In this document: piece after piece, positions 1-64,000 of the stretch | Numbering within the stretch: the first letter of the stretch is position 1 | Layout of the letters: each line of letters starts with the position of its first letter | NCBI GenBank assembly: GCA_001189495.1 | Contig: CP012068.1 | Span: forward strand, 310,001-374,000 | Source of the DNA: Eubacterium sulci ATCC 35585 | GTDB lineage: Bacteria > Bacillota > Clostridia > Peptostreptococcales > Anaerovoracaceae | Reading direction: 5' to 3' | Length of the DNA: 64,000 nt | Notes under the pieces: generated by a model | Told to the model about the DNA's origin: nothing | Databases searched by the model: none | What the model saw: the letters and a program-made list of their open reading frames with translations, nothing else | Translations under genes and position numbers: made by a program

Positions 1-1
1 A

Positions 2-142
2 TGTCATAACGGCGTTATGGTCAGCAAGATCGGTAGAGTTACAGGGGCTGATGAAGGCCTAATGCTAAAGAAATCAGATGGAAATATAGAAGAAATTGAT
101 CCTCCTAAAACAGATGAACTCTACAGAGTTACAGGCAGGTAA
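2..142 (+). CDS. C-terminal fragment of a PurM/HypE-like (AIR synthase-type) protein
   Basis: An open frame enters from the left edge and ends at TAA 140-142, giving the last 46 residues of a protein. The tail has a pattern (VSKIGRVT, then a short strand, then PP-x-x-DELYRV) that resembles the end of the C-terminal domain of PurM/HypE/selenophosphate-synthetase-like proteins. I base this on a weak pattern only. The gene lies just upstream of the SRP RNA promoter and is transcribed the same way. The start and the ATP-binding half are outside the window, so the function cannot be confirmed. Confidence 0.4.
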   Translation, partial: CHNGVMVSKIGRVTGADEGLMLKKSDGNIEEIDPPKTDELYRVTGR

Positions 143-183
143 AGGAATTCGCTCACAAAATCGTGGACTAAGCCAAAGTTGAA

Positions 184-212
184 TTGACATAAGTTCACAA
201 ACAACATATAAT
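184..212 (+). promoter_or_regulatory. Sigma-A promoter of the SRP RNA gene
   Basis: A perfect TTGACA (184-189) and a perfect TATAAT (207-212) are separated by 17 bases. Transcription should begin near 219, just before the SRP RNA terminal helix at 228. A full-consensus promoter fits a highly expressed stable RNA. It may also supply read-through transcription to dnaX. Confidence 0.9.
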
Positions 213-218
213 ATAGGG

Positions 219-387
219 TAGTTTTATATCGCCCTTTAATAGCTTCGTTTGGCATGGTTTGGGTCCTGCGCAATAGGACGCCGTGAACCTTGTCAGGTCC
301 GGAAGGAAGCAGCAATAAGCGGAAGCTCTTATGTGCCGCAGATAAGCCTTCTTCATCGTCACGCGGAGCTATCAAAGGGCGATTTTT
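219..387 (+). ncRNA. ffs: Signal recognition particle RNA, short form without Alu domain
   Basis: The region contains the universal SRP S-domain core GTCAGGTCCGGAAGGAAGCA (near 291-310) that binds Ffh, preceded by GGTTTGGGTCCTGCGCAA as in the Bacillus scRNA. Bases 228-248 pair with 363-383 to make a terminal helix of about 20 base pairs with one mismatch, followed by a T-run at 383-387 that can end transcription. The transcript is about 165 nt from the predicted start. It therefore lacks the 5' Alu-domain helices of the roughly 270-nt Bacillus scRNA. The location immediately upstream of dnaX is the classical scr-dnaX arrangement of Firmicutes. Confidence 0.93.
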
Positions 388-408
388 ATTTTGTTAGGAG
401 CCTTCAGA

Positions 409-2148
409 ATGTATAAAGCGCTTTATCGCACCGAAAGGCCAGAGACCTTTGATGAGGTTATAGGCCAGGAACACATAGTGCGTGTTTTGAAAAATCAAAT
501 AGCAAGTAACACCATAGGACATGCTTATCTGTTTTGCGGTACGAGAGGTACGGGTAAAACGACTATGGCAAGACTCCTTGCAAAGGCCGTGAACTGTACT
601 TCAGATGGTGAAAAACCTTGTGGTTGTTGTGATAACTGCCTTTCTATCAAAGCTGGGACCTTCATAGATATGATAGAGATAGATGCAGCGTCAAACAATG
701 GTGTAGAGAGCGTTAGAGAAATCAGGGATAGTGTAAATTATCCTGCTTCCGTAGGAAGACGCAAGGTCTATATCATAGACGAGGTGCACATGCTTTCGAC
801 GGCTGCGTTTAACGCTTTGCTCAAGACTCTTGAGGAGCCGCCTGAGGGAATCATGTTCATACTTGCGACTACAGATCCGCAGAAACTTCCGCAGACAATA
901 CTCTCAAGGTGTATGAGGTTCAATTTCAGACGTGTTTCCGAAAACCAGCTCGCAGGACAGATGAAGGCAATTTGCGAAAAGAGGGGTGTGGAAATCACAG
1001 ATTCTGCACTTAAACTTCTTGCAGCGAATGCTGATGGTTCTGTCAGAGATGGTCTATCTTTGCTCGATCAGTGCCTAGCAGGAAGCGACAAGGTTTTAGA
1101 TAGAGAGACTGTGCTAGAGTTTCTCGGAACCGTATCAGAGGGATTCTTCCTAGAGCTGACCGAAAAGGTTTGCGTTCGCGACACCTCTGGGGCATTACTT
1201 CTATTAGATGAAGTTCTTGCCGAGGGGAAGGATGTTAAGCAGCTACTTAATGACTGGATGGCACATTATAGATCACTTTTGATAGCAAAGTATATCAAAG
1301 ATGCAGAGAATCTACTGAATATGTCCAGTGAGAACATAGAAAAGCTAAAGAGACAGAGTCAGGGGATGGATCTTGCTACAATAAATAGCTCGATTTTGAC
1401 ACTGGCAAATACGATAAACGATGCGAGATACTCTACTCAGCCAAGAACTCTTATGGAGCTTGCAATAGTAGTTCTTGCAAATGGTATAAGGGATGGAGGA
1501 GCAGCGCCTACTGCTTTTATTGAAAGCACGCCTAGTTCTCCAATACAAAAATCTAGTAAGCAGATAAAGGATAGGACGGCGGCTAAACCTAGCGAGCCCG
1601 AAAAGCTACAAGCTGAGATTCCATCAAAGTTTGAGTCTAGCGAAACACAGGAGATTCCTCCATGGGAGGATTTTGATGAAGGAGCAAGGCCAGAGGCTTC
1701 GCAGGAAGTACAGGATTCAGAACTTGAGGTGAAAGCACAGGTAGCTACGCAGCCTAAGGTAGGCCAAGATAACATATCAAGTAGCACGGGTTCATCTTAC
1801 GAGATGGATGAGCTTTGGGAAAGAGTTTGGGATAGACTTCCTGAACACGGAAGCATTTCCATGGTTCGTATGAACACAAGTCTTGCTGGTATAAATGAAA
1901 GAGAATTTAAGGTAATCGCTTGCAGTGATTTTGTAAGGGGTTTAGCCGAAAAGAATACAGAAATTATTACAAAGGCCGTGGCAGCTGAGGTCGGAAGACC
2001 GCTAAAGATGATTTTGAGGAGTGCAAATGATACAGCTGATCTAGAAGAGACCGCTGTAAAAGCTGCTGATTCTAGCAAGGATGAGGAAGCGAAGAAAATC
2101 GCTGAAGCGCTCGAAAGTTCATTTAACATTAAGCCACGAATCGAATAG
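409..2148 (+). CDS. dnaX: DNA polymerase III subunit gamma/tau
   Basis: The clamp-loader ATPase DnaX, 579 residues from the chosen start. It drives loading of the beta clamp on primed DNA and bridges polymerase and helicase. The AAA+ core is clear: Walker [10 protein letters not shown] at about 44-52, a zinc module with Cys63, Cys71, Cys74 and Cys77, Walker B/DEVH in YIIDEVHML, and the sensor motif LSRC. After about residue 370 comes a low-complexity linker rich in Pro, Ser and Glu, then a C-terminal domain. The frame is open from a TTG at 391, but ATG 409 is preferred because TAGGAG (395-400) lies 8 bases upstream and the protein then begins [11 protein letters not shown], as in the family. 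It is followed after 11 bases by ybaB. No frameshift slippery site for a separate gamma product was recognised. Confidence 0.97.
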
Positions 2149-2159
2149 GAGGAACAGAT

Positions 2160-2531
2160 ATGGGAAAAGGTATGAGAGCAGGAAAGAAGTCTAAGCCAAA
2201 GATGCCAGGAGGCGGTGGCGGCGGAAGCATGCAGCAGCAGATTGCTCAGGCACAGGCTATGCAGAGACAGCTTGCTATGATTCAGTCAGAGCTTGAGGAA
2301 AAAGAGTTCACAGCTACGGCAGGTGGTGGTGCAGTTTCCGTAACAGCAAATGGCAAGAAGGAACTTACTGCTTTGAATTTTGATAGGGACGTTGTGGATC
2401 CAGATGATGTGGAAATGCTTCAGGACCTTGTAATGGCTGCAGTTAATGAGGTTATGCGTCAGATTGATGAGGCTTCAGAGACAGAGATGAGCAAGGTTAC
2501 GGGAGGTCTAAACATCCCGGGACTTATGTAG
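2160..2531 (+). CDS. ybaB: YbaB/EbfC family nucleoid-associated protein
   Basis: A 123-residue member of the YbaB/EbfC family, small dimeric DNA-binding proteins usually encoded between dnaX and recR. The N-terminus is basic with a run of glycines, then a Gln/Ala/Met-rich helix (about 25-48), the family beta-strand region with [22 protein letters not shown], and a final helix ending GGLNIPGLM. That last motif is typical of the family C-terminus. The start has AGGAGG at 2148-2153. The exact cellular role of the family is still unsettled (nucleoid organisation, perhaps recombination). Confidence 0.95.
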
Positions 2532-2542
2532 GAGCCTAAGAG

Positions 2543-3142
2543 ATGGCACAGTATCCGCGTCCGCTAGGACGATTGATTGGAGAACTTTCAAAGCTTCCAG
2601 GCATCGGTGGGAAGACAGCTCAGAGGCTTGCCTTTCATATTTTGTCGCTTGATGATAATGAAGCAAAGGCGCTTGCTGATTCCATAGTTGCAGCAAAGAA
2701 CTCTATGCGTTACTGCTCGATTTGTGGAAATTTGACGGAAAGTGATCCGTGTCCAATCTGTAGTGATAAGAACAGAAGGCAGGATGTTATTTGCGTAGTT
2801 GAGAATCCTCGCGATGTAATTGCCATGGAGAGAATCCGTGAGTTCAATGGTCTATATCATGTTCTTCACGGCTCTATTTCACCTATGGACGGAATAGGCC
2901 CTGAGGACATAAATCTCAAGTCGCTCATTATGCGCCTAAAGGATGAGGGAATCAAAGAGATTATACTTGCGACAAACCCAACCATCGAAGGTGAGGCGAC
3001 TGCTATGTACATTGCTAGATTGGTTAAGCCTATTGGGGTTAAGGTGAGCAGAATTGCAAATGGGATCCCTATTGGTGGCGACTTAGAGTATGCCGATGAG
3101 GTTACTCTTCTCAAGGCTCTAGAGGGCAGAAGAGAGATTTAG
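2543..3142 (+). CDS. recR: Recombination mediator RecR
   Basis: RecR, 199 residues, works with RecO (and RecF) to load RecA on gapped DNA. It begins with the helix-hairpin-helix segment ([17 protein letters not shown], about 18-34), then a four-cysteine zinc finger (Cys58, Cys61, Cys70, Cys73), then a Toprim domain with [13 protein letters not shown] and [16 protein letters not shown]. Length and order match the family. It follows ybaB by 11 bases and is the last gene before a strong terminator, so dnaX-ybaB-recR form one unit. Confidence 0.97.
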
Positions 3143-3171
3143 TAAAGGCTGAAATATTAGCAAATTTATAT

Positions 3172-3240
3172 GAAGCTTATTGCAGAATTAAGGGAGTTTA
3201 TAGCTCCCAAAAAGTCAATTATGCGATATGCTTCTTTTTT
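3172..3240 (+). terminator. Rho-independent terminator after recR
   Basis: Bases 3172-3184 pair with 3222-3234 (GAAGC..TATTGCA with TGCGATA..GCTTC, one mismatch). The long stem encloses a second hairpin, GGGAG/CTCCC at 3191-3207. Six T residues follow (3235-3240). This ends the dnaX operon. Confidence 0.8.
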
Positions 3241-3275
3241 ATTTTATTAACATTAAATTTACTCATTATTAAAGG

Positions 3276-3303
3276 TATAATTTGTGATAAAACACAAATT
3301 ATA
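3276..3303. repeat. 11-bp perfect inverted repeat upstream of symporter promoter
   Basis: TATAATTTGTG, a 6-base spacer, then CACAAATTATA. The element ends 18 bases upstream of the -35 box of the NSS symporter promoter, so an operator role is possible. It has no T-run on the + side beyond its own arm. Confidence 0.5.
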
Positions 3304-3321
3304 TTATATCAAATTTAGGTA

Positions 3322-3350
3322 TTGACACAAAGATTGTGAAAATATATAAT
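3322..3350 (+). promoter_or_regulatory. Promoter of the tandem NSS symporter genes
   Basis: Perfect TTGACA (3322-3327), 17-base spacer, perfect TATAAT (3345-3350). Transcription would start near 3357, giving a leader of about 135 nt that contains a hairpin GGCTC/GAGCC at 3415-3430. No known riboswitch was recognised in this leader. Confidence 0.85.
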
Positions 3351-3491
3351 GGGACAAGATTCTTTTTTTAAGGATCAATAAAATTCGTTGGTGTTTTTGC
3401 AAAGAGTTTGTGATGGCTCGGATTAGAGCCTTGGAAGGGTTTATGAGTTCAAACTTTTATGGAAAACACAGGTAAAAATTGGAGGTTTCTA

Positions 3492-4892
3492 ATGGACAAT
3501 ATTGAAAAGAGAGGAAAGTTTAAGTCGAACTTCGGATTCCTTATGGCATCTATCGGCTCTGCCGTAGGTCTAGGTAATCTTTGGGGTTTTCCATATAAGA
3601 TGGGAAAAGGCGGCGGCTTTGCCTTTTTGCTCTTATATGTTGTCATGGTAGTTTGTATCGGATACTGCCTTATGATTGGAGAGTTTGCCATAGGCCGTAA
3701 ATCGCGAAAGGCTCCAGTAGGTGCATACAAGGCTATTAATAAGAAGTTTGCCTTCAATGGTTGGTTTGCAACACTTACACCGTTCTTCCTATTGCCGTTC
3801 TACACAGTGCTTGGTGGCTACTGTATCAAGTACCTTGTAGCTAACTTTGGTGATATTTTAGGTGTTTCATGGGGTGTAGGCGAAAGGGCAAGTGAGCAGT
3901 TTTTCGGACAATTCATTTCTAATACTACACAGTCAATAATATTTACGCTATTATTTATGCTCATGACATTCGTAATTGTAACAATGGGAATTGGCGGAGG
4001 TATCGAGAAGTTCTCGGTAGTGGCTATGCCAGCGCTTTTTGTAATGCTTATTGTCGTAGTTATTAGAAGCATTACGCTACCTGGAGCATCTGAAGGACTT
4101 GCCTTCATGTTCAAGCCTAATTTCGAGGTATTCAAGGGAACAGGCTGGATCAGTGTCCTAGCTTTAGCGGGGGGGCAGCTATTCTTTTCGCTTTCACTTG
4201 CAGCGGGATGCCAGATTGCTTACGGTTCATACCTTGATGACAAGGAAAATCTAGAGCGCAATGCTTTTATCGTTCCAGTTGCTGATATGCTTGCAGCTAT
4301 TCTAGCAGGTGTAGCAACTATCCCTGCGGTATTCGCATCTGGACTTCAGCCCGCACAGGGCCCAAGCATGCTATTTGTAACTCTTCAGATGGTATTCAAG
4401 TCAATGGGCGCAGCAGGACCATGGTTTGCAACAGCGTTCTATCTACTAGTGTTCCTTGCAGCACTTTCTAGCTCAATCGCTATGCTAGAAGGCGGAGTTG
4501 CATCTTTCATCGATATGAATATCGAAAAAGGCAAGGAGCCAGGAAGAGGAAAAATAACTGCTATAGTTTGTATCATTACATCATTAGGCGGACTACTAGT
4601 AGCAGCAGATGGACTTGGAACAGGTGGCCTTAAGCACCTATTTGGCTTTGAGACATGGCTAGAGACATTTGATCTATTCGGCGAAGGACTTTTGATGCCA
4701 CTTGGAGGATTTTTCATGGCCATATTCCTCGGATGGTGCTACCCAACATATATTGATGACGAAATACAGAAGGGTAGCAGTTATAAGAGCAAGAATTTCG
4801 TGCACATTTGCTTAAAGTACATAGCACCGGTATTCATGCTTTTCATTCTGCTCGGACAGATAGATTCATTCTTTAAACTAGGATTGTTTTAG
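3492..4892 (+). CDS. Neurotransmitter:sodium symporter (NSS/SNF) family transporter
   Basis: A 466-residue NSS-family (LeuT-fold) Na+-coupled transporter for amino acids or related amines. The hallmark of helix 1 is present near the N-terminus: FGFLMASIGSAVGLGNLWGFPY, with the unwound glycine-rich segment that binds sodium and substrate. About eleven to twelve hydrophobic helices follow, including GLAFMFKPNFEVFKGTGWISVLALAGGQLFFSL, typical of helices 6-7. The frame opens at ATG 3459, but GGAGGT (3481-3486) lies 5 bases before ATG 3492, which is the preferred start. The neighbour downstream is a close paralogue 29 bases away. The substrate cannot be read from sequence. Confidence 0.93.
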   Translation: MDNIEKRGKFKSNFGFLMASIGSAVGLGNLWGFPYKMGKGGGFAFLLLYVVMVVCIGYCLMIGEFAIGRKSRKAPVGAYKAINKKFAFNGWFATLTPFFLLPFYTVLGGYCIKYLVANFGDILGVSWGVGERASEQFFGQFISNTTQSIIFTLLFMLMTFVIVTMGIGGGIEKFSVVAMPALFVMLIVVVIRSITLPGASEGLAFMFKPNFEVFKGTGWISVLALAGGQLFFSLSLAAGCQIAYGSYLDDKENLERNAFIVPVADMLAAILAGVATIPAVFASGLQPAQGPSMLFVTLQMVFKSMGAAGPWFATAFYLLVFLAALSSSIAMLEGGVASFIDMNIEKGKEPGRGKITAIVCIITSLGGLLVAADGLGTGGLKHLFGFETWLETFDLFGEGLLMPLGGFFMAIFLGWCYPTYIDDEIQKGSSYKSKNFVHICLKYIAPVFMLFILLGQIDSFFKLGLF

Positions 4893-4921
4893 CAATAGAT
4901 GAAATATAGGAGAAATATCAC

Positions 4922-6340
4922 ATGGAGAATCAAAACGAAAAGGGACAGTGGGGCAGTAGGTTCGGCTTTCTAATGGCTGCGATAGGCTCTGCTGTTGGAC
5001 TAGGAAACCTTTGGAAGTTTCCTTATGTAATGGGTAAGGGTGGCGGATTTGCCTTCTTGTTCATATATCTAATAATGGTAGCATTAGTAGGTGTAGTAAT
5101 TTTGCTTTCAGAGCTAGCTCTCGGTAGAAAGACAGGTAAGGGCGTTATCGCAGCCTATAGAGGAATCAGCCAAAAGTACACTTTCATCGGATGGATGTCA
5201 TGGATTTCGCCAGTGCTAATCTTGGGCTTTTATTCGATGCTTGGAGGCTACTGCATCAAATATACAATAGCAAACATCGGTGACTTCTTTGGCGCTTCAT
5301 GGGGTGTAAATGGGGCTGATTCTGCAGCTTTCTTTAAGGGCTTTTACACAGACCCTGTTCAGACAGTTGCATTCACAGTAATATTCGTATTCCTGACAGT
5401 TTTAATCACAAGTGTAGGAGTATCCAAGGGAATAGAGAAATTCTCAGCTATAGCTATGCCAGCGCTCTTTGTAATGCTTTGCATAGTTATCGTAAGAAGT
5501 GTAACCCTACCAGGTGCATCTGAAGGACTTGCGTTTGTTTTTAAGCCTAACTTTGATGTATTCAAGGGAACAGGCTGGATAAGCGTGCTAGCTAGCGCTA
5601 GTGGACAGATGTTCTTCTCACTATCGCTTGGTATGGCTATCATGGTTACGTACGGTTCTTATATGAAGAAGAACGAGGATCTACAGGAGAATGCAGTTAT
5701 AATCCCTATCGCAGATACGCTAATTGCAGTGATGGCTGGTGTTGCAATCATGCCTGCAGTATTTGCTTCAGGTCAGGATCCAGCAGCTGGTCCTGGACTT
5801 CTATTTATCACACTTCAGACAGTGTTCTCAGCTATGGGTTCGCTCGGTCCGGTGTTTGGAACACTTTTTTATGGACTTGTATTCATAGCAGCAATAACTT
5901 CATCCATATCGCTCGTTGAAGCAGTAAGCTCAGCTATTATGGATAGAGCAATCGAGAAGAACAAACCAGTTAATAGAACTAAGATAAGCCTTGCAGTAGG
6001 TGTCTTCATAGCTCTAGAGGGAGCTCTTGTAGCAGTTGACTCGCTAGGAGAGAGTAGTCTTCCACATCCACTAGGACTTGGTTCCTTGCTTGACTTTTTT
6101 GATTTATTCTCAGAGGGTATATTTATGCCTATAGCGGCACTACTTACAGCTGTAATCTTTGGATGGATTAAGCCAGGCTGGCTCGATGCAGAAATCGAAA
6201 ATAAGGGAACGGACAATGAGAAGAAGTTTAAAATGAAGGGCTACTACCAGTTCTGTCTAAAATGGATAGTTCCACCGATCATGATTCTCGTGTTAGCCGG
6301 ACAGATGGACAGCTTCTTCGGCTTAAATTTGTTTAAATAA
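4922..6340 (+). CDS. Neurotransmitter:sodium symporter (NSS/SNF) family transporter, paralogue
   Basis: A 472-residue NSS-family symporter, strongly similar to the gene before it through the core (FGFLMAAIGSAVGLGNLWKFPYVMGKGGGFAF; GLAFVFKPNFDVFKGTGWISVLASASGQMFFSLS). It shares the same helix layout and a C-terminal ending in GQMDSFFGLNLFK. The two genes probably arose by tandem duplication and share one promoter; a terminator follows. Differences in helix 1 (K for G after LW) and helix 3 suggest diverged substrates, which is inference. AGGAG (4909-4913) precedes the ATG. Confidence 0.93.
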   Translation: MENQNEKGQWGSRFGFLMAAIGSAVGLGNLWKFPYVMGKGGGFAFLFIYLIMVALVGVVILLSELALGRKTGKGVIAAYRGISQKYTFIGWMSWISPVLILGFYSMLGGYCIKYTIANIGDFFGASWGVNGADSAAFFKGFYTDPVQTVAFTVIFVFLTVLITSVGVSKGIEKFSAIAMPALFVMLCIVIVRSVTLPGASEGLAFVFKPNFDVFKGTGWISVLASASGQMFFSLSLGMAIMVTYGSYMKKNEDLQENAVIIPIADTLIAVMAGVAIMPAVFASGQDPAAGPGLLFITLQTVFSAMGSLGPVFGTLFYGLVFIAAITSSISLVEAVSSAIMDRAIEKNKPVNRTKISLAVGVFIALEGALVAVDSLGESSLPHPLGLGSLLDFFDLFSEGIFMPIAALLTAVIFGWIKPGWLDAEIENKGTDNEKKFKMKGYYQFCLKWIVPPIMILVLAGQMDSFFGLNLFK

Positions 6341-6370
6341 ATAAAGTTAAGATAAACACTATATATAAGA

Positions 6371-6398
6371 TGGCTCAGCATATGCGGGGCCATTTTTT
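6371..6398 (+). terminator. Terminator after the NSS pair
   Basis: TGGCTC-A-GC pairs with GC-G-GGGCCA around an ATAT loop (6371-6392), followed by six T residues. Confidence 0.85.
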
Positions 6399-6427
6399 AT
6401 TGCATCAAAGCAAGAAGATGAATAAAA

Positions 6428-6451
6428 CTATTTAGAAAATTTTCTAAATAG
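6428..6451. promoter_or_regulatory. Palindromic operator O1 of the sdpRI operon
   Basis: A perfect 24-bp palindrome with half-site CTATTTAGAAAA. It ends 3 bases before the -35 box. It shares the core TATTTAGA-N-TCTAAATA with a second palindrome at 6485-6506, as expected for a dimeric ArsR-family repressor encoded just downstream. Confidence 0.8.
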
Positions 6452-6454
6452 CTA

Positions 6455-6483
6455 TTGACTTTTGTATTTGATAGGACTATATT
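6455..6483 (+). promoter_or_regulatory. Promoter of the sdpR-sdpI-sdpI operon
   Basis: TTGACT (6455-6460), 17-base spacer, TATATT (6478-6483). It is bracketed by two palindromic operators, so binding of the repressor would block it. Confidence 0.75.
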
Positions 6484-6484
6484 C

Positions 6485-6506
6485 TATTTAGATAATTATC
6501 TAAATA
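6485..6506. promoter_or_regulatory. Palindromic operator O2 of the sdpRI operon
   Basis: A perfect 22-bp palindrome with half-site TATTTAGATAA, immediately downstream of the -10 box and covering the transcription start. Its centre is 56 bp (about five helical turns) from that of O1. Confidence 0.8.
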
Positions 6507-6529
6507 ATAGAAAGGAAGGTGGTTGGAGT

Positions 6530-6814
6530 ATGGCTTTTGCTGAGACCTTTAAGGCTTTATCAGATCCAGAAAGAAGAAAAATTCTAGAGCTTCTTAAAGC
6601 AGGGCCCATGTCCGCAGGTGAGATAGCATCAAATTTTGATACAACTGGAGCAACCATTTCATATCACCTGAAGGTGCTTAAAAAGGCAGATCTGATATTT
6701 GAGACTAAAGAAAAAAACTATATCTACTATCAATTAAACGTATCTATTCTGGAAGAAGTTATGCTTTGGATAACAAATTTGAAGGAGGACGGATCAAATG
6801 TTAGTAAGGGATAG
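6530..6814 (+). CDS. sdpR: ArsR-family autorepressor, SdpR-like
   Basis: A 94-residue winged-helix protein of the ArsR family, closest in layout to Bacillus SdpR, which represses the sdpRI immunity operon. The motif AETFKALSDPERRKILELLKAGPMSAGEIA...TGATISYHLKVLKKADLI covers the helix-turn-helix and wing. No metal-binding cysteines are present, which fits an SdpR rather than a metal sensor. The frame is open from 6455, but ATG 6530 is preceded by GGAAGGTGG and gives the family N-terminus; the longer start would lie inside the -35 box. It overlaps the first sdpI gene by 17 bases. The two palindromes upstream are its likely binding sites. Confidence 0.85.
   Translation: MAFAETFKALSDPERRKILELLKAGPMSAGEIASNFDTTGATISYHLKVLKKADLIFETKEKNYIYYQLNVSILEEVMLWITNLKEDGSNVSKG
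6767..6800 (+). repeat. 34-bp direct repeat, copy 1 (end of sdpR and start of first sdpI)
   Basis: The sequence covers the last codons of sdpR, the ribosome-binding site and the start codon of the first sdpI. It recurs at 7453-7486 with one mismatch, marking the boundary of a tandem duplication. Confidence 0.85.
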
Positions 6815-7439
6815 AAGAACCACAATTTTGACAAGTATATTGATTTTGCTACCTTTATTAGCAGGATTGCTATCATGGAATAAACATGCAAGCAGTATCG
6901 CTTTTTCGGTAGATTTAAATTTTATGACCGTAGACTTTAGCGATAAATTTATGGGAGTTATCGTAATGCCACTTGCAGTTCTATTTTTCCATTTGCTTTT
7001 GGCAATACAATTATCTAAGTCACCAAGTAGGAAGGCTATTGGAAAGATGTATACTCTCATCATATGCGTAGATCCATTAATATCTATATGGATATCGTAT
7101 ATTATATATCCATATATTTTAGGAATTAAAATAGATCCGTCCTTACTTACGGACCTATTGGTCGGTGTATTTCTCATAACTGGTGGAAATTATTACCCTA
7201 AGATCAAAAGAAATGGTGCTTTAGGGATGAAGTTTCCATGGACATGTGCAAATGAAGAAAACTGGAATAGAACCCATCATCTAGCTGGAATCCTATATAT
7301 GTTATTAGGAATGTATACGATTATGAGAAGGTTTATACATCTGCCTGATAGCCCAGCGATTATAGGTATTGCTATACTTCTAGTGATTATAGTTTCGGCG
7401 GGATACTCATATTTCCTACATGTTAAAAAGAATTTATAA
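6798..7439 (+). CDS. sdpI: SdpI-like immunity membrane protein, copy 1
   Basis: A 213-residue membrane protein resembling Bacillus SdpI, which gives immunity to the SdpC killing peptide and acts with SdpR in signalling. About six hydrophobic helices are visible. The N-terminal helix (TTILTSILILLPLLAGLLSW) is of the DUF1648 type and the C-terminal half has the SdpI signature: GNYYPKIKRN, then a short loop and FPWTCANEENWNRTHHLAG. The ribosome-binding site GGAGG lies 8 bases upstream within the end of sdpR. Compared with copy 2 it has lost the usual PDSMAVHFNF segment after helix 1, so it may be the more diverged copy. No toxin gene is present nearby. Confidence 0.85.
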   Translation: MLVRDRRTTILTSILILLPLLAGLLSWNKHASSIAFSVDLNFMTVDFSDKFMGVIVMPLAVLFFHLLLAIQLSKSPSRKAIGKMYTLIICVDPLISIWISYIIYPYILGIKIDPSLLTDLLVGVFLITGGNYYPKIKRNGALGMKFPWTCANEENWNRTHHLAGILYMLLGMYTIMRRFIHLPDSPAIIGIAILLVIIVSAGYSYFLHVKKNL

Positions 7440-7452
7440 ATCCTTTACGTTG

Positions 7453-7486
7453 TGGATAACGAATTTGAAGGAGGACGGATCAAATG
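7453..7486 (+). repeat. 34-bp direct repeat, copy 2 (upstream of second sdpI)
   Basis: It matches 6767-6800 at 33 of 34 bases. Here it is no longer part of an intact sdpR; it is a leftover that supplies the ribosome-binding site for the second sdpI. Confidence 0.85.
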
Positions 7487-8134
7487 TCAAATATGAAGAC
7501 GAATAAAAAGACTTTAATTCTGACAAGTATTGTTATATTACTACCTATTTTAGTAGGAATGCTGCTTTGGAATAAGCTTCCTGATTCTATGGCTGTACAT
7601 TTTAATTTTGATAATGAAGCAGATGGCTATAGAGAAAAATGGTTTGCAGTTATAATAGCGCCATTTATTCTATTAGCAGTGCATCTAATTATGGCAATGA
7701 TAATAGCTGCAGATTCTCGCAAGAAAAATATCAGTAGCAAAGTTTATCGGATTAATATGTGGATTCTTCCATCTTTATCATTAGCCTTGACTGCCGTTAT
7801 CTATATATATAATCTAGGGATACATTTTAATATTAGTTTGTTTTTAGGCATATTTTTAGGAATTACATACATAATCATAGGAAATTACCTACCTAAGACT
7901 AGGCAGAATTATACCATCGGTTGTTTACTACCGTGGACATATGCTAACGAGGAAAATTGGAATAAAACTAATAGGCTAGCAGGTGTGATAAATATAATTA
8001 TAGGCATTCTAGTAATTATAAATGCAGCTATAGGAATGTTTGATATTTTCTATAGCTTCCTTGCGGCTGTGCTTATAGGAAATCTGATTCCATTAGGATA
8101 CTCATACTTTCTACATGTTAAAAAAGGTCTGTAA
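7484..8134 (+). CDS. sdpI: SdpI-like immunity membrane protein, copy 2
   Basis: A 216-residue paralogue of the preceding gene. It has the full SdpI layout: helix 1, then LPDSMAVHFNFDNEADGYREKW (DUF1648), further helices, and the signature GNYLPKTRQNYTIG...PWTYANEENWNKTNRLAG, ending HVKKGL like copy 1 (HVKKNL). Its ribosome-binding site sits in a duplicated remnant of the end of sdpR. The role inferred from the family is protection against a membrane-active peptide. A terminator follows, closing the operon. Confidence 0.88.
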   Translation: MSNMKTNKKTLILTSIVILLPILVGMLLWNKLPDSMAVHFNFDNEADGYREKWFAVIIAPFILLAVHLIMAMIIAADSRKKNISSKVYRINMWILPSLSLALTAVIYIYNLGIHFNISLFLGIFLGITYIIIGNYLPKTRQNYTIGCLLPWTYANEENWNKTNRLAGVINIIIGILVIINAAIGMFDIFYSFLAAVLIGNLIPLGYSYFLHVKKGL

Positions 8135-8169
8135 AATGCCAAATAAAATATATCATAATCAGCAAGATA

Positions 8170-8195
8170 AAGCTCAGAGAAATCTGGGCTTTTTT
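8170..8195 (+). terminator. Terminator after the sdpRI operon
   Basis: AAGCTCAGA pairs with TCTGGGCTT across a GAAA tetraloop (8170-8191), followed by T residues. Confidence 0.85.
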
Positions 8196-8217
8196 AGTCC
8201 GAATTACTTCGAAATTA

Positions 8218-8246
8218 TTGACATTAAAATGCTTTTGTGTTAGTAT
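8218..8246 (+). promoter_or_regulatory. Promoter of the pyrimidine operon
   Basis: TTGACA (8218-8223), 17-base spacer, TAGTAT (8241-8246). Transcription would start near 8253 and run through the attenuator leader. Confidence 0.65.
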
Positions 8247-8254
8247 TTCTATAA

Positions 8255-8362
8255 TCTTTAATACGATACAGAGAGATCGGCAAGATTGGAATATATATAC
8301 TCATAACGTGCCCTGTGCATGATGTTTTTGTATACTCACCTTGTCGTCGGCAAGGTTTTTTT
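8255..8362 (+). promoter_or_regulatory. PyrR-type transcription attenuator leader
   Basis: The leader ends in a terminator hairpin (stem 8339-8355, CCTTGTC/GGCAAGG, then seven T residues) before pyrC. Upstream, ACAGAGAGATCGG (8268-8280) resembles the PyrR-binding loop of Bacillus pyr leaders. The segment CGGCAAG (8278-8284), a near copy of the 3' terminator arm, can pair with the 5' arm CTTGTCG (8340-8346) to form an antiterminator. By analogy, PyrR bound to UMP would hold the upstream segment and let the terminator form, so high UMP shuts the operon. No pyrR gene is in the window. The pairing was read by eye. Confidence 0.7.
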
Positions 8363-8430
8363 ATTGCAAGACGAAGGGTTTGTTTCAAAATAGAATATAT
8401 TCCAAGGGTTAGGAATCGAAAGGAAGACCA

Positions 8431-9645
8431 ATGACTCTAAATAACACAAAGCTATATATGCTAAATAAAGAAGAAGTAATAGAAGCTGTAGAAAAGACTG
8501 CTGATAGTAGCCTTAACTGCGAGCTTTTTGATGATTCTCGCTACGCTATTTTTCCCGGTTTTTGCGATGTGCATGTGCATTTTCGTGAGCCGGGTTTTTC
8601 ATATAAGGAAACTATAGGAACGGGAAGCAGGTCGGCAGCTGCAGGCGGATACACAGATGTTTGCACAATGCCAAACCTAAAGCCAGTGCCAGACAGTTTG
8701 CCACACCTTAAACAGCAGCTAGATATCATCAAAAGAGATGCAGTAATAAATGTTCATCCTTACGGAGCTATAAGCGTTGAAGAAAAGGGTGAGAAGCTTG
8801 CGGATATGGAAGCTATGGCGCCTTATGCAATTTCGTTTTCTGATGATGGAAGAGGAATTCAGGACGAGTCTCTCATGAGAGAGGCTATGTATCAGGTGAA
8901 AGAGCTAGGTAAGATTTTAGTAGCACACTGCGAGGTGGAGAGCCTAGTTAAAGGCGGATATATTCACGATGGTGAGTATGCACGGCAGAATAATCACCTT
9001 GGAATCTGCAGCGAGAGTGAATGGCGTGAGGTTGAGCGTGATATCAAGCTGGCTGATGAGACAGGATGCCCGTTCCATGCCTGCCATATTTCTAGTAAGG
9101 AGAGCGTTGAGCTCATAAGAGATGCAAAGAAGAGCGGCGTGGATGTTACATGCGAAACAGCACCTCACTACTTGATAATGAATGACATGGGCCTAAAGGA
9201 AGATGGCTGGTATAAGATGAATCCTCCGATCAGATCAAGACAGGATCAGGAGGCTTTGATAGAAGGAATCCTAGATGGAAGCGTGGATATGATTGCAACT
9301 GACCATGCGCCCCATACCCTAGATGAGAAGAACAAGGGGCTTAAGGATAGCTACTTCGGTATAGTTGGTCTAGAAACTGCGTTTCCACTGCTATATACGA
9401 AGCTAGTGCTTGAGGGAGTTTTGAGCTTAGAGCAATTGATAAAGCTTATGACTAAGGCTCCGCGTGAGCGCTTTGGAATAAAGAGAGCGGCTTCTGACTT
9501 TACAATCTTTGATCTTGAGAAGGAATATGAGATTCGCTCAGATGAGTTCCTGACAAAGGGAAGAGCGATGCCTTTTGAGGGAGAAAAGGTTAAGGGACAG
9601 TGCATGCTTACGCTCTGCAACGGCAAGATAGCATATTGCAGATAA
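8431..9645 (+). CDS. pyrC: Dihydroorotase, type I
   Basis: Dihydroorotase (404 residues) closes N-carbamoyl-L-aspartate to dihydroorotate, step 3 of de novo UMP synthesis. The metal-binding motif DVHVHFREPG is near residues 46-55, with histidines at the later sites (AHCEVE, CHISS) and the catalytic Asp in MIATDHAPH. The N-terminal region is shorter than in the usual type I protein of about 425 residues. It is the first gene of the operon, which is less usual because Firmicutes often start with pyrR or pyrB. AAGGAAG lies just before the ATG. It is followed after 59 bases by carB. Confidence 0.96.
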   Translation: MTLNNTKLYMLNKEEVIEAVEKTADSSLNCELFDDSRYAIFPGFCDVHVHFREPGFSYKETIGTGSRSAAAGGYTDVCTMPNLKPVPDSLPHLKQQLDIIKRDAVINVHPYGAISVEEKGEKLADMEAMAPYAISFSDDGRGIQDESLMREAMYQVKELGKILVAHCEVESLVKGGYIHDGEYARQNNHLGICSESEWREVERDIKLADETGCPFHACHISSKESVELIRDAKKSGVDVTCETAPHYLIMNDMGLKEDGWYKMNPPIRSRQDQEALIEGILDGSVDMIATDHAPHTLDEKNKGLKDSYFGIVGLETAFPLLYTKLVLEGVLSLEQLIKLMTKAPRERFGIKRAASDFTIFDLEKEYEIRSDEFLTKGRAMPFEGEKVKGQCMLTLCNGKIAYCR

Positions 9646-9704
9646 TAGCATGGCAAACTAGAGAGTAAATAATTCAAATTCATATATATTTTTGGAGGTA
9701 TAAA

Positions 9705-12700
9705 ATGGCAAAGAGAACAGATATCAAAAAAGTACTTATCATCGGTTCAGGTCCTATCGTAATCGGACAGGCTGCTGAATTTGACTACGCGGGCACACAG
9801 GCTTGCCTAGCGCTCAAGGAAGAGGGCTACGAAGTAGTTCTAGTAAATTCAAACCCTGCAACTATAATGACGGATACGACGATAGCGGACAAGGTTTACA
9901 TGGAGCCTTTGACACTGGAATATGTGGCAAAGATTCTTCGTTACGAAAGACCAGACGCAATTCTTCCTGCCATAGGCGGACAGACAGGACTAAATCTTGC
10001 CATGCAGCTAGACAGAAAGGGCGTGCTTAAGGAGTGCGATGTAAAGCTTCTAGGAACGAGCATCAGAAGTATTGAACGAGCTGAGGACAGAGAGCTATTT
10101 AAGGAACTCTGTCAGTCAATTGGAGAGCCAACAATCCCATCAGAAATCACCTATAATCTAGATGAGGCTAAGGAAGCGGCTAAGAAGATTGGATATCCAG
10201 TAGTTTTAAGACCTGCATTCACACTCGGCGGAACAGGCGGCGGTTTTGCTCATAATGAAGAGGAGCTAGACGAGCTTGGAACAAATGCTTTTAAGCTATC
10301 ACCGGTTCATCAGGTTTTGATAGAAAAGAGTGTTAAGGGATACAAGGAGATTGAGTTTGAGGTAATGCGTGACTCTGAGGACAATGCGATTACCATCTGC
10401 GGAATGGAAAACATTGACCCTGTGGGTGTGCACACCGGAGATTCTATGGTTGTAGCACCAATCATGACTCTTTCAGACCACGACCTAAAGATGCTAAACG
10501 ACAGTGCTATAAAGATTATAAGAGAACTTGAGATTGAAGGTGGTTGTAACGTACAGTTTGCTCTAGATCCTAACTCGAGCAAGTACTTCTTGATAGAGGT
10601 AAACCCACGCGTATCTCGCTCATCAGCTCTTGCATCAAAGGCCAGCGGATATCCAATTGCTAGGGTTACAGCAAAGATTGCTATGGGAATGCTCCTTAAA
10701 GATATAGAGGTAGCAAATACAACAGCTGCTTTTGAGCCAGTGCTCGACTATGTTGTTGCAAAGCTTCCAAGATTCCCATTTGATAAGTTTGCTAGCGCAT
10801 CAAATGAGCTAGGTACTCAGATGAAGGCAACTGGTGAGGTTATGGGTATAGGTTCAAACCTTGCAGAGTGTCTTCTCAAGTCAGTTCGCTCACTTGAAAT
10901 CGGTGTTGACCATTTCAGAATGAATAAGTTTGTTGAGATGTCAAATGAGGACATGCTCGAGTACATAAAGACATTTAGAGACGATGCAATCTTTGCAGTT
11001 TGTGAGCTTCTAAGAAGAGATATAGATGTTTCAACTATTGCTAAAATCACGATGATTACGCCATACTTTGTAGAAACATTTGCAGATATGGTTAAGATGG
11101 AGAGAAAGCTTGCAGAAAACAAGGGCAATATGGATGTACTTCTTGAGGCAAAGAAGATGGGCTTTGGAGACATCGAAGTTGCTAGACAGTGGGGCATGGA
11201 AGAGCTTGATGTTTTCAAGTTAAGATGGGAAAACAGAATGCTCCCTGTTTATAGAATGGTAGATACATGCCACACAGGAGCATATATCCCATACTTCTAT
11301 TCATCATATAGCGGAAAGAACGATTCCATAGTAACCGATAAGAAGAAAATCTTCGTGCTAGGTGCTGGTCCTATAAGAATTGGACAGGGTGTAGAGTTCG
11401 ACTACTCGACAGTTCACGCAGTTCAGACCATAAGAAAAGAAGGCTATGAGGCTATTATCATAAACAATAACCCTGAGACTGTTTCAACAGACTACACAAC
11501 GGCTGATAAGCTCTATTTTGAGCCTTTGACACCTGAAGATGTTATGAACATAATCGCTCTTGAAAATCCAGAAGGAGTTATCGCTTCACTAGGTGGACAG
11601 ACAGCTATTAATCTAGCCCAGCCACTAGAGGATAGAGGTGTTAAGATTATCGGAACTGACTGCGAGGCTATCGAAAGAGCTGAGAACAGAGACAGCTTTG
11701 AAAGAGTTCTCGTAGATCTAAATATTCCACAGCCAAGAGGAAAGGCTGTAACAGATATCGAAGAGGGTATCAAAACTGCAGAGGCTGTTGGATATCCAGT
11801 ACTTGTAAGACCAAGCTTTGTTCTTGGCGGAAGAGCTATGCAGATAGTTGCAGATGAAAATCAGCTCAGACACTATCTAAAGACTGCAGTAGAAATAGAC
11901 AATGACAAGCCAGTTCTAGTAGATAAGTACATCCAGGGCAAGGAAGTTGAAGTAGATGCAATCTGCGATGGCAGAGATGTTTTCGTCCCAGGTATAATGG
12001 AGCTCGTTGAGAGAACAGGTATTCACTCAGGAGACTCAATCAGCGTATATCCTACTTTTAGCATATCCGATAAGGTTAAGGGAATCATCCTTCAGTATGC
12101 GAAGAAGCTAGGACTAGGCATTGGAATCATAGGACTTTATAACATTCAGTTCATCGTAGATGAAGAGGAGAATGTATTTATCATCGAGGTTAATCCGCGC
12201 TCATCAAGAACCGTACCTTTCCTATCAAAGGCAACTGGATATAGCCTTGCAGACATTGCGACAGAGGTTATATTGGGCAAGAGCCTCAAGGAGCAGGGAT
12301 TCTTTGATATCTATCCTGAGGAGAAGAAGAGATACTATGTAAAGGCACCTGTATTCTCATTCAACAAGATAAAGGGACTAGATGCTTACCTCTCACCTGA
12401 GATGAAGTCTACTGGTGAGGCAATCGGATACGATAACAAGCTAAACAGAGCGCTATATAAGGCGCTTCAGGCTTCGGGAATGCACCTTCAGAACTACGGA
12501 ACTGTATTTGCAACGATTGCTGATAAGGATAAGGATGAGGCACTTCCTTTGATAAAGAGATTCTATAACCTAGGATTCAATATTGAGGCAACTGAGGGAA
12601 CTGCTCTTTACTTAAAGGAAAATGGAATCAGAACGAGAATGCTGAGAAAAATCAGTGAGGGAAGCCACGAGATACTAGATTCAATACATCAGGGCCACAT

Positions 12701-12878
12701 GGCATATGTTTTGAATACTAAGGATATCGGCTCATTCGGACAGGAGAGCGATGGTCACAAGATTAGACGTTCAGCAACGGAAAACAATGTAACCATGCTA
12801 ACTTCACTGGATACAGTTAGAGTTCTGCTCGATGTACTTGAGGAAATGACACTGACGATTTCAACGATAGATGCGTAA
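9705..12878 (+). CDS. carB: Carbamoyl-phosphate synthase large chain
   Basis: The full-length synthetase subunit CarB (1057 residues) makes carbamoyl phosphate from bicarbonate, two ATP and ammonia supplied by CarA. Two homologous ATP-grasp halves are visible, each starting with a glycine-rich motif (VLIIGSGPIVIGQAAEFDYAGTQAC at about 10, and VLGAGPIRIGQGVEFDYSTVHA at about 550). The C-terminal MGS-like allosteric domain begins near 935 and ends in ISTIDA. Allosteric regulation by UMP is usual for the family. GGAGG lies 6 bases before the ATG. The small subunit gene carA is not in this operon or anywhere in the window. Confidence 0.97.
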   Translation: MAKRTDIKKVLIIGSGPIVIGQAAEFDYAGTQACLALKEEGYEVVLVNSNPATIMTDTTIADKVYMEPLTLEYVAKILRYERPDAILPAIGGQTGLNLAMQLDRKGVLKECDVKLLGTSIRSIERAEDRELFKELCQSIGEPTIPSEITYNLDEAKEAAKKIGYPVVLRPAFTLGGTGGGFAHNEEELDELGTNAFKLSPVHQVLIEKSVKGYKEIEFEVMRDSEDNAITICGMENIDPVGVHTGDSMVVAPIMTLSDHDLKMLNDSAIKIIRELEIEGGCNVQFALDPNSSKYFLIEVNPRVSRSSALASKASGYPIARVTAKIAMGMLLKDIEVANTTAAFEPVLDYVVAKLPRFPFDKFASASNELGTQMKATGEVMGIGSNLAECLLKSVRSLEIGVDHFRMNKFVEMSNEDMLEYIKTFRDDAIFAVCELLRRDIDVSTIAKITMITPYFVETFADMVKMERKLAENKGNMDVLLEAKKMGFGDIEVARQWGMEELDVFKLRWENRMLPVYRMVDTCHTGAYIPYFYSSYSGKNDSIVTDKKKIFVLGAGPIRIGQGVEFDYSTVHAVQTIRKEGYEAIIINNNPETVSTDYTTADKLYFEPLTPEDVMNIIALENPEGVIASLGGQTAINLAQPLEDRGVKIIGTDCEAIERAENRDSFERVLVDLNIPQPRGKAVTDIEEGIKTAEAVGYPVLVRPSFVLGGRAMQIVADENQLRHYLKTAVEIDNDKPVLVDKYIQGKEVEVDAICDGRDVFVPGIMELVERTGIHSGDSISVYPTFSISDKVKGIILQYAKKLGLGIGIIGLYNIQFIVDEEENVFIIEVNPRSSRTVPFLSKATGYSLADIATEVILGKSLKEQGFFDIYPEEKKRYYVKAPVFSFNKIKGLDAYLSPEMKSTGEAIGYDNKLNRALYKALQASGMHLQNYGTVFATIADKDKDEALPLIKRFYNLGFNIEATEGTALYLKENGIRTRMLRKISEGSHEILDSIHQGHMAYVLNTKDIGSFGQESDGHKIRRSATENNVTMLTSLDTVRVLLDVLEEMTLTISTIDA

Positions 12879-12902
12879 TTACACTCCTTGATGAAAATAT
12901 GA

Positions 12903-12941
12903 GGGTCTTAGGGGTGCGGTGGCGTGCCCCTAGGAAGACCC
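12903..12941 (+). repeat. Strong intercistronic stem-loop between carB and pyrK
   Basis: GGGTCTT (12903-12909) pairs with AAGACCC (12935-12941), and inside it AGGGG pairs with CCCCT, separated by a small bulge. No T-run follows, so it is not a typical terminator. It may be an RNA processing or stability element. Confidence 0.6.
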
Positions 12942-12977
12942 GATATATGCAAGATCAAAGAGTATATGAGGTATAAA

Positions 12978-13709
12978 ATGCAGCAAAGGATTTTGAAGAT
13001 AGTCGAAAACAAGAAGCTAAGCGAGGGCATTTATAGAATGAGACTCGCAGGCGATGTTTCGGCTATAACAGCTCCAGGACAATTTATAAATATCAAGCTC
13101 AAGGGATTTTTCCTACGCAGACCGATTTCAATCTGCGACCTCGGAGAGGACGAGCTGACTATAATATACAAGATAATGGGTAGAGGAACAGCTAAGCTCA
13201 GCGAGTATGAGGCCGGCGAGGAGCTAGACGTTCTCGTTGGGCTAGGCAATGGATATTCGCTTTCGGAGGCTGGAGGCGAGCCGCTTTTGATAGGCGGAGG
13301 TGTCGGTATTCCGCCCCTTTACCTTCTTGCGAAGAGGCTGGTTTCAGAGGGGAAGAAGGTAAAGGTTCTGCTTGGTTTCAACAAAGCTGAGGATATGTTC
13401 TATGTGGACGAGTTCTCAAAGCTTGCTGATGAGCTTGTAATTACGACAGCTGATGGAAGCTACGGAATTAAGGGCTTTGTTGATAAGCCTATCGCAGATA
13501 TAAAGCACAGCTATATCTACACTTGTGGTCCTGAGGCGATGCTAAAATCCGTATATGCTGCAAGTCCCGGAAGCGGACAGTTTAGCTTTGAGGAGAGAAT
13601 GGGCTGCGGCTTTGGTGCTTGCATGGGTTGTTCATGTAGGACTTTGACAGGTAATAAGAGAATCTGTAAGGAAGGTCCTGTTATGAGAAAGGAGGAAATA
13701 CTGTGGTAA
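12978..13709 (+). CDS. pyrK: Dihydroorotate dehydrogenase B, electron-transfer subunit PyrK
   Basis: PyrK (243 residues) carries FAD and a [2Fe-2S] cluster and lets the type 1B dihydroorotate dehydrogenase pass electrons to NAD+. The flavin-binding motif RRPISICD is at about 50, GGGVGIPPLYLLAK marks the NAD-binding domain, and the C-terminal cysteine cluster (CGFGACMGCSC...C near 214-234) binds the iron-sulfur centre. The frame is open from 12924, but that start would be inside the intercistronic stem-loop. ATG 12978 has GAGGT (12968-12972) 5 bases upstream. It overlaps pyrD by 7 bases, which suggests coupled translation of the two subunits. Confidence 0.94.
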   Translation: MQQRILKIVENKKLSEGIYRMRLAGDVSAITAPGQFINIKLKGFFLRRPISICDLGEDELTIIYKIMGRGTAKLSEYEAGEELDVLVGLGNGYSLSEAGGEPLLIGGGVGIPPLYLLAKRLVSEGKKVKVLLGFNKAEDMFYVDEFSKLADELVITTADGSYGIKGFVDKPIADIKHSYIYTCGPEAMLKSVYAASPGSGQFSFEERMGCGFGACMGCSCRTLTGNKRICKEGPVMRKEEILW

Positions 13710-14614
13710 ATACAAAAGTTAAGCTTTGCAGCATAGAGATTGATAACCCGGTAATTCCTGCTAGTGGAACCTTTGGATATGGATATGAGTTCGCAGAGAT
13801 ATATGATATAAACATACTCGGAAGCTTTTCATGTAAGGGAACGACAGGCGAGGAAAGGTTTGGTAACCCTACTCCTAGAATTGCTGAGACCGAAGGCGGA
13901 ATGATTAACTCCGTAGGTCTTCAAAACCCTGGTGTTGATAGGGTAATATCAGAGGAACTTCCGAAGTTAAGGGAATGCTTTGATAAGAAAATTGTAGCGA
14001 ATGTAAGCGGATTTTCAATAGACGAATATGTAGAGACTGCGGGAAAGATGGCTGTTCAGGATGAGGTAGGATGGCTTGAGATTAACATCAGCTGCCCAAA
14101 TGTTCACGGCGGCGGAATGTCCTTTGGTACTGATGCTTCATGTGCTGCTGATGTGACAAGAGCGGTTAAGAGAGTGAGTGATAAACCAGTTATTATGAAG
14201 CTCTCGCCGAATGTAACTGATATTGTGGAGATTGCAAGGGCTTGTGAGGATGCTGGTGCAGATGCGGTTGCTTTGATAAATACTCTGCAAGCTATGAGAC
14301 TAGACCTTAAGACTAGAAAGCCTGTACTTGCAAATGTCATGGGCGGTCTTTCGGGAAGCGCGGTATTTCCAGTAGCTCTAAGAATGGTATACCAGGTCGC
14401 TAAAGCTGTTAAGATTCCTGTAGTAGGCATGGGTGGAATAACTACAAGTGAAGATGTGCTTGAGATGATGATGGCAGGTGCAACGGCTGTAGAGGTTGGT
14501 GCAGCAAATTTGGTTAATCCTTTTGCATGTAAGGAAATCATTGAAGGTTTACCTTCTGCTATGGAAAAGTACGGAATAAAAGATTTGAATGAAATAATAG
14601 GAGCGGCGATTTAA
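13703..14614 (+). CDS. pyrD: Dihydroorotate dehydrogenase B, catalytic subunit
   Basis: The FMN-binding catalytic subunit of type 1B dihydroorotate dehydrogenase (303 residues). It oxidises dihydroorotate to orotate, step 4 of UMP synthesis. The TIM barrel shows [13 protein letters not shown], the substrate loop NSVGLQNPG, and [10 protein letters not shown] with the active-site cysteine characteristic of class 1. [19 protein letters not shown] is the phosphate-binding part for FMN. The start is GTG 13703, with GGAGG (13691-13695) 7 bases upstream, overlapping the end of pyrK. pyrF follows with a TAATG overlap. Confidence 0.96.
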
Positions 14615-15342
14615 TGGGAAGAGATGTAATAATAGCATGTGATTTTTCAAGCAAGCGTGAGACCTTAGATTTTCTAGAGAAATTCGGGGAGCTTCGTCCC
14701 TTTGTTAAGATAGGCATGGAGCTTTACTATGCTGAGGGACCTGATATGGTCAGGGAGCTAAAAGCTAGAGGGCACAAGGTATTCGTCGACCTAAAGGTTC
14801 ATGACATACCTAATACTGCGGCAAGTGCGATGAGAGTCTTAGGTGGACTAGGCGCAGACATTGTCAATGTACATGCAGCTGGAACAAAGAGAATGATGGA
14901 GGCTGCTAAGGCTGGACTTGAGGAAGGCTACGAGAGCTTCTGTGAAAGAGAAGGAAAGAAGGCTGATAAGCCACTTCTGATAGCGGTAACTCAGCTTACA
15001 TCTACAGATGAAGAGGCCATGAAGCACGACCTTTTGATAGAAAAGCCACTTGTTGATGTTGTCTTACACTATGCTAAGATGACTAAAGAGGCTGGTCTTG
15101 ACGGCGTTGTCTGCTCTGCTCAGGAGGCTGAGGGAATACACGGCGCGTGCGGAGATGATTTTGTAACTGTAACTCCGGGAATTCGCTTTGCTGATTCACA
15201 AAAGGGAGATCAGAAGCGAGTTATGACACCTGCTGAGGCTAATAAAATCGGCTCTGACTACATAGTTGTGGGAAGGCCTATTACTCAGGCTGAGGACGTT
15301 GTTTCAGCATACGAGAGATGCTGCAAGGAGTTTATCGGATAG
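14614..15342 (+). CDS. pyrF: Orotidine 5'-phosphate decarboxylase
   Basis: OMP decarboxylase (242 residues), the last step to UMP. The active-site tetrad sits in [13 protein letters not shown], preceded by the conserved Lys in [17 protein letters not shown] and YIVVGRPIT are the phosphate-gripper segments. The ATG overlaps the last base of the pyrD stop (TAATG), pointing to translational coupling. It ends shortly before pyrE. Confidence 0.96.
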
Positions 15343-15362
15343 ATATAGGAAGTGAGGAAGAA

Positions 15363-16007
15363 ATGAGCAAAGTTATGAGAGAAAAAGATGTAGCAAAGGG
15401 CTTGCTTTCAATCAAAGCGGTTTTCTTTAGACCAGATGAGCCATTTACATGGGCGAGCGGCATCAAAAGCCCAGTTTACTGTGATAATAGACTTACGCTA
15501 ACAGCACCAGAGGTTAGAACTTTGATAGAAAACTCCATCGCAGATGTAATCAGGGAAGAGTATCCTGAGGCTGATGTAATTATGGGAACTGCAACAGCAG
15601 GGATCGCTCATGCGGCTATAGCAGCTCACATTCTTGGACTTCCTATGGGCTATGTTCGCTCTGGGGCAAAGGATCACGGCAGAGGAAATCAGATAGAGGG
15701 TCAGCTTAACAAGGGTGATAAGGTTGTAATAGTTGAAGACCTAATCTCAACTGGAGGAAGCGTTATCGATGCGGCTACAGCTCTTAGAAACGCAGGCGCA
15801 GAGGTTCTTGGAATCGTGAGCATTTTCACCTACGGAATGCAGAAGGGTCTAGATAGACTGGCTCAGGAAAATCTAAAGAATATTTCACTGACAAACTTTG
15901 ATGTAATCAGCGAGGTTGCCGTAGACGAAAGCTACATAAGACCAGAGGATAGGGAAAGACTTATTGCTTTCAGAAATAATCCAAGCGACGAAGGATGGAT
16001 AAAATAA
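15363..16007 (+). CDS. pyrE: Orotate phosphoribosyltransferase
   Basis: Orotate phosphoribosyltransferase (214 residues) joins orotate and PRPP to make OMP. The PRPP-binding motif [14 protein letters not shown] is clear, and the flexible loop with [15 protein letters not shown] and SPVYCDNR is present. The frame is open from 15318, inside pyrF, but ATG 15363 has GAGG (15354-15357) 5 bases upstream and gives a normal N-terminus. Its last bases overlap the start region of pyrB. Confidence 0.95.
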
Positions 16008-17131
16008 TGATGGATTTAAAGTTTTCAGATGCTTTAATATCAAATGAAAAACCAAGGAGTCTCATAGACATTGACGAGCTTAGCGTTGAAGAACTCGATG
16101 CCATGATCAAAAAAGCTTGCGACATTATGGAAAACCCGGTAAAGTACAGAAATGCCTGTGAAGGAAAGAAGCTTGCGACACTTTTCTACGAGCCGTCGAC
16201 AAGGACAAGGCTTTCATTTGAGGCAGCGATGATGGAGCTAGGCGGAAATGTTTTAGGCTTTTCATCGGCTTCAAGTGCTTCTGTATCAAAGGGCGAAAGC
16301 GTTTCGGACACAGCAAAGGTGATTAGCTGCTATGCAGATATAATCGCAATGAGACATCCATACGAGGGAGCGCCTCTTGTCGCAGCAGAAAGTGCTTCAA
16401 TTCCACTTATAAATGCAGGAGATGGCGGTCACGCACACCCAACACAGACCCTTGCAGATCTTTTGACCATATATAGGGAGCACGGCAGACTCGATAATAT
16501 GGTTATCGGCCTATGTGGTGACCTAAAGTACGGAAGAACTGTGCATTCCTTGATAAAGGCGATGATAAGATACGAAGGGGTTAGCTTTGTTCTCATATCA
16601 CCTAAGGAGCTTTCGCTTCCAGCGTATATAAAGACAGAGGTTTTAGAGAAAAATAATGTGCCTTTTGTTGAAACGACATCCCTAGAGGAGGCTATGCCAA
16701 AGCTTGATATACTCTATATGACGAGGATTCAGAGGGAGCGTTTTGATGACCTTGATGAGTACGAAAGACTCAAAGATAGCTATGTTTTGACAAGAGCAAA
16801 GCTAGCTAGCGCTAAGGAAAGCATGAGCGTTCTGCATCCGCTACCTAGGGTAAACGAAATAAGCGTTGATGTTGACGATGATCCGAGAGCGTGCTATTTT
16901 AAGCAGGCGCTATATGGAAAGTTTATGAGGATGTCGCTTATTTTGACACTTCTTGAGGGAAGTGCAGGAACTCTTAGAGATAAGACTGTGGCGCAGGATG
17001 ATAAGGGCTGCAAATGCGGAAATCCTAAGTGCATTTCCCAAATCGAGCAGGAACTTCCTCAGCGTTTTAAGACCGGAGCAAATGGGGAAATACGCTGTGC
17101 ATATTGCGACAATTTGATAGAGAGAAATTAA
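15995..17131 (+). CDS. pyrB: Aspartate carbamoyltransferase with fused PyrI-type zinc domain
   Basis: The catalytic chain PyrB (aspartate + carbamoyl phosphate to carbamoylaspartate, step 2) with an added C-terminal domain; 378 residues in all. The catalytic part, about 1-320, has the carbamoyl-phosphate loop [13 protein letters not shown], the SKGES loop and HPLPRVNEI. After a short linker come the four cysteines C-x4-C and C-x2-C in CGNPKCISQ...RCAYCDNL, the pattern of the zinc-binding domain of the regulatory chain PyrI, where it contacts the catalytic chains. The nucleotide-binding allosteric domain of PyrI is missing. The start could also be ATG 16007 (overlapping the pyrE stop as TAATG) or 16010. 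It is the last gene of the operon. Confidence 0.93.
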
Positions 17132-17135
17132 TCTG

Positions 17136-17163
17136 TTGTATTTTGCTTTTTAGAAGGTATAAT
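17136..17163 (+). promoter_or_regulatory. Promoter of the small basic ORF
   Basis: TTGTAT (17136-17141), 16-base spacer, perfect TATAAT (17158-17163), just after the end of pyrB. It would give a leader of about 50 nt before ATG 17219. Confidence 0.55.
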
Positions 17164-17218
17164 GGTATTAACAGCGATATTGTTAGTTAAAGACTTATAA
17201 GTGAGGAAAGGAATTGAG

Positions 17219-17377
17219 ATGAAGCTTAAGAATATTTTTAAGAAAAAGGATAAACCAAATCAAAGCCGTTCCGTGTTAGATACTATGGTACCGGCAGCGA
17301 ATAACCACAGCACGGCGAGAAGAGCCGGAGACAGCATTGCAAGTCAGAAGAATAAGATCAGAGTAGAAGATAAATAG
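17219..17377 (+). CDS. Small basic protein of unknown function
   Basis: A 52-residue ORF with a strong ribosome-binding site (GAGGAAAGG at 17202-17210) and its own promoter. It begins with a lysine-rich stretch (MKLKNIFKKKDKP) and continues with a hydrophilic, Ser/Asn/Arg-rich part ending RVEDK. It has no signal peptide, no membrane segment and no cysteine. I do not recognise a family. It sits alone between pyrB and the convergent femAB gene, before a shared terminator. The combination of promoter, Shine-Dalgarno site and in-frame stop makes translation likely, but only comparison with relatives would show conservation. Confidence 0.55.
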   Translation: MKLKNIFKKKDKPNQSRSVLDTMVPAANNHSTARRAGDSIASQKNKIRVEDK

Positions 17378-17431
17378 AGGGGTATTTTATTTTCTGATAA
17401 TCCGCTTTTGACAGCATATATTGATGACGAA

Positions 17432-17474
17432 AAAACCGATGAGAATGGGGTACCAAAATCATCGGTTTTGTTTT
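17432..17474. terminator. Bidirectional terminator between convergent genes
   Basis: AAAACCGATGA (17432-17442) pairs perfectly with TCATCGGTTTT (17459-17469) around a 16-base loop. T residues follow on the + side and the A-run on the other side gives T residues on the - strand, so it can serve both the small ORF and the femAB gene. Confidence 0.75.
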
Positions 17475-17477
17475 GCT

Positions 17478-18698
17478 CTATTTTCTTATCTTGTCTAGGA
17501 ATTTCACTAGTGGGCTAAGGGTTTTGGTGAATGAACCACCTAGCAGGATTAGATTTCCGCCAAAGCTCTTTTTGAAATTATAGTTGCCTGTTGAGTTTAT
17601 AGCCTGATCTGTCTCTATTGTGCCGTAGAAGTTGTATCTAGGGTAGCCGTTCATGTGGGCGTATTTTATCATTTCCCAGTTTAGCATAGTTGCACCACCT
17701 AGATGCATGTACTCGGCATAGGAACCGCCAAAGAGGAAGATTACCTCATCTCCGTAGCACATGAAGAGGTAGGATGAAAGGTTTACCGTAGGTGTAGTGA
17801 TATTCAGCGCTTCAAACTCTCTTTTACGCTTCTGGTAGCTTCCTAGCTGGTCCTTGGCATCGGTGATGAGACCCTTGGTCTTCTTGGATTGTCCTCTTTC
17901 TGATAGCTCTGCGATTCTGTTCTCAAACAAAGCGATGTTATCATCGAGATATTTTGTGTACTCCTCACAGTCGATATATGCTTTTAGGAACTTGGCATTT
18001 TCGCCAAATTCAGCCTTAATCGTCTCAAAATATTCAAGTGGCTGGATGAAGAAGCTCTTTCGTTCGGATGTCTTCTCGAGTATGTCGTAGAACTCAGGAA
18101 GCTCATCCATGTTTAGCTCCTTGATTCTGATGTGAGATTCCTTGTATTTCTTGATGCTTCCTCTGAGCGAGCTGTAAAAGCTCTTGTATATATCTTCGGC
18201 ATCAGTAAACTGCTCAAGTCTCTTGACAAAAATCTGGTCGATTGAGCCAGAACCTGTGCGATCAATGGTTCTATTGAAACCGAGATCACATATCATATCA
18301 AAAAGATCCTTGTTCTTCTCTTCCTCAACCTCTAGTTTATCGTTATATATGAGATTTTCTATTGAGGAATGAAACTCTAGAATTTGCGCCTTTTTCTTAA
18401 CATAGAGCTCAATAGCTGATATAACAGCCTTGACGAGCACAAGATCGCTATAGTCCATCAAAGGGCCCTGATATATGCATGCCTTCTTGAAAAACTTCAT
18501 GTGCGGTCTATATGTTATAATACTCTGTCCTATAAGCCTATCTCCATCGGTGATTTCGACGGCTTCAAGACCCACATAGCTTCCCATCCCAAGCTGAGTA
18601 CGTGCAAAGGCTGCGCTCTGCATGAAATCAGACCTACTGAAATCAAGCTGTCTTTGCTCGAATTTCTCTAAGCTTATTTGTGTGACTTCTATTGACAT
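17478..18698 (-). CDS. FemAB-family peptidoglycan aminoacyltransferase
   Basis: A 406-residue FemAB/FemX-type protein. Members use aminoacyl-tRNA to add amino acids to the side chain of lipid II, building the interpeptide bridge. The N-terminal GNAT-like part has QSAAFARTQLG and GQSIITYRP...FKKACIYQGPLMDY. The second GNAT domain has RGSIKKYKES, FYDILEKTSERKSF and the C-terminal LGGATMLNWEMIKYAHMNGYPRYNFYG. Between them, at about 255-305, is a charged coiled-coil insertion rich in Glu and Lys, as in FemA. AAAGGAGA precedes the ATG. The gene lies 45 bases downstream of a paralogue and ends at a bidirectional terminator. Confidence 0.88.
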   Translation of the reverse strand: MSIEVTQISLEKFEQRQLDFSRSDFMQSAAFARTQLGMGSYVGLEAVEITDGDRLIGQSIITYRPHMKFFKKACIYQGPLMDYSDLVLVKAVISAIELYVKKKAQILEFHSSIENLIYNDKLEVEEEKNKDLFDMICDLGFNRTIDRTGSGSIDQIFVKRLEQFTDAEDIYKSFYSSLRGSIKKYKESHIRIKELNMDELPEFYDILEKTSERKSFFIQPLEYFETIKAEFGENAKFLKAYIDCEEYTKYLDDNIALFENRIAELSERGQSKKTKGLITDAKDQLGSYQKRKREFEALNITTPTVNLSSYLFMCYGDEVIFLFGGSYAEYMHLGGATMLNWEMIKYAHMNGYPRYNFYGTIETDQAINSTGNYNFKKSFGGNLILLGGSFTKTLSPLVKFLDKIRK

Positions 18699-18743
18699 AT
18701 TTTCTCCTTTTGAATAAGGTGTTAACCGTGTATTTGTCAGTGA

Positions 18744-19976
18744 CTAATGAGCCTTTCTGACGCGTTTTATCAAAGAAAGTATAGGATTTACATTCTTAAT
18801 GAAGCTTCCTAGCAAAATCTGCAAGTTGCCTCCAAAATTTTTCTTGAAGTGGTAATTTCCTTTGGCCTTTGTAATCTGGTCGGTTTCTATAGTTCCATGG
18901 AAATTATATCTTTCGTAGCCATTCTCAAAAGCATACCTAATCATCTCCCAGTTGATGAGAGTTGAACCTCCGAAATTGAGGTATTTCTCGATAGAACCAC
19001 CACTCATTATGATTACCTCTTTGCCGTAGCATACGAGGACATATGATGAAAGAAGGACAATATCTTCGCTTATACCTAGCTTTTCGTAGTCCTCTTTGCG
19101 CTTGATAAAGCTTCTAAGTCTATCGTTTGCATCGTTTAGCTGACCCTTGGTTTTCTTGGTCTGTGCCTGCTGATTTAACTCTGCAATCTTATCCTCGAAC
19201 ATGCTTATATTAGAAGCAATATAGTTTTCGTATTCCTTGCAATCTAGGAATGCTCCCATAATCTTAGCCTTGTCACCGAAGTTTTTCTTAAGAAGAACGT
19301 AGTATTCTTCGGTCTGAAGTGCGAAACTCTTGCGCTCTGCTGTCTCAGAATAGACTCTGTAGTAGTCGCCTATTTCGCTTTCATCCATTTCGCGAACCTT
19401 TACGCATGACTCAGAGAATTTTTTGATACTACTTCTGAACGCGCTTGATAGCTCCTTTGAAATCTCATCAAAGGAAGCGTAGCCCTTGAGGGACTTAACG
19501 AAAATCTGGTCTATGGATTCAGCGCAGCTTCTGTCTACAAAGTTTTTGAATGAGAGTTCATCAAATGCTAACTTAACGTGTTCATTCAGCGTTTCCTCTG
19601 TTTCTAAGGCGTCATTAAGAACAAAATGAACTAGAGGTGGATTTATCCTTATCTCATCGCACTTCTTTCTCATGTAAGCTTGAAGTGCAGAGAAGACTTC
19701 CTTGAGCTCATCTTTGCTCATGGATGAGTAATCGAGAAGTGGTCCGTTTAGGATGCAGGCTTCCTTGAAAAACCTGAATATGCTCCTGTAATTTATAATG
19801 CTCTGGCCTATGAACTGACCGTCCTTAAGAATCTTTACAGTTTCGGTATCTAAATAAACAGCTCTTGCGCTCTGGCATAAAGCCATCTCCGCAGACTGCT
19901 GAAAATTCATACAGTCAAAGTCGTACTGCCTGCTTGCAAATTCTTCAATTGTAATGGGTTTAATTTCTATTGACAT
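18744..19976 (-). CDS. FemAB-family peptidoglycan aminoacyltransferase, paralogue
   Basis: A 410-residue paralogue of the neighbouring FemAB gene, aligned over the whole length: MSIEIKPITIEEFASRQYDFDCMNFQQSAEM, RSIFRFFKEACILNGPLLDYSS, SSAFRSSIKKFSES, and NFGGSTLINWEMIRYAFENGYERYNFHGTIETDQ near the C-terminus. The coiled-coil insertion at about 258-305 is kept. As in Staphylococcus, where FemX, FemA and FemB add successive residues, two tandem genes suggest two successive additions or two different amino acids; that is inference. It is first in the pair. Its ribosome-binding site (AAAGAGA) is weaker than that of the second gene. Confidence 0.88.
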   Translation of the reverse strand: MSIEIKPITIEEFASRQYDFDCMNFQQSAEMALCQSARAVYLDTETVKILKDGQFIGQSIINYRSIFRFFKEACILNGPLLDYSSMSKDELKEVFSALQAYMRKKCDEIRINPPLVHFVLNDALETEETLNEHVKLAFDELSFKNFVDRSCAESIDQIFVKSLKGYASFDEISKELSSAFRSSIKKFSESCVKVREMDESEIGDYYRVYSETAERKSFALQTEEYYVLLKKNFGDKAKIMGAFLDCKEYENYIASNISMFEDKIAELNQQAQTKKTKGQLNDANDRLRSFIKRKEDYEKLGISEDIVLLSSYVLVCYGKEVIIMSGGSIEKYLNFGGSTLINWEMIRYAFENGYERYNFHGTIETDQITKAKGNYHFKKNFGGNLQILLGSFIKNVNPILSLIKRVRKAH

Positions 19977-20098
19977 ATATTTTCTCTTTAAAACTTAAAT
20001 TATACTCAATATAAAATTATATCACTCTGAGATATGCTTGTACATAAAAACTTAAGCTATCAGAAGTGGTCTAGCTAATCAAAAGAGCTGAACTTTGA

Positions 20099-21283
20099 TT
20101 AAAGCAATCTGAGTACTGAGCAGGTCTCAACCGCAATTCCGACCTTCATTGCTTCCTCGCTAGGAGCAAGGTGCTCGTTGTGCAGAGGATAGCTATCTTC
20201 GTTTTCTGGAGTGACACCAATATTGAAATAGCAGCTATCTGCAGCCATGGCGAAATAGGCGAAATCATCAGCGCCAAGGCTAGGCTCAGGCATTATTGCA
20301 ATTGCCTCATCTCCGTAAAGCTCTCTAGCAACACCTTCGACAAGCGCGCATACTGAATCGCTATTAATCAAAGCAGGATATCCATCATTGTGCCAATATA
20401 TATCAGCGCTTCCACCATAGGCAGCGCAAATACCATCAACAATCTGAGCAAACTTATTTCTGATTGAATCCATAACGGCAGGTTCAAGGGCTCTCATGGT
20501 TCCTCTGAGCTTTGCGGTTCCTGCGATTACATTAGGAGCTTCGCCTGCCTGAAACTTACCTATTGTCACGATTACAGGTGTCGTCGGTGCGTTAAATCTA
20601 GAGGATATGGTCTGAACTGATGTGACGATGTTGCTTGCCATAACTATCGCATCGACACCTCCCTCAGGGTGAGCACCGTGGCATCCCTTGCCGTTTACAG
20701 TAAGCTCAAATTCCTGAGTCGCCGCATTCATAGGACCGTACTTTAGAACCACAGTGCCAGCTTTGTAGTTAGGATCTATGTGCAGGGCTATGACCTTATC
20801 GACCTTAGGATTCTCCATGCAGCCTGCTTCAATTAACTGCTTAGCTCCTCCGATGGTTTCCTCTGCTGGCTGGAAAAATAGCTTCACAGCGCTGTCATTT
20901 GCATTTATCTCAGGCTCAAGCTCCTTGAGGAGCATGGCCGTACCAAGTAGGATAGCTGTGTGCATATCGTGTCCGCAGGCGTGCATAACGCCTTCTACCT
21001 TTGATGCGTAAGGAAGCCCGGTGTTTTCACATACTGGAAGAGCATCCATATCTGCTCTAATTCCAACAGCTCTAGAACCATGACCGATTTGGGCAACAAC
21101 ACCATATCCTGCGATACCGCTCTGGTAGCTTATGCCGTGCTCATCTAAAACCTTGCAAACAAGTGCTGAGGTTTCTTTCTCTTGCTGGCTTAGCTCAGGA
21201 TTTTCGTGAAGCTGCCTTCTAATTTTTACAATCTCTGGGTAGATGCTATCAACCTTTTCTTTTACATTAAAATTGACATTCAT
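20099..21283 (-). CDS. M20-family amidohydrolase (M20D; hippurate/N-acyl-amino-acid hydrolase type)
   Basis: A 394-residue M20D metallopeptidase-like amidohydrolase. Relatives remove acyl or aminoacyl groups, for example from hippurate, N-acetyl-diaminopimelate or N-acyl amino acids. Metal-binding and catalytic signatures are visible: IRRQLHENPELS, IRADMDALP, GVMHACGHDMH, FQPAEE with the catalytic glutamate, ALHIDP, and LHNEHL near the end. A dimerisation domain lies between about 185 and 300. The start ATG 21283 is unusual: the best Shine-Dalgarno (AAAGGAG, - strand at 21312-21318) is about 28 bases upstream with a GAGGGC/GCCCTC hairpin in between. It faces away from the DppA-like gene. The substrate is not predictable. 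Confidence 0.9.
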   Translation of the reverse strand: MNVNFNVKEKVDSIYPEIVKIRRQLHENPELSQQEKETSALVCKVLDEHGISYQSGIAGYGVVAQIGHGSRAVGIRADMDALPVCENTGLPYASKVEGVMHACGHDMHTAILLGTAMLLKELEPEINANDSAVKLFFQPAEETIGGAKQLIEAGCMENPKVDKVIALHIDPNYKAGTVVLKYGPMNAATQEFELTVNGKGCHGAHPEGGVDAIVMASNIVTSVQTISSRFNAPTTPVIVTIGKFQAGEAPNVIAGTAKLRGTMRALEPAVMDSIRNKFAQIVDGICAAYGGSADIYWHNDGYPALINSDSVCALVEGVARELYGDEAIAIMPEPSLGADDFAYFAMAADSCYFNIGVTPENEDSYPLHNEHLAPSEEAMKVGIAVETCSVLRLL

Positions 21284-21361
21284 ATCTATATGGCTGAGGG
21301 CGAGCCCTCGCTCCTTTCTGCATTATGTAATAGCGATTTTACCGCCTAGATTATTTGTTTA

Positions 21362-21390
21362 ATTATACCCTTTGAGCAAGGTATTTTCAA
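21362..21390 (-). promoter_or_regulatory. Promoter of the M20 amidohydrolase gene
   Basis: On the - strand, TTGAAA (21385-21390), a 17-base spacer and TATAAT (21362-21367). It fits the sigma-A pattern of the window. Confidence 0.7.
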
Positions 21391-21554
21391 GCTGAGAAGA
21401 TAGGCAGATGAGCTGGCATATCAAAGTTAAATATCAGCGTGCATACATTAGGGGAAACGGTTCTATAAGATTAATTTTTATGGTAGAATATCGCTAAGGG
21501 CATGAGCCCAAACCCAAGAAAAATTAATTTTGATATAACATATAGGAGGACAAG

Positions 21555-22364
21555 ATGAGAGTATACATAAGTGCAGATATAGAAGGCGTTACAAATGTAA
21601 CTGACTGGACAGAGACAGAGAGAATTGGCGGAACTGGATACGAGTGGGCCTGCGAGCAGATGACTAGAGAGGTCTCAGCTGCCTGTCTTGGAGCGCTAGA
21701 AGCAGGAGCAGATGAAGTAGTTGTTAAGGACAGCCACGACAGTGCACTAAACCTAATTCCTGACAAGCTTCCAAGGGGGGTTAAGCTTATCCGCGGATGG
21801 GCGGCTTCGACAGACTCGATGATGGCTCTTGTGGATAGAGACTTCGACCTTGCTTTCATGGTCGGATACCACTCAGAGGGATATAGCAACAAGAACCCGT
21901 TAGCTCACACAATGACATATGCGAGACTAATGGCGACAAAGCTAAACGGCAAGCTTATATCAGAGATGGACAATAATGTTTTGATATGTGCAAACCATGG
22001 TGTTCCAATTGGACTAATTGCTGGGGACAAGGCCCTTTGCGATAAGGCAGAGGCAGAACTTCCTGGCGTTTGCGTGGCTGCAGTCAAAGAAGGAATTGGC
22101 GGAGCTACTTTCAGCCTTCATCCGCTAGATGCTTGTGATTTGATTAAGGCACAGGCATATGAGGCAGTTAAACGCCTGCAGAAGGGTGAAATTAAGTGCA
22201 TAGATATGCCTGAGCATTTTGAACTAGAGTTTATGTTCAAGGAGCACAAGGATGCTAGCAATGCAGCAAACTATATCGGAGCAGAGCTAGTAGATGCACA
22301 TACGGTGGTTTATAGGTGTGATAGCTTCAAGGAATACATTACAGCCTATGACTTCATGCACTAG
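21555..22364 (+). CDS. dppA: DppA-like M55-family D-aminopeptidase
   Basis: A 269-residue protein of peptidase family M55, zinc-dependent D-aminopeptidases such as Bacillus DppA that cleave D-Ala-containing dipeptides. The N-terminal metal motif ISADIEG supplies Asp8 and Glu10, followed by KDSHDS (His62), GYHSEG, and LAHTMT with the next histidine. Fold and length match the family. The ribosome-binding site AGGAGG lies 5 bases upstream. It heads a same-strand series with a P1 peptidase, a racemase and Dtd, all concerned with D-amino acids or unusual peptides. A likely role is salvage of D-residues from cell-wall turnover. The upstream promoter is not clear. Confidence 0.92.
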   Translation: MRVYISADIEGVTNVTDWTETERIGGTGYEWACEQMTREVSAACLGALEAGADEVVVKDSHDSALNLIPDKLPRGVKLIRGWAASTDSMMALVDRDFDLAFMVGYHSEGYSNKNPLAHTMTYARLMATKLNGKLISEMDNNVLICANHGVPIGLIAGDKALCDKAEAELPGVCVAAVKEGIGGATFSLHPLDACDLIKAQAYEAVKRLQKGEIKCIDMPEHFELEFMFKEHKDASNAANYIGAELVDAHTVVYRCDSFKEYITAYDFMH

Positions 22365-22412
22365 GGATAGCTAGTGAATACTCATCAATTTTAAATCATA
22401 AGGAGAATCTAA

Positions 22413-23477
22413 ATGGGACTTCCAAAAGACTGCGGTCTTGAATTGCACCACAAATGGAAAAGAGGAAAGCTGAATAAGATTACAGATGTTAAGGGCCTAA
22501 AGGTCGCTAGCGTGACTATACAGGATAATGAGATAAACACAGGGGTTACAGCCATACTTCCTCATGAGGGAAATATCTTTAGATCAAAGGTGGTAGCTGG
22601 AGCTTCTGTACTCAACGGCTTTGGAAAAAGCCTTGGCATAGTTCAGCTTAAGGAGCTCGGAAATATAGAGACTCCTATAATAATGACAAATACCTTGTCC
22701 GTAGGAGAGGCTACGACTGCTTTGACAAAGTATTGCCTAGAGCAAAACGAGGACATAGGCGTAAGTACGGGAACTGTGAATCCGCTTGTGACTGAGTGTA
22801 ATGATGGCAGGCTGAACGACATCAGAGGGCTTCATGTAAGAGAAGAACATGTTAGAGAAGCTCTTAGACTTGCAGAAGAAAGTAGTCCTGACTTTGAGGA
22901 GGGCGCAGTTGGTGCTGGCACAGGAATGTGCTGCCTGGGGTTCAAAGGCGGAATAGGATCTGCGTCTAGATGCGTAGAGCTGGATGGATGCGAATATACG
23001 ATTGGAGCATTGGTTCTCTCAAATTTTGGTGAAGAGGGAAATCTAGTAATAGGCGGAAGACACTACGGAAGCGAGCTTTTGCCAAAGGTTAAAGAAAGGC
23101 TAAAGTCTGATATAGACGACTCTCTTGCAAAAGATAAGGGCTCAATCATAATGCTCATAGCAACGGACATACCGCTCTCGTCTCGCCAGCTTGAGAGAAT
23201 TGCAAATAGAGCAGCGATAGCACTTGGCAGAACGGGCTCCTACATGGGTAACGGGTCAGGAGATATAGCCATTGCCTTTTCAACAGCAAACAGAATGCCT
23301 CACTACAGTGATGAAAAGTTTGTAGAGATGAAGGCTATTCATGAGGATGCGATAGACAAGGTGTTTGAGCCAGCGGTTGAAGCGCTAGAAGAGTCCATCA
23401 TAAGCTCGCTCTACCATGCGAAGACAACCCGGGGAGTTCGCGGCAAGCTCGTTTACGGACTAAGAGAATTTATATAA
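22413..23477 (+). CDS. P1-family (DmpA-like) L-aminopeptidase/D-esterase
   Basis: A 354-residue P1-family N-terminal nucleophile hydrolase. The Ochrobactrum enzyme DmpA removes N-terminal L-residues and also hydrolyses D-amino acid esters and amides. It is made as one chain that cleaves itself before a serine. Here the likely site is in KDKGSIIMLIATDIPLSSRQL, with the serine as the new N-terminus (about residue 247). The core GAVGAGTGMCCLGFKGGIGSAS and GRTGSYMGNGSGDIAIAFSTAN also fit the family. It sits 48 bases after the DppA-like gene and 15 bases before the racemase gene. AAGGAGA is upstream of the ATG. Confidence 0.92.
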   Translation: MGLPKDCGLELHHKWKRGKLNKITDVKGLKVASVTIQDNEINTGVTAILPHEGNIFRSKVVAGASVLNGFGKSLGIVQLKELGNIETPIIMTNTLSVGEATTALTKYCLEQNEDIGVSTGTVNPLVTECNDGRLNDIRGLHVREEHVREALRLAEESSPDFEEGAVGAGTGMCCLGFKGGIGSASRCVELDGCEYTIGALVLSNFGEEGNLVIGGRHYGSELLPKVKERLKSDIDDSLAKDKGSIIMLIATDIPLSSRQLERIANRAAIALGRTGSYMGNGSGDIAIAFSTANRMPHYSDEKFVEMKAIHEDAIDKVFEPAVEALEESIISSLYHAKTTRGVRGKLVYGLREFI

Positions 23478-23492
23478 TTTAAGGAGACGGTT

Positions 23493-24206
23493 GTGTTAGG
23501 GATTATAGGCGGAATGGGCCCTATGGCATCGGCAGTTTTCTACGACATGATAAGTAGTAAGACAGATGCGAGCTGCGACCAGGAGAATCTCAATTTGATT
23601 TTACTGAGTCACGCAGGGATGCCAGATAGGACTAGAGCAATTCTATCAAAGGATGAAGCGCAGATAGAAGCAGTTAGGTCAAAGCTTCTCGCAGATGCGA
23701 TGTTCCTCCAAAATGCAGGCTGTACAGCGATAGCGGTGACTTGCAATACTGCTCACTACTTTGTAAATATGATAGAAGATGAGCTTGATATTCCTTTTAT
23801 TCATCTAATCAGAGAGACTGCCGAGGCAGTGGCTAGCGAGTTTGGTGCTAGGAAGGTAGCCGTTCTTGCTACGGATGGAACTATAGAGACAAGGCTCTAC
23901 CAAGATGAGCTATCAAAGCGTGGAGTAATTGCATTTACGCCAAAGGCCGAAGTTCAAGCTCTAGTCATGCACGAAATCTACGAATGTATAAAGAGTGGCA
24001 AGCCTGCTGACGAAGAAATATGGCAAAAAATAGAGGAATATGTGAAGGATGAGGGCTGCGAAGCCGCTGTCCTTGCTTGCACTGAGCTTTCAGTTGTTAG
24101 GAAGGAGCTTTCGCTTGGAAGCTTTTACTTTGACCCTATGGACATCATGGCAGAAAGGTGCTTAGATTTCTACGAAAAGAGGGGCGAAATCAAGAAGAGA
24201 GGATAA
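23493..24206 (+). CDS. Aspartate/glutamate racemase family protein
   Basis: A 237-residue amino-acid racemase of the Asp/Glu racemase superfamily, which uses two cysteines as acid and base and no cofactor. The first catalytic cysteine is in AIAVTCNTAHYF and the second in AAVLACTELSVV. The N-terminal LGIIGGMGPMASAVFYDMI is the family start. It begins at GTG 23493 with AAGGAG (23481-23486) 6 bases upstream. Substrate preference (aspartate versus glutamate or another amino acid) cannot be told. It probably interconverts D- and L-residues released by the neighbouring peptidases. Dtd follows after 3 bases. Confidence 0.92.
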   Translation: MLGIIGGMGPMASAVFYDMISSKTDASCDQENLNLILLSHAGMPDRTRAILSKDEAQIEAVRSKLLADAMFLQNAGCTAIAVTCNTAHYFVNMIEDELDIPFIHLIRETAEAVASEFGARKVAVLATDGTIETRLYQDELSKRGVIAFTPKAEVQALVMHEIYECIKSGKPADEEIWQKIEEYVKDEGCEAAVLACTELSVVRKELSLGSFYFDPMDIMAERCLDFYEKRGEIKKRG

Positions 24207-24209
24207 TAT

Positions 24210-24665
24210 ATGAAGTTTGTAATACAGAGAGTTTCCGAGGCTGCGTGCAGAATAGATGGAAAGGTCTCAGGTGAGATTTCTAGGGGATTTCTCGTTTTGA
24301 TAGGAATATCAAATGAGGATACAAAAGAAATCGCTGATAAGATGATCAAAAAACTTATAAATATGCGCATCTTCGATGATGAAAATGGCAAGACCAATCT
24401 AGATCTTGCGAGTGTTGACGGTGAGCTTCTTTTGATATCGCAGTTCACGCTATATGCTGACTGCAAGCGTGGAAATAGACCAAGCTTTGTGAATGCGGGC
24501 GCGCCTGATATGGCAGAATCGCTTTATGACTACATAGTAGAAGATATTAAATCAAAGGTAGATGGGAAGGTTCAGACCGGAGTTTTCGGTGCAGACATGA
24601 AGGTTTCGCTTGTAAATGATGGGCCTTTTACCATCATCCTTGATTCTAAGGAAATCGGACTTTGA
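24210..24665 (+). CDS. dtd: D-aminoacyl-tRNA deacylase
   Basis: Dtd (151 residues) hydrolyses D-aminoacyl-tRNAs and mischarged Gly-tRNA(Ala), keeping D-amino acids out of proteins. Family motifs are visible: [17 protein letters not shown], the [12 protein letters not shown] segment with the SQ-x-x motif, and the cross-subunit Gly-Pro motif region NDGPFTII near the C-terminus. The gene is tightly joined to the racemase gene (3-base gap), which fits a cell that makes or releases much D-amino acid. A terminator follows at once, closing the unit. Confidence 0.96.
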
Positions 24666-24681
24666 TTAATGTAAAATCAGT

Positions 24682-24720
24682 GGCCTTGTGAATGTGAAAT
24701 TTGCATTTGCAGGGCCTTTA
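24682..24720 (+). terminator. Terminator after dtd
   Basis: GGCCTTGTGAATG (24682-24694) pairs with CATTTGCAGGGCC (24704-24716) through 13 pairs including wobbles, then TTT. Confidence 0.75.
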
Positions 24721-24724
24721 ATAT

Positions 24725-24753
24725 TTGACTAAAGGGCATGATTTAACTATACT
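24725..24753 (+). promoter_or_regulatory. Promoter of the ECF/DUF4430 operon
   Basis: TTGACT (24725-24730), 17-base spacer, TATACT (24748-24753). The leader to the ecfT start is only about 45 nt, too short for a riboswitch. So the cobalamin switch seen later in the region does not act on this operon directly. Confidence 0.75.
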
Positions 24754-24804
24754 TATTATGTATGCCTGTGTAGTTTAATATGGAATATAAATTAGGATAA
24801 ATTG

Positions 24805-25716
24805 ATGTTTAGAGAAGGAATAGGAGAGACAGGGCGTTTCATTTTGATGCATCCTGTGGTGACAGCTTCATACTATACAATCGTCATCGGAATTTTGATG
24901 TTTTCAAACTCCCCTCTATTTCTCATAAGCGCAATTATCATAGGAATGAGCTATGATATGTTGCTAAAGGGAAGCAAAAGCCTGAGAAACAACCTATTTA
25001 TCATCTTATTTATGTCTTTTTTGACTGTACTTATAAATGCGCTGTTTACTCACAATGGCAGTACGGTGCTTTTCTATTTGGGAAATAACAGGGTCACACT
25101 TGAGGCGGCATGCTATGGATTTGTTATGGCGCTGATGCTAAGCGGTGTGATGATTTGGTTTTCGAGCTTCAATGTTGTCATGACATCAGAAAAGCTTATC
25201 TATATTTTCGGCAGATTTGCACCAGTCCTAGGTCTTACGCTTTCTATGATATTTCGTTTTGTACCACTTTTGAGAACTCGTTTTGAGCTTATTAGAGAAG
25301 GGCAAAGAGCGCTCTACGCAGGAGATGAAAAGAGCTTTATTGGCAAAATAAGACAGCTAGGTAAAGAGGTGTCGATTCTAGTCTCATGGTCGCTTGAATC
25401 TTCTATAGAAAGTGCAGATTCCATGGCAGCAAGAGGTTACGGGCTCAAAGGTAGAACTAGCTATAATCTATTTAAACTGAGGTCCGCAGACCTTTTGGCA
25501 TTATTTGCAAGCATAGTGCTTGGAGGAATTACGACGGTATCTTATGCAGTCGGAGTAAACAAACTCTACTATTATCCTGTTATAAAAGTGGTTGAGAGCG
25601 AGCCTAAGTGGCTTGAATTTGCAGGGTTCATATCCTTCATGACGCTTTTAATCATGCCGCTAGCAATAGATTTATTCGGAGAATTAAAATGGAAAAGATC
25701 AAGGTCGACAATTTAA
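24805..25716 (+). CDS. ecfT: ECF transporter transmembrane protein EcfT
   Basis: EcfT (303 residues), the membrane scaffold that couples the ATPases to the substrate-binding S-component in vitamin importers of the energy-coupling-factor type. Five to six hydrophobic helices are visible. The coupling-helix signature is in SSIESADSMAARGYG, with the Ala-Arg-Gly motif that docks on the ATPase. A second positively charged motif is near RFVPLLRTRFELIREGQRAL. The frame also opens at TTG 24802; ATG 24805 is preferred with AGGA 8 bases upstream. It overlaps the ATPase gene by 28 bases. Confidence 0.92.
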   Translation: MFREGIGETGRFILMHPVVTASYYTIVIGILMFSNSPLFLISAIIIGMSYDMLLKGSKSLRNNLFIILFMSFLTVLINALFTHNGSTVLFYLGNNRVTLEAACYGFVMALMLSGVMIWFSSFNVVMTSEKLIYIFGRFAPVLGLTLSMIFRFVPLLRTRFELIREGQRALYAGDEKSFIGKIRQLGKEVSILVSWSLESSIESADSMAARGYGLKGRTSYNLFKLRSADLLALFASIVLGGITTVSYAVGVNKLYYYPVIKVVESEPKWLEFAGFISFMTLLIMPLAIDLFGELKWKRSRSTI

Positions 25717-27359
25717 GCTTTAGTTATCCAAGCTCGGATAAGCTGGCTCTAGACAGTGTTTCGCTGAGTATTCCAGAGTCGGAATTTGTCGTGCTTTGCG
25801 GTAAATCTGGATGTGGCAAGAGTACGCTTTTAAGGCATCTCAAGAAGAGCATGAATCCTTATGGAAATAAGTTTGGAAGCGTGTGCTTTGATGGCGAAGA
25901 GATAGAGGAGATGAACGACAGGGATGCGGCGAGCAAAATAGGATATGTTCAGCAAAACCCTGACAACCAGCTCGTCACAGACAAAGTTTGGCACGAGCTT
26001 GCCTTTGGTCTTGAAAGCCTAGGATATAGCAATAGCGTAATTAAGAGAAGGGTTGCCGAGATGGCTTCCTACTTTGGAATACAGACCTGGTTTAGAAAGT
26101 CAGTCAGCGAGCTTTCTGGAGGTCAAAAGCAGCTTTTGAACCTTGCGTCCGTTATGGCTATGCAACCTGAGGTTTTGATTTTGGATGAACCTGCTTCACA
26201 GCTTGATCCGATTGCAGCAAGGGATTTTCTTAGCACTGTTCACAGGCTCAATAGGGAGCTTGGAGTAACCATTGTAATTTCTGAGCATAGGCTAGAAGAG
26301 ATTTTCCCTCTTGCAGATAGGGCAATTGTCATGGACGAAGGCAGGATAATTGCAAATGCAAAGCCTAGTGAAGTTGCGATACAGCTTGCGGGAAGTGGCG
26401 ATGAGGAATCGGTACATCCTATGTACTACGGCATGCCTCCTGTGATGAAGCTGTTTCCAAAGGAGCTTGTGAGATGGCAGGATAGCCTTCCTATGACGCT
26501 GAGAGAAGGGCGAATTTTGATGGAGAAGCTCTTCGAAAATGGAACGCTCACGCTAAAGGAAGCTGGAGTGCAAAAGCTAGTTGAAGAAAAAGAAGCTAAC
26601 AGCGGAAAGCCTGTTATAAAGCTTAAAAACCTATATTTTAGATATGCAAAGAATGCAGATGACGTCCTAAGAGGACTGAATCTAGAGATAGAAGAGGGCA
26701 AGCTTCACTGCTTGCTTGGTGGAAACGGAAGCGGAAAGAGTACAACGCTTAAGGCGATTTGTGAAATAATAAAGCCTCAGTCTGGCAAGGTTAAAATTGC
26801 TGATAACTGTAGGGCTGCTATGGTTCCTCAGAATCCTCAGGCATTATTCACAGAGATTAGCTGTGAGGAAGAGGTTCTCGAGGGGATGTGCTATCAAAAG
26901 CTTGAGATTGAGGAGAAGGTTCAAAGAACCGAGGAGATGCTTAAGCTTATGGAAATAGAGCATCTTAGAAAGGCAAACCCTTATGATCTTTCGGGTGGCG
27001 AGCAGCAAAGGCTTGCGCTTGCCAAGGTCATGGTTTCAAATCCAGATATTCTTCTCTTAGATGAGCCAACCAAGGGACTTGATCCATTTTTCAAGCAAAC
27101 TTTGGGAAGAATACTCAGAAGCCTTTGCAAGGAGAACAAGACCATATTCATGGTTAGCCATGATATAGAGTTTTGCGCTGAATTCGGAGACTGCTGCTCT
27201 ATGTTCTTTGATGGAGAAATAGCGACAAGCGGTAGCGCCAAGGAATTCTTCTCAGGAAATAACTTCTATACCACGGTTGAAAACAAACTGACAAGAAAGT
27301 GGTGCGAGGGTATCATAACTGGAGAGGAGGCTAGAACATGGATAAGGAGCCTGCTCTAG
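25689..27359 (+). CDS. ecfA: Fused double ECF ATPase (EcfA-EcfA')
   Basis: A 556-residue protein with two ABC ATPase domains in one chain, in place of the separate EcfA1 and EcfA2. Domain 1 (about 1-240) has Walker A GKSGCGKST, Q-loop YVQQNPDNQ, signature LSGGQKQ and Walker B VLILDEPASQLDP. Domain 2 (about 310-550) has GGNGSGKST, VPQNPQ, LSGGEQQ and ILLLDEPTKGLDP. Each half has the QNP-type Q-loop usual in ECF and cobalt ATPases. GGAG precedes the ATG. The gene overlaps ecfT at the front and the S-component gene at the back by 22 bases, so the three are coupled and form a dedicated transporter. Confidence 0.94.
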   Translation: MEKIKVDNLSFSYPSSDKLALDSVSLSIPESEFVVLCGKSGCGKSTLLRHLKKSMNPYGNKFGSVCFDGEEIEEMNDRDAASKIGYVQQNPDNQLVTDKVWHELAFGLESLGYSNSVIKRRVAEMASYFGIQTWFRKSVSELSGGQKQLLNLASVMAMQPEVLILDEPASQLDPIAARDFLSTVHRLNRELGVTIVISEHRLEEIFPLADRAIVMDEGRIIANAKPSEVAIQLAGSGDEESVHPMYYGMPPVMKLFPKELVRWQDSLPMTLREGRILMEKLFENGTLTLKEAGVQKLVEEKEANSGKPVIKLKNLYFRYAKNADDVLRGLNLEIEEGKLHCLLGGNGSGKSTTLKAICEIIKPQSGKVKIADNCRAAMVPQNPQALFTEISCEEEVLEGMCYQKLEIEEKVQRTEEMLKLMEIEHLRKANPYDLSGGEQQRLALAKVMVSNPDILLLDEPTKGLDPFFKQTLGRILRSLCKENKTIFMVSHDIEFCAEFGDCCSMFFDGEIATSGSAKEFFSGNNFYTTVENKLTRKWCEGIITGEEARTWIRSLL

Positions 27360-28312
27360 TTACAAGCTTTGATGAGCTGAAGAAAAAGAACGAAAGCCAT
27401 TACATGGCGGCGGCAAGAAAGAGACTTGCACTAACAGCTGTGCTGATATTTCTAGTCATCCCAGCTTTGATAGCTTTGACGGTTTTCCTAGGTAGCAAGC
27501 GACTATACATGCCACTTTCTCTTCTAATTTTGGTGATGATTATGGCACCGTTCTTCATGATATTTGAAAGGCGTAAGCCTCGCGCAAGAGAGGTTGTTTT
27601 GATAGCCATGATGAGTGCTCTTACAGTTGCATCTCATACATTTTTTCACATAGCTTTTCCTGTTCAGATAGGGACAGCAATGGTGATAATTTCAGGAATT
27701 TCACTCGGACCAGAAGCTGGTTTTCTGATAGGTGCAATGTCGAGATTTGTCTGCAATTTCTATATGGGGCAGGGAGCTTGGACTCCGTGGCAGATGTTCT
27801 GCTGGGGACTTTTAGGATTTCTTGCAGGACTTGCATTCAATCGTGAAATTAGCAAACAAAACAGCATTGGCAATTTCAAGAAGATGATGGCTCCAGTCTT
27901 ATGTGTTATTTTCTCGGAACTGGTTGCATATATCAGCTTTCTGGTATGGCCAGGAAACGATAAGACTTTCTTCGGATGGCGAGTCTATCTATTTGGGATA
28001 ATTGGATTGCTACTAGCAGTAATATTTCAAAAGGGTAAGCTCAAGGCTGATAATATAACAATGGCGGTATTTACCTTTGTTGTAACCTTTGTCATATACG
28101 GCGGGATTATGAACTTTGCTGCAATGTGCCTATCGATGAACGAGCCAGGTTCTCTAGGCATTGGAGTTAAAGCTCTCAAAGCTCTATATGTCAGTGGTGT
28201 CGGCTACGACTTTTACCACGCGCTCACGGCAGCAATTTGTGTGTTTGTAATAGGCACTCCGATGGTGAACAAATTAGAGCGAATCAAGATAAAATACGGA
28301 ATATATAAATAG
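27338..28312 (+). CDS. ECF transporter S-component, corrinoid-type candidate
   Basis: A 324-residue membrane protein, the substrate-binding S-component of the ECF transporter encoded just before it. Two helices at about 28-72 precede the S-component core. The core starts at about 82 and contains ISLGPEAGFLIGAMSRFVCNFYMGQGAWTPWQMFCWGLLGFLAGLAF, a layout common in ECF S-components of Clostridia. The substrate is not proven by sequence. A corrinoid is suggested by the following genes, which encode transcobalamin-like domains, and by the cobalamin riboswitch further downstream. The N-terminal helices are an extension over the usual length of about 190. Confidence 0.82.
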   Translation: MDKEPALVTSFDELKKKNESHYMAAARKRLALTAVLIFLVIPALIALTVFLGSKRLYMPLSLLILVMIMAPFFMIFERRKPRAREVVLIAMMSALTVASHTFFHIAFPVQIGTAMVIISGISLGPEAGFLIGAMSRFVCNFYMGQGAWTPWQMFCWGLLGFLAGLAFNREISKQNSIGNFKKMMAPVLCVIFSELVAYISFLVWPGNDKTFFGWRVYLFGIIGLLLAVIFQKGKLKADNITMAVFTFVVTFVIYGGIMNFAAMCLSMNEPGSLGIGVKALKALYVSGVGYDFYHALTAAICVFVIGTPMVNKLERIKIKYGIYK

Positions 28313-28327
28313 AGGACGGAAAGAGAT

Positions 28328-28858
28328 ATGGAACAGGATTTTTTAAGGAAACAAAAGAATAAGAAACTGAAGAAAAACCTTATTTTACTGTGCCTAGCGC
28401 TTGTAGCAATAGCTGCGATTGGCTTTTCGATTGCAGGAAAGCTAAAGGCACAGGACAAAAAGCCAGAAGATGCGAAGGTGACCATAGAGATACGCTGCGA
28501 TGAGTTAAGCTCAAATATGGATATGCTTACAGATAAGGCGCTTGTAGACTATGTTCCAAAGGATGGCATTATCGTCAAGAAATCTAGCTTCAAGATAAAG
28601 AGCGATGAGACGACCGTCATGGACGTTCTCCAAAAGGCCTGCAAGGAGAAGGATGTCCAAATTGAGGACAAGAAGGGCTATGTCAAAGGCATAAACTACC
28701 TCTATGAATTCTCAGCGGGACAGAAGAGCGGATGGATGTACAAGGTGAACGGAAAGCTGCCAAACTACATGGCATCAGAGGTCAAGCTTAAAGACGGTGA
28801 CGAGATACTTTGGTTCTATACCGTCGACTACGATAAAGAAAATTACGATACGAAATAG
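28328..28858 (+). CDS. Membrane-anchored DUF4430 (transcobalamin C-terminal-like) protein, single domain
   Basis: A 176-residue protein with a basic N-terminus, one membrane-spanning or uncleaved signal segment (about 18-37), and one DUF4430 domain at about 48-168. DUF4430 is named for similarity to the C-terminal domain of transcobalamin and intrinsic factor, the part that closes over B12. The core SGWMYKVNGKLPNYMASEV and LKDGDEILWFYTVDYD is typical. It should sit on the outer face of the membrane beside the ECF transporter. It is 15 bases after the S-component gene and 10 before a second DUF4430 gene. Corrinoid binding is inferred from family and context, not shown. Confidence 0.85.
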   Translation: MEQDFLRKQKNKKLKKNLILLCLALVAIAAIGFSIAGKLKAQDKKPEDAKVTIEIRCDELSSNMDMLTDKALVDYVPKDGIIVKKSSFKIKSDETTVMDVLQKACKEKDVQIEDKKGYVKGINYLYEFSAGQKSGWMYKVNGKLPNYMASEVKLKDGDEILWFYTVDYDKENYDTK

Positions 28859-28868
28859 GGTAAATTAG

Positions 28869-30716
28869 ATGAAGTTTTTCAAAGACAGCAGGAAAAATTT
28901 AATATACATAATTGCAATACTGCTACTTCTTGCAGGATTTCTTGCATGGGCACTACTTGTCAAACCTATAGGTTTTTCTAGACCTGATGTTAAGGTGACT
29001 GCAGTTAAGGCTGAGAGGATGGCGCTTTCGCAGGCAGATGGCTCAGATGATGATCAAAATTCAGTCGGAAAGAGCAATTCCGGTGAGACTAAGGATGGAG
29101 AGAAGAGCGACAAGAAATCTGACAAGGAGGACAAGAAGGAGCAGGAAAAGGATAAGAAGCAAGAGGAGAAGCCTAACAACAGCATTAGTGTTGAAAAGGG
29201 CAAGGGTGGTCTAGATGGCATTACCAATAGCGATAGAGCTACTGACAAAGAGGGAAATGGTAATATCGGAAAATCGACTATAATCCCTCAGAAAAATGAC
29301 GGCAAGCTCAAGATTATGACAGATCTGAAAAACGCTGATGTGACTGACAATCAGTTCAAAAACGATGACCTTGAGTTTTACGCATATCTTGAGAATGGCG
29401 GGAAAGACTCTGAGCTAAGAGTAAGGATACGAAACTCCACAACGGGAGATAACGGAAAGACTCTAAAGGGCGATGGCAAGAATTTCAAGGCCCATCTCGT
29501 TAGAGGCGAAAACATTATCACTTTGATTGTCAAGGAGAAGGGTAAGACGACTCACCATGTTAGCTTCCTTATCAATTTGATGGCTAAGAAGGCTGACGAG
29601 AAGAATCCAACCATTGGTAAACATCCACCTACAATCAAGGCTTGGGTCGATGGAGACGCAGTTGAAGGAACAAAGATTGAGACTAGCAATAGAAACTTCA
29701 CTTTGATTCTTCAGGCTTTAACATATAAGGGAAAGTCACTTCCATATGATAATATGAGGGTTACCTTTGATGGAAGAGCTGCTGATCCACCTACAGGAAA
29801 CGGCAGATATGAGTACAGTTTCTTTTTAGAAAATCCTAAGGTGGGAGACACAGAACATCACACTATAACTGTAACTGCCTGGGATGACGAGGGTAACTCT
29901 ACGTTTAAGAAATACGACCTGATATATAACTTTGTCGATTCAGGCGATGTAATCGGTAAGTGCTATGTTACAGTTGATGCAACAACAATAGGACTCGGAA
30001 TTCTAGGCGATGGCTTTGAGTACGATGTAAAGCAAGATGAACCTGCTTCGTATGCGATACTTGCTGCACTAGATTACTATGGATTTAAGGCTGATTTCTC
30101 AGGGACAAAGGATGCAGGCTTCTACCTAAATGGAATTAGAGCGGGCGGAATCGCTGATGGAGCATCAGTGCCTAGCAATCTTGCTGATAAGGTTGTTGAG
30201 GATGGCCTTTCAAACTACACTAAACTCGCAAAGGTTGTAAGAGACTCAATTCTAGAATTCCAGTACTCAAGTGGCTCGGGATGGATGTACACCATAGATG
30301 GAGTTAACTATCCAGGAAAGGGAATGTCGCAGTACTTCCTAAATGGACGAAATAACCATATCACGCTTAGATTTACTCTTGCTTATGGTAAGGATTTAGG
30401 ACTTGTAGTAACCTATCCACCAACAAAACTTAGCAGCTACTGTGGAATCTGGATAAATGGAGGATACGAGCCAAGGCATACATTTGGTGACTGGAAGGTC
30501 GTAAAGAATGCTACCTGTGATGAAGAGGGGCTTGAAGAGAGAGTTTGCAGTGTGTGTGGTGAGAAGGAAACGAAGGTTATTCCTAAACTTGAACATCAAT
30601 GGGTAGAGACTTCTAGGAAAGAAGCAACGGCAACGGAAGATGGATATATAGAGTACAAGTGTAAGGTGTGTGGAACTACTCGTAGAGATGTTATACCAAA
30701 GGGGACTAATCCATGA
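28869..30716 (+). CDS. Surface protein with DUF4430 domain and C-terminal CxxC repeats
   Basis: A 615-residue exported protein. An N-terminal membrane segment (about 10-32) is followed by a charged, Lys/Asp/Glu-rich linker (about 55-145), two Ig-like or beta-sandwich regions (about 150-360), and a DUF4430 domain (about 365-505) with GLGILGDGFEYDV, SGSGWMYTIDGVNYPGKGMSQYFL and HITLRFT. The C-terminus (about 540-612) holds two related repeats of the type H-x-F-x-x-W...C-x-x-C-G...IP, seen in other Gram-positive surface proteins. No sorting signal is visible, so it is held by the N-terminal segment. The last bases overlap the next gene (ATGA). Its role is inferred to be surface corrinoid binding. 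Confidence 0.83.
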   Translation: MKFFKDSRKNLIYIIAILLLLAGFLAWALLVKPIGFSRPDVKVTAVKAERMALSQADGSDDDQNSVGKSNSGETKDGEKSDKKSDKEDKKEQEKDKKQEEKPNNSISVEKGKGGLDGITNSDRATDKEGNGNIGKSTIIPQKNDGKLKIMTDLKNADVTDNQFKNDDLEFYAYLENGGKDSELRVRIRNSTTGDNGKTLKGDGKNFKAHLVRGENIITLIVKEKGKTTHHVSFLINLMAKKADEKNPTIGKHPPTIKAWVDGDAVEGTKIETSNRNFTLILQALTYKGKSLPYDNMRVTFDGRAADPPTGNGRYEYSFFLENPKVGDTEHHTITVTAWDDEGNSTFKKYDLIYNFVDSGDVIGKCYVTVDATTIGLGILGDGFEYDVKQDEPASYAILAALDYYGFKADFSGTKDAGFYLNGIRAGGIADGASVPSNLADKVVEDGLSNYTKLAKVVRDSILEFQYSSGSGWMYTIDGVNYPGKGMSQYFLNGRNNHITLRFTLAYGKDLGLVVTYPPTKLSSYCGIWINGGYEPRHTFGDWKVVKNATCDEEGLEERVCSVCGEKETKVIPKLEHQWVETSRKEATATEDGYIEYKCKVCGTTRRDVIPKGTNP

Positions 30717-31804
30717 TAAGAAAGACAAGTAAAAAAGTAACTGCTCTAGCGCTTATAATGATTCTCGTCATGAGCATTGTTTTGAGTGCCTGTGGTGATG
30801 ATAAAACAAACTATGAGAAGATAAGCAAAAGATGGGATGCAGCCTGCCACGAAATTGGCGGAATCAAGGCGGATGAATCTTTAACAAATGCTAGTTATTT
30901 CAAGGCGGGAGACCCTATAAGCGACTGGATGGTAATAGTCGAAAAGAGAGCGGGGCTAGATAAGAACTTTGATGAAGAGGGATACCTCAAAAACCTAAAA
31001 AAATACATAAGCAAGGCATATGAAAGCGATGAAAAGCTAGACCAGTATAAGTCGACAGAGTGGCACAGAATGATTTTGGTACTTCTCGCATTCGGAAAGG
31101 ATCCGAGAAACTTTGCAAAGAAAGCTGACGGAACGCCAATAGACCTAGTGAATGACGGCATATTCAACTGGTGTCAGGAAGAGAAAATAGACTATCAAGG
31201 AAGCAATGCTTTGATATATTCACTTCTATGCATCAAAGCCGGTGACTACAAAACACCAGATGGAGCAAGATACAGTGAAAATGACATCATAAAGGAACTT
31301 ATCGCCTACCAGATGGAAGATGGTGGTTTTGGTCTAAACAAAGGAGGAAGCGACCTAGACATTACTTCGATGGCAATTCAGGCACTTGCTCCGTACATAG
31401 ATAAAAAGGATGTCTACACTAATGCTGCAGGAAAGAGCGTGGATGTAAAGACTGCGATAGATAGTGCGCTCACATATCTTTCAGAGAAACAAAGCGACGG
31501 AGGATATTTTTCTTTTCAGAATCACTATAGCTCAGACTCGGGTTCGCAGGTTATTCTCGCACTTTGCTCACTTGGAATAGATCCAACAAAAGATGAGCGC
31601 TTCATCAAAAATGGTGGAGATCCGGTAAGTGCGCTTCTAAGCTTTGAGACAGAGGACGGCGGAATAGATACGGCTCTAGATTCTTCTGGCACAGGAAAGC
31701 AGACGAACGTGCTGGCAACTAGACAGGCGATTTCAGCACTTACAGCACTGAGACTATTACAAAAGGGAAACGGTAAATTCTTCGATTTTAATAATAACTT
31801 ATAG
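30713..31804 (+). CDS. Lipoprotein with prenyltransferase/squalene-cyclase-like alpha-barrel (intrinsic-factor N-domain-like)
   Basis: A 363-residue lipoprotein. The signal peptide ends in the lipobox LSAC with Cys27 as the lipid-modified residue. The mature part has repeated helix pairs with the Q-x-x-DGGF type motif: YQMEDGGFGLNKGGSDLDITSMAIQAL, KQSDGGYFSF...SQVILALCSLGI, and FETEDGGIDTAL...TRQAISALTAL. This is the alpha/alpha-barrel of terpene cyclases, also the fold of the N-terminal domain of intrinsic factor and transcobalamin. An enzymatic role is unlikely: the protein is on the cell surface and lacks an obvious DxDD motif. Beside two DUF4430 proteins it looks like the other half of a B12 carrier. 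Confidence 0.82.
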   Translation: MIRKTSKKVTALALIMILVMSIVLSACGDDKTNYEKISKRWDAACHEIGGIKADESLTNASYFKAGDPISDWMVIVEKRAGLDKNFDEEGYLKNLKKYISKAYESDEKLDQYKSTEWHRMILVLLAFGKDPRNFAKKADGTPIDLVNDGIFNWCQEEKIDYQGSNALIYSLLCIKAGDYKTPDGARYSENDIIKELIAYQMEDGGFGLNKGGSDLDITSMAIQALAPYIDKKDVYTNAAGKSVDVKTAIDSALTYLSEKQSDGGYFSFQNHYSSDSGSQVILALCSLGIDPTKDERFIKNGGDPVSALLSFETEDGGIDTALDSSGTGKQTNVLATRQAISALTALRLLQKGNGKFFDFNNNL

Positions 31805-31816
31805 AAAGGGCAAAAG

Positions 31817-32767
31817 ATGAATCAGCATATAGAAAAAATTAGCAATGAGGTAAAGGGTGTAATCAAGGGTAAGGACGAGGTTATCTCCAAGGTTATGATG
31901 GCCATGCTCGCAAAGGGTAATGTCCTTCTAGAGGACGTTCCAGGTGTAGGTAAGACAACAATGGCGCTAGCTTTTGCAAGAGCTATGGGTCTAGATACTA
32001 AGCGTGTACAGTTCACACCTGATACGCTTCCTTCAGATATAATCGGTTTCTCTGTTTACGATAAGGAGACAGGAGAGCTTAGCTATAAGGAAGGTGCTAT
32101 TGTAACAAATCTTCTTCTTGCAGATGAAATCAACAGAACCTCAAGTAAAACTCAAGCGGCTCTTCTTGAGGCGATGGAAGAGAAAAAGGTAACAGTTGAC
32201 GGCGTAACAAGAGTTTTGCCAGATCCGTTTATCGTTCTCGCAACCGAAAACCCTGCTGGTTCTGCAGGAACTCAGATGCTTCCAAATTCACAGCTCGATA
32301 GATTTATGGTTAAGCTGAGCATAGGATATCCAGATGTAGAAAGCCAAGCAGAGATTCTAGCTGATAGACATACAGAAAATCCAGTTGATAAGGTTGAGCA
32401 AGTTGTCTCTGATGAAGAACTAAAGGAAATGATTCAGAAGGCGAACGAAGTATATATTGCAAAATCAGTTTACGAATATATAGCAAAACTGGTTCAGAAA
32501 ACTAGAGAGCACGAAATGGTAAGCCTTGGCGTCAGCCCTCGTGGAGCGCTTTCACTTTGCCAGATGGCTAAGGCCTATGCTTTTGTCAACTCAAGAGACT
32601 TTGTTACACCAGACGACATAAGAGCTGTCTTTGCAGATGTTTGCGGACACAGACTCATGCTAAATTCAAAGGCTAGATTAAACGAGCTTAGCGCAGAGAA
32701 TATTCTCGCTGATATCATCAAAGATGTAGAGATGCCAGCTGCTGAGTCATTTAAGAAAATGTTGTAG
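31817..32767 (+). CDS. MoxR-family AAA+ ATPase
   Basis: A 316-residue MoxR-type AAA+ ATPase. Members act as chaperone-like ATPases with VWA or DUF58 partners to mature or activate other proteins. Walker A is LLEDVPGVGKTTMA (about 37-50), Walker B LLLADEINRT, and sensor 1 VLATENPAGSAGTQMLP; the arginine-finger region and the lid domain are present (SPRGALSL). It is followed by DUF58 and transglutaminase-like genes, a frequent trio in bacteria. The trio's position directly after the corrinoid-carrier-like genes suggests it helps assemble or regulate them; this is inference. Confidence 0.93.
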   Translation: MNQHIEKISNEVKGVIKGKDEVISKVMMAMLAKGNVLLEDVPGVGKTTMALAFARAMGLDTKRVQFTPDTLPSDIIGFSVYDKETGELSYKEGAIVTNLLLADEINRTSSKTQAALLEAMEEKKVTVDGVTRVLPDPFIVLATENPAGSAGTQMLPNSQLDRFMVKLSIGYPDVESQAEILADRHTENPVDKVEQVVSDEELKEMIQKANEVYIAKSVYEYIAKLVQKTREHEMVSLGVSPRGALSLCQMAKAYAFVNSRDFVTPDDIRAVFADVCGHRLMLNSKARLNELSAENILADIIKDVEMPAAESFKKML

Positions 32768-32776
32768 GAGAGATAG

Positions 32777-33877
32777 ATGAAAAGAGCTATTTCGTTTACA
32801 CTTTTAATTTTATTAATCATACTGAATATCGTAGAGACGAATAGATTTTCCTTGGCTCTTCTCTTCGCCTTTGTTCTTGTGATGCTCGTAGCATGCGCGA
32901 TAGACTTTGCAATTAGAAGTAAACTGTCGGCAAGACTATTTATAAACACAGGTGGAAGAACGGACAAAACTGCAGAGGGAATCCTAGAAGTTAGAAATGA
33001 CAGCTGGATGCCAATTATCTCGCTAAAGATTAAGCTTAAGATAGTAAATCTATATACGGGTGATGAAAAGCACGAGACTTTCAATCTATCGCTAAGCGCA
33101 AGAGAGAAAAAGAAAATCTTGTTTAACCTAGCTAGCGATCACTGCGGAAAAGTTAGGTGTAGCGTTGAGAAAATGAGCCTAGAAGGGATATTCGGCATAT
33201 TCAATGTTAAATGCGATGTCCACGCTGAAAAGGCCATGACCATGTTGCCAGAGGTCTTTGATGTAGTTATAAGCTATGACCTTCACGAAAGTGATAGCTT
33301 TGATAACGACAGCTATTCCCCATACAAAAAGGGAAGGGACCTGACAGAGACCTATCAAATCAGAGAATATGAGCAGGGGGATAGCCTAAAGCAGATACAT
33401 TGGAAGCTATCAGGTAAGCTTGACAAGCTTATTGTGAGGGATCCGTCGCTACCGCTTGATAAGAAGCTTATGGTTTTCGTGGATAAGAGTCTCAAGGGAG
33501 AGACCTCATCGGAGCAGAAGGAGGCACTCGCAGAGCTTGCCGTATCAGTATGCCAAAGCCTCATAGATAGCGAGCTTGAGTTTGTCCTTGTTTGGAACGA
33601 GCCGGCTGAGAATGTAGCTTGGGTCAAGGACATGCAGTTCAGTGAAGATATGGGAGATGCTATATCTCAAATAATAGGCTCTAGGCTTCTAGAGTCAGAT
33701 ATAACATGTGCAAATAGCTATACTTCTATGTATGGAAGTAGCGATGCAACGCACATAATTTACATATCTATTGGCAAGACAAGCTTCGACAAGGAGTTTA
33801 CAAGCGGCAAGGTAATTTTGATAGATGCATCTGATGAGGAATATAGACAGAATAATAGAGAACTTATTCTTTATTAG
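32777..33877 (+). CDS. DUF58 domain membrane protein
   Basis: A 366-residue protein with two N-terminal membrane helices (about 4-20 and 23-42) and a C-terminal DUF58 domain. The DUF58 signature is YSPYKKGRDLTETYQIREYEQGDSLKQIHWKLSGKLDKLIVRDPS (about 175-220). A von Willebrand A-like fold follows, with KLMVFVDKS as the metal-site region. DUF58 proteins are the usual partners of MoxR ATPases, whose gene lies 9 bases upstream. The transglutaminase-like gene follows after 15 bases. The biochemical role is unknown. Confidence 0.9.
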   Translation: MKRAISFTLLILLIILNIVETNRFSLALLFAFVLVMLVACAIDFAIRSKLSARLFINTGGRTDKTAEGILEVRNDSWMPIISLKIKLKIVNLYTGDEKHETFNLSLSAREKKKILFNLASDHCGKVRCSVEKMSLEGIFGIFNVKCDVHAEKAMTMLPEVFDVVISYDLHESDSFDNDSYSPYKKGRDLTETYQIREYEQGDSLKQIHWKLSGKLDKLIVRDPSLPLDKKLMVFVDKSLKGETSSEQKEALAELAVSVCQSLIDSELEFVLVWNEPAENVAWVKDMQFSEDMGDAISQIIGSRLLESDITCANSYTSMYGSSDATHIIYISIGKTSFDKEFTSGKVILIDASDEEYRQNNRELILY

Positions 33878-33892
33878 ATTTAGGAGTTTAAG

Positions 33893-36274
33893 TTGAAAAA
33901 GTTAGCTAATGAATCAAAACTTAATATACAAATATCGGAACTTAATAGTGGCTTTGCTAAGGAACTTGTAGTGACGGCTTTGAGCTTCTTTATTTCACTT
34001 TCAATCTTGAACCTCGCCTTTGTAAGCCTATCCCTACAAAAGGCTGGATTTTCTATGATTGCCATTATAATCAGTTTGGTTTTAATAGCTACAATAGAAA
34101 TTGTGATTTCAAGTAGCGAAGATGGGGAATTGTCAGGTATCAAAGCAGTTCTAAAGCAATATGGAGTATTAGTTTTAGTAGTGCTTCTTCTTATAACAAC
34201 ACTGATTATTCATAGAGATTTCGGTGAGGGTCTTAGAGCGCTTATGCAAAGAATATCTATGACTATGACCGAGTCTCAGGGAAGGATACACGATAACTTT
34301 ATAGAGGGCCAGGCATCAAAGATAGGAGTTCATTTTCTTACGCTCATGCTTGCAATTGCGGTCTTTGAACTTGTGCTTCTAAGCATAAGAAAGGCTGCCT
34401 TTTACACCTTTATAGCACTAGTTATTGTTGAAATTTGTCTAGCTGGCCTAGGTATCTTTACAGTTTCAGCGAGCCTTGCTGCATCTATAGTGCTTCTGAT
34501 TTCAGGGGCCATGCTAGCAGGAAACAGTGGCACGCTAAAGATTTCAGGTGGCAGAGCCTTAGCTTCTAGCGTGGTTGCTACAGTTCTGATACTTTTACTT
34601 GCGATAGCACCGTTTATAAGCTCGGATGTACTTCCAATCAAGGCGGCAGGCAAGACAAACGATGCGATAAAGTCAGCTATGCACCGAAAAATCTACGGTG
34701 GAACAAAAGTGCTTGCAAGGGGAAATCTCTCATCAATTGGAGAGTTTGAACCGAATAAAAGAGTTCAGTTAGATATCACTATGTCAAAGGCTGAGCCTAT
34801 GTATCTTCGCGGCTTCGTAGGAGAATATCTAGATGGTAATAAGTGGGTTAATCTCAGGGGAACGGGTCTATCAGAAGCTAGAGACAAATTCTACTGGCTC
34901 AGACAAAATGGAGTCTATGGAGAGTCATTACTAGCGAAAAACAATCTCGAGATAAATGGAAAAGACAATATTGGAGAGCTCAGCATAAAGCTCGTAAATG
35001 CAGATCGTAAGAACCTGTACCTGCCATACTCATTCCTTCAGGAAAAGAAGGGTATGTACATGGATTCAAGGATAGGTGACTCTGTTATAGAAGCTAATAG
35101 TAAGGAGACTAAATCATACAAGCTAAGCTATAGCGAGGGCAGCGTCAAAGAAGCCTATGTAAACCAAAAAAAGCTAGTGTCTAGTGCAGGGGATCAGGCT
35201 GATTTAGTGAACATGGAGTCAGTATATAGGGACTTCGCACATAAGAACTATCTTGAGATTTCAGCATCAAACAAAAAGACACTGAAGAAGCTACTAGGTG
35301 ATAGTAAGAAGCTTTCTACCAGCGAAGCTAAGCTAAAAATAGTTGACTTTGTAAACAAAAACCTAAAGTACGATGATAGCACATCATCTTCTGGGGAAAG
35401 CGATGAGCTAGGATATTTTCTAACTAACTCAAGAGTTGGAAAGTCAGAACTTTATGCAAGTGCAGCAACTCAGATGCTTAGATATTACGGCGTTCCCGCA
35501 AGATATGTCGAAGGCTATGTCATCACAGAAAAAATGATTGCAGATGGTAGCTCAGATGATAAGGATTCCGTATCAAAGCCAGCAAGCGTAACAGTAACAG
35601 AAGAGAGCGCTCACGCTTGGTGCGAGTACTATCTCGATGGAGTAGGCTGGGTACCTTTTGATGTAACGCCAAAGTATAGAGGCGAGATTAAGTTTACTAA
35701 GACCGATGACGCTCTAAAATCAGAACTCGGTGGTGGAAAGGGTGCCGAAGGAAGCTCAAGCGATAGCTCTGAGAAAGACGAGGAGAATAAGGACACTAAT
35801 CAGGATATTGAAAACCCTATAAATAGCCAGACTCTAGTGTTCACATATGCGAAGCTTCTCGTGCTTTTGGGAATACTTTTGGCAATTCTCATTTTGATTA
35901 TCATAATTGCAATCAGAAGGTATAGGTTAAGACGCTTCCTAAGAAGCCTTAAAACCGATAATGCTAGAATCGCAGTTAAGAAGAGCTTTAGTTATAGCAT
36001 CTATCTTGTTTCACAAAAGGTAGACTCCTTTGATACATCTTTCATAAAAGAAAGCGTAAGTGAAATCAAAGAAGCTTTCCCTAATTCAGCAGGATTACTA
36101 TTTGAAGCCATAGCAGTAAACGATAGAGCTGTATATGCTTCAGATGATGAAGTGATAGGTGAAGACGATAGGGAGCTTATGCTTAACTTCAACGAGTCAG
36201 TATCAAAAGAATATGCAGAGGGTAGAAATCTCCCATGCAGAATATTTGATAAATATATACGAGTTATTTATTAA
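33893..36274 (+). CDS. Membrane transglutaminase-like protein lacking the catalytic cysteine
   Basis: A 793-residue TgpA-type membrane protein. About seven helices fill the first 250 residues, a large extracellular part carries a transglutaminase-like domain (about 480-600), another helix lies at about 650-675, and a cytoplasmic tail ends the chain. The domain has GYFLTNSRVGKSELYASAATQMLRYYGVPARYVEGY and ESAHAWCEYYLDGVGWVPFDVTP. The His and Asp of the triad are present, but where relatives have Gly-x-Cys the sequence has Gly-Lys-Ser (Ser518, codon 35444-35446). It may therefore be an inactive relative that binds rather than cuts or links. The start is TTG 33893 with TAGGAG 6 bases upstream. 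It is last in the operon. Confidence 0.88.
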   Translation: MKKLANESKLNIQISELNSGFAKELVVTALSFFISLSILNLAFVSLSLQKAGFSMIAIIISLVLIATIEIVISSSEDGELSGIKAVLKQYGVLVLVVLLLITTLIIHRDFGEGLRALMQRISMTMTESQGRIHDNFIEGQASKIGVHFLTLMLAIAVFELVLLSIRKAAFYTFIALVIVEICLAGLGIFTVSASLAASIVLLISGAMLAGNSGTLKISGGRALASSVVATVLILLLAIAPFISSDVLPIKAAGKTNDAIKSAMHRKIYGGTKVLARGNLSSIGEFEPNKRVQLDITMSKAEPMYLRGFVGEYLDGNKWVNLRGTGLSEARDKFYWLRQNGVYGESLLAKNNLEINGKDNIGELSIKLVNADRKNLYLPYSFLQEKKGMYMDSRIGDSVIEANSKETKSYKLSYSEGSVKEAYVNQKKLVSSAGDQADLVNMESVYRDFAHKNYLEISASNKKTLKKLLGDSKKLSTSEAKLKIVDFVNKNLKYDDSTSSSGESDELGYFLTNSRVGKSELYASAATQMLRYYGVPARYVEGYVITEKMIADGSSDDKDSVSKPASVTVTEESAHAWCEYYLDGVGWVPFDVTPKYRGEIKFTKTDDALKSELGGGKGAEGSSSDSSEKDEENKDTNQDIENPINSQTLVFTYAKLLVLLGILLAILILIIIIAIRRYRLRRFLRSLKTDNARIAVKKSFSYSIYLVSQKVDSFDTSFIKESVSEIKEAFPNSAGLLFEAIAVNDRAVYASDDEVIGEDDRELMLNFNESVSKEYAEGRNLPCRIFDKYIRVIY

Positions 36275-36326
36275 TGTGTAAATCAATGTATACATTGAAA
36301 AATAGCCGAAAATACGACTTTGATTA

Positions 36327-36356
36327 TTGACAAAATACAGTTGATTTAGATATAAT
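36327..36356 (+). promoter_or_regulatory. Promoter of the cobalamin-riboswitch gene
   Basis: Perfect TTGACA (36327-36332), 18-base spacer, perfect TATAAT (36351-36356). Transcription starts near 36363, just before the riboswitch. Confidence 0.85.
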
Positions 36357-36377
36357 TTAGGTGACAATATATGATTC

Positions 36378-36500
36378 TTTGTATGCCAATCAGGTTAAAC
36401 TCCTGGACGGTCCCGCCACTGTGAATGCTAGAGCATGAGTCAGGTAGCTACAAGGAAGGTCCTGATACTGCGAGAGACGGAATCAGGCAATCAATCATGG
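36378..36500 (+). promoter_or_regulatory. Cobalamin riboswitch
   Basis: The RNA has the core of cobalamin riboswitches: GGTTAAACTCCTGG, then ACGGTCCCGCCACTGTGA (36407-36424), then GAGTCAGGTAGCTACAAGG and GGTCCTGATACTGC further on. GCCACTGT is the most diagnostic piece. A strong terminator hairpin (36507-36528 plus T-run) lies just after it, so bound cobalamin would stop transcription of the surface protein and B12 shortage would switch it on. The class (adenosyl- or hydroxo/methylcobalamin) was not determined. A covariance-model search with the Cobalamin family would settle the boundaries. Confidence 0.85.
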
Positions 36501-36506
36501 AAAAAC

Positions 36507-36535
36507 GGGCTGTGATATTTCACAGCCCATTTTTT
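36507..36535 (+). terminator. Riboswitch-controlled terminator
   Basis: GGGCTGTGA (36507-36515) pairs perfectly with TCACAGCCC (36520-36528), followed by A and six T residues. It sits between the riboswitch and the coding start at 36569. Confidence 0.88.
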
Positions 36536-36568
36536 GAGGCAAATTTTATTTTATTGAAGGGAGAGAAA

Positions 36569-39500
36569 ATGGAAAGTGTGAAGAGACTGAGCAGTAAATT
36601 GCTCGTAATCGTACTGACTATGGCAATGCTTATGACTAGCATGGCTTTGCCTATGAATTCACATGCAGCGGTGCTTTATCCAAAGATGACTGTAAAGGTT
36701 GTGGATGAGAGCGGAACAACTGTTGAAAACCCAAAGGTTGAGGTGTCGTATTTGGATGAAAGCTACGATGACCTTGCAGAGGAAACTGTTAAAGAGGTTG
36801 TTAAGGTAACGCCAGATGCAAGTGGCAAGTATAAACTCTATGTGAACAGAAAGACAACAGTAAAGGTGTCAAAGGATGGATATGAGCCAAAGACAGAGGA
36901 GTTTACGCCAGATGGTTCAAAGGAAGACTTCGAAAAGGTGATAACTCTTAAGAAGAATGCTGAGGTAACACCTCCACCAGCACCTGTGGATAAGCTTACA
37001 CCCGTTGTAAATAAGTTTAAAAGCGAGTTTGGTGCACTCATTGCAAAATATGGTACTACAAACAATGCAGCTGACCTAGCTCTTGAGAAAATCAAATCAT
37101 ATCATGATCTTGACTCAGATGGAATTACTGTTAAGGTTATAAAATCAAGTAAAGAGTCTGTAATTACAAATGATGGAAGCGTAAGTTATGTAAATAAAGA
37201 TAAGACAGCAGCTTACGGAATAAATCATGAAAATGTAACATGTACATTTGAGTTCAGCTATAACGGACAGAAGCAGACTGCTACAAGAACTGTAATGGTT
37301 GGATGGGATGTTCCACATATCAATAAAAAGATAAAGGCTGTGGCTGATGGAATAACATTTGATACCATTAAGGGCTCAAACACTGCAGAAGACAATATCG
37401 TTTCTGATTTAACTCTTCCTCAGATTGATGGAACTAGTGTTTCAACAGCATGGACAAATACAGTATGGGAATCATCAAATCCAGATGTTTTGAGCATTAA
37501 AGATGCAAATCAGTACGCTGGTCTAAATACTCCTAAAAAGGCAGAAGTTAAGCAGCCTAAACAGGATACAGTAGTTACTCTAACTGCTAAGACAAAGGTA
37601 AATACTAGTATTTTAAATCCAAATATTCAAAAGCAAGATGACTTTGATACTATAACAAAGCAGTTCACTTTGACTGTAAAGGGAAGTGGTAAAGTTGGTC
37701 CTACTGCAGAGGAACTTCAGGCTTTGCTAGACAAGTACATCACGCCAGAACTTTTGAAATATGCAAGCAAGGAAGATGGTGAATTTGATCCTAATCATGT
37801 AATTGGAAATATCCTGCTTCCAAGATATACAAAGATCAAAGGTGATGACAACAAGCTAGTATTTGCAAACAAAGAAATTACATACAGCACTGACGATGAC
37901 GCAATCAAGGTAAACGGATACGCAGCAAATGTGGATCGCTTCCAGACAGGCGAAAAAACAGTAAATCTTATTGTTACATTCAAGAGAGATGATGTTACTG
38001 TAACAAAGAAGATTCCGCTAAAGATTGCTGTGATAACAGATGCAGAGCTTGATGCAGAAATCAAGGAAATGGAGTATGCTAAGGCACATTTCTTTGACGG
38101 AATCAACGATAGAGCAAATGCATCCAAGGACTCCGTAAAGGAAGACCTACACGCATTCTTTGAATTCCATTTTGATGGCGAAAATCCTGTATGGGTTTAC
38201 AGAATGGATGAGAAGACTGGAAGAGGTATCGTTCCAGTAAGCTTTTTCGATTCAAGTTGGCATGCTGAAACAAACGGCTATGATACTTTTAAATCATCAA
38301 ATACAAATGTCATTACACATCAAAACCTGATAGTTACAAGACCTGCGCAAAATACAAAGGTTACAGTTACAGCATGGCTAAGCAGTGCTAAATATGGAAA
38401 CCTTGCAAAGAAATATCCAAACAATGCTAAGCTTCAGAAGCTGTCAAAGCAGGAAGTTTCAGTGGAGCTTACTGTTCTTGGAAAGAGCAGCAATAAGGAT
38501 GCTCTAAATGCTAAGATAAGCGAAGCAAAGAACCTTGTATCTGCGATTAGCGAAGGTGATAAGGCCGGTGAATATGCTAAGGGAACAAAGGTTAAGCTAC
38601 AGAAGGCTATCGCTGATGCAGAAGCAGTAAGCAGTGATGCTAGTGCAGATGCTGATAAAATTCAGGCTGCAATCAAGGCACTTGAGGCTGCGATGAAGGA
38701 AGCAAATGATGCACAAAACCCTATCGCAATCTCAGCTATAGTTCAGAATGAGAGCAATACATATACAAATGTCTTCGATGGCCTAAAGGTCAGCCCTAAG
38801 GAAGCTACAGAGCACGGATATTTCAAGGCAGAGGCTTTTGCAAACAAAACTACAGTATTAGATGCTCTTGTAGCAATTCACCACGAGATGTACGGTGCTG
38901 ATTTTGATGCAAATCCAGAAAATTATCTCGTAGTTCCAGAAAATGGATTTATATCAAAGATTTTCGGCGTTACTACAAGTGATTTAGGATATTATGTAAA
39001 CAATGTGTATCCTGTAGATGGTACAGGAATGGGAACTGTAGCAAATACAACAGTTCTAAACAATGGCGATGTTCTAAATATATTCAGGTACTTTAACCAG
39101 GATTACAAAGCTATTTACATGAGCTTTGATCAGAAGAAGGTCGAGGCTAGAACAGCTCAGGAGTTCACTCTATCTCTTAAGGGTGAAAAGACTCTCGCTG
39201 ACTGGAGCAAGAAGAAAGATGCTTATGCTGGTGCAAAGGTAGCTGTTAAAGATGCAGAGGGTAATGTTGTAGCAGAGGCTGTTACTGATAAGGACGGAGT
39301 AGCTAAGCTTACTGTTGAAAAGGCTGGAAAGTACAGTGCAACAGTTACTGCTCTAGCTGAAGACGAAACTTCAAGCAAACAGTTTATCGCACCTTACGCA
39401 GAGGTAAACATTAAGCCTGCAGCTCCTAGCATTAAGATATTCGCACTAGCTCAGGCTGATAGAAATGCATATACAAAGGCTTATATGGAGCTAGAGGTAA

Positions 39501-41014
39501 GCCCTTATGAAGCTGAAAAGTATGGCTATACAAAGGGACCTGATTATGCAGATAAGGTTACAATTCTAGATGCTATGGTAGCGATTCACCGCGACATGTA
39601 TGGAGCTAATTTTGAGGCAGATCCAATGAAATATCTCGAGGCTGCCCCTAATGGATGGATTCTTGCGATGTTCGGTGAAAAGACATCAGATGTTGGATAC
39701 TTTATAAACAACAGATCTACAACAACTCTTTCAAACGATAGCGTTCTTGAAAATGGCGATAGACTAAATATATTTAAGTACTTTGATAAAGACTACTATG
39801 CTCTATTCATGAGCTTTGATAAGGTTAAGCTAGAAGCTGAAACTGACAAAGAGTTCACACTTAAGCTAAATGGAATGAGCACATTTGTTCCACCAAGCGA
39901 AGAGGGTGAGCCATATGAGGGCGGAAAGGTAGTTCTCAAGGACGAGAATAACAAGGTGGTTTCCGAAGCAAAGAGCGATGTAAACGGAATCCTGAAGTTC
40001 AAAGTAAGCAAGCCAGGCAAATATGTTGCGGTTATGGAATCTCTCGCAGAGGGAGATACACACGCTTTCTTCATCGCACCTTACGCAGAGATTAATGTAA
40101 AAGGCGAAGAAAAGCCTGCAGTTAAAGAAGAGGATGTAAGAATATCTGGAGATACTAGATACGATACAGCATATAAGAACGCAGATGCACTCAAGAAGCA
40201 GCTTGGACTAGAGATGTTCGATTCTGCAGTTGTAGCTTGTGGAACAAACTATCCAGATGCACTTTCTGCAGCATATCTTGCAAAGGTTAAGAATGCACCA
40301 CTACTACTCTCAGAGGCAAGAGAGGTTAATGGAACTGTTGATTATATCAGAAAGAATGTAACAAAGGGTAAGACGGTTTACCTAGTAGGTGGAGCAGATG
40401 TCCTTCCAGAGCAAATTAAAACAATACTCGGGTCAGACTACGATGTAAAGCGTCTAGAAGGTGAGGATAGATTCCTAACAAACCTAGCAGTTTTAAAGGA
40501 AGCAAATGTAAATAACGAAGAGGTAATGATTTGCTCAGGACTTGGATATGCGGATGCGCTTTCAGCTGCTGCAACAGGAAAACCTGTAATGCTAGTGGGA
40601 AAGGCACTCACAAAGGAGCAAAAGGCATATCTTGCAGGAATCAATCCAGCTAAGTTCTATATAGTTGGCGGAAGCGATGTTGTTTCTGATAGAGTCAAAG
40701 CTGAGCTAGAAACGATGAGAAGCGTTGAGAGAATTTCAGGAGAAGACAGATACGAGACGGCATTAAATGTTGCAAAGAAGTTCTTTGACATGACATCAAG
40801 CACAGTAGTAATTGCTACAGGTGATGGTTTTGCAGACGGCCTTGTAGGAAGCGTAACAGCAATAGCAAACAATGCACCTTTACTCCTTGCAAATAGAAAT
40901 AACATCAAAGGTGTTGCAGAATTTGTAAAGGAAACAGGAGCAAAGAGAAGCATAGTAATGGGCGGTGCTGATGTAATTTCAAATGAAGCTGTAAAGGTAA
41001 TGATGGGTAGATAA
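36569..41014 (+). CDS. Cell-wall surface protein with two DUF4430-like domains and CWB2 anchors
   Basis: A 1481-residue exported protein. A signal peptide (1 to about 33, ending near SHA) is followed by a carboxypeptidase-regulatory-like domain (about 37-130), bacterial Ig-like regions (about 140-640), an alpha-helical FIVAR-like segment (about 641-716), and two transcobalamin C-terminal-like repeats, at about 720-855 and 954-1080. In each repeat TVLDALVAIHHEMYGADF or its twin, then SDLGYYVNN or SDVGYFINN, then NGDVLNIFRYF or its twin are conserved. Three CWB2 repeats end the chain (RISGDTRYDTA at 1190, RLEGEDRF at 1293, RISGEDRYETA at 1386) and bind cell-wall polymer. The frame extends up to 36425, but that would be inside the riboswitch; ATG 36569 has GGGAGAG upstream. 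Regulation by cobalamin supports a role in surface B12 capture. Confidence 0.88.
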   Translation: MESVKRLSSKLLVIVLTMAMLMTSMALPMNSHAAVLYPKMTVKVVDESGTTVENPKVEVSYLDESYDDLAEETVKEVVKVTPDASGKYKLYVNRKTTVKVSKDGYEPKTEEFTPDGSKEDFEKVITLKKNAEVTPPPAPVDKLTPVVNKFKSEFGALIAKYGTTNNAADLALEKIKSYHDLDSDGITVKVIKSSKESVITNDGSVSYVNKDKTAAYGINHENVTCTFEFSYNGQKQTATRTVMVGWDVPHINKKIKAVADGITFDTIKGSNTAEDNIVSDLTLPQIDGTSVSTAWTNTVWESSNPDVLSIKDANQYAGLNTPKKAEVKQPKQDTVVTLTAKTKVNTSILNPNIQKQDDFDTITKQFTLTVKGSGKVGPTAEELQALLDKYITPELLKYASKEDGEFDPNHVIGNILLPRYTKIKGDDNKLVFANKEITYSTDDDAIKVNGYAANVDRFQTGEKTVNLIVTFKRDDVTVTKKIPLKIAVITDAELDAEIKEMEYAKAHFFDGINDRANASKDSVKEDLHAFFEFHFDGENPVWVYRMDEKTGRGIVPVSFFDSSWHAETNGYDTFKSSNTNVITHQNLIVTRPAQNTKVTVTAWLSSAKYGNLAKKYPNNAKLQKLSKQEVSVELTVLGKSSNKDALNAKISEAKNLVSAISEGDKAGEYAKGTKVKLQKAIADAEAVSSDASADADKIQAAIKALEAAMKEANDAQNPIAISAIVQNESNTYTNVFDGLKVSPKEATEHGYFKAEAFANKTTVLDALVAIHHEMYGADFDANPENYLVVPENGFISKIFGVTTSDLGYYVNNVYPVDGTGMGTVANTTVLNNGDVLNIFRYFNQDYKAIYMSFDQKKVEARTAQEFTLSLKGEKTLADWSKKKDAYAGAKVAVKDAEGNVVAEAVTDKDGVAKLTVEKAGKYSATVTALAEDETSSKQFIAPYAEVNIKPAAPSIKIFALAQADRNAYTKAYMELEVSPYEAEKYGYTKGPDYADKVTILDAMVAIHRDMYGANFEADPMKYLEAAPNGWILAMFGEKTSDVGYFINNRSTTTLSNDSVLENGDRLNIFKYFDKDYYALFMSFDKVKLEAETDKEFTLKLNGMSTFVPPSEEGEPYEGGKVVLKDENNKVVSEAKSDVNGILKFKVSKPGKYVAVMESLAEGDTHAFFIAPYAEINVKGEEKPAVKEEDVRISGDTRYDTAYKNADALKKQLGLEMFDSAVVACGTNYPDALSAAYLAKVKNAPLLLSEAREVNGTVDYIRKNVTKGKTVYLVGGADVLPEQIKTILGSDYDVKRLEGEDRFLTNLAVLKEANVNNEEVMICSGLGYADALSAAATGKPVMLVGKALTKEQKAYLAGINPAKFYIVGGSDVVSDRVKAELETMRSVERISGEDRYETALNVAKKFFDMTSSTVVIATGDGFADGLVGSVTAIANNAPLLLANRNNIKGVAEFVKETGAKRSIVMGGADVISNEAVKVMMGR

Positions 41015-41050
41015 TACTAAAATCATATCAAAATCAATTAAAATTAAAGA

Positions 41051-41078
41051 GCGAGCCTGCACATGCAGGCTCGCTTTT
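41051..41078 (+). terminator. Terminator after the surface protein gene
   Basis: GCGAGCCTGC pairs perfectly with GCAGGCTCGC around ACAT (41051-41074), then TTTT. Confidence 0.92.
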
Positions 41079-41086
41079 GCGTCTTC

Positions 41087-41115
41087 TTTACTGATTAGGC
41101 AAGAAATGATATAAT
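41087..41115 (+). promoter_or_regulatory. Promoter of the queT operon
   Basis: TTTACT (41087-41092), 17-base spacer, perfect TATAAT (41110-41115). The predicted transcription start (about 41122) coincides with the first base of the preQ1 riboswitch stem. Confidence 0.7.
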
Positions 41116-41120
41116 ATAGC

Positions 41121-41163
41121 CCGAGTGTTCGAAACCATCCACTCGTAAAACAAAACTAAGGAG
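41121..41163 (+). promoter_or_regulatory. preQ1-I riboswitch
   Basis: The stem CGAGTG (41122-41127) / CACTCG (41140-41145) encloses the loop TTCGAAACCATC. It is followed by the A-rich tail TAAAACAAAACTAAGGAG, which closely matches the preQ1 class I consensus. The tail contains the Shine-Dalgarno sequence AAGGAG of queT, so ligand binding would hide the ribosome-binding site (translational control). The gene it controls, queT, encodes a queuosine-precursor transporter, which supports the call. Confidence 0.87.
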
Positions 41164-41171
41164 AACTTAAT

Positions 41172-41693
41172 ATGAAAAACAAAACAGTACTATTCGTGAC
41201 AAAGGCTGCGATGATAGCTGCGGTGTATGTGGTTTTAACCATTGTGCTTGCCCCTATATCCTTTGGTCAGGTTCAGCTTAGGGTATCGGAAGCCCTAACA
41301 ATCATGCCGGTTTTTACAGCGGCAGCGATTCCTGGAGTATTCATCGGTTGCTTGATAGGTAACATCTTGGGAGGCGCAGTGCTTCCAGATATCATCTTCG
41401 GTAGCCTAGCTACGCTTGTAGCAGCAGTAATAAGCTATAAGCTTAGAGGCAAGGGGCTTTTGATAGCATCCATTCCACCAGTTGTGGTGAACATGCTAGT
41501 AGTGCCTTTTGTTTTAAAATATGCGTATTCTGTTCCGCTACCAATTCCGTTTATGATGCTCACAGTTGGTGCAGGTGAAGTAGTATCATGCTGCATCCTA
41601 GGCGTTGGACTTGGTAAGCTTCTTCAGAAGAATAAATTCATTTTGGGAGATGAGTCACTTGAGAGAAAACCAGAAGGAAATGAACAGGGCTGA
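41172..41693 (+). CDS. queT: QueT-family ECF S-component, queuosine precursor transporter
   Basis: A 173-residue membrane protein with about five to six helices, of the QueT family. These are S-components of group II ECF transporters predicted to import the queuosine precursor preQ1. The N-terminal segment TKAAMIAAVYVVLTIVLAPISFGQVQLRVSEALTIMP is the family signature. A preQ1-I riboswitch lies directly upstream and contains its ribosome-binding site. It needs a shared EcfT/EcfA module; whether it can use the one at 24.8-27.4 kb is unknown. A VanX-like gene follows immediately. Confidence 0.92.
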   Translation: MKNKTVLFVTKAAMIAAVYVVLTIVLAPISFGQVQLRVSEALTIMPVFTAAAIPGVFIGCLIGNILGGAVLPDIIFGSLATLVAAVISYKLRGKGLLIASIPPVVVNMLVVPFVLKYAYSVPLPIPFMMLTVGAGEVVSCCILGVGLGKLLQKNKFILGDESLERKPEGNEQG

Positions 41694-41694
41694 T

Positions 41695-42285
41695 ATGACT
41701 TTTAACAGCCCCAAAGAGGACTGTGATTCGGGCAATCTAGTTAAGCTTTTAGATGTAGACGATGACTTTATCATCGAGCTAAGATATGCCACAGAAGATA
41801 ATTTCACAGGCAAAAGAGTCTACGAATCGGCAGAGTGCTACATAGATAGAGAAACTCTAAAGATGCTCATAGAAGCAAGGGATGTATTCAAGAAAGACGG
41901 CTACCGTGTCAAAATTTGGGATGCCTACAGACCTATAAGTGCGCAGAAGCGCTTCTGGGAGATTTATCCTGACGATAATTTCGTGGCAAGACCTCCTGAT
42001 ATGGAGACTATGACTAGCTTCAGATCAACTCATATGAATGGGCAGTGCGTCGATATAACGCTTACCGACATGGAGGGAAACGAGCTTAAGATGCCGACAT
42101 GCTTTGATGATTTCAGAGAAATTGCGGCCCTAAAGAACAACGACCCAGAAACTGAAGAATATAAGAACGCTGCATATATGTGCAGGGTGATGGAATCTGC
42201 CGGTTTTGGCGCATCGCCTACAGAATGGTGGCATTTCTACGATAACAAAAATCCACATCCGAGATATCTTGACTACAGAATATAA
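41695..42285 (+). CDS. D-Ala-D-Ala dipeptidase, VanX/DdpX-like
   Basis: A zinc D,D-dipeptidase of the VanX/DdpX family (peptidase M15D), 196 residues from the chosen start. It cleaves D-Ala-D-Ala. Metal and catalytic residues are visible: STHMNGQCVDITLTD (His and Asp zinc ligands) and EWWHF (catalytic Glu and zinc His), with YDAYRP-like WDAYRPISAQ before them. No vanH or vanA gene is near, so a role in D-Ala-D-Ala salvage (like E. coli DdpX) is more likely than glycopeptide resistance. The start is uncertain: the frame opens at 41605 inside queT; 41695 lies just after the queT stop, and 41680 is an alternative. Confidence 0.88.
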   Translation: MTFNSPKEDCDSGNLVKLLDVDDDFIIELRYATEDNFTGKRVYESAECYIDRETLKMLIEARDVFKKDGYRVKIWDAYRPISAQKRFWEIYPDDNFVARPPDMETMTSFRSTHMNGQCVDITLTDMEGNELKMPTCFDDFREIAALKNNDPETEEYKNAAYMCRVMESAGFGASPTEWWHFYDNKNPHPRYLDYRI

Positions 42286-42303
42286 TTTTGGAGATAGAGC
42301 CTT

Positions 42304-43389
42304 ATGATTTCACCTATAGAATATAAGGAGAAAAAATTTTATATACTTGACCAGACCCTGCTTCCGGCAGAAGAACGCTACATAGAGCTAAAATGCAAGG
42401 AGGATGTCTGGGAGGCTATTCACTCGCTCAGAGTTAGAGGAGCACCTGCGATAGGCGTTGCTGCAGCTTTTGGTTTTTTGGTTTCGCTAAGAGCAGAGCT
42501 AGAGACGCAGAACTTTAATGGTAGCGCAGCTGAGTACCTAGGAGTATCAAAGGAAATAGGCGATTACCTGATTTCTTCAAGGCCTACGGCAGTAAACCTA
42601 GAGTGGGCGATCAAAAGAATGCAGAAAAGGCTAGAGGGAAAGCTAAATGATTTTGACGGAGAATCTCCGCTTTGCGATACTGCTCTATCAGAACTAGAGG
42701 AAGCTTTGACGGAAGAAGCAAAGGCTATCATGGATGAGGACATTGCATCCTGTAAGGCCATGGGTGAGCATGGACTCAGTCTGCTAGATAAGAACATGGG
42801 AATTTTGACCCACTGTAATGCCGGAACCATAGCAACAGCCATGTATGGAACCTGCCTTGCGCCACTTTATCTAGGACATGAGAGGGGATATGATTTTAAG
42901 GTATTCGCTGATGAGACTAGACCGCTTCTTCAAGGGGCTAGGCTTACAGCTTGGGAGCTAGATAAGGCCGGCATAGATGTGACTTTAATCTGCGATAACA
43001 TGGCATCAATAGTCATGAAAAACGGCTGGATAGATGCTGTTGTAGTAGGTTGCGACAGGCTTGCAGCAAATGGCGATGGGGCCAACAAAATCGGAACATC
43101 GGCAGTTGCAATTCTCGCCAAGGAATACGGCATACCGTTTTACATGTTTGTTCCTACATCAACCATAGATCTTGAGACGGAGACAGGCGAGGATATTCCA
43201 ATAGAGCTTCGCAAGGGTGATGAGATTTACAAGATGTGGTACGAAAAGGATATGGCACCAAGCGGAATCAAGACATATAATCCGTCATTTGATGTGACAA
43301 AGGCAGAATATATAACTGCCATAGTAACCGAAAAGGGTATAGTTAGACCTCCGTACAAGGAGAACCTAGCGAGGCTTATGAGAGGGTAA
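42304..43389 (+). CDS. mtnA: S-methyl-5-thioribose-1-phosphate isomerase
   Basis: MtnA (361 residues) converts methylthioribose 1-phosphate to methylthioribulose 1-phosphate in methionine salvage. It is related to eIF2B subunits. Signatures are RGAPAIGVAAAFG (about 50-62), GILTHCNAGTIATAMYGT with the catalytic cysteine, and VVGCDRLAANGDGANKIGT with the catalytic aspartate. GGAGA precedes the ATG. No other methionine-salvage gene is in the window. The protein could also act on ribose 1-phosphate-type sugars in organisms with partial pathways. Its stop overlaps the ScpA start (TAATG). Confidence 0.93.
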   Translation: MISPIEYKEKKFYILDQTLLPAEERYIELKCKEDVWEAIHSLRVRGAPAIGVAAAFGFLVSLRAELETQNFNGSAAEYLGVSKEIGDYLISSRPTAVNLEWAIKRMQKRLEGKLNDFDGESPLCDTALSELEEALTEEAKAIMDEDIASCKAMGEHGLSLLDKNMGILTHCNAGTIATAMYGTCLAPLYLGHERGYDFKVFADETRPLLQGARLTAWELDKAGIDVTLICDNMASIVMKNGWIDAVVVGCDRLAANGDGANKIGTSAVAILAKEYGIPFYMFVPTSTIDLETETGEDIPIELRKGDEIYKMWYEKDMAPSGIKTYNPSFDVTKAEYITAIVTEKGIVRPPYKENLARLMRG

Positions 43390-44165
43390 TGAGTTATAAA
43401 GTAGTATTATCGAGCTTTGAGGGACCTTTTGACCTTTTGGTCTACCTCATAGAAAGCGCCAAAATGAGCATATATGATATTCAGATTTCTGAAATTACAG
43501 AGCAGTATGTTAGATATCTGAATGACATGAAAGAAGCTGATATTGCTGTATCGGCTGAGTTTATGGTGCTTGCGGCAACTTTGATAGAGATAAAATCAAG
43601 AATGATTCTTCCGCGCATGAGCGAGGAGGGTATAGATGCTACGATAGAAGATCCAAGGAATGAGCTCGTCGAAAGACTCCTAGAGTACAAGCGCTTCAGA
43701 CAGATGTCAGATGAACTTGGCAGAAGGTTTGAGGAAAACTGCTTGATTTATGAAAAGCCTACTGAGGATATTTCAATATACACTGAGAATCCAGACGAAG
43801 TGCTCAATCTATCAATGGAAAGCTTCATTAGTACATTTAAGCTATTCCTCGAGAGAGAAAAACGCGTAGCTGTAGTTAAGTCTCACTATCAAAAGGTGGA
43901 GCGCGAGAAGGCTTCTATCGAAAGCCGTATAAGCTTCATCAAGGATAAGATAAAAAATGCGATAAAAGGCGGTATCAAAAAGCTATCGCTAAAAGACTTA
44001 GTACCGAACAAAAAGAGCAGGTACGATGTGATTGTGACCTTTGCGTCAGTGCTTCAAATGATGAAGGATAGGCAGATAAGAGCTGAGCAAGATAAGATGT
44101 ATGGAGAGATTTCGATCAGTACCGAGGGAACAGATGAGAGTAAGGAGGCAATCGATGTACAGTAA
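43389..44165 (+). CDS. scpA: Segregation and condensation protein A
   Basis: ScpA (258 residues) is the kleisin that bridges the SMC heads in the bacterial condensin. The N-terminal domain FEGPFDLLVYLIESAKMSIYDIQISEITEQY (about 10-40) and the following AAEFMVLAATLIEIKSRMILP-like helix are the family hallmark. The C-terminal winged helix is at about 190-250. The ATG overlaps the stop of mtnA, and the end overlaps scpB by 11 bases. This is the usual scpA-scpB pairing, so both are made together. Confidence 0.96.
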   Translation: MSYKVVLSSFEGPFDLLVYLIESAKMSIYDIQISEITEQYVRYLNDMKEADIAVSAEFMVLAATLIEIKSRMILPRMSEEGIDATIEDPRNELVERLLEYKRFRQMSDELGRRFEENCLIYEKPTEDISIYTENPDEVLNLSMESFISTFKLFLEREKRVAVVKSHYQKVEREKASIESRISFIKDKIKNAIKGGIKKLSLKDLVPNKKSRYDVIVTFASVLQMMKDRQIRAEQDKMYGEISISTEGTDESKEAIDVQ

Positions 44166-44730
44166 AAAAAGAGCAAAGTCAACGCTTGAATCATTAATGT
44201 ATATATGGGGAGAGCCTCTTGATGTAAAGGATGCTGCTGATGCAGCAGAGATAACAAAAGAAGAGGCACTAGAGTGCTTTCTGGAGCTCATGGAAGAGTA
44301 TGAGCAGGAGGGACGCGGGATTATGATTAGACGCGTGAAAAATTCCTTCCAGTTTGCAACTAGAGCTGAAAATGCAGATGCAATAGAAAGGCTTTGCAGG
44401 CCGGTTAAGACTAAGAAATTGACTCAGGCCGCGCTAGAGACACTTGCCATTGTGGCATATAAGCAGCCTGTAACCAGGTCAGAAATCGACTCAATCAGGG
44501 GAATCAAGAGCGATAGAATTATAGAAGGCCTTATGAAAAAGGACTTGATTTGCGAAAAGGGAAGGTCAGAAGGAATTGGAAGACCAATTCTTTATGCAAC
44601 GACAGACAATTTCCTTAAGCAGTTTGGACTTACGAATATCAAAGAACTTCCGGAGTTTGAGGAGCACGAGGATTTTGTGATCGACAGAGATGAGGATTCT
44701 TCATATCTTCAGATGAAGATAGATGTATAA
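44155..44730 (+). CDS. scpB: Segregation and condensation protein B
   Basis: ScpB (191 residues) forms a dimer that binds the ScpA linker in the SMC complex. It has two winged-helix domains; the second contains LTQAALETLAIVAYKQPVTRSEIDSIRGIKSDRIIEGLMKKDLI, a clear family motif. The frame is open from 44101, but ATG 44155 has AAGGAGG 6 bases upstream and starts MYSKKRAKSTLESLMYIWGEPL. An acidic C-terminal tail (EDSS) is present. It converges with the Crp/Fnr gene. Confidence 0.95.
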   Translation: MYSKKRAKSTLESLMYIWGEPLDVKDAADAAEITKEEALECFLELMEEYEQEGRGIMIRRVKNSFQFATRAENADAIERLCRPVKTKKLTQAALETLAIVAYKQPVTRSEIDSIRGIKSDRIIEGLMKKDLICEKGRSEGIGRPILYATTDNFLKQFGLTNIKELPEFEEHEDFVIDRDEDSSYLQMKIDV

Positions 44731-44754
44731 AAACACCACGCAAGATGTGCGTGG
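44727..44754 (-). terminator. Terminator of the Crp/Fnr gene (- strand)
   Basis: CCACGCA pairs with TGCGTGG (44736-44754). On the - strand it is followed by TGTTTTTAT, giving a T-run. On the + side no T-run follows, so it serves mainly the - strand gene. Confidence 0.65.
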
Positions 44755-44766
44755 CGTCTAAATATA

Positions 44767-45492
44767 CTATATCAAAAGTTTAAATTCACGGCGACGGCTA
44801 TCTATGATGCCGTCGTTTTTCATTGCCTTTATTTCTCGCATCATTGCAGAGCGGTCGACTGCGATGTATTCTGCAAGCTCGGCTAGGCTCATCGGAATTT
44901 CGAAGAATTCATTGTTAGATTTATCTTTAAGCGAGGCTTTGAGGTCACGTACTTCCTTGGTCGATGTAGGAGGTTTAGCTTCTGAAACGACTCTATTTGC
45001 CATACGCGCATACTGAAGATAAGCAAGAAGCTTATTTCTGATGCTGCCCTGCTTAACTATAGAAAGATGAAAAGATAACTCCTGAGCTCTTTGGGCAGAC
45101 ATAACAAAGAGATTGCTGATTAGCTGGCTATGATGCTCACATAGCTTTTCACAAGGCGTTATTATATGCTTGTAATCTAAGTAAACAACTCTGCAATCTT
45201 CTTCTGCAGTAACCATGTACTCAAAATCCGAAAGTGGCAAGGAAAATGGCTCGCCAAATAAATCCCCGCTCTTATAGCGCTCAAGCACATAAAGGTCTCC
45301 GTACTCGTTGAGAAACTCAAGTCTTGCTTGACCTGATTTCACGATGGCTACTTGCCTTGGCTCTGCCTGAGAGCTTTGATACATCATGATTAACTCACCG
45401 CGCTTATAGTTTCTATATATAGGATTAAAGCATGGAAATATGCTTGCTAGGGATTTCTCCGAAATGTTATCGAGGATTTGTGTCTTGGCCAT
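44767..45492 (-). CDS. Crp/Fnr-family transcription regulator
   Basis: A 241-residue Crp/Fnr-family regulator. An N-terminal cyclic-nucleotide-binding-like beta barrel (about 10-125, with VKSGQARLEFLNEYGDLYVLERYKSGDLFGEP) is joined by a long helix to a C-terminal helix-turn-helix (PMSLAELAEYIAVDRSAMMREIKAMKNDGIID, about 200-232). It has no N-terminal cysteine cluster of the Fnr type, and only three scattered cysteines, so a classical iron-sulfur O2 sensor is unlikely. It is divergent from an acyl-CoA dehydrogenase/flavodiiron pair, which it may control. An effector cannot be predicted. Confidence 0.92.
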   Translation of the reverse strand: MAKTQILDNISEKSLASIFPCFNPIYRNYKRGELIMMYQSSQAEPRQVAIVKSGQARLEFLNEYGDLYVLERYKSGDLFGEPFSLPLSDFEYMVTAEEDCRVVYLDYKHIITPCEKLCEHHSQLISNLFVMSAQRAQELSFHLSIVKQGSIRNKLLAYLQYARMANRVVSEAKPPTSTKEVRDLKASLKDKSNNEFFEIPMSLAELAEYIAVDRSAMMREIKAMKNDGIIDSRRREFKLLI

Positions 45493-45530
45493 AAATTAAC
45501 TCCTGAAATATTTTTTCACTATTTAATCAA

Positions 45531-45559
45531 ATTATATTACAAAAAGTTGCAAATGTCAC
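45531..45559 (-). promoter_or_regulatory. Promoter of the Crp/Fnr gene
   Basis: On the - strand GTGACA (45554-45559), 17-base spacer, TATAAT (45531-45536). The opposite promoter of the acyl-CoA dehydrogenase gene is weak (possible -10 TACAAT near 45584-45589, no clear -35), which would suit activation by a regulator. Confidence 0.6.
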
Positions 45560-45628
45560 TACTGACTAAAAATAAATTGGGTACAATAAGAATTAAGGTA
45601 AATGTTTTAGAGCAAGGAGGTAATTAAC

Positions 45629-47551
45629 ATGCTTTTTAAGACAACTGAAGCTCATGAAGAGTTTAGAGCTAAAATTAGAAAATTTGCAGAGGAAGAAGTA
45701 AAGCCTATTGCATTCATGCTAGATCAGAAAAATGAATTTCCGCACGACATCGTAAAGAAAATGGCGAAACTTGGAATTATGGGAACACCATATCCAAAGA
45801 AGTACGGCGGAGCAGGACTTGACGCAATAAGCTATGCGATTGCAGTTGAGGAACTTTCAAGGGTTGACGGTGGTACAGGTGTAATTCTATCAGCACACGT
45901 TTCACTAGGTTCATATCCTATCTTTGCATATGGTACAGAGGAACAGAAGCAGAAGTATCTAGTTCCACTAGCAAAGGGTGAGAAGCTTGGTGCTTTCGGT
46001 CTTACAGAGCCTAACGCAGGATCAGATGCAAGTGGAACAGAGACAACAGCCGAGCTAAAGGGAGACTACTACCTACTAAACGGTAACAAAATCTTTATCA
46101 CAAACGCTCCAATTGCAGACACATATGTTGTATTTGCGGTTACTACACCAAACATCGGAGCAAAGGGTATCAGCGCATTCATAGTAGAGAAGGGCTGGGA
46201 AGGCTTTGAGTTCGGTGACCACTACGACAAGATGGGTATCAGATCATCATCAACAGCTGAGCTCATCTTCAACGATGTAAAGGTTCCAAAGGAAAACCTA
46301 CTAGGTAAGGAAGGTCAGGGATTCAAGATTGCGCTTTCAACACTAGATGGTGGAAGAATCGGTATCGCTTCACAGGCGCTAGGTATTGCACAGGGCGCTT
46401 ACGAGGCTGCTGTAGAGTATGCGCTTGAGAGAATCCAGTTCGGTATTCCAATCGCACACCAGCAGATTAACTCATTCAAGATTGCTGACATGGCTACAAA
46501 GCTAAGAATGTCAAGATTCCTTATCTACTCAGCAGCTGAGCTAAAGGAACACCACGAGCCATTCGGAATGGAATCAGCTATGGCTAAGCAGTATGCTTCA
46601 GACGCAGCACTTGAGATTTGTAACGATTCACTTCAGATCTTTGGTGGTACAGGATACCTCAAGGGTATGGAAGTTGAGAGAGCTTACAGAGATGCTAAAA
46701 TTACAACTATCTATGAAGGAACAAACGAAATTCAGAGAGTCGTAATTGCAGCACATATCCTAGGTAAGGCACCACAGCAGGCGGCACCAGCAGCTCAGAA
46801 GGGCCCTATCACAGGACAGAGAAAGAAGATTATGTTCTCAGGAAGTGCTCAGGAACAGGTAGATCAGCTTGTTTCAGCACTTAAGTCAGACGGATTTGAC
46901 TTCACAGTAGGTATCGATCCTAATACACCAATCGTTGATGCAGACAGAGTAGTATCAGCAGGTAAGGGTATCGGAGAAAAGAAGAATATGAAGCTTATTG
47001 AGGATCTTGCTAAGCAGGCAGGAGCAGCAATAGGTTCATCAAGACCAGTAGCTGAGACACTTAAGTATGTTCCACTAGATAGATACGTAGGTATGTCAGG
47101 ACAGAAGTTCTCAGGAAACCTATACATCGCTTGTGGTATCTCAGGAGCTGGACAGCACCTAAAGGGAATTAAGGAAGCTACAACAATCGTAGCAATCAAT
47201 AAGAGCAAGAATGCACCTATCTTCAAGAACGCTGACTACGGAATCGTAGGAGATGTAATGGAGATTCTGCCACTACTCACAAAGGCACTAGATAATGGCG
47301 AGGAGAAGAAGCCAGCGCCACCACGTGTTAAGATGAGAAAGGCAACAGTACTCAAGGAGCCTTCACCATGGGATCTATATGTTTGTAAGGGATGTGGATA
47401 TGAATACGACCCGGCAAAGGGAGACGAAGAAGGTGGAGTAAGCATAGGAACAACATTTGAATCACTACCAGAAGAGTGGATTTGCCCACTTTGCGGAGAA
47501 GAGAAGACAGGCTTTATCAAAGTAGAAAAGCCTAAGAAGGAGGAAAAATAA
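45629..47551 (+). CDS. Acyl-CoA dehydrogenase fused to EtfA C-domain and rubredoxin
   Basis: A three-part fusion of 640 residues. Part 1 (about 1-378) is an acyl-CoA dehydrogenase with [17 protein letters not shown] and the short-chain-type catalytic glutamate region YEGTNEIQR. Part 2 (about 397-555) is the FAD-binding C-domain of electron-transfer flavoprotein alpha, with [41 protein letters not shown]. Part 3 (about 583-632) is rubredoxin with [10 protein letters not shown] and CPLCG binding one iron. Electrons from acyl-CoA could flow from FAD to FAD to iron in one chain. The stop overlaps the start of the flavodiiron gene (TAATG), the natural rubredoxin partner. AAGGAGG precedes the ATG. 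Codons are strongly biased (TTC, AAC, CTA), suggesting high expression. Confidence 0.95.
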
Positions 47552-48759
47552 TGCATTGTGTTAGAAAAGTAACCGAAGATCTATTTTGGGTCGGTGGAAA
47601 TGACAAAAGGCTTCACCTCTTTGAAAACATTCATCCTATCGAAGATGGAGTCTCATATAACTCATATCTATTGCTAGATGAAAAGACAGTTCTTTTTGAT
47701 ACAGCAGACTGGTCAGTAGGACGTCAGTTTATCGAAAATGTAGAGTATGTTCTTAACGGAAGAAAGCTCGACTACATGGTAATCAACCACATGGAGCCAG
47801 ATCACTGTGCATCAATGGAAGAGATTATTCTCAGATATCCAGATGTAAAGATTGTATCAACAGAGAAGGCGCTAATGCTAATGCACCAGTTTAACTACAC
47901 AGTTGACGAGAACTTCATTCAGGTTGCTGAGGGAGATACAATGAGCTTTGGTAAGCATAATGTTGTCTTCGTAGAGGCACCTATGGTTCACTGGCCAGAG
48001 GCAATGGTAACCTTTGATACAACAGACGGAGTGCTTTTCAGTGCAGACGCATTCGGTTCATTTAAGTCACTTGACGGCGCACTATTTGCTGACGAAGTTG
48101 ACTTTGATGGAGAGTGGATTAACGAAGCAAGACGCTACTACACAAACATTGTAGGTAAGTACGGACCAGAGGTTATGGATCTTCTAAAGAAGGCGCAGAC
48201 AATCGATATCAAGATTATCTGCCCACTTCACGGACCAGTATGGCGTAAGGACATCGGATACATTCTAGACAAGTACATCCACTGGGCTACATACACACCA
48301 GAGGAGAAGGGCGTGCTACTATGCTACGCTTCAATGTACGGAAATACAGAGAATGCAGCTCACATCCTAGCTACAAAGCTACACGAAAAAGGAATGCATA
48401 ACGTGCACATGTACGATGTATCAAAGACACACGTATCATACCTAATCGGAGAGGCTTTCAAGTACAGCCACCTAGCGCTTCTTTCAGTAACATATAACCT
48501 AAACGTATTCCCAGCAATGGAGAACTTCGTTCAGGACATGAAGAGACTTAACTTGCAGAAGAGAGTAGTTGCAGTAGTTGAGAACGGTTCATGGGCTCCA
48601 CAGGCAAGCGTTTTGATCAACGAAACACTTGACGAGATGAAGCAGATGACAGTTCTAAACGAAGAAGTTTCTGTACTATCATCAGTATCAAAGATGACAG
48701 AAAGCGAGCTAGATTCACTAGCAGATAGCATCATCGAATCGATGTCACAGAGCTACTAA
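47551..48759 (+). CDS. fprA: Flavodiiron protein (FprA, rubredoxin:oxygen/NO reductase)
   Basis: An A-type flavoprotein of 402 residues that reduces O2 to water and/or NO to N2O. The N-terminal metallo-beta-lactamase-like domain has the diiron ligands: HMEPDH (about 79-84), MVHWPEAM, SADAFG and CPLHGPVW. The C-terminal flavodoxin domain starts at about 255 with LCYASMYGNTENAA as FMN phosphate loop. In anaerobes the electrons normally come from rubredoxin; here a rubredoxin domain sits at the end of the upstream, translationally coupled protein. The strongly biased codon use matches that of the partner. A 15-bp terminator follows. Confidence 0.96.
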   Translation: MHCVRKVTEDLFWVGGNDKRLHLFENIHPIEDGVSYNSYLLLDEKTVLFDTADWSVGRQFIENVEYVLNGRKLDYMVINHMEPDHCASMEEIILRYPDVKIVSTEKALMLMHQFNYTVDENFIQVAEGDTMSFGKHNVVFVEAPMVHWPEAMVTFDTTDGVLFSADAFGSFKSLDGALFADEVDFDGEWINEARRYYTNIVGKYGPEVMDLLKKAQTIDIKIICPLHGPVWRKDIGYILDKYIHWATYTPEEKGVLLCYASMYGNTENAAHILATKLHEKGMHNVHMYDVSKTHVSYLIGEAFKYSHLALLSVTYNLNVFPAMENFVQDMKRLNLQKRVVAVVENGSWAPQASVLINETLDEMKQMTVLNEEVSVLSSVSKMTESELDSLADSIIESMSQSY

Positions 48760-48825
48760 TAGCTGCTCGTGTATTCATCAAAGAGAATGCACCAAGGGTA
48801 AATGTAATTAGCTAACTTAAATTTA

Positions 48826-48863
48826 GCGGCATAATTCTAATCTTAGAGTTATGCCGCGTTTTT
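48826..48863 (+). terminator. Terminator after fprA
   Basis: Fifteen pairs: GCGGCATAATTCTAA (48826-48840) with TTAGAGTTATGCCGC (48843-48857), then GTTTTT. Confidence 0.93.
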
Positions 48864-48881
48864 ATCTAAGAAATCAAGTCA

Positions 48882-48910
48882 TTTACAAAACAAAGGGAAT
48901 AATTTATTAT
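48882..48910 (+). promoter_or_regulatory. Promoter giving an apparently leaderless nuclease transcript
   Basis: TTTACA (48882-48887), 17-base spacer, TATTAT (48905-48910). Transcription would start at about 48917, one or two bases before ATG 48919. No Shine-Dalgarno can exist on such a transcript. Confidence 0.6.
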
Positions 48911-48918
48911 ATACTTAT

Positions 48919-49761
48919 ATGAAAAATAGCAAGAAAAATAGCAAGATGATTGCAGGCTTAGTCCTGTCGTTGCTCATAGCCAGCTTAAGCTTTTTTAAAG
49001 CTGATTTACCGCAGCCGCTGAGAGAATATCTCGGCATGGAGCCATCAGGCAGGGAAAGCATACATAGACGCGTAAATGCGAAAGTTAATCCAGCGAAGCC
49101 TGGCGAGCTTCCCGATGGACTCAAAGTAGCTAATAGCAAGCAGATAAGGAGCAAAGGGAAAAAGCTAGTAGCAAGCGATGTCATACATACATTTCCAAAT
49201 AATGCAGAGTATAGCTTTGCCGTAGTGAATGATAATATGCCGAGCTTCACTGAGGAGGAACTTTCAAGCCCCGAATTTGAAAGCTATGGAGAATTAGACC
49301 ACCTAGGGAGATGTAGACCAGCTACGGCTATGCTAGGGAAGAATCTTATGCCGACCGAAAAGAGAGGCAGCATAGGTATGATAAAGCCTAGCGGCTGGCA
49401 TACCAAGAGATATGATAAACTCATCGCAGATAAGTACCTTTACAATCGTTGCCATTTGATTGGGTATCAACTTAGCGGAGAGAATGCAAATAGAAAGAAC
49501 CTGATAACGGGAACAAGATATCTAAATGTTGAGGGAATGCTTCCTTTTGAGGATATGGTAGCAAACTATATCAAAGCTACAGACCATCACGTGCTTTACA
49601 GAGTAAGGCCTATCTTCTACAAGAAGGACCTTGTAGCTAGAGGAGTGCAGATGGAGGCTCAGTCGGTAGAGGACGATGAGATTAGCTTTAATGTATTTAT
49701 ATATAATGTACAGCCAGACATTGAGATAAACTATAAGAACGGAAATAGTAAGAAGAAGTAG
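48919..49761 (+). CDS. Exported DNA/RNA non-specific endonuclease
   Basis: A 280-residue protein of the EndA/NucA-like non-specific nuclease family. An N-terminal hydrophobic segment (about 9-27) acts as signal or membrane anchor. The betabetaalpha-metal nuclease motif is LYNRCHLIGYQLSGENANRKNLITGTRYLNVEGM, with the catalytic histidine (NRCH in place of the usual DRGH) and the metal-binding asparagine. Relatives degrade DNA for nutrition or uptake. The start has no ribosome-binding site within reach and appears leaderless; ATG 48946 is an alternative but would cut off most of the signal segment. It is followed by proB after 6 bases, an odd pairing. Confidence 0.87.
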   Translation: MKNSKKNSKMIAGLVLSLLIASLSFFKADLPQPLREYLGMEPSGRESIHRRVNAKVNPAKPGELPDGLKVANSKQIRSKGKKLVASDVIHTFPNNAEYSFAVVNDNMPSFTEEELSSPEFESYGELDHLGRCRPATAMLGKNLMPTEKRGSIGMIKPSGWHTKRYDKLIADKYLYNRCHLIGYQLSGENANRKNLITGTRYLNVEGMLPFEDMVANYIKATDHHVLYRVRPIFYKKDLVARGVQMEAQSVEDDEISFNVFIYNVQPDIEINYKNGNSKKK

Positions 49762-49767
49762 GAATAT

Positions 49768-50616
49768 ATGGGAAGACCAGAATTAAGTAAGAAAAAGAGA
49801 ATAGTCATCAAAGTTGGATCTTCTTCGCTCACACATGCGGAGAGCGGAAGGCTTGATCTTGTTAAGATGGAGATTTTGACAAGAGAGCTATCATACCTTA
49901 GAAACCGCAATGTCGATGTGGTGCTTGTTACATCAGCTGCTATTGCAGCGGGAAGAAGCGCTCTAAGACTTGAGGAAAGGCCTGAGAAGATACAGCTCAA
50001 GCAGGCTTGTGCATCTGTAGGACAGGCAAGGCTTATGATGATTTACCAGAAGCTATTTTCTGAGTACAATCAGATTGCTGGTCAGATTTTGATGACAAAG
50101 AACACGGTTTTACATAGTGAAAGCCGTGAGAATGTCTGCAATACATTTGAGGAACTTCTGAAGCTTGGCGTAATTCCAATCGTAAACGAAAACGACAGCG
50201 TAGCCACATCGGAGATTGATGAAGTTCCTGTATTTGGAGATAATGATAGACTTTCGGCGGTCGTTGCTAATTTGATAGGTGCAGACCTTTTGATACTCCT
50301 TTCGGATGTCGAGGGACTTTACACAGATGACCCGCACAGAAACCCAGATGCTAAGTTCATAGACACTGTGGAATCGCTAAGCGATAAGTTTGTTTCAATG
50401 GGCAAGGCGACGACGGGAACTGGAGTAGGGACTGGTGGCATGGCGACAAAGATTGCAGCTGCCGAGATTGCCGTAAACTCCGGCATAGATATGATAATAG
50501 CCAGCGGCAGTGATTTTCATGTAATTCACAGGATTCTTGAGGGGCAGGAGTTTGGAACCTTGTTCCTAGGTAAGCACGATGCTAACTTTGATCTTCAGGA
50601 ATATCTGAGCAAATAG
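49768..50616 (+). CDS. proB: Glutamate 5-kinase, short form without PUA domain
   Basis: ProB (282 residues) phosphorylates glutamate in the first step of proline synthesis. The amino-acid-kinase fold is clear: VIKVGSSSLT at the N-terminus, VTSAAIAAG, FGDNDRLSAVVA, LLSDVEGLYTDDP, and TGTGVGTGGMATKI. It stops before the C-terminal PUA domain carried by longer forms such as E. coli (367 residues). Loss of the PUA domain is known in several Firmicutes. Feedback inhibition by proline resides in the kinase domain. It is translated with proA (stop and next ATG adjacent). Confidence 0.95.
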   Translation: MGRPELSKKKRIVIKVGSSSLTHAESGRLDLVKMEILTRELSYLRNRNVDVVLVTSAAIAAGRSALRLEERPEKIQLKQACASVGQARLMMIYQKLFSEYNQIAGQILMTKNTVLHSESRENVCNTFEELLKLGVIPIVNENDSVATSEIDEVPVFGDNDRLSAVVANLIGADLLILLSDVEGLYTDDPHRNPDAKFIDTVESLSDKFVSMGKATTGTGVGTGGMATKIAAAEIAVNSGIDMIIASGSDFHVIHRILEGQEFGTLFLGKHDANFDLQEYLSK

Positions 50617-50628
50617 ATGGGAGAAGAT

Positions 50629-51870
50629 ATGAATTTATCAGAGCTTGGAATAAAAGCAAGGGCTGCTTCGGTACTCCTTGCAAAGATGAATGTAGAAACT
50701 AAGAATAAGACCCTTATTGCATGTGCAGACGCACTAGTAAAGGAGAGCAATAGTATACTTGAGGCAAACGCAAAGGATGTTTTGATAGGCCGCGAAAAGG
50801 GTATGAACGAAGGACTTGTAGATAGGCTGATGCTAACCGAGGAGAGAATCAAGGGGATAGCTGAAGGTCTAGAGCAAGTTGCTGCGCTAGATGATCCAGT
50901 GGGCGAGGTACTCGACATGAAGAAGCGCCCTAATGGACTTTTGATAGGTAAGAAACGCGTACCGCTAGGCGTAGTCGGAATGATATATGAGGCTAGACCT
51001 AATGTGACACCTGATGCTTTTGCACTTTGCTTTAAGTCGGGTAACGCAGTTATTTTGAGGGGTGGAAGCGATGCGATAAACTCTAATATCGCTATCGTTA
51101 AGGTTTTGCAGGATACACTTAAGGCTTGTGGAATCACGGAAGATGCAGTTCAGCTAATTGAGGATACTTCGCATGAGGTTGGAACTGAGTTCATGAAGAT
51201 GAATGGCTATCTTGATGTGCTGATTCCAAGAGGTGGCGCAGGGCTAATTCAAAGCGTAGTGCAGAATGCAACCGTACCGGTAATTGAGACAGGAACCGGA
51301 AACTGCCACGTCTTTGTTGATGAATCGGCTGACCTAAATATGGCAGTTGATATAATTGAGAATGCAAAGACTCAGAGAATAGGCGTTTGCAATGCCTGCG
51401 AGTCAGTTCTTGTGCACGAGGCAGTAGCCGATGAGCTATTACCTTTGCTAGGTAAAAAGCTTGCAGAACATAGTATTGAGATGCATGCAGATGGTAAGGC
51501 TTGCTCGCTGATAGATGGGGCAGTTCCTGCCACAGAAGATGACTGGGGAAGAGAATACCTAGATCTTAAGGTGTCAATCAAAGTCGTTTCAGGAGTTGAT
51601 GAAGCTATAGCTCACATTAACAAGTACAATACGGGACACTCTGAGAGCATAGTTACAGATAGCTATGAGAATTCACAGAAATTCCTTGATGAGGTAGATG
51701 CGGCCGCAGTATACGTAAACGCATCGACGAGATTTACTGATGGTTTTGAGTTCGGATTTGGAGCCGAAATCGGCATCAGTACACAGAAACTGCATACTCG
51801 TGGTCCTATGGGTCTAGAAGCTCTAACGACCACTAAGTATATAATTTATGGTAATGGTCAGATTAGATAA
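50629..51870 (+). CDS. proA: Gamma-glutamyl phosphate reductase
   Basis: ProA (about 413 residues) reduces gamma-glutamyl phosphate with NADPH to glutamate semialdehyde, which cyclises to pyrroline-5-carboxylate. Family motifs: [41 protein letters not shown], and the catalytic cysteine in [44 protein letters not shown] is the C-terminal signature. The frame starts at ATG 50617, directly after proB, but ATG 50629 has GGGAGA 4 bases upstream and gives the usual N-terminus. ProC is not in the window. Confidence 0.95.
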
Positions 51871-51880
51871 GGAGGAAACC

Positions 51881-52198
51881 ATGCTAGTAGTAAACACAGA
51901 ATACATCGAGGGTTACGAGCTCGAAATGCTAGGAGTAGTAAAGGGTGGTATAGTTCAGTCAAAGAACGCAATTCGTGACTTCGGTGCAGGTCTTAAGACA
52001 ATCGTAGGTGGCGAAATCAAAGCTTATACAGATATGATGAATGAAGCTAGAGACCTTGCGACAAGAAGAATGGCTGAGGAAGCAGCTGCTCTTGGAGCAG
52101 ATGCTGTAGTAGGACTTAGATATGCATCATCAGCAATCATGCAGGGTGCATCAGAGGTTATGGCTTACGGAACAGCTGTTAAGGTAAGAAAGAAATAA
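51881..52198 (+). CDS. ybjQ: YbjQ/UPF0145-family protein
   Basis: A 105-residue YbjQ/UPF0145 family protein. The family forms pentameric rings and was annotated as heavy-metal-binding, but the role is unknown. Visible features are the N-terminal strand NTEYIEGYELEMLGVVKGG, the helix with MNEARDLATRRMAEEAAALGADAVVGLRY, and the final strand VMAYGTAVKVR. The frame is open from 51848 inside proA; ATG 51881 has a strong AAGGAGG 6 bases upstream. It ends the nuclease-proBA unit before a terminator. Confidence 0.92.
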   Translation: MLVVNTEYIEGYELEMLGVVKGGIVQSKNAIRDFGAGLKTIVGGEIKAYTDMMNEARDLATRRMAEEAAALGADAVVGLRYASSAIMQGASEVMAYGTAVKVRKK

Positions 52199-52213
52199 AT
52201 AACCTAATAGGTG

Positions 52214-52245
52214 GCAGGTATGCGCGAGCGTACCTGCTATTTTTT
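52214..52245 (+). terminator. Terminator after ybjQ
   Basis: GCAGGTATGC pairs with GCGTACCTGC around a GCGA tetraloop (52214-52237), then TATTTTTT. Confidence 0.92.
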
Positions 52246-52308
52246 ATGCTTATTCTCGCTTTGATGCTAAAGATGATGCTTAGAGCAATGCGAATTTTGA
52301 GTTTTGGA

Positions 52309-52337
52309 TTGAGAGAAGCGGTCAAATGTGGTAAAAT
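52309..52337 (+). promoter_or_regulatory. Promoter of the glutaredoxin-purC unit
   Basis: TTGAGA (52309-52314), 17-base spacer, TAAAAT (52332-52337). Confidence 0.65.
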
Positions 52338-52362
52338 TTAGATAATAAAGAGGAGGTATGTT

Positions 52363-52644
52363 ATGAAAAAGTTGACATTTATATATTTAAAAGGATGCCC
52401 ATATTGTATGAAGGCGAAGAAAGCTTTTGATGCACTTTTAGACGCTAATGAGGAGTACAAGAAGGTAGAGATAGATGCAGTAGAGGAGAGCGAAAATCCA
52501 GATAGAATTGCAAGTCTCAACTACTATCATGTGCCAACATATTACATTGGAGATGAGAAGCTATTTGAGGCATCACCTGGGGATTCCTATGAGGTTATTG
52601 AGGCAGCAACTAAGAAAGCTCTAGAAGCTGCTTTATCAGAGTAG
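52363..52644 (+). CDS. Glutaredoxin/thioredoxin-like protein
   Basis: A 93-residue thioredoxin-fold protein with the glutaredoxin-type active site CPYC at residues 12-15, the cis-proline in YHVPTYYIGDEKLFEA, and a final helix. It probably acts in thiol-disulfide exchange, but many clostridia lack glutathione, so the reductant is unknown. GAGGAGG precedes the ATG. It is the first gene of a unit with purC 33 bases downstream. Confidence 0.9.
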   Translation: MKKLTFIYLKGCPYCMKAKKAFDALLDANEEYKKVEIDAVEESENPDRIASLNYYHVPTYYIGDEKLFEASPGDSYEVIEAATKKALEAALSE

Positions 52645-52677
52645 TACATGATAATATAAGGAGTGCGAAAGATTTTT

Positions 52678-53538
52678 ATGAAGGAGTTTAAGCCTGTTAA
52701 AGAGGGTAAGGTACGCGAGATTTACGATATTGGTGACAGTCTGATTTTGGTCGCAAGCGATAGAATATCAGCTTTTGATGTGATTCTAAAGAACCTCATC
52801 GTCGGCAAGGGAGAAGTTTTGACTAAGATGTCAAAGTTCTGGTTTGATCTGACAAAGGACATAGTTCCAAACCATATGCTTTCGGTTGATACCAAGGATA
52901 TGCCAGAGTTCTTCCAAAATGAAAAATTTGAGGGAAGATCTATGATGTGCAAGAAGCTTAATATGCTTCCAGTAGAGTGCATCGTAAGAGGATATATCAC
53001 AGGTAGTGGTTGGAGCAGCTATCAGAAGACAGGCGAGGTTTGCGGTATTAAGCTAGAGGAAGGACTCAAGGAGTCACAGAAGCTAAGTGAACCTATTTAC
53101 ACACCTAGCACCAAGGCAGAAATCGGAGATCACGACGAGAATATATCCTTTGAGCAGAGCATAGATGTAATCGAACGCGAATTCCCTGGACACGGAAGAG
53201 AGTACGCTGAGAAGATTAAGGACTGCACTATTGCGCTTTATAGAAAGTGCGCAGATTATGCTCTTGAGCGCGGAATCATCATCGCAGACACTAAGTTTGA
53301 ATTTGGTGTAGATGAAGATGGCAATATCGTAATCGGCGATGAGATGCTAACTCCAGATAGCTCACGCTTCTGGCCTGCAGAAGGCTACGAGGCAGGAAAA
53401 TCACAGCCTTCATTTGACAAGCAGTTCGTTCGTGACTGGCTAAAGGCAAATCCAGATAGCGATTATCTTCTTCCTCAGGATGTCATAGACAAAACTATAT
53501 CCAAATATCAAGAAGCCTTTGATAAACTAACAAAATAG
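52678..53538 (+). CDS. purC: SAICAR synthetase
   Basis: PurC (286 residues) joins aspartate to CAIR in purine synthesis (phosphoribosylaminoimidazole-succinocarboxamide synthase). The N-terminal KEGKVREIYDIGDSLILVASDRISAFDV and VECIVRGYITGSGWSSYQ are diagnostic, as is EIGDHDENIS. No other purine gene is adjacent. The frame opens at GTG 52663, but this codon overlaps the Shine-Dalgarno AAGGAG (52658-52663). ATG 52678 is the likely start, with a rather long spacing of 14 bases. Confidence 0.95.
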   Translation: MKEFKPVKEGKVREIYDIGDSLILVASDRISAFDVILKNLIVGKGEVLTKMSKFWFDLTKDIVPNHMLSVDTKDMPEFFQNEKFEGRSMMCKKLNMLPVECIVRGYITGSGWSSYQKTGEVCGIKLEEGLKESQKLSEPIYTPSTKAEIGDHDENISFEQSIDVIEREFPGHGREYAEKIKDCTIALYRKCADYALERGIIIADTKFEFGVDEDGNIVIGDEMLTPDSSRFWPAEGYEAGKSQPSFDKQFVRDWLKANPDSDYLLPQDVIDKTISKYQEAFDKLTK

Positions 53539-53582
53539 GATGTTATACTCGTATAAATAATAGTTTTGTGGAAGAGGAACAT

Positions 53583-53966
53583 ATGGAAAATATAATGGTT
53601 TGCGTAACTAAGCAGCGTACATGCCAGCGCCTTATTGACTATGGCAAGACGCTGATGGGTAGCGATGATACGATACATATAATACATGTAACGGGCTCAG
53701 ATTATAATTTTTTAGGTGATTCCGAGGAAAACAAAGCCTTAGAATTTCTATACGAAAAGGCGAGGGAAGCAGGAGCTGACCTGACTGTACTAAAATCAGA
53801 TGATACGATTTTCACCCTTTGTTCACTAGCAAAGGATAACGAGATTACAAAGATGGTAGTAGGTGCATCAGGAGAAGCTGTCGATAATGCTAGCAACTTT
53901 CTTGCAGAGCTTAGAGCTAAGCTTGATAAGGAGGTTGAGCTAATCATAGTCCCTTCGGAACACTGA
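53583..53966 (+). CDS. Universal-stress-protein-like (UspA-fold) protein
   Basis: A 127-residue protein with a UspA-like Rossmann-type pattern: MENIMVCVTKQRTCQRLIDYGKTLM, then IHIIHVTG, a helix of EENKALEFLYEKAREAGADLTVLKSDD, then TKMVVGASGE and VELIIVPSE. This resembles the Usp domain of KdpD-like sensors. The usual ATP-binding G-x2-G-x9-G-(S/T) pattern is only partly kept (GASGEAVDNASNF), so ATP binding is uncertain. The frame opens at GTG 53568; ATG 53583 with GAAGAGGA upstream is preferred. Confidence 0.72.
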   Translation: MENIMVCVTKQRTCQRLIDYGKTLMGSDDTIHIIHVTGSDYNFLGDSEENKALEFLYEKAREAGADLTVLKSDDTIFTLCSLAKDNEITKMVVGASGEAVDNASNFLAELRAKLDKEVELIIVPSEH

Positions 53967-53986
53967 TTGTAATATAGGAGAAGAGA

Positions 53987-55213
53987 TTGGATTTTAAATT
54001 TAATCCCAATATAGAGAAAGAGCTTTATGATGTTTGCATTGTAGGCGCAGGTGCATCTGGTCTTATGGCGGCCAATGTAATCCTAAGAGAAAAGCCTGAT
54101 TGCAAGCTTCTCATAGTCGATGCCAAGGACAGACCTGGCAGAAAGATTGCGGCTTCCGGAAATGGAAAATGCAATCTATCGAATATCAAAAGCGAGGGCT
54201 GGAGCATTGCTTCAGCCTTTTTTGGATATCTGGGAGTATTGACAAAGAGCGATGAAGAGGGAAGAATTTATCCCTATTCAGAATATGCGCCAGATGTTGT
54301 AGAGGCGCTGACAAGTAAACTTGAGTCTGCAGACTGGCTTCTTTCGTGCAGACTGACATCTGTCAAATACGCCAAGGACGTTTTTCTAGCCGCAGCAAGA
54401 CAGGACGCGCCTAGTGTAAAATCAAAGGGCAAGGGGGCAAAATCAAAACATGCTCTAAAGGAACAAAAGCCCAAGAGTTTTAGCATCAAAGCAAGGCGTC
54501 TAGTCTTAGCCTGCGGCGGAACCGCAGCGCCGCAGCTCGGGACCCGCGGCGATGGCTTTGCCTTGGCAAAGCAGCTCGCGCACGCAGTGCGCGAGCCGGT
54601 TCCGGCGCTCTGCGGCATAAAGACCGAGCAAAACATGAAAAAGCTCGGTCTCTCCGGGGTGAGGCAGAAAGCACTAGTCAGCCTCACCCGCCGCAGCGAT
54701 CTGCTCGCGCAGGAGTCAGGCGAAGTTCAGTTTACTGACTACGGGCTGTCGGGAATCTGCATATTCAATATGACAAGATTCATAGACTATGAAGATGTCA
54801 TAAAGGGCAGATTTTCAGATTACAGCATCAAACTCGACTTCCTTCCTGAGTTTGATGAAAAGCAAGTGGAGGGCTTTTTAGAGCAATCACAGGGAAGTCT
54901 TTGCTCAATACTTAAGCCACAGCTTGCAGGCTATATAAAGGTCATATCTGGGAAAACTCTAGACCTTGCATGTGCGCTTAAATGCACCAGTTTTGATATA
55001 GCAGGGCTCTGCGACTGGGACAAAGCACAGGTGACTAGGGGCGGAGTAAAGGTAAGCGAATTTGACCCTGATACCATGGAGTCTAAGAAACTTAAAGGAC
55101 TGTACTTTACAGGCGAAATTGTGGACTTTGACGGAGCATGCGGAGGATTTAACCTGCAGCACGCATGGGAAACAGGTATGAAGTGCGGACAGGATATAGT
55201 AGCTAGGCTTTAG
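53987..55213 (+). CDS. HI0933-type (BaiN/YhiN-like) FAD-dependent oxidoreductase
   Basis: A 408-residue flavoprotein of the HI0933/YhiN family. The dinucleotide-binding motif VCIVGAGASGLMAANVIL lies at about 16-33, followed by PGRKIAASGNGKCNLSN typical of the family. A second nucleotide-contact strand is LVLACGGTAAPQLGTRGDGFALAK, and the C-terminal TRGGVKVSEFDPDTMESKKLKGLYFTGEIVDFDGACGGFNLQHAWETG is diagnostic. Some relatives act in bile-acid dehydroxylation (BaiN); most have no known substrate. The start is TTG 53987 with AGGAG 6 bases upstream. Bases 54511-54689 are GC-rich and full of perfect inverted repeats, unlike the rest of the gene, though the protein stays intact. Confidence 0.9.
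   Translation: MDFKFNPNIEKELYDVCIVGAGASGLMAANVILREKPDCKLLIVDAKDRPGRKIAASGNGKCNLSNIKSEGWSIASAFFGYLGVLTKSDEEGRIYPYSEYAPDVVEALTSKLESADWLLSCRLTSVKYAKDVFLAAARQDAPSVKSKGKGAKSKHALKEQKPKSFSIKARRLVLACGGTAAPQLGTRGDGFALAKQLAHAVREPVPALCGIKTEQNMKKLGLSGVRQKALVSLTRRSDLLAQESGEVQFTDYGLSGICIFNMTRFIDYEDVIKGRFSDYSIKLDFLPEFDEKQVEGFLEQSQGSLCSILKPQLAGYIKVISGKTLDLACALKCTSFDIAGLCDWDKAQVTRGGVKVSEFDPDTMESKKLKGLYFTGEIVDFDGACGGFNLQHAWETGMKCGQDIVARL
54511..54689. repeat. GC-rich run of six perfect inverted repeats inside a coding sequence
   Basis: Consecutive perfect arms: CTGCGG/CCGCAG (54511-54527), GCTTTGCC/GGCAAAGC (54555-54572), GCTCGCGCAC/GTGCGCGAGC (54574-54596), GCCGG/CCGGC (54595-54606), AGACCGAGC/GCTCGGTCT (54621-54651), GGGTGAGGC/GCCTCACCC (54657-54689). 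The tract uses GCG/GCC, CGC and CTC codons that are rare in the surrounding genes. The reading frame of the flavoprotein runs through undisturbed. Confidence 0.85.
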
Positions 55214-55233
55214 TTTTATGATTGGAGGTAGCC

Positions 55234-55719
55234 ATGAAAAAACTCTTTTGCGTAATCGCATTAGTTTCTCTAGTGCTATGTGCGGGTTGTGGCAGCAAGA
55301 AAGCTACAGATCCAGCAGAAGGCAAGAAGCTAATGACTAAGTTCTGTCAGATTTTCTTTGAGACAGACTACAAAAACCGCTATACTGACTTTGTTAAGGA
55401 CAAGGATCAGAAAAAGTATTACAAAGCTTTTGAGGAAATGGCAAGCAAGGAATGCCTTGATGATATGATGGCCAGCAGAAACCCTCTAAAGTACGATAAG
55501 AAGTGCGTTGAGGATGGGCTAGCGTATCAGCCTACTGACATAGAGCTTACTAAGTCTGGAGATGAGGCAGATGTAAGCGGAAGCTACGAATTCAAGATGA
55601 TTTTGAAGGAAAAGACTAGCGGGGAAAGGATAAATGTTGCAGGGCAGGTAAGCATCGAGGAAAATAACGGTAAATTGCTAGTTAGTAAAATTTACATAAG
55701 AAGCATGCCTAAGGAATAA
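55234..55719 (+). CDS. Putative lipoprotein of unknown function
   Basis: A 161-residue lipoprotein: signal peptide MKKLFCVIALVSLVLCAGC, with the lipobox LCAGC and lipid-modified Cys19. The mature part is charged, with a helical first half and a beta-strand second half (SGDEADVSGSYEFKMILKEK...INVAGQVSIEENNGKLLVSKIYI), resembling small DUF-type lipoproteins with an NTF2- or DUF5105-like layout. I do not assign a family. The frame opens at 55222, but ATG 55234 with GGAGGT upstream is correct. It follows the flavoprotein gene by 20 bases. Confidence 0.8.
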   Translation: MKKLFCVIALVSLVLCAGCGSKKATDPAEGKKLMTKFCQIFFETDYKNRYTDFVKDKDQKKYYKAFEEMASKECLDDMMASRNPLKYDKKCVEDGLAYQPTDIELTKSGDEADVSGSYEFKMILKEKTSGERINVAGQVSIEENNGKLLVSKIYIRSMPKE

Positions 55720-55723
55720 AGCT

Positions 55724-56410
55724 ATGGATATTAAGACTGATACATCACCAAAAGAAATCATTGTCTTTGCAATGACAGAACTGGCCGAATTTCTGAAACC
55801 GGACGGCTTTCGTTTCTACAAAAGCAAACTGGAAATTCGTAAGCGCTCTGACTTTACATTTTCTATATCAACTCAGTTCAACCGTAATAATCAAGCGGGA
55901 GAAACGGTACAAGCTATATTGACCTGTTCTATTTTCGACAAGGAAGGAAAAGAATGCTTTTGGTCTAAGGGAATTCCTCATTCAAACCAGAATCAAGATT
56001 TTCTTTCATGGTGGGATTTTTACGGGGAGGAGTCATACGGAAATTCGATTGAGAAAATAAAAGAGCTTGTATCACATCATTTTTTACCTTTTATCCGAAG
56101 AATGGACTCTGAACTGGAGCTTGTTATACAGGAAGTTGCAGAGAAGGGATTTTGTGTATTTTCGGACGAAGCTGTATATGACGCAGGATTCATAGTACCG
56201 ATTAATTTTTTGCTTAGATATGGAACGCATGAACAACTTACTACGGCATTTCAAAACTATATAGATAATCATGAGCTACCATATGTCAAAACAAACATGA
56301 AAAAAGCCCTTGATTTGCTCAAGGAAAATAGGGAAGTAACTAACAATGGTGAAAAATATTATGCTGAAGTGGTCTTTGAGCATAATATAAACCTCAAATT
56401 CGGGCTATAG
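55724..56410 (+). CDS. Hypothetical protein, DUF4304-like
   Basis: A 228-residue soluble protein. The N-terminal half (MTELAEFLKPDGFRFYKSKLEIRKRSDFTFSISTQFNRNN) resembles DUF4304-type proteins, which are often found in immunity or toxin-associated loci; the similarity is by pattern only. No signal or membrane segment is visible. Codon use is unlike the neighbours, especially in the first 150 bases (CTG, CCG, CGT, CGC, AAA). It starts 4 bases after the lipoprotein stop and is followed by a strong terminator and an AT-rich gap. Recent acquisition is likely. Confidence 0.6.
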   Translation: MDIKTDTSPKEIIVFAMTELAEFLKPDGFRFYKSKLEIRKRSDFTFSISTQFNRNNQAGETVQAILTCSIFDKEGKECFWSKGIPHSNQNQDFLSWWDFYGEESYGNSIEKIKELVSHHFLPFIRRMDSELELVIQEVAEKGFCVFSDEAVYDAGFIVPINFLLRYGTHEQLTTAFQNYIDNHELPYVKTNMKKALDLLKENREVTNNGEKYYAEVVFEHNINLKFGL

Positions 56411-56428
56411 GACAAAAAGTGTTGATAA

Positions 56429-56481
56429 AAATCGTCATACACATTGAAAATTCAATGTCTGTGGCGATTTAATCTTTTTTT
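56429..56481 (+). terminator. Strong terminator after the DUF4304-like gene
   Basis: AAATCGTCATACACATTGAA pairs with the complementary 20 bases at 56451-56470 with one mismatch and a 2-base loop, followed by a run of T residues (56475-56481). Confidence 0.88.
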
Positions 56482-56958
56482 GAAAGAATATTAAGGGTGG
56501 ACAAAAAGTGTGTGTGAAAACTCCTTAAAATATTGGAATTTCAATGTTAAAACGTGGTATATCTTCCTTAGAATTAGTGTCCTTGGAGGAACATGGCTCC
56601 CGCGTAAACCGATTGCTTCATTTTTTTCTTTAATTACACAAATTAGTGTAAGAGTACATACTATATAGGTTTATTTTTAAATAATGTACTTCATTTGAAC
56701 ACCATATCAATTGGCAAGATGAACTTAATTAGATCCAAAATGTTCATATACATGTAATTGTTTCATTATATCATATAATCAGATAAAACAAAAGACTTGA
56801 TTATTAAGAATTGTGAGTTATTATAAAAGCGTAAGTAAGTTCAATCGCTAATACAAATGTATCGATTTCATGAAGTTGTTTGTATCTAATACTATGATTG
56901 GAACAGTTAATAAATAAAAAACTAACTATCATAATGCAAAGATGAGGGATGAACAAAT
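56482..56958. other. AT-rich intergenic region with degenerate repeats
   Basis: No ORF of note is present. The 12-mer GACAAAAAGTGT at 56411-56422 recurs at 56500-56511, and the arms ATTGAAAATTCAATGT and ATTGGAATTTCAATGT recur in the same order, suggesting an imperfect duplication of about 90 bp. Further on only AT-rich sequence with short inverted repeats is seen. It may be the remains of a lost gene or mobile element. Confidence 0.5.
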
Positions 56959-57186
56959 ATGTCAGATAAAAAAAGAATAGGAAGGATACTAGTATTCTTT
57001 GGGGTTGGATATATTTTAAACTTTCTAATAAGAAATGGTCTCGCAGATATAATAAATCTATTTTTAAAGGAGAGACGTATTCCTAATGTCTCGTTCTCCT
57101 TGATATATTTAATTGATGTTTCAGTTGGTATTATAATGACAGGCATAGGAATATATATGTTAAGAAAAGATAAGAAAAGTAAATGA
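56959..57186 (+). CDS. Small two-helix membrane protein
   Basis: A 75-residue ORF with two membrane helices (about 8-24, and 48-67) and positively charged ends (MSDKKRIGR and LRKDKKSK). GAGGGATGAAC before the ATG gives a modest ribosome-binding site. A terminator follows at 57265. I do not recognise a family. It stands alone in an AT-rich area next to a foreign-looking gene. Confidence 0.6.
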   Translation: MSDKKRIGRILVFFGVGYILNFLIRNGLADIINLFLKERRIPNVSFSLIYLIDVSVGIIMTGIGIYMLRKDKKSK

Positions 57187-57264
57187 TATATCATGCCATA
57201 TCATATAATAAATTCAATACTATATGATGTTTTTAGGCATTGTTTTAATATCAAAAATTAAAAA

Positions 57265-57312
57265 CGATTTTGGTGAGTGCATACAGCGCCGGCCAAAATC
57301 GCTTTATTTTTT
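57265..57312 (+). terminator. Terminator downstream of the small membrane protein
   Basis: CGATTTTGG (57265-57273) pairs with CCAAAATCG (57293-57301) around a 19-base loop, then CTTTATTTTTTT. Confidence 0.75.
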
Positions 57313-57481
57313 TCTATAATTACATCCCATGATTTTGCAATATTCATGTAACATATCTTGCTATAATCTGTAGCTCTAAAGTATATTTCGCCCTCTGAAC
57401 TAGTGTTTACGTCTAGTTAAAAGGTAAATCGGCCATTCAATTACAAGAAGTACAAGATAGAGAATTCCCCATACCATTAAC

Positions 57482-59038
57482 CTAATCTCTTTTTATCAAA
57501 CTCTCTCCGGTCATCTCCTCTGGAATTGCAATTCCCATAAGATCAAGAAGGCTTGGTGCTAGGTCGCAGAGCTTTCCGCCATCCTTTAGGGCTAGAGGCT
57601 CTCTTGCTATATGTACTAGTGGCACTGGATTTAGCGAGTGAGCTGTCATCACGTTTCCGTTTTCGTCAAGCATTTCGTCTGCGTTTCCGTGGTCTGCAGT
57701 CATGAGAATCTGACCATCGGCCTTAAGTATAGCGTCTGAAATTCTGCCTACACATGTGTCAAGAGCCTCAATGGCTTTGATTGCAGCATCCATAACTCCC
57801 GTGTGTCCGACCATATCTGCATTTGCAAAGTTTAGAATTATACAGTCATACTTGGCACTTTCTACCGCCTCTACCACCTTGTCCGTTACCTCAAAAGCGC
57901 TCATCTCAGGCTGTAAATCATATGTCGCAACCTTAGGTGATGGCACTAGGATTCTGTCCTCGCCTGGATAAGCTTCCTCTATTCCTCCATTAAAGAAGAA
58001 AGTAACATGTGCATACTTTTCTGTTTCGGCTATGCGTAGCTGCTTAAGTCCAAGTGCAGAGATGTACTCTCCAAATGTGTTAGAAAGCGACTGAGGTGGG
58101 AAGGCAATTCCAACATTAGGAATCGAAGCATCATACTGAGTCATACAGATATATGTGATATTATTTCTAACCGCACCTCTATCGAATCCATCAAAGTTAG
58201 GGTCTACTATTGCTCTTGTTATCTCTCTTGCTCTGTCAGGTCTAAAGTTGAACATTATTACGCTGTCGCCATCGCAAATATTGCCTTGGCTTTTGCCGTT
58301 TTCAGAGCTTTTTGTTTTGATGCAGCATGGCAATACAAACTCATCGGTCTCATCTTTATCATATGCAGTATCAAGGGCAAGCTTTGCAGTGTCAAAGAGC
58401 TCTGCCTTACGATTTACAATAGCATCATAAGCCTTTTGCACTCTATCAAAGCGATTATCTCTATCCATGGCATAGTATCTTCCTGATACTGTTGCGATTT
58501 CACCAAGTCCAAGCTCTGCCATGAAGTCCTCAAGCTCGCTTATATACTTTTGTGCGCTCTTTGGTGGAACGTCTCTTCCGTCGAGGAAACAGTGCACGAA
58601 AACGGTGTCAAGTCCCTTTGATTTTGCCATCGAAAGCAGAGCCTTAAGATGCTCTATGTGGCTGTGAACTCCACCGTCAGAAAGTAGTCCCATTAGATGA
58701 AGGCTTTTGCCATTATTGAGGGCATTATCCATTGCTTTCACAAGCTCAGAATTTCTTAAAATCTCTCCACTCCTTGCCTGCTGGCTTATGCGAGTAAGCT
58801 CCTGAAAAACAACTCTTCCGGCACCTATATTGGTGTGTCCAACCTCGGAGTTACCCATCTGACCTTCTGGAAGCCCAACTGCAAGTCCGCTTGCTGCAAG
58901 CTCGGTGTGTGGGTAGCTTTTGAATATCTCATCAAAATGAGGCGTCCTAGCCTTTGCAATAGCATTTACCTCTTTATTAGAATTTAGACCAAAGCCGTCT
59001 AAAATCATCAGCATTGTCGGTCTGTGTTTTATCTCCAT
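57482..59038 (-). CDS. gpmI: 2,3-bisphosphoglycerate-independent phosphoglycerate mutase
   Basis: GpmI (518 residues) interconverts 3- and 2-phosphoglycerate in glycolysis, using two metal ions (usually manganese) and a phosphoserine intermediate. Asp14 and the catalytic Ser64 in QMGNSEVGHTNIGAG are clear, with FLDGRD, HIEHL, NADMVGHTG and TADHGNADEM as the other metal and substrate sites. The length is close to the family norm of about 510. AAGGAGA precedes the start. It stands alone on the - strand, divergent from addA. Other glycolytic genes are not in the window. Confidence 0.97.
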   Translation of the reverse strand: MEIKHRPTMLMILDGFGLNSNKEVNAIAKARTPHFDEIFKSYPHTELAASGLAVGLPEGQMGNSEVGHTNIGAGRVVFQELTRISQQARSGEILRNSELVKAMDNALNNGKSLHLMGLLSDGGVHSHIEHLKALLSMAKSKGLDTVFVHCFLDGRDVPPKSAQKYISELEDFMAELGLGEIATVSGRYYAMDRDNRFDRVQKAYDAIVNRKAELFDTAKLALDTAYDKDETDEFVLPCCIKTKSSENGKSQGNICDGDSVIMFNFRPDRAREITRAIVDPNFDGFDRGAVRNNITYICMTQYDASIPNVGIAFPPQSLSNTFGEYISALGLKQLRIAETEKYAHVTFFFNGGIEEAYPGEDRILVPSPKVATYDLQPEMSAFEVTDKVVEAVESAKYDCIILNFANADMVGHTGVMDAAIKAIEALDTCVGRISDAILKADGQILMTADHGNADEMLDENGNVMTAHSLNPVPLVHIAREPLALKDGGKLCDLAPSLLDLMGIAIPEEMTGESLIKRD

Positions 59039-59069
59039 ATATATCTCCTTATTACAGTCCTCTTATTCA

Positions 59070-59097
59070 ATTATAACAAGAAATTTGGTATAATCAA
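59070..59097 (-). promoter_or_regulatory. Promoter of gpmI overlapping the addA -10 box
   Basis: On the - strand TTGATT (59092-59097), 16-base spacer, TATAAT (59070-59075). On the + strand TATAAT at 59089-59094, the likely -10 of addA, overlaps this -35 box, so the two divergent promoters may compete. Confidence 0.6.
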
Positions 59098-59137
59098 CAT
59101 ATCTGAGCTTGGAAGATATAAATGTAGGAGAATTTTG

Positions 59138-62100
59138 ATGAACTGGACGAAAGAGCAAAGCGAAGCGATAAATATAAGAAACAAAAACGTGCTCGTTGCG
59201 GCGGCGGCAGGCTCCGGAAAGACGGCGGTTTTAGTTGAGCGAATTCGAAAACTTGTCTGCGAGGAAAATGTTCCTGTAAGCAGTCTTCTTGTCGTTACTT
59301 TTACAAAGGCTGCTGCAGCAGAAATGAAGGAAAAGATAAGAAAGTCACTAAGCCAGGAACTCAAGGCTCTTCAGGAGGAGCAAAGAGGTCTATCAAAGAG
59401 TGGCCAAGGCGCATCAGGTTTTGATGATGAAGCAAGAGAAAAGATTAAATACATCAAAGCCCAGCTTTCAGACCTTCCACAGGCTGACATCTGCACCTTC
59501 CATGCTTTTGCCCTAACGGTTATAAGAAGATTCTTCTATTTAATAGATATTGAGCCAGGTCTTGCAATTTGTGATGAGGTTAGTGCGACACTGATCCAGC
59601 AGGATATGATGGATGAACTTATCGATGATGAATTTGAAAATTTTCAGGATGATTTCAAGGTTCTTATGGATGCGCAAAGCAGTGATAGGAATCCTAACAA
59701 GGTAAGAGATTTAATCTTTAAGCTATATACCCATCTCATGGCTATGCCTTATCCAAAGGCATGGATGGATGGAGTTTTAGAAAACCTAAGCCTTTCGGAT
59801 GCAGAATTCGAAAACAGCGTGCTTGCTAGAGAATACCTAGACTACATCTCTGAGTCCCTAGAAAATGCATATACATGCCTTGATTCTGCTGTAGAAAACC
59901 TGAAGGCTGAAGGCCTTGAGCGCATGGCGACTTTGATAGAAGATGCAGAGCTTGCAAAGGTTAGAAGCGCAAGAGAAAAACTAGCAGAACTTAAGGCCGA
60001 AGCTACACCTCTTAGCATTATTATAGAGGAACTTGCTCCTTGCATAGCCCTTGATAATGCTCAGCTAAGGGCGAAAAAGGACGAAAAGGATGCCTACGAC
60101 CCAATTAAGGGAATGATTAAGGATTTGCGTGAGTCTGCAAAGGCGGAGATAAAGGAACTTCAGTCTGAGCTTTTAGATATAAGCCTTAAAGACAAAATCG
60201 CTGATATTAACGCGACAAAAGGATGCGTAAAGACGCTATTTAGACTGGTTCAGGATTTTGATAGAAGATATAGTGAGGCAAAGGCTGCAAAGAGATATAT
60301 AGATTTTAACGACATAGAGCATAAGTGCCTTGCGGTTTTAGAGCACGAGGAAGCGAGAAAGTTCTTTAGAGACAAGTTCGCTCATATTTTCATTGATGAA
60401 TATCAGGATACTAACTTCATCCAAGAGGAAATCATAGGGAAGATAAGAAGAGAGAGTAATGTCTTCATGGTTGGTGATGTCAAGCAGAGCATATACAGCT
60501 TCAGACTGGCTGAACCACAGATTTTCGAGGACAAGTACCAAAGCTATAGCGAGGGTAAATCCGAGCAATCAAAGGTGGTTGACCTAAATAAAAACTACCG
60601 AAGCAAGGAGGAAATCCTAAACTATGTAAATCAGATTTTCGAGCCTATTATGAGGGGCTACGACGATAGAGCCGCACTTCACAAGGGGCTTGATTATGAC
60701 GGAGAGCTTAAATATAAGCCGGAGCTTCACGTTCTTGCCATGGATCTTGCAGAGCAGGAGGATGAATCTGATAAGGCTATCCAAAGGCTAAAGAAGTCGG
60801 AGGTTGAGGCCAGGTACATAGCTGAACTAATCAAAAAAAGCATTGGAACTCCGTTCTTTGATAGCAAGCAGGGCAAGGTTAGAGAACTTAAAAAATCAGA
60901 TATAGTTATTTTGATGAGAGGCGTTAAAAGTCGTGGAGGCACTCTAAGAGATATTTTGCAGTCTGAGGGGGTTGACAGCTTTATCAATGATAGCGAGGGA
61001 TATTTTGATACTATAGAAATCAATGTATTCATGAGTCTGCTCTCTGTTATAGACAATATGCAGCAGGATGTTGCTCTGATAAATATTCTTCACAGTGAAA
61101 TCTTTGGGCTTTCAGCAGAGGAGCTTGCGAGAATAAGAGCTGATTACAGAAAGGGATCTTTCTATGAATCGCTTAAGAGCTTTGCTGAGTGTGAAGAAAG
61201 CGAACCGGCTTACTTAAGAGATAGAAGTTTTGAAATTTTGGAAACTCTGCGCAGCTGGAGACTTCGTGCGCGCATAATGAACCTGCCGGAGTTTATCTGG
61301 GAACTCATGATAGATAGCGGATACTATTTGATAATGGGAACGCAGCCTGCAGGAACACAAAAGCAAGCGAATTTGAGAGCTTTGGTCGAGTATGCTGATA
61401 AATTCTCAGATGACAAGCAATCTAGCCTATACGGCTTTGTTAGATATGTAGATTCTCTTAAAAAGCGAGATGTTAAGCTTTCCGAGGTAAAAATGCTCGG
61501 AGAGGCTGACGATGTAGTTAAGATTATGACCATACACAAAAGTAAGGGTCTTGAATTTCCGATGGTCATAGTTGCGGGCATGAATGGAAGGCTTCAGTAT
61601 TCAAATCAGGAAGACCTCATGATTCACAAGGATATTGGTGTGGGGCTTACTCTAAAGAGCCTAGAGGGGCACTGGAAGAAGACGACGCTTGTGCAGAAGC
61701 TCATAGGAAGAAAGATTAGGCAAAAGGAAAGGGATGAGGAGGAAAGAATACTTTACGTTGCGCTAACAAGAGCCCGTGACATCCTCTATTTAGTCGGAAC
61801 TGTCGATAAAGAAAGTGCTTATGAGAGCAAGAGTGCTAGCAAGGTTAAGAAGGCCGGAAGTTACCTAGACATGGTTGCTCCTTATGTAGATGCCAAAATT
61901 GTAGTGCCTAATATAAATCATGCAGAGGCTGAGAGAAAGAAAAGTCTTTCGTGGAATGACGCGCTTGATACAAGCGATATCTCTGAAGACGAAAGAAAGA
62001 GTATAGAAGCTAGACTAGCTTACAAATATCCGCATAGGCTTGCCACAGATTTGAAATCAAAGTACTCCGTTTCTGAAATCAACAAGGGTGGCGAATTAGA

Positions 62101-62719
62101 AATTAGTTCAAAAGCTACATATAATATAGGAAAGCTTCAGAACGAACTTAAGGAGCTTAGCAAAGGTTTGGAAGAGTCTCCAAAACCTAAGGGTAAGGTC
62201 TCGGCTGCAAAGCTAGGAACCATATACCATAAGATAATGGAGGTTATAGATTTTAATATAGCTAAAACCGAGGGCTATATATATGTAGAAAAAATCGCAA
62301 ATGAATGTGTGGAAAAGCATTTCTTCACTGCAGAGGAACTTGCGCAGATAGATCTAAACAAAATATGTGCTTTCTTTGATACTGAAATAGGCACAAGGGC
62401 AGCTGAAGCATCAAAGAGGGGCGAGCTATTTAAGGAAAAGCCTTTCACGCTCAAAATGTTATATAGAGGAAGCGATATTCTCGTGCAGGGTATTATCGAC
62501 TGCTACTTTAGGGAGCCAGGCAAGACGGTTTTGATAGACTATAAGAGCAGCTATGTATCTGAAATAGCTCTTGCAGAAAATGAGGAGCGCATAGCAGAAC
62601 AATATAGAAAACAGGTGGATATATATGCCGATGCATTATCAAAATCGGGCGAATCTGGTTCATGTGAAGCTTATATATACCTACTATCTAGCGGTCACTT
62701 CATTAAAATGAATGATTGA
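59138..62719 (+). CDS. addA: ATP-dependent helicase/nuclease subunit A
   Basis: AddA (1193 residues) is the helicase-nuclease half of AddAB, which resects double-strand breaks up to Chi and loads RecA. UvrD-type helicase motifs: VLVAAAAGSGKTAVL (Walker A, about 18-32), FIDEYQDTNFIQ (motif II), VGDVKQSIYSFR (III), TIHKSKGLEFPMVIVAG (V) and LYVALTRARDILYL (VI). The RecB-type nuclease domain is at the C-terminus with ILVQGIIDCYF and VLIDYKSS, and EQYRKQVDIYADAL. The frame opens at 59024; ATG 59138 has TAGGAG 7 bases upstream. The partner addB, usually next to addA, is not in the window. Confidence 0.95.
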   Translation: MNWTKEQSEAINIRNKNVLVAAAAGSGKTAVLVERIRKLVCEENVPVSSLLVVTFTKAAAAEMKEKIRKSLSQELKALQEEQRGLSKSGQGASGFDDEAREKIKYIKAQLSDLPQADICTFHAFALTVIRRFFYLIDIEPGLAICDEVSATLIQQDMMDELIDDEFENFQDDFKVLMDAQSSDRNPNKVRDLIFKLYTHLMAMPYPKAWMDGVLENLSLSDAEFENSVLAREYLDYISESLENAYTCLDSAVENLKAEGLERMATLIEDAELAKVRSAREKLAELKAEATPLSIIIEELAPCIALDNAQLRAKKDEKDAYDPIKGMIKDLRESAKAEIKELQSELLDISLKDKIADINATKGCVKTLFRLVQDFDRRYSEAKAAKRYIDFNDIEHKCLAVLEHEEARKFFRDKFAHIFIDEYQDTNFIQEEIIGKIRRESNVFMVGDVKQSIYSFRLAEPQIFEDKYQSYSEGKSEQSKVVDLNKNYRSKEEILNYVNQIFEPIMRGYDDRAALHKGLDYDGELKYKPELHVLAMDLAEQEDESDKAIQRLKKSEVEARYIAELIKKSIGTPFFDSKQGKVRELKKSDIVILMRGVKSRGGTLRDILQSEGVDSFINDSEGYFDTIEINVFMSLLSVIDNMQQDVALINILHSEIFGLSAEELARIRADYRKGSFYESLKSFAECEESEPAYLRDRSFEILETLRSWRLRARIMNLPEFIWELMIDSGYYLIMGTQPAGTQKQANLRALVEYADKFSDDKQSSLYGFVRYVDSLKKRDVKLSEVKMLGEADDVVKIMTIHKSKGLEFPMVIVAGMNGRLQYSNQEDLMIHKDIGVGLTLKSLEGHWKKTTLVQKLIGRKIRQKERDEEERILYVALTRARDILYLVGTVDKESAYESKSASKVKKAGSYLDMVAPYVDAKIVVPNINHAEAERKKSLSWNDALDTSDISEDERKSIEARLAYKYPHRLATDLKSKYSVSEINKGGELEISSKATYNIGKLQNELKELSKGLEESPKPKGKVSAAKLGTIYHKIMEVIDFNIAKTEGYIYVEKIANECVEKHFFTAEELAQIDLNKICAFFDTEIGTRAAEASKRGELFKEKPFTLKMLYRGSDILVQGIIDCYFREPGKTVLIDYKSSYVSEIALAENEERIAEQYRKQVDIYADALSKSGESGSCEAYIYLLSSGHFIKMND

Positions 62720-62995
62720 ACAACTATATATATGAGCAAAGCTAATTCTTAAGCTAATTCTTAACCCATTTCTTAAGAAAAGCAAAGAATTTACCATAAA
62801 ATGACCATACAATTGCATAAAATGTATAGAAAATGCATATAAAAAGGCGAATATACAATATAAAAGCATAAAAATACACAACACAAACCTATTTTCTTAA
62901 GAAAAATTAAGAAAACTTAAGAATATAAAATGTTGAAATATCAACATCATCTCGAAAAGCTTAAGTGATAGTCTTGTGAAAGTTTCAAAAAAGGG
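62720..62995. other. Spacer with a cluster of CTTAAG palindromes
   Basis: GCTAATTCTTAA occurs twice in tandem (62741-62764), then TTTCTTAAGAAA (62769-62780), TTTTCTTAAGAAAA (62892-62905), and further TTAAG or CTTAAG copies near 62908, 62916 and 62960. The rest is AT-rich without ORFs. They may be binding sites for a regulator of the downstream cell-wall gene. No terminator for addA with a good T-run was found here. Confidence 0.55.
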
Positions 62996-63024
62996 TTGAC
63001 GAAGTGATGTATATAATCTAATAT
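62996..63024 (+). promoter_or_regulatory. Promoter of the LysM-G5 gene
   Basis: TTGACG (62996-63001), 17-base spacer, TAATAT (63019-63024). Transcription starts near 63031, leaving a leader of about 140 nt. Confidence 0.65.
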
Positions 63025-63029
63025 ACGTA

Positions 63030-63169
63030 TTGTGGTTAAGAAATACACATAAACAAACTAAACCACAAGAGTTCATGATTCATCTAAGATGGATTAACTC
63101 ACGGGAATACTTCGGTCCCTTGACCGAGTGCTGATAGATTAATCAGTACGGAAAGGAACAGTACAACAC
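63030..63169 (+). promoter_or_regulatory. Structured leader RNA of unidentified type
   Basis: Three helices are visible: TTGTGGTT/AACCACAA (63030-63037 with 63061-63068), a long hairpin starting GAGTT/AACTC (63069-63100, with GATTCATC/GATGGATT inside), and GTGCTGAT/ATCAGTAC (63128-63149). CGGTC/GACCG (63113-63126) is an alternative to the last. AAAGGA follows before ATG 63170. The density of pairing suggests a regulatory RNA. The ydaO c-di-AMP switch, usual before such genes, was considered but its conserved sequences were not found. Confidence 0.5.
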
Positions 63170-64000
63170 ATGAGTATCATCAAGGAAATTAAATCAAGAA
63201 AGGATTCAGTGCTGATATTAGCTTTGATAGTAACCTTAGTTCTATCAACTACGATTATTTCGTCGGCAATGACCGCTAGCAGCAATACAGTAGATTACTG
63301 GCAGCTAAAGCTCGGCAAGAAGACTGTAGCAGTTTTCGATAACGAGTCAGACGCTAAGAATGTAATCGAGCAGGTTAAGGCAAAGTATGTTGCTAAGGGT
63401 GCTAATGTTGAGGCAGTTGAAATTGATCCGGCTTTGACAGTTGATCAGATCACAGTAAAGGCGTCAGATGAACAGCCAAAGGTGGAAAAAGACACAAAGA
63501 AGCTTGTTGATAAGCTACTAGGTGACGAAAAAGCTAGCAAAACATACACAGTTCAGGATGGCGACACGCTATGGGATATAGCAGCAGCTTTCGGAACAGA
63601 TGTAGATACTATATTGGCAGCTAATCCTAATGTAAGTCTAGAAAGCCTAATGCCAGGAGACGTAATCAAGTTCTCAAGCAAGAGCTCACTTCTAACTGTA
63701 ACAGTTAAGGAGAAGGTTACATCTGAGAGAGCAGTAGAGTTCGACACAGTATACGAAGATACTGATGCACTTTACGAAGGTGAAGAAGAAGTAAAGACTG
63801 AAGGTGTTCAGGGAACAGAAAAGGTTACAGAAGTTGTAACAAAGTCTAATGGAGCAGTAGTTTCAACTAAGGTTCTATCAGCTAAGACTGTTAAGGCTCC
63901 TGAGAGTGCAGTGGTTCTAAGAGGAACTAAGGCTAAGGAAACACCAGCAGCTCAGAGTTCAAACTCAAGTTCAAACTCAAGCTCAAACTCAAGCAGATCT
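63170..64000 (+). CDS. LysM and G5 domain cell-wall protein (3' end outside window)
   Basis: The first 277 residues of an exported protein. It has an N-terminal hydrophobic segment (about 13-33) acting as signal or anchor, a short domain at about 45-115, a LysM domain (about 124-168, YTVQDGDTLWDIAAAFGTDV...MPGDVIKF) that binds peptidoglycan, and a G5 domain (about 172-250, LLTVTVKEKVTSERAVEFDTVYEDTDALYEGEEEV). A Ser/Asn-rich linker then begins and the window ends. Relatives with this order often end in a 3D or NlpC/P60 hydrolase domain, but that part is not visible. AAAGGA precedes the ATG. The upstream leader is highly structured and probably regulatory. Confidence 0.88.
   Translation, partial: MSIIKEIKSRKDSVLILALIVTLVLSTTIISSAMTASSNTVDYWQLKLGKKTVAVFDNESDAKNVIEQVKAKYVAKGANVEAVEIDPALTVDQITVKASDEQPKVEKDTKKLVDKLLGDEKASKTYTVQDGDTLWDIAAAFGTDVDTILAANPNVSLESLMPGDVIKFSSKSSLLTVTVKEKVTSERAVEFDTVYEDTDALYEGEEEVKTEGVQGTEKVTEVVTKSNGAVVSTKVLSAKTVKAPESAVVLRGTKAKETPAAQSSNSSSNSSSNSSRS

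Follow-up and report, generated by a model that had tools for sequence, protein, structure and literature searches.

The window analysed here, a 64,000-nucleotide stretch of the Eubacterium sulci ATCC 35585 genome, carries a gene for a three-domain acyl-CoA dehydrogenase fusion followed by a gene for a flavodiiron protein (FDP), and by analogy with a characterised pair from Fusobacterium nucleatum the two very probably make up an enzyme of the butyryl-CoA oxygen oxidoreductase (BOOR) type, an acyl-CoA:O2 oxidoreductase (Table 1). Enzymes of this kind are already published and are here extended to another lineage, such that the mechanism put forward in a preliminary description of this DNA, made from the sequence alone, is right but not new. 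The part that may be new is the regulator gene beside the BOOR genes, with its own conserved promoter operator. Comparisons of upstream regions lean towards a model in which the divergent Crp/Fnr-type protein is an activator of the two genes that binds the 14-bp operator GTTGCAWWTGYMAC, centred near -41.5, and is perhaps an Fe-S redox sensor akin to FNR that keeps BOOR on.

Table 1 Features of the locus, with positions in the window and the basis of each assignment
Feature	Position	Strand	Basis
Crp/Fnr-type regulator, divergent from BCR	44767..45492	-	Pfam cNMP_binding and HTH_Crp_2
Candidate regulator promoter, GTGACA-17-TATAAT (11/12), -35 box overlapping the operator	45531..45559	-	Consensus scan
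Candidate operator GTTGCAAATGTCAC; family palindrome GTTGCAWWTGCAAC	45546..45559	+	Upstream comparison and pattern scans
Candidate -10 box TACAAT of the BCR promoter	45582..45587	+	22 nt past the operator; position inferred from sequence
BCR-type fusion	45629..47551	+	Pfam, 21-row alignment, AlphaFold2, PDB fold match
Class A flavodiiron protein (FDP), predicted O2 reductase subunit	47551..48759	+	Pfam, solved-chain matches, ligand residues
Terminator-like hairpin followed by a T-run, after the FDP gene	48826..48857	+	Consensus scan, 14-pair stem

The fusion is a single chain of 640 residues in which, as had been read from the sequence, a short-chain acyl-CoA dehydrogenase, the C-terminal FAD domain of EtfA and a rubredoxin follow one another. 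Pfam matches above the curated cut-offs place Acyl-CoA_dh_N/M/1 at residues 6-378, ETF_alpha (the FAD domain) at 435-515 and Rubredoxin at 584-629, with linkers separating the dehydrogenase from the EtfA domain and the EtfA domain from the rubredoxin. PF01012, which covers EtfB and the EtfA N-domain, is absent from the Pfam matches of the chain, in agreement with the earlier reading that only the EtfA C-domain is present; the accompanying statement that EtfB is missing holds for the fusion chain and fails for the genome, which has a separate Bcd-EtfB-EtfA set elsewhere. In an alignment of 21 fusions (the window and 20 of the 22 full-length loci from named genomes; L042 and L047, with a split fusion frame, were excluded), the rubredoxin residues C586, C589, C619 and C622, E363 of the EGTNEIQR motif, and R472, S490 and H510 of the EtfA motif are invariant. 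E363 is taken here to be the catalytic glutamate, R472/S490/H510 the EtfA FAD-site motif and the four cysteines the rubredoxin set, and the invariance of these residues across the 21 fusions argues that the fusion is not a product of chance.

An AlphaFold2 model of the fusion, built from the 21-row alignment, had a mean pLDDT of 81.8 and a pTM of 0.66, with pLDDT <50 in both linkers (383-396 and 573-578), two dehydrogenase loops and the chain ends. The top PDB fold match was 5ol2_C (60% identity), and the best 50 of the 907 fold matches held nothing but dehydrogenases. The fusion shares the dehydrogenase fold with the Etf/butyryl-CoA dehydrogenase complex of C. difficile (5ol2), but it lacks the EtfA N-domain and EtfB and has an added rubredoxin; presumably, a chain without the EtfA N-domain and EtfB has no NADH site and does not bifurcate.

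The next gene had been described as encoding a flavodiiron protein behind a TAATG overlap, and the present analysis recovered the same arrangement. The stop codon of the fusion and the start codon of the FDP share one base within TAATG, both genes are co-oriented, and the FDP consists of ODP (the diiron domain) and Flavodoxin_1, with no Pfam match to a rubredoxin domain. Its best solved chains were flavorubredoxin and the nitric oxide reductase FDP 1ycf, followed by the rubredoxin:oxygen oxidoreductase 1e5d. The pattern H80/E82/D84/H85, H147, D166 and H227, presumably the diiron ligands, is invariant in an alignment of 15 FDPs, comprising the window, 13 of the 20 named neighbours (seven named FDPs were left out) and the second FDP of the same genome. 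This second FDP stands alone (L126, 4194-5387) and is 29% identical to the window FDP. The hairpin after the FDP gene likely marks the end of the two-gene unit; the terminator scan returned 4 sites against a shuffle mean of 2.8. Just downstream of the unit lies a gene (48919-49761) that, in our reading, resembles a secreted DNA/RNA non-specific endonuclease, and a gene at 41605-42285 is similarly taken to resemble a VanX-type D-Ala-D-Ala dipeptidase. A PADLOC search with the fusion and FDP pair gave no match.

BOOR was described as FN1424-FN1423 of F. nucleatum by Bystrom and Wolthers in 2024 (via the excerpted text of a 2025 review, PMC12288474), and FN1423-FN1424 carries the same name in the excerpted text of a 2025 JBC paper (PMC12630350). 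As far as these excerpts go, the enzyme is an alpha4beta4 complex with butyryl-CoA-dependent reduction of O2 to water; the fusion and FDP form one complex, and the acyl-CoA:O2 oxidoreductase activity of the pair was demonstrated biochemically (PMC12288474), which lends support to the same activity having been proposed for the window pair. The window fusion is 72-73% identical to two Fusobacterium fusions (L034 and L041), which stood in for FN1424-FN1423 in the comparison. Common to the window and F. nucleatum are the three-domain fusion, the adjacent FDP, the bicistronic arrangement and a genome also holding Bcd-Etf and Rnf, while the window organism is not a Fusobacterium and its pair is preceded by a divergent Crp/Fnr-type gene that has an operator of its own. 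In the reaction proposed for this anaerobe, the dehydrogenase domain would oxidise a short acyl-CoA, butyryl-CoA or one like it, to crotonyl-CoA (the chain length is not fixed by the sequence), electrons would pass from the FAD of the dehydrogenase to the FAD of the EtfA domain, to the rubredoxin domain and on to the FMN and diiron centre of the FDP, and the FDP would reduce O2 to water.

The metabolic setting is compatible with such a reaction being part of a cycle. In the genome (1.74 Mb, one contig) a second dehydrogenase adjoins EtfB and EtfA, and the EtfB scored 339 bits against the EtfB of 6fah, 282 bits against 5ol2 and 97.5 bits against human ETF 1efv, where 6fah and 5ol2 are complexes named electron-bifurcating or Etf/Bcd. 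There is also one RnfC above the cut-off, one Hbd and one crotonase (Crt). With Bcd-EtfBA, Rnf, Hbd and Crt all present, the window organism can make butyryl-CoA, and the published cycle of BOOR, Bcd-Etf and Rnf, put forward for F. nucleatum, is possible in it. Crotonyl-CoA would be re-reduced by the Bcd-EtfBA of the genome, and O2 removal would thereby be tied to bifurcation and Rnf. The strongly biased codon use that had been noted for the pair was reproduced among 97 mechanically called ORFs (minimum length 120 aa) taken from the window plus four further stretches, with 20 ribosomal-protein genes of the same genome as the reference: the fusion ranks 4th and the FDP 8th in codon adaptation, with Hbd, EtfA and EtfB in ranks 1-3, the second FDP 7th and Bcd 9th.

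A search for the same domain order, which the preliminary description had suggested, recovered the whole fusion at 22 loci (L026-L047) among the best 80 matches in named genomes, with labels from the Bacillota, Fusobacteriota, Synergistota and Spirochaetota and one oddly labelled MAG. An FDP adjoins the fusion in 20 of these 22 loci, the exceptions being L038, at a contig end, and L040. The fusion of the latter (Allobaculum mucilyticum, 4001-5872) has diverged to 63% identity, and its linker between the EtfA and rubredoxin domains is shorter. L042 and L047 each have the dehydrogenase frame broken into two ORFs, reflecting either decay or a sequencing error, and L048, where the contig ends within the fusion, was kept outside the 22 loci and inside the upstream scan. 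In a class sample of 391 genomes, the fused EtfA-rubredoxin part (E 1e-60 or better) was present in 30, and at 30 of 30 loci it was preceded by the dehydrogenase domain and followed by an FDP, which shows how regularly the fusion and FDP co-occur.

A fusion tree of 29 rows (L042 and L047 excluded) groups the window fusion and its twin L004 with L026 and two Fusobacteriaceae MAGs, the same-genus L006, L007, L008 and L010 with two Oscillospiraceae, and the same-genus L009 with two loci of the Rrf2 type (see below). The fusion takes three tree positions within one genus, with the divergent regulator and the operator in two of the three. This one tree suggests that the fusion has been exchanged horizontally, and it is possible that the enzyme genes were exchanged under a retained promoter within the genus.

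Other functions for the pair are considerably less probable than a BOOR-type enzyme. The pair could chiefly be an acyl-CoA-fed NO reductase under an NO-responsive, HcpR-like Crp/Fnr regulator, as the top solved FDP chains, flavorubredoxin and 1ycf, are both nitric oxide reductases, and HcpR-type members of the Crp/Fnr family are predicted regulators of clostridial NO defence in the accessible part of PMC1274295. Against this, the F. nucleatum complex is reported to have no NO reductase activity in the excerpts of PMC12288474, and the operator GTTGCnnnnGCAAC departs from the HcpR2 consensus GTAACnnnnGTTAC, although C. difficile and C. thermocellum are stated to have other motifs (PMC1274295, same part); NO reduction is improbable as the main function on these grounds, and the preliminary description's alternative of NO in place of O2 is disfavoured by the reported lack of NO reductase activity in F. 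nucleatum. It is more improbable still that the fusion runs in reverse or in isolation, with reduced rubredoxin driving crotonyl-CoA reduction and the FDP a mere neighbour. Such a role would fit the best NCBIfam match of the fusion, acryloyl-CoA reductase (465 bits, under its cut-off of 640), and the Allobaculum fusion of L040, which has no FDP in the fetched flank, but the FDP adjoins the fusion in every one of the 30 class loci, Bcd-EtfBA is already in the genome for crotonyl-CoA reduction, and the F. nucleatum pair forms a single complex according to the review excerpts (PMC12288474).

The operator upstream of the BOOR genes was derived by reading eight divergent intergenic regions, so partly from loci that were also counted, and the counts are descriptive, while tests on the class sample and on distant homologues are more independent of its derivation. 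The exact pattern has one match in the window, at the site in Table 1. Allowing one mismatch raises the number to 3 (one place counts twice, being read on both strands) against 0.33 expected, and the one-mismatch site at 21588 (GTTACAAATGTAAC) was dropped, being inside a coding ORF. Across the five genus genomes the exact pattern matched nine times, six in BOOR upstream regions and three inside coding ORFs (one each in G000, G008 and G009), and a control with the pattern read backwards matched three times in G008 and not at all in the remaining four genomes. The perfect palindrome did not occur in genomes G000 and G005. A genome-wide regulon in the window organism was rejected, with the exact pattern found at the BOOR promoter and one intra-ORF site only; for a more degenerate pattern about 13 chance matches were estimated by hand. 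All eight 400-nt upstream regions with a divergent Crp gene contain the operator (six exactly, L007 with one mismatch and L046 with two), compared to one of the 24 regions of the same length without a divergent Crp gene (L026, two mismatches).

In the class sample, a close Crp orthologue (E at most 4e-47) is present in 4 of the 391 genomes and the exact operator precedes BCR in those same four, of which G283 and G380 are new. None of the remaining 26 BCR loci in the sample had the exact operator in the approximately 280-315 nt scanned upstream, and the two one-mismatch matches among them (L153 and L157) fall inside the FDP gene. In G283 the operator lies before BCR and the regulator gene is on a different contig, with no operator found near the regulator gene itself (L130), such that linkage alone does not explain the operator.

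A -10-like hexamer (at least 4/6 matches, with A2 and T6) was found exactly 22 nt past the operator in 10/10 operator-bearing BOOR promoters, though these include close relatives (the window and L004; L006, L007, L008 and L010) and represent about five independent lineages, and the spacing was first spotted by eye on the same sequences later counted. Such a hexamer occurs at 21 or 23 nt in 0/10 promoters and over the other 25 spacings in 25/250. At the four loci with tandem operators the promoter-proximal copy was used, which is imperfect in L007 and L010. When the -10 box is taken as -12 to -7, the operator centre falls at -41.5, which is where CRP and FNR bind as class II activators, and this position together with the fixed 22-nt spacing fits class II activation.

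The earlier suggestion that the divergent Crp/Fnr gene may regulate the pair gains support from the co-occurrence of the candidate operator with the regulator. Binding of the regulator to this site would switch on bcr-fdp transcription, and, if the protein is an FNR-like redox sensor, BOOR would be kept on as a standing defence. There is a smaller but appreciable chance that the Crp/Fnr gene is only a neighbour, or a repressor and not an activator. The operator shares bases with the -35 box of the candidate promoter that would serve the regulator gene itself (from a consensus scan that overall returned 7 sites against a shuffle mean of 8.9), and autoregulation alone could preserve it there; a neighbour or repressor is, however, harder to reconcile with G283, where the operator stands before BCR and away from the regulator gene, and with the constant distance to the -10 box in all ten promoters.

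Activation by a Crp/Fnr-type protein would set the window locus apart from BOOR loci with an upstream Rrf2 regulator. In the accessible text of a 2026 preprint (PMC13404960), the BOOR pair of gut Clostridia lies beside an Rrf2-family regulator. The enzyme pair and a putative redox-responsive regulator next door are shared with the window, where an unrelated Crp/Fnr-type protein replaces Rrf2 and the operator is in an activator position. Upstream of the 22 named fusion loci (from the best 80 matches) there is an Rrf2 homologue at eight, a divergent Crp gene at two, a weak co-oriented Crp homologue at one (L036, with no operator) and neither in the fetched flank at 11; Rrf2 was confirmed by Pfam in three of three homologues checked. 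No published link of a Crp/Fnr-type gene to BOOR was found at the title and abstract level among the matches listed, which is weak evidence of absence, and neither Crp nor Rrf2 appears as a whole word in the review (PMC12288474). If the control model is true, two unrelated regulators wire one O2-removing enzyme, Rrf2 in many gut Clostridia and a Crp/Fnr-type activator here, and one could then test directly when butyrate formers divert butyryl-CoA to oxygen removal.

The canonical FNR [4Fe-4S] O2 sensor has an N-terminal three-Cys cluster and one distal Cys. The window regulator has one N-terminal Cys (C21) followed by C100, C114 and C118, and was rejected as a canonical FNR. With the HcpR/FNR regulators it shares the Crp/Fnr domains and a 5-4-5 inverted-repeat operator, but the half-site is GTTGC in the window versus GTAAC, and the Cys set is not that of canonical FNR. 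It was also rejected as an HcpR2, as the window site GTTGCAAATGTCAC differs from the operator consensus GTAACnnnnGTTAC given in the accessible part of PMC1274295. Among 19 aligned Crp-type proteins, C21, C114, C118 and H121 (C114-x3-C118-x2-H121) are common to 17, the exceptions being L036, with a Cys at H121, and L169, which lacks all four residues. C100 occurs in 14 of the 19 and its absence from five counts against an Fe-S sensor, which is further weakened by the cysteine-less L169 occurring beside a perfect palindrome. AlphaFold modelled the regulator poorly, and an Fe-S site is proposed from the conserved residues with low to moderate confidence.

Seven distant Crp homologues (28-39% identity, E at most 1e-20), all in genomes without the fusion, place the operator in a second setting. 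The operator is found by the homologue's own gene exactly in five of the seven and with one mismatch in L133, and is absent in L138. In a shuffle check of upstream stretches of ~300 nt it was present in four of the seven and in none of 300 shuffles of each; L135 was missed by this check as the stretch stopped at its called start. At four of the seven (L132, L133, L134 and L136) the divergent gene encodes NrdD, the anaerobic ribonucleotide reductase, and the palindrome sits between the regulator relative and nrdD (with one mismatch in L133), while a second palindrome in G356, one of the genomes concerned, precedes a PFL-like gene (L174). The 22-nt spacing is present at L136-NrdD and L174-PFL-like and absent at L132, L133 and L134. 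As NrdD and PFL are oxygen-labile glycyl-radical enzymes, the favoured sign is a regulator that would be active without oxygen and keep BOOR on in advance, though the sign may be the opposite.

A broader and more doubtful reading is that the regulator represents an undescribed class of FNR-like Fe-S redox sensor (one N-terminal Cys and C-x3-C-x2-H), acting as a class II activator at GTTGCAWWTGCAAC. In clostridia and some Fusobacteriaceae it would then link oxygen status to BOOR in some cases and to glycyl-radical enzymes (NrdD, PFL-like) in others, and one sensor family would run oxygen-labile enzymes and an oxygen-removing machine alike. A gene pair similar to that of L138, which lacks the palindrome, occurs at L169 (829-2300), where a perfect palindrome, GTTGCAAATGCAAC, separates the Crp-type gene without the conserved cysteines from the divergent gene for a ferredoxin-domain protein.
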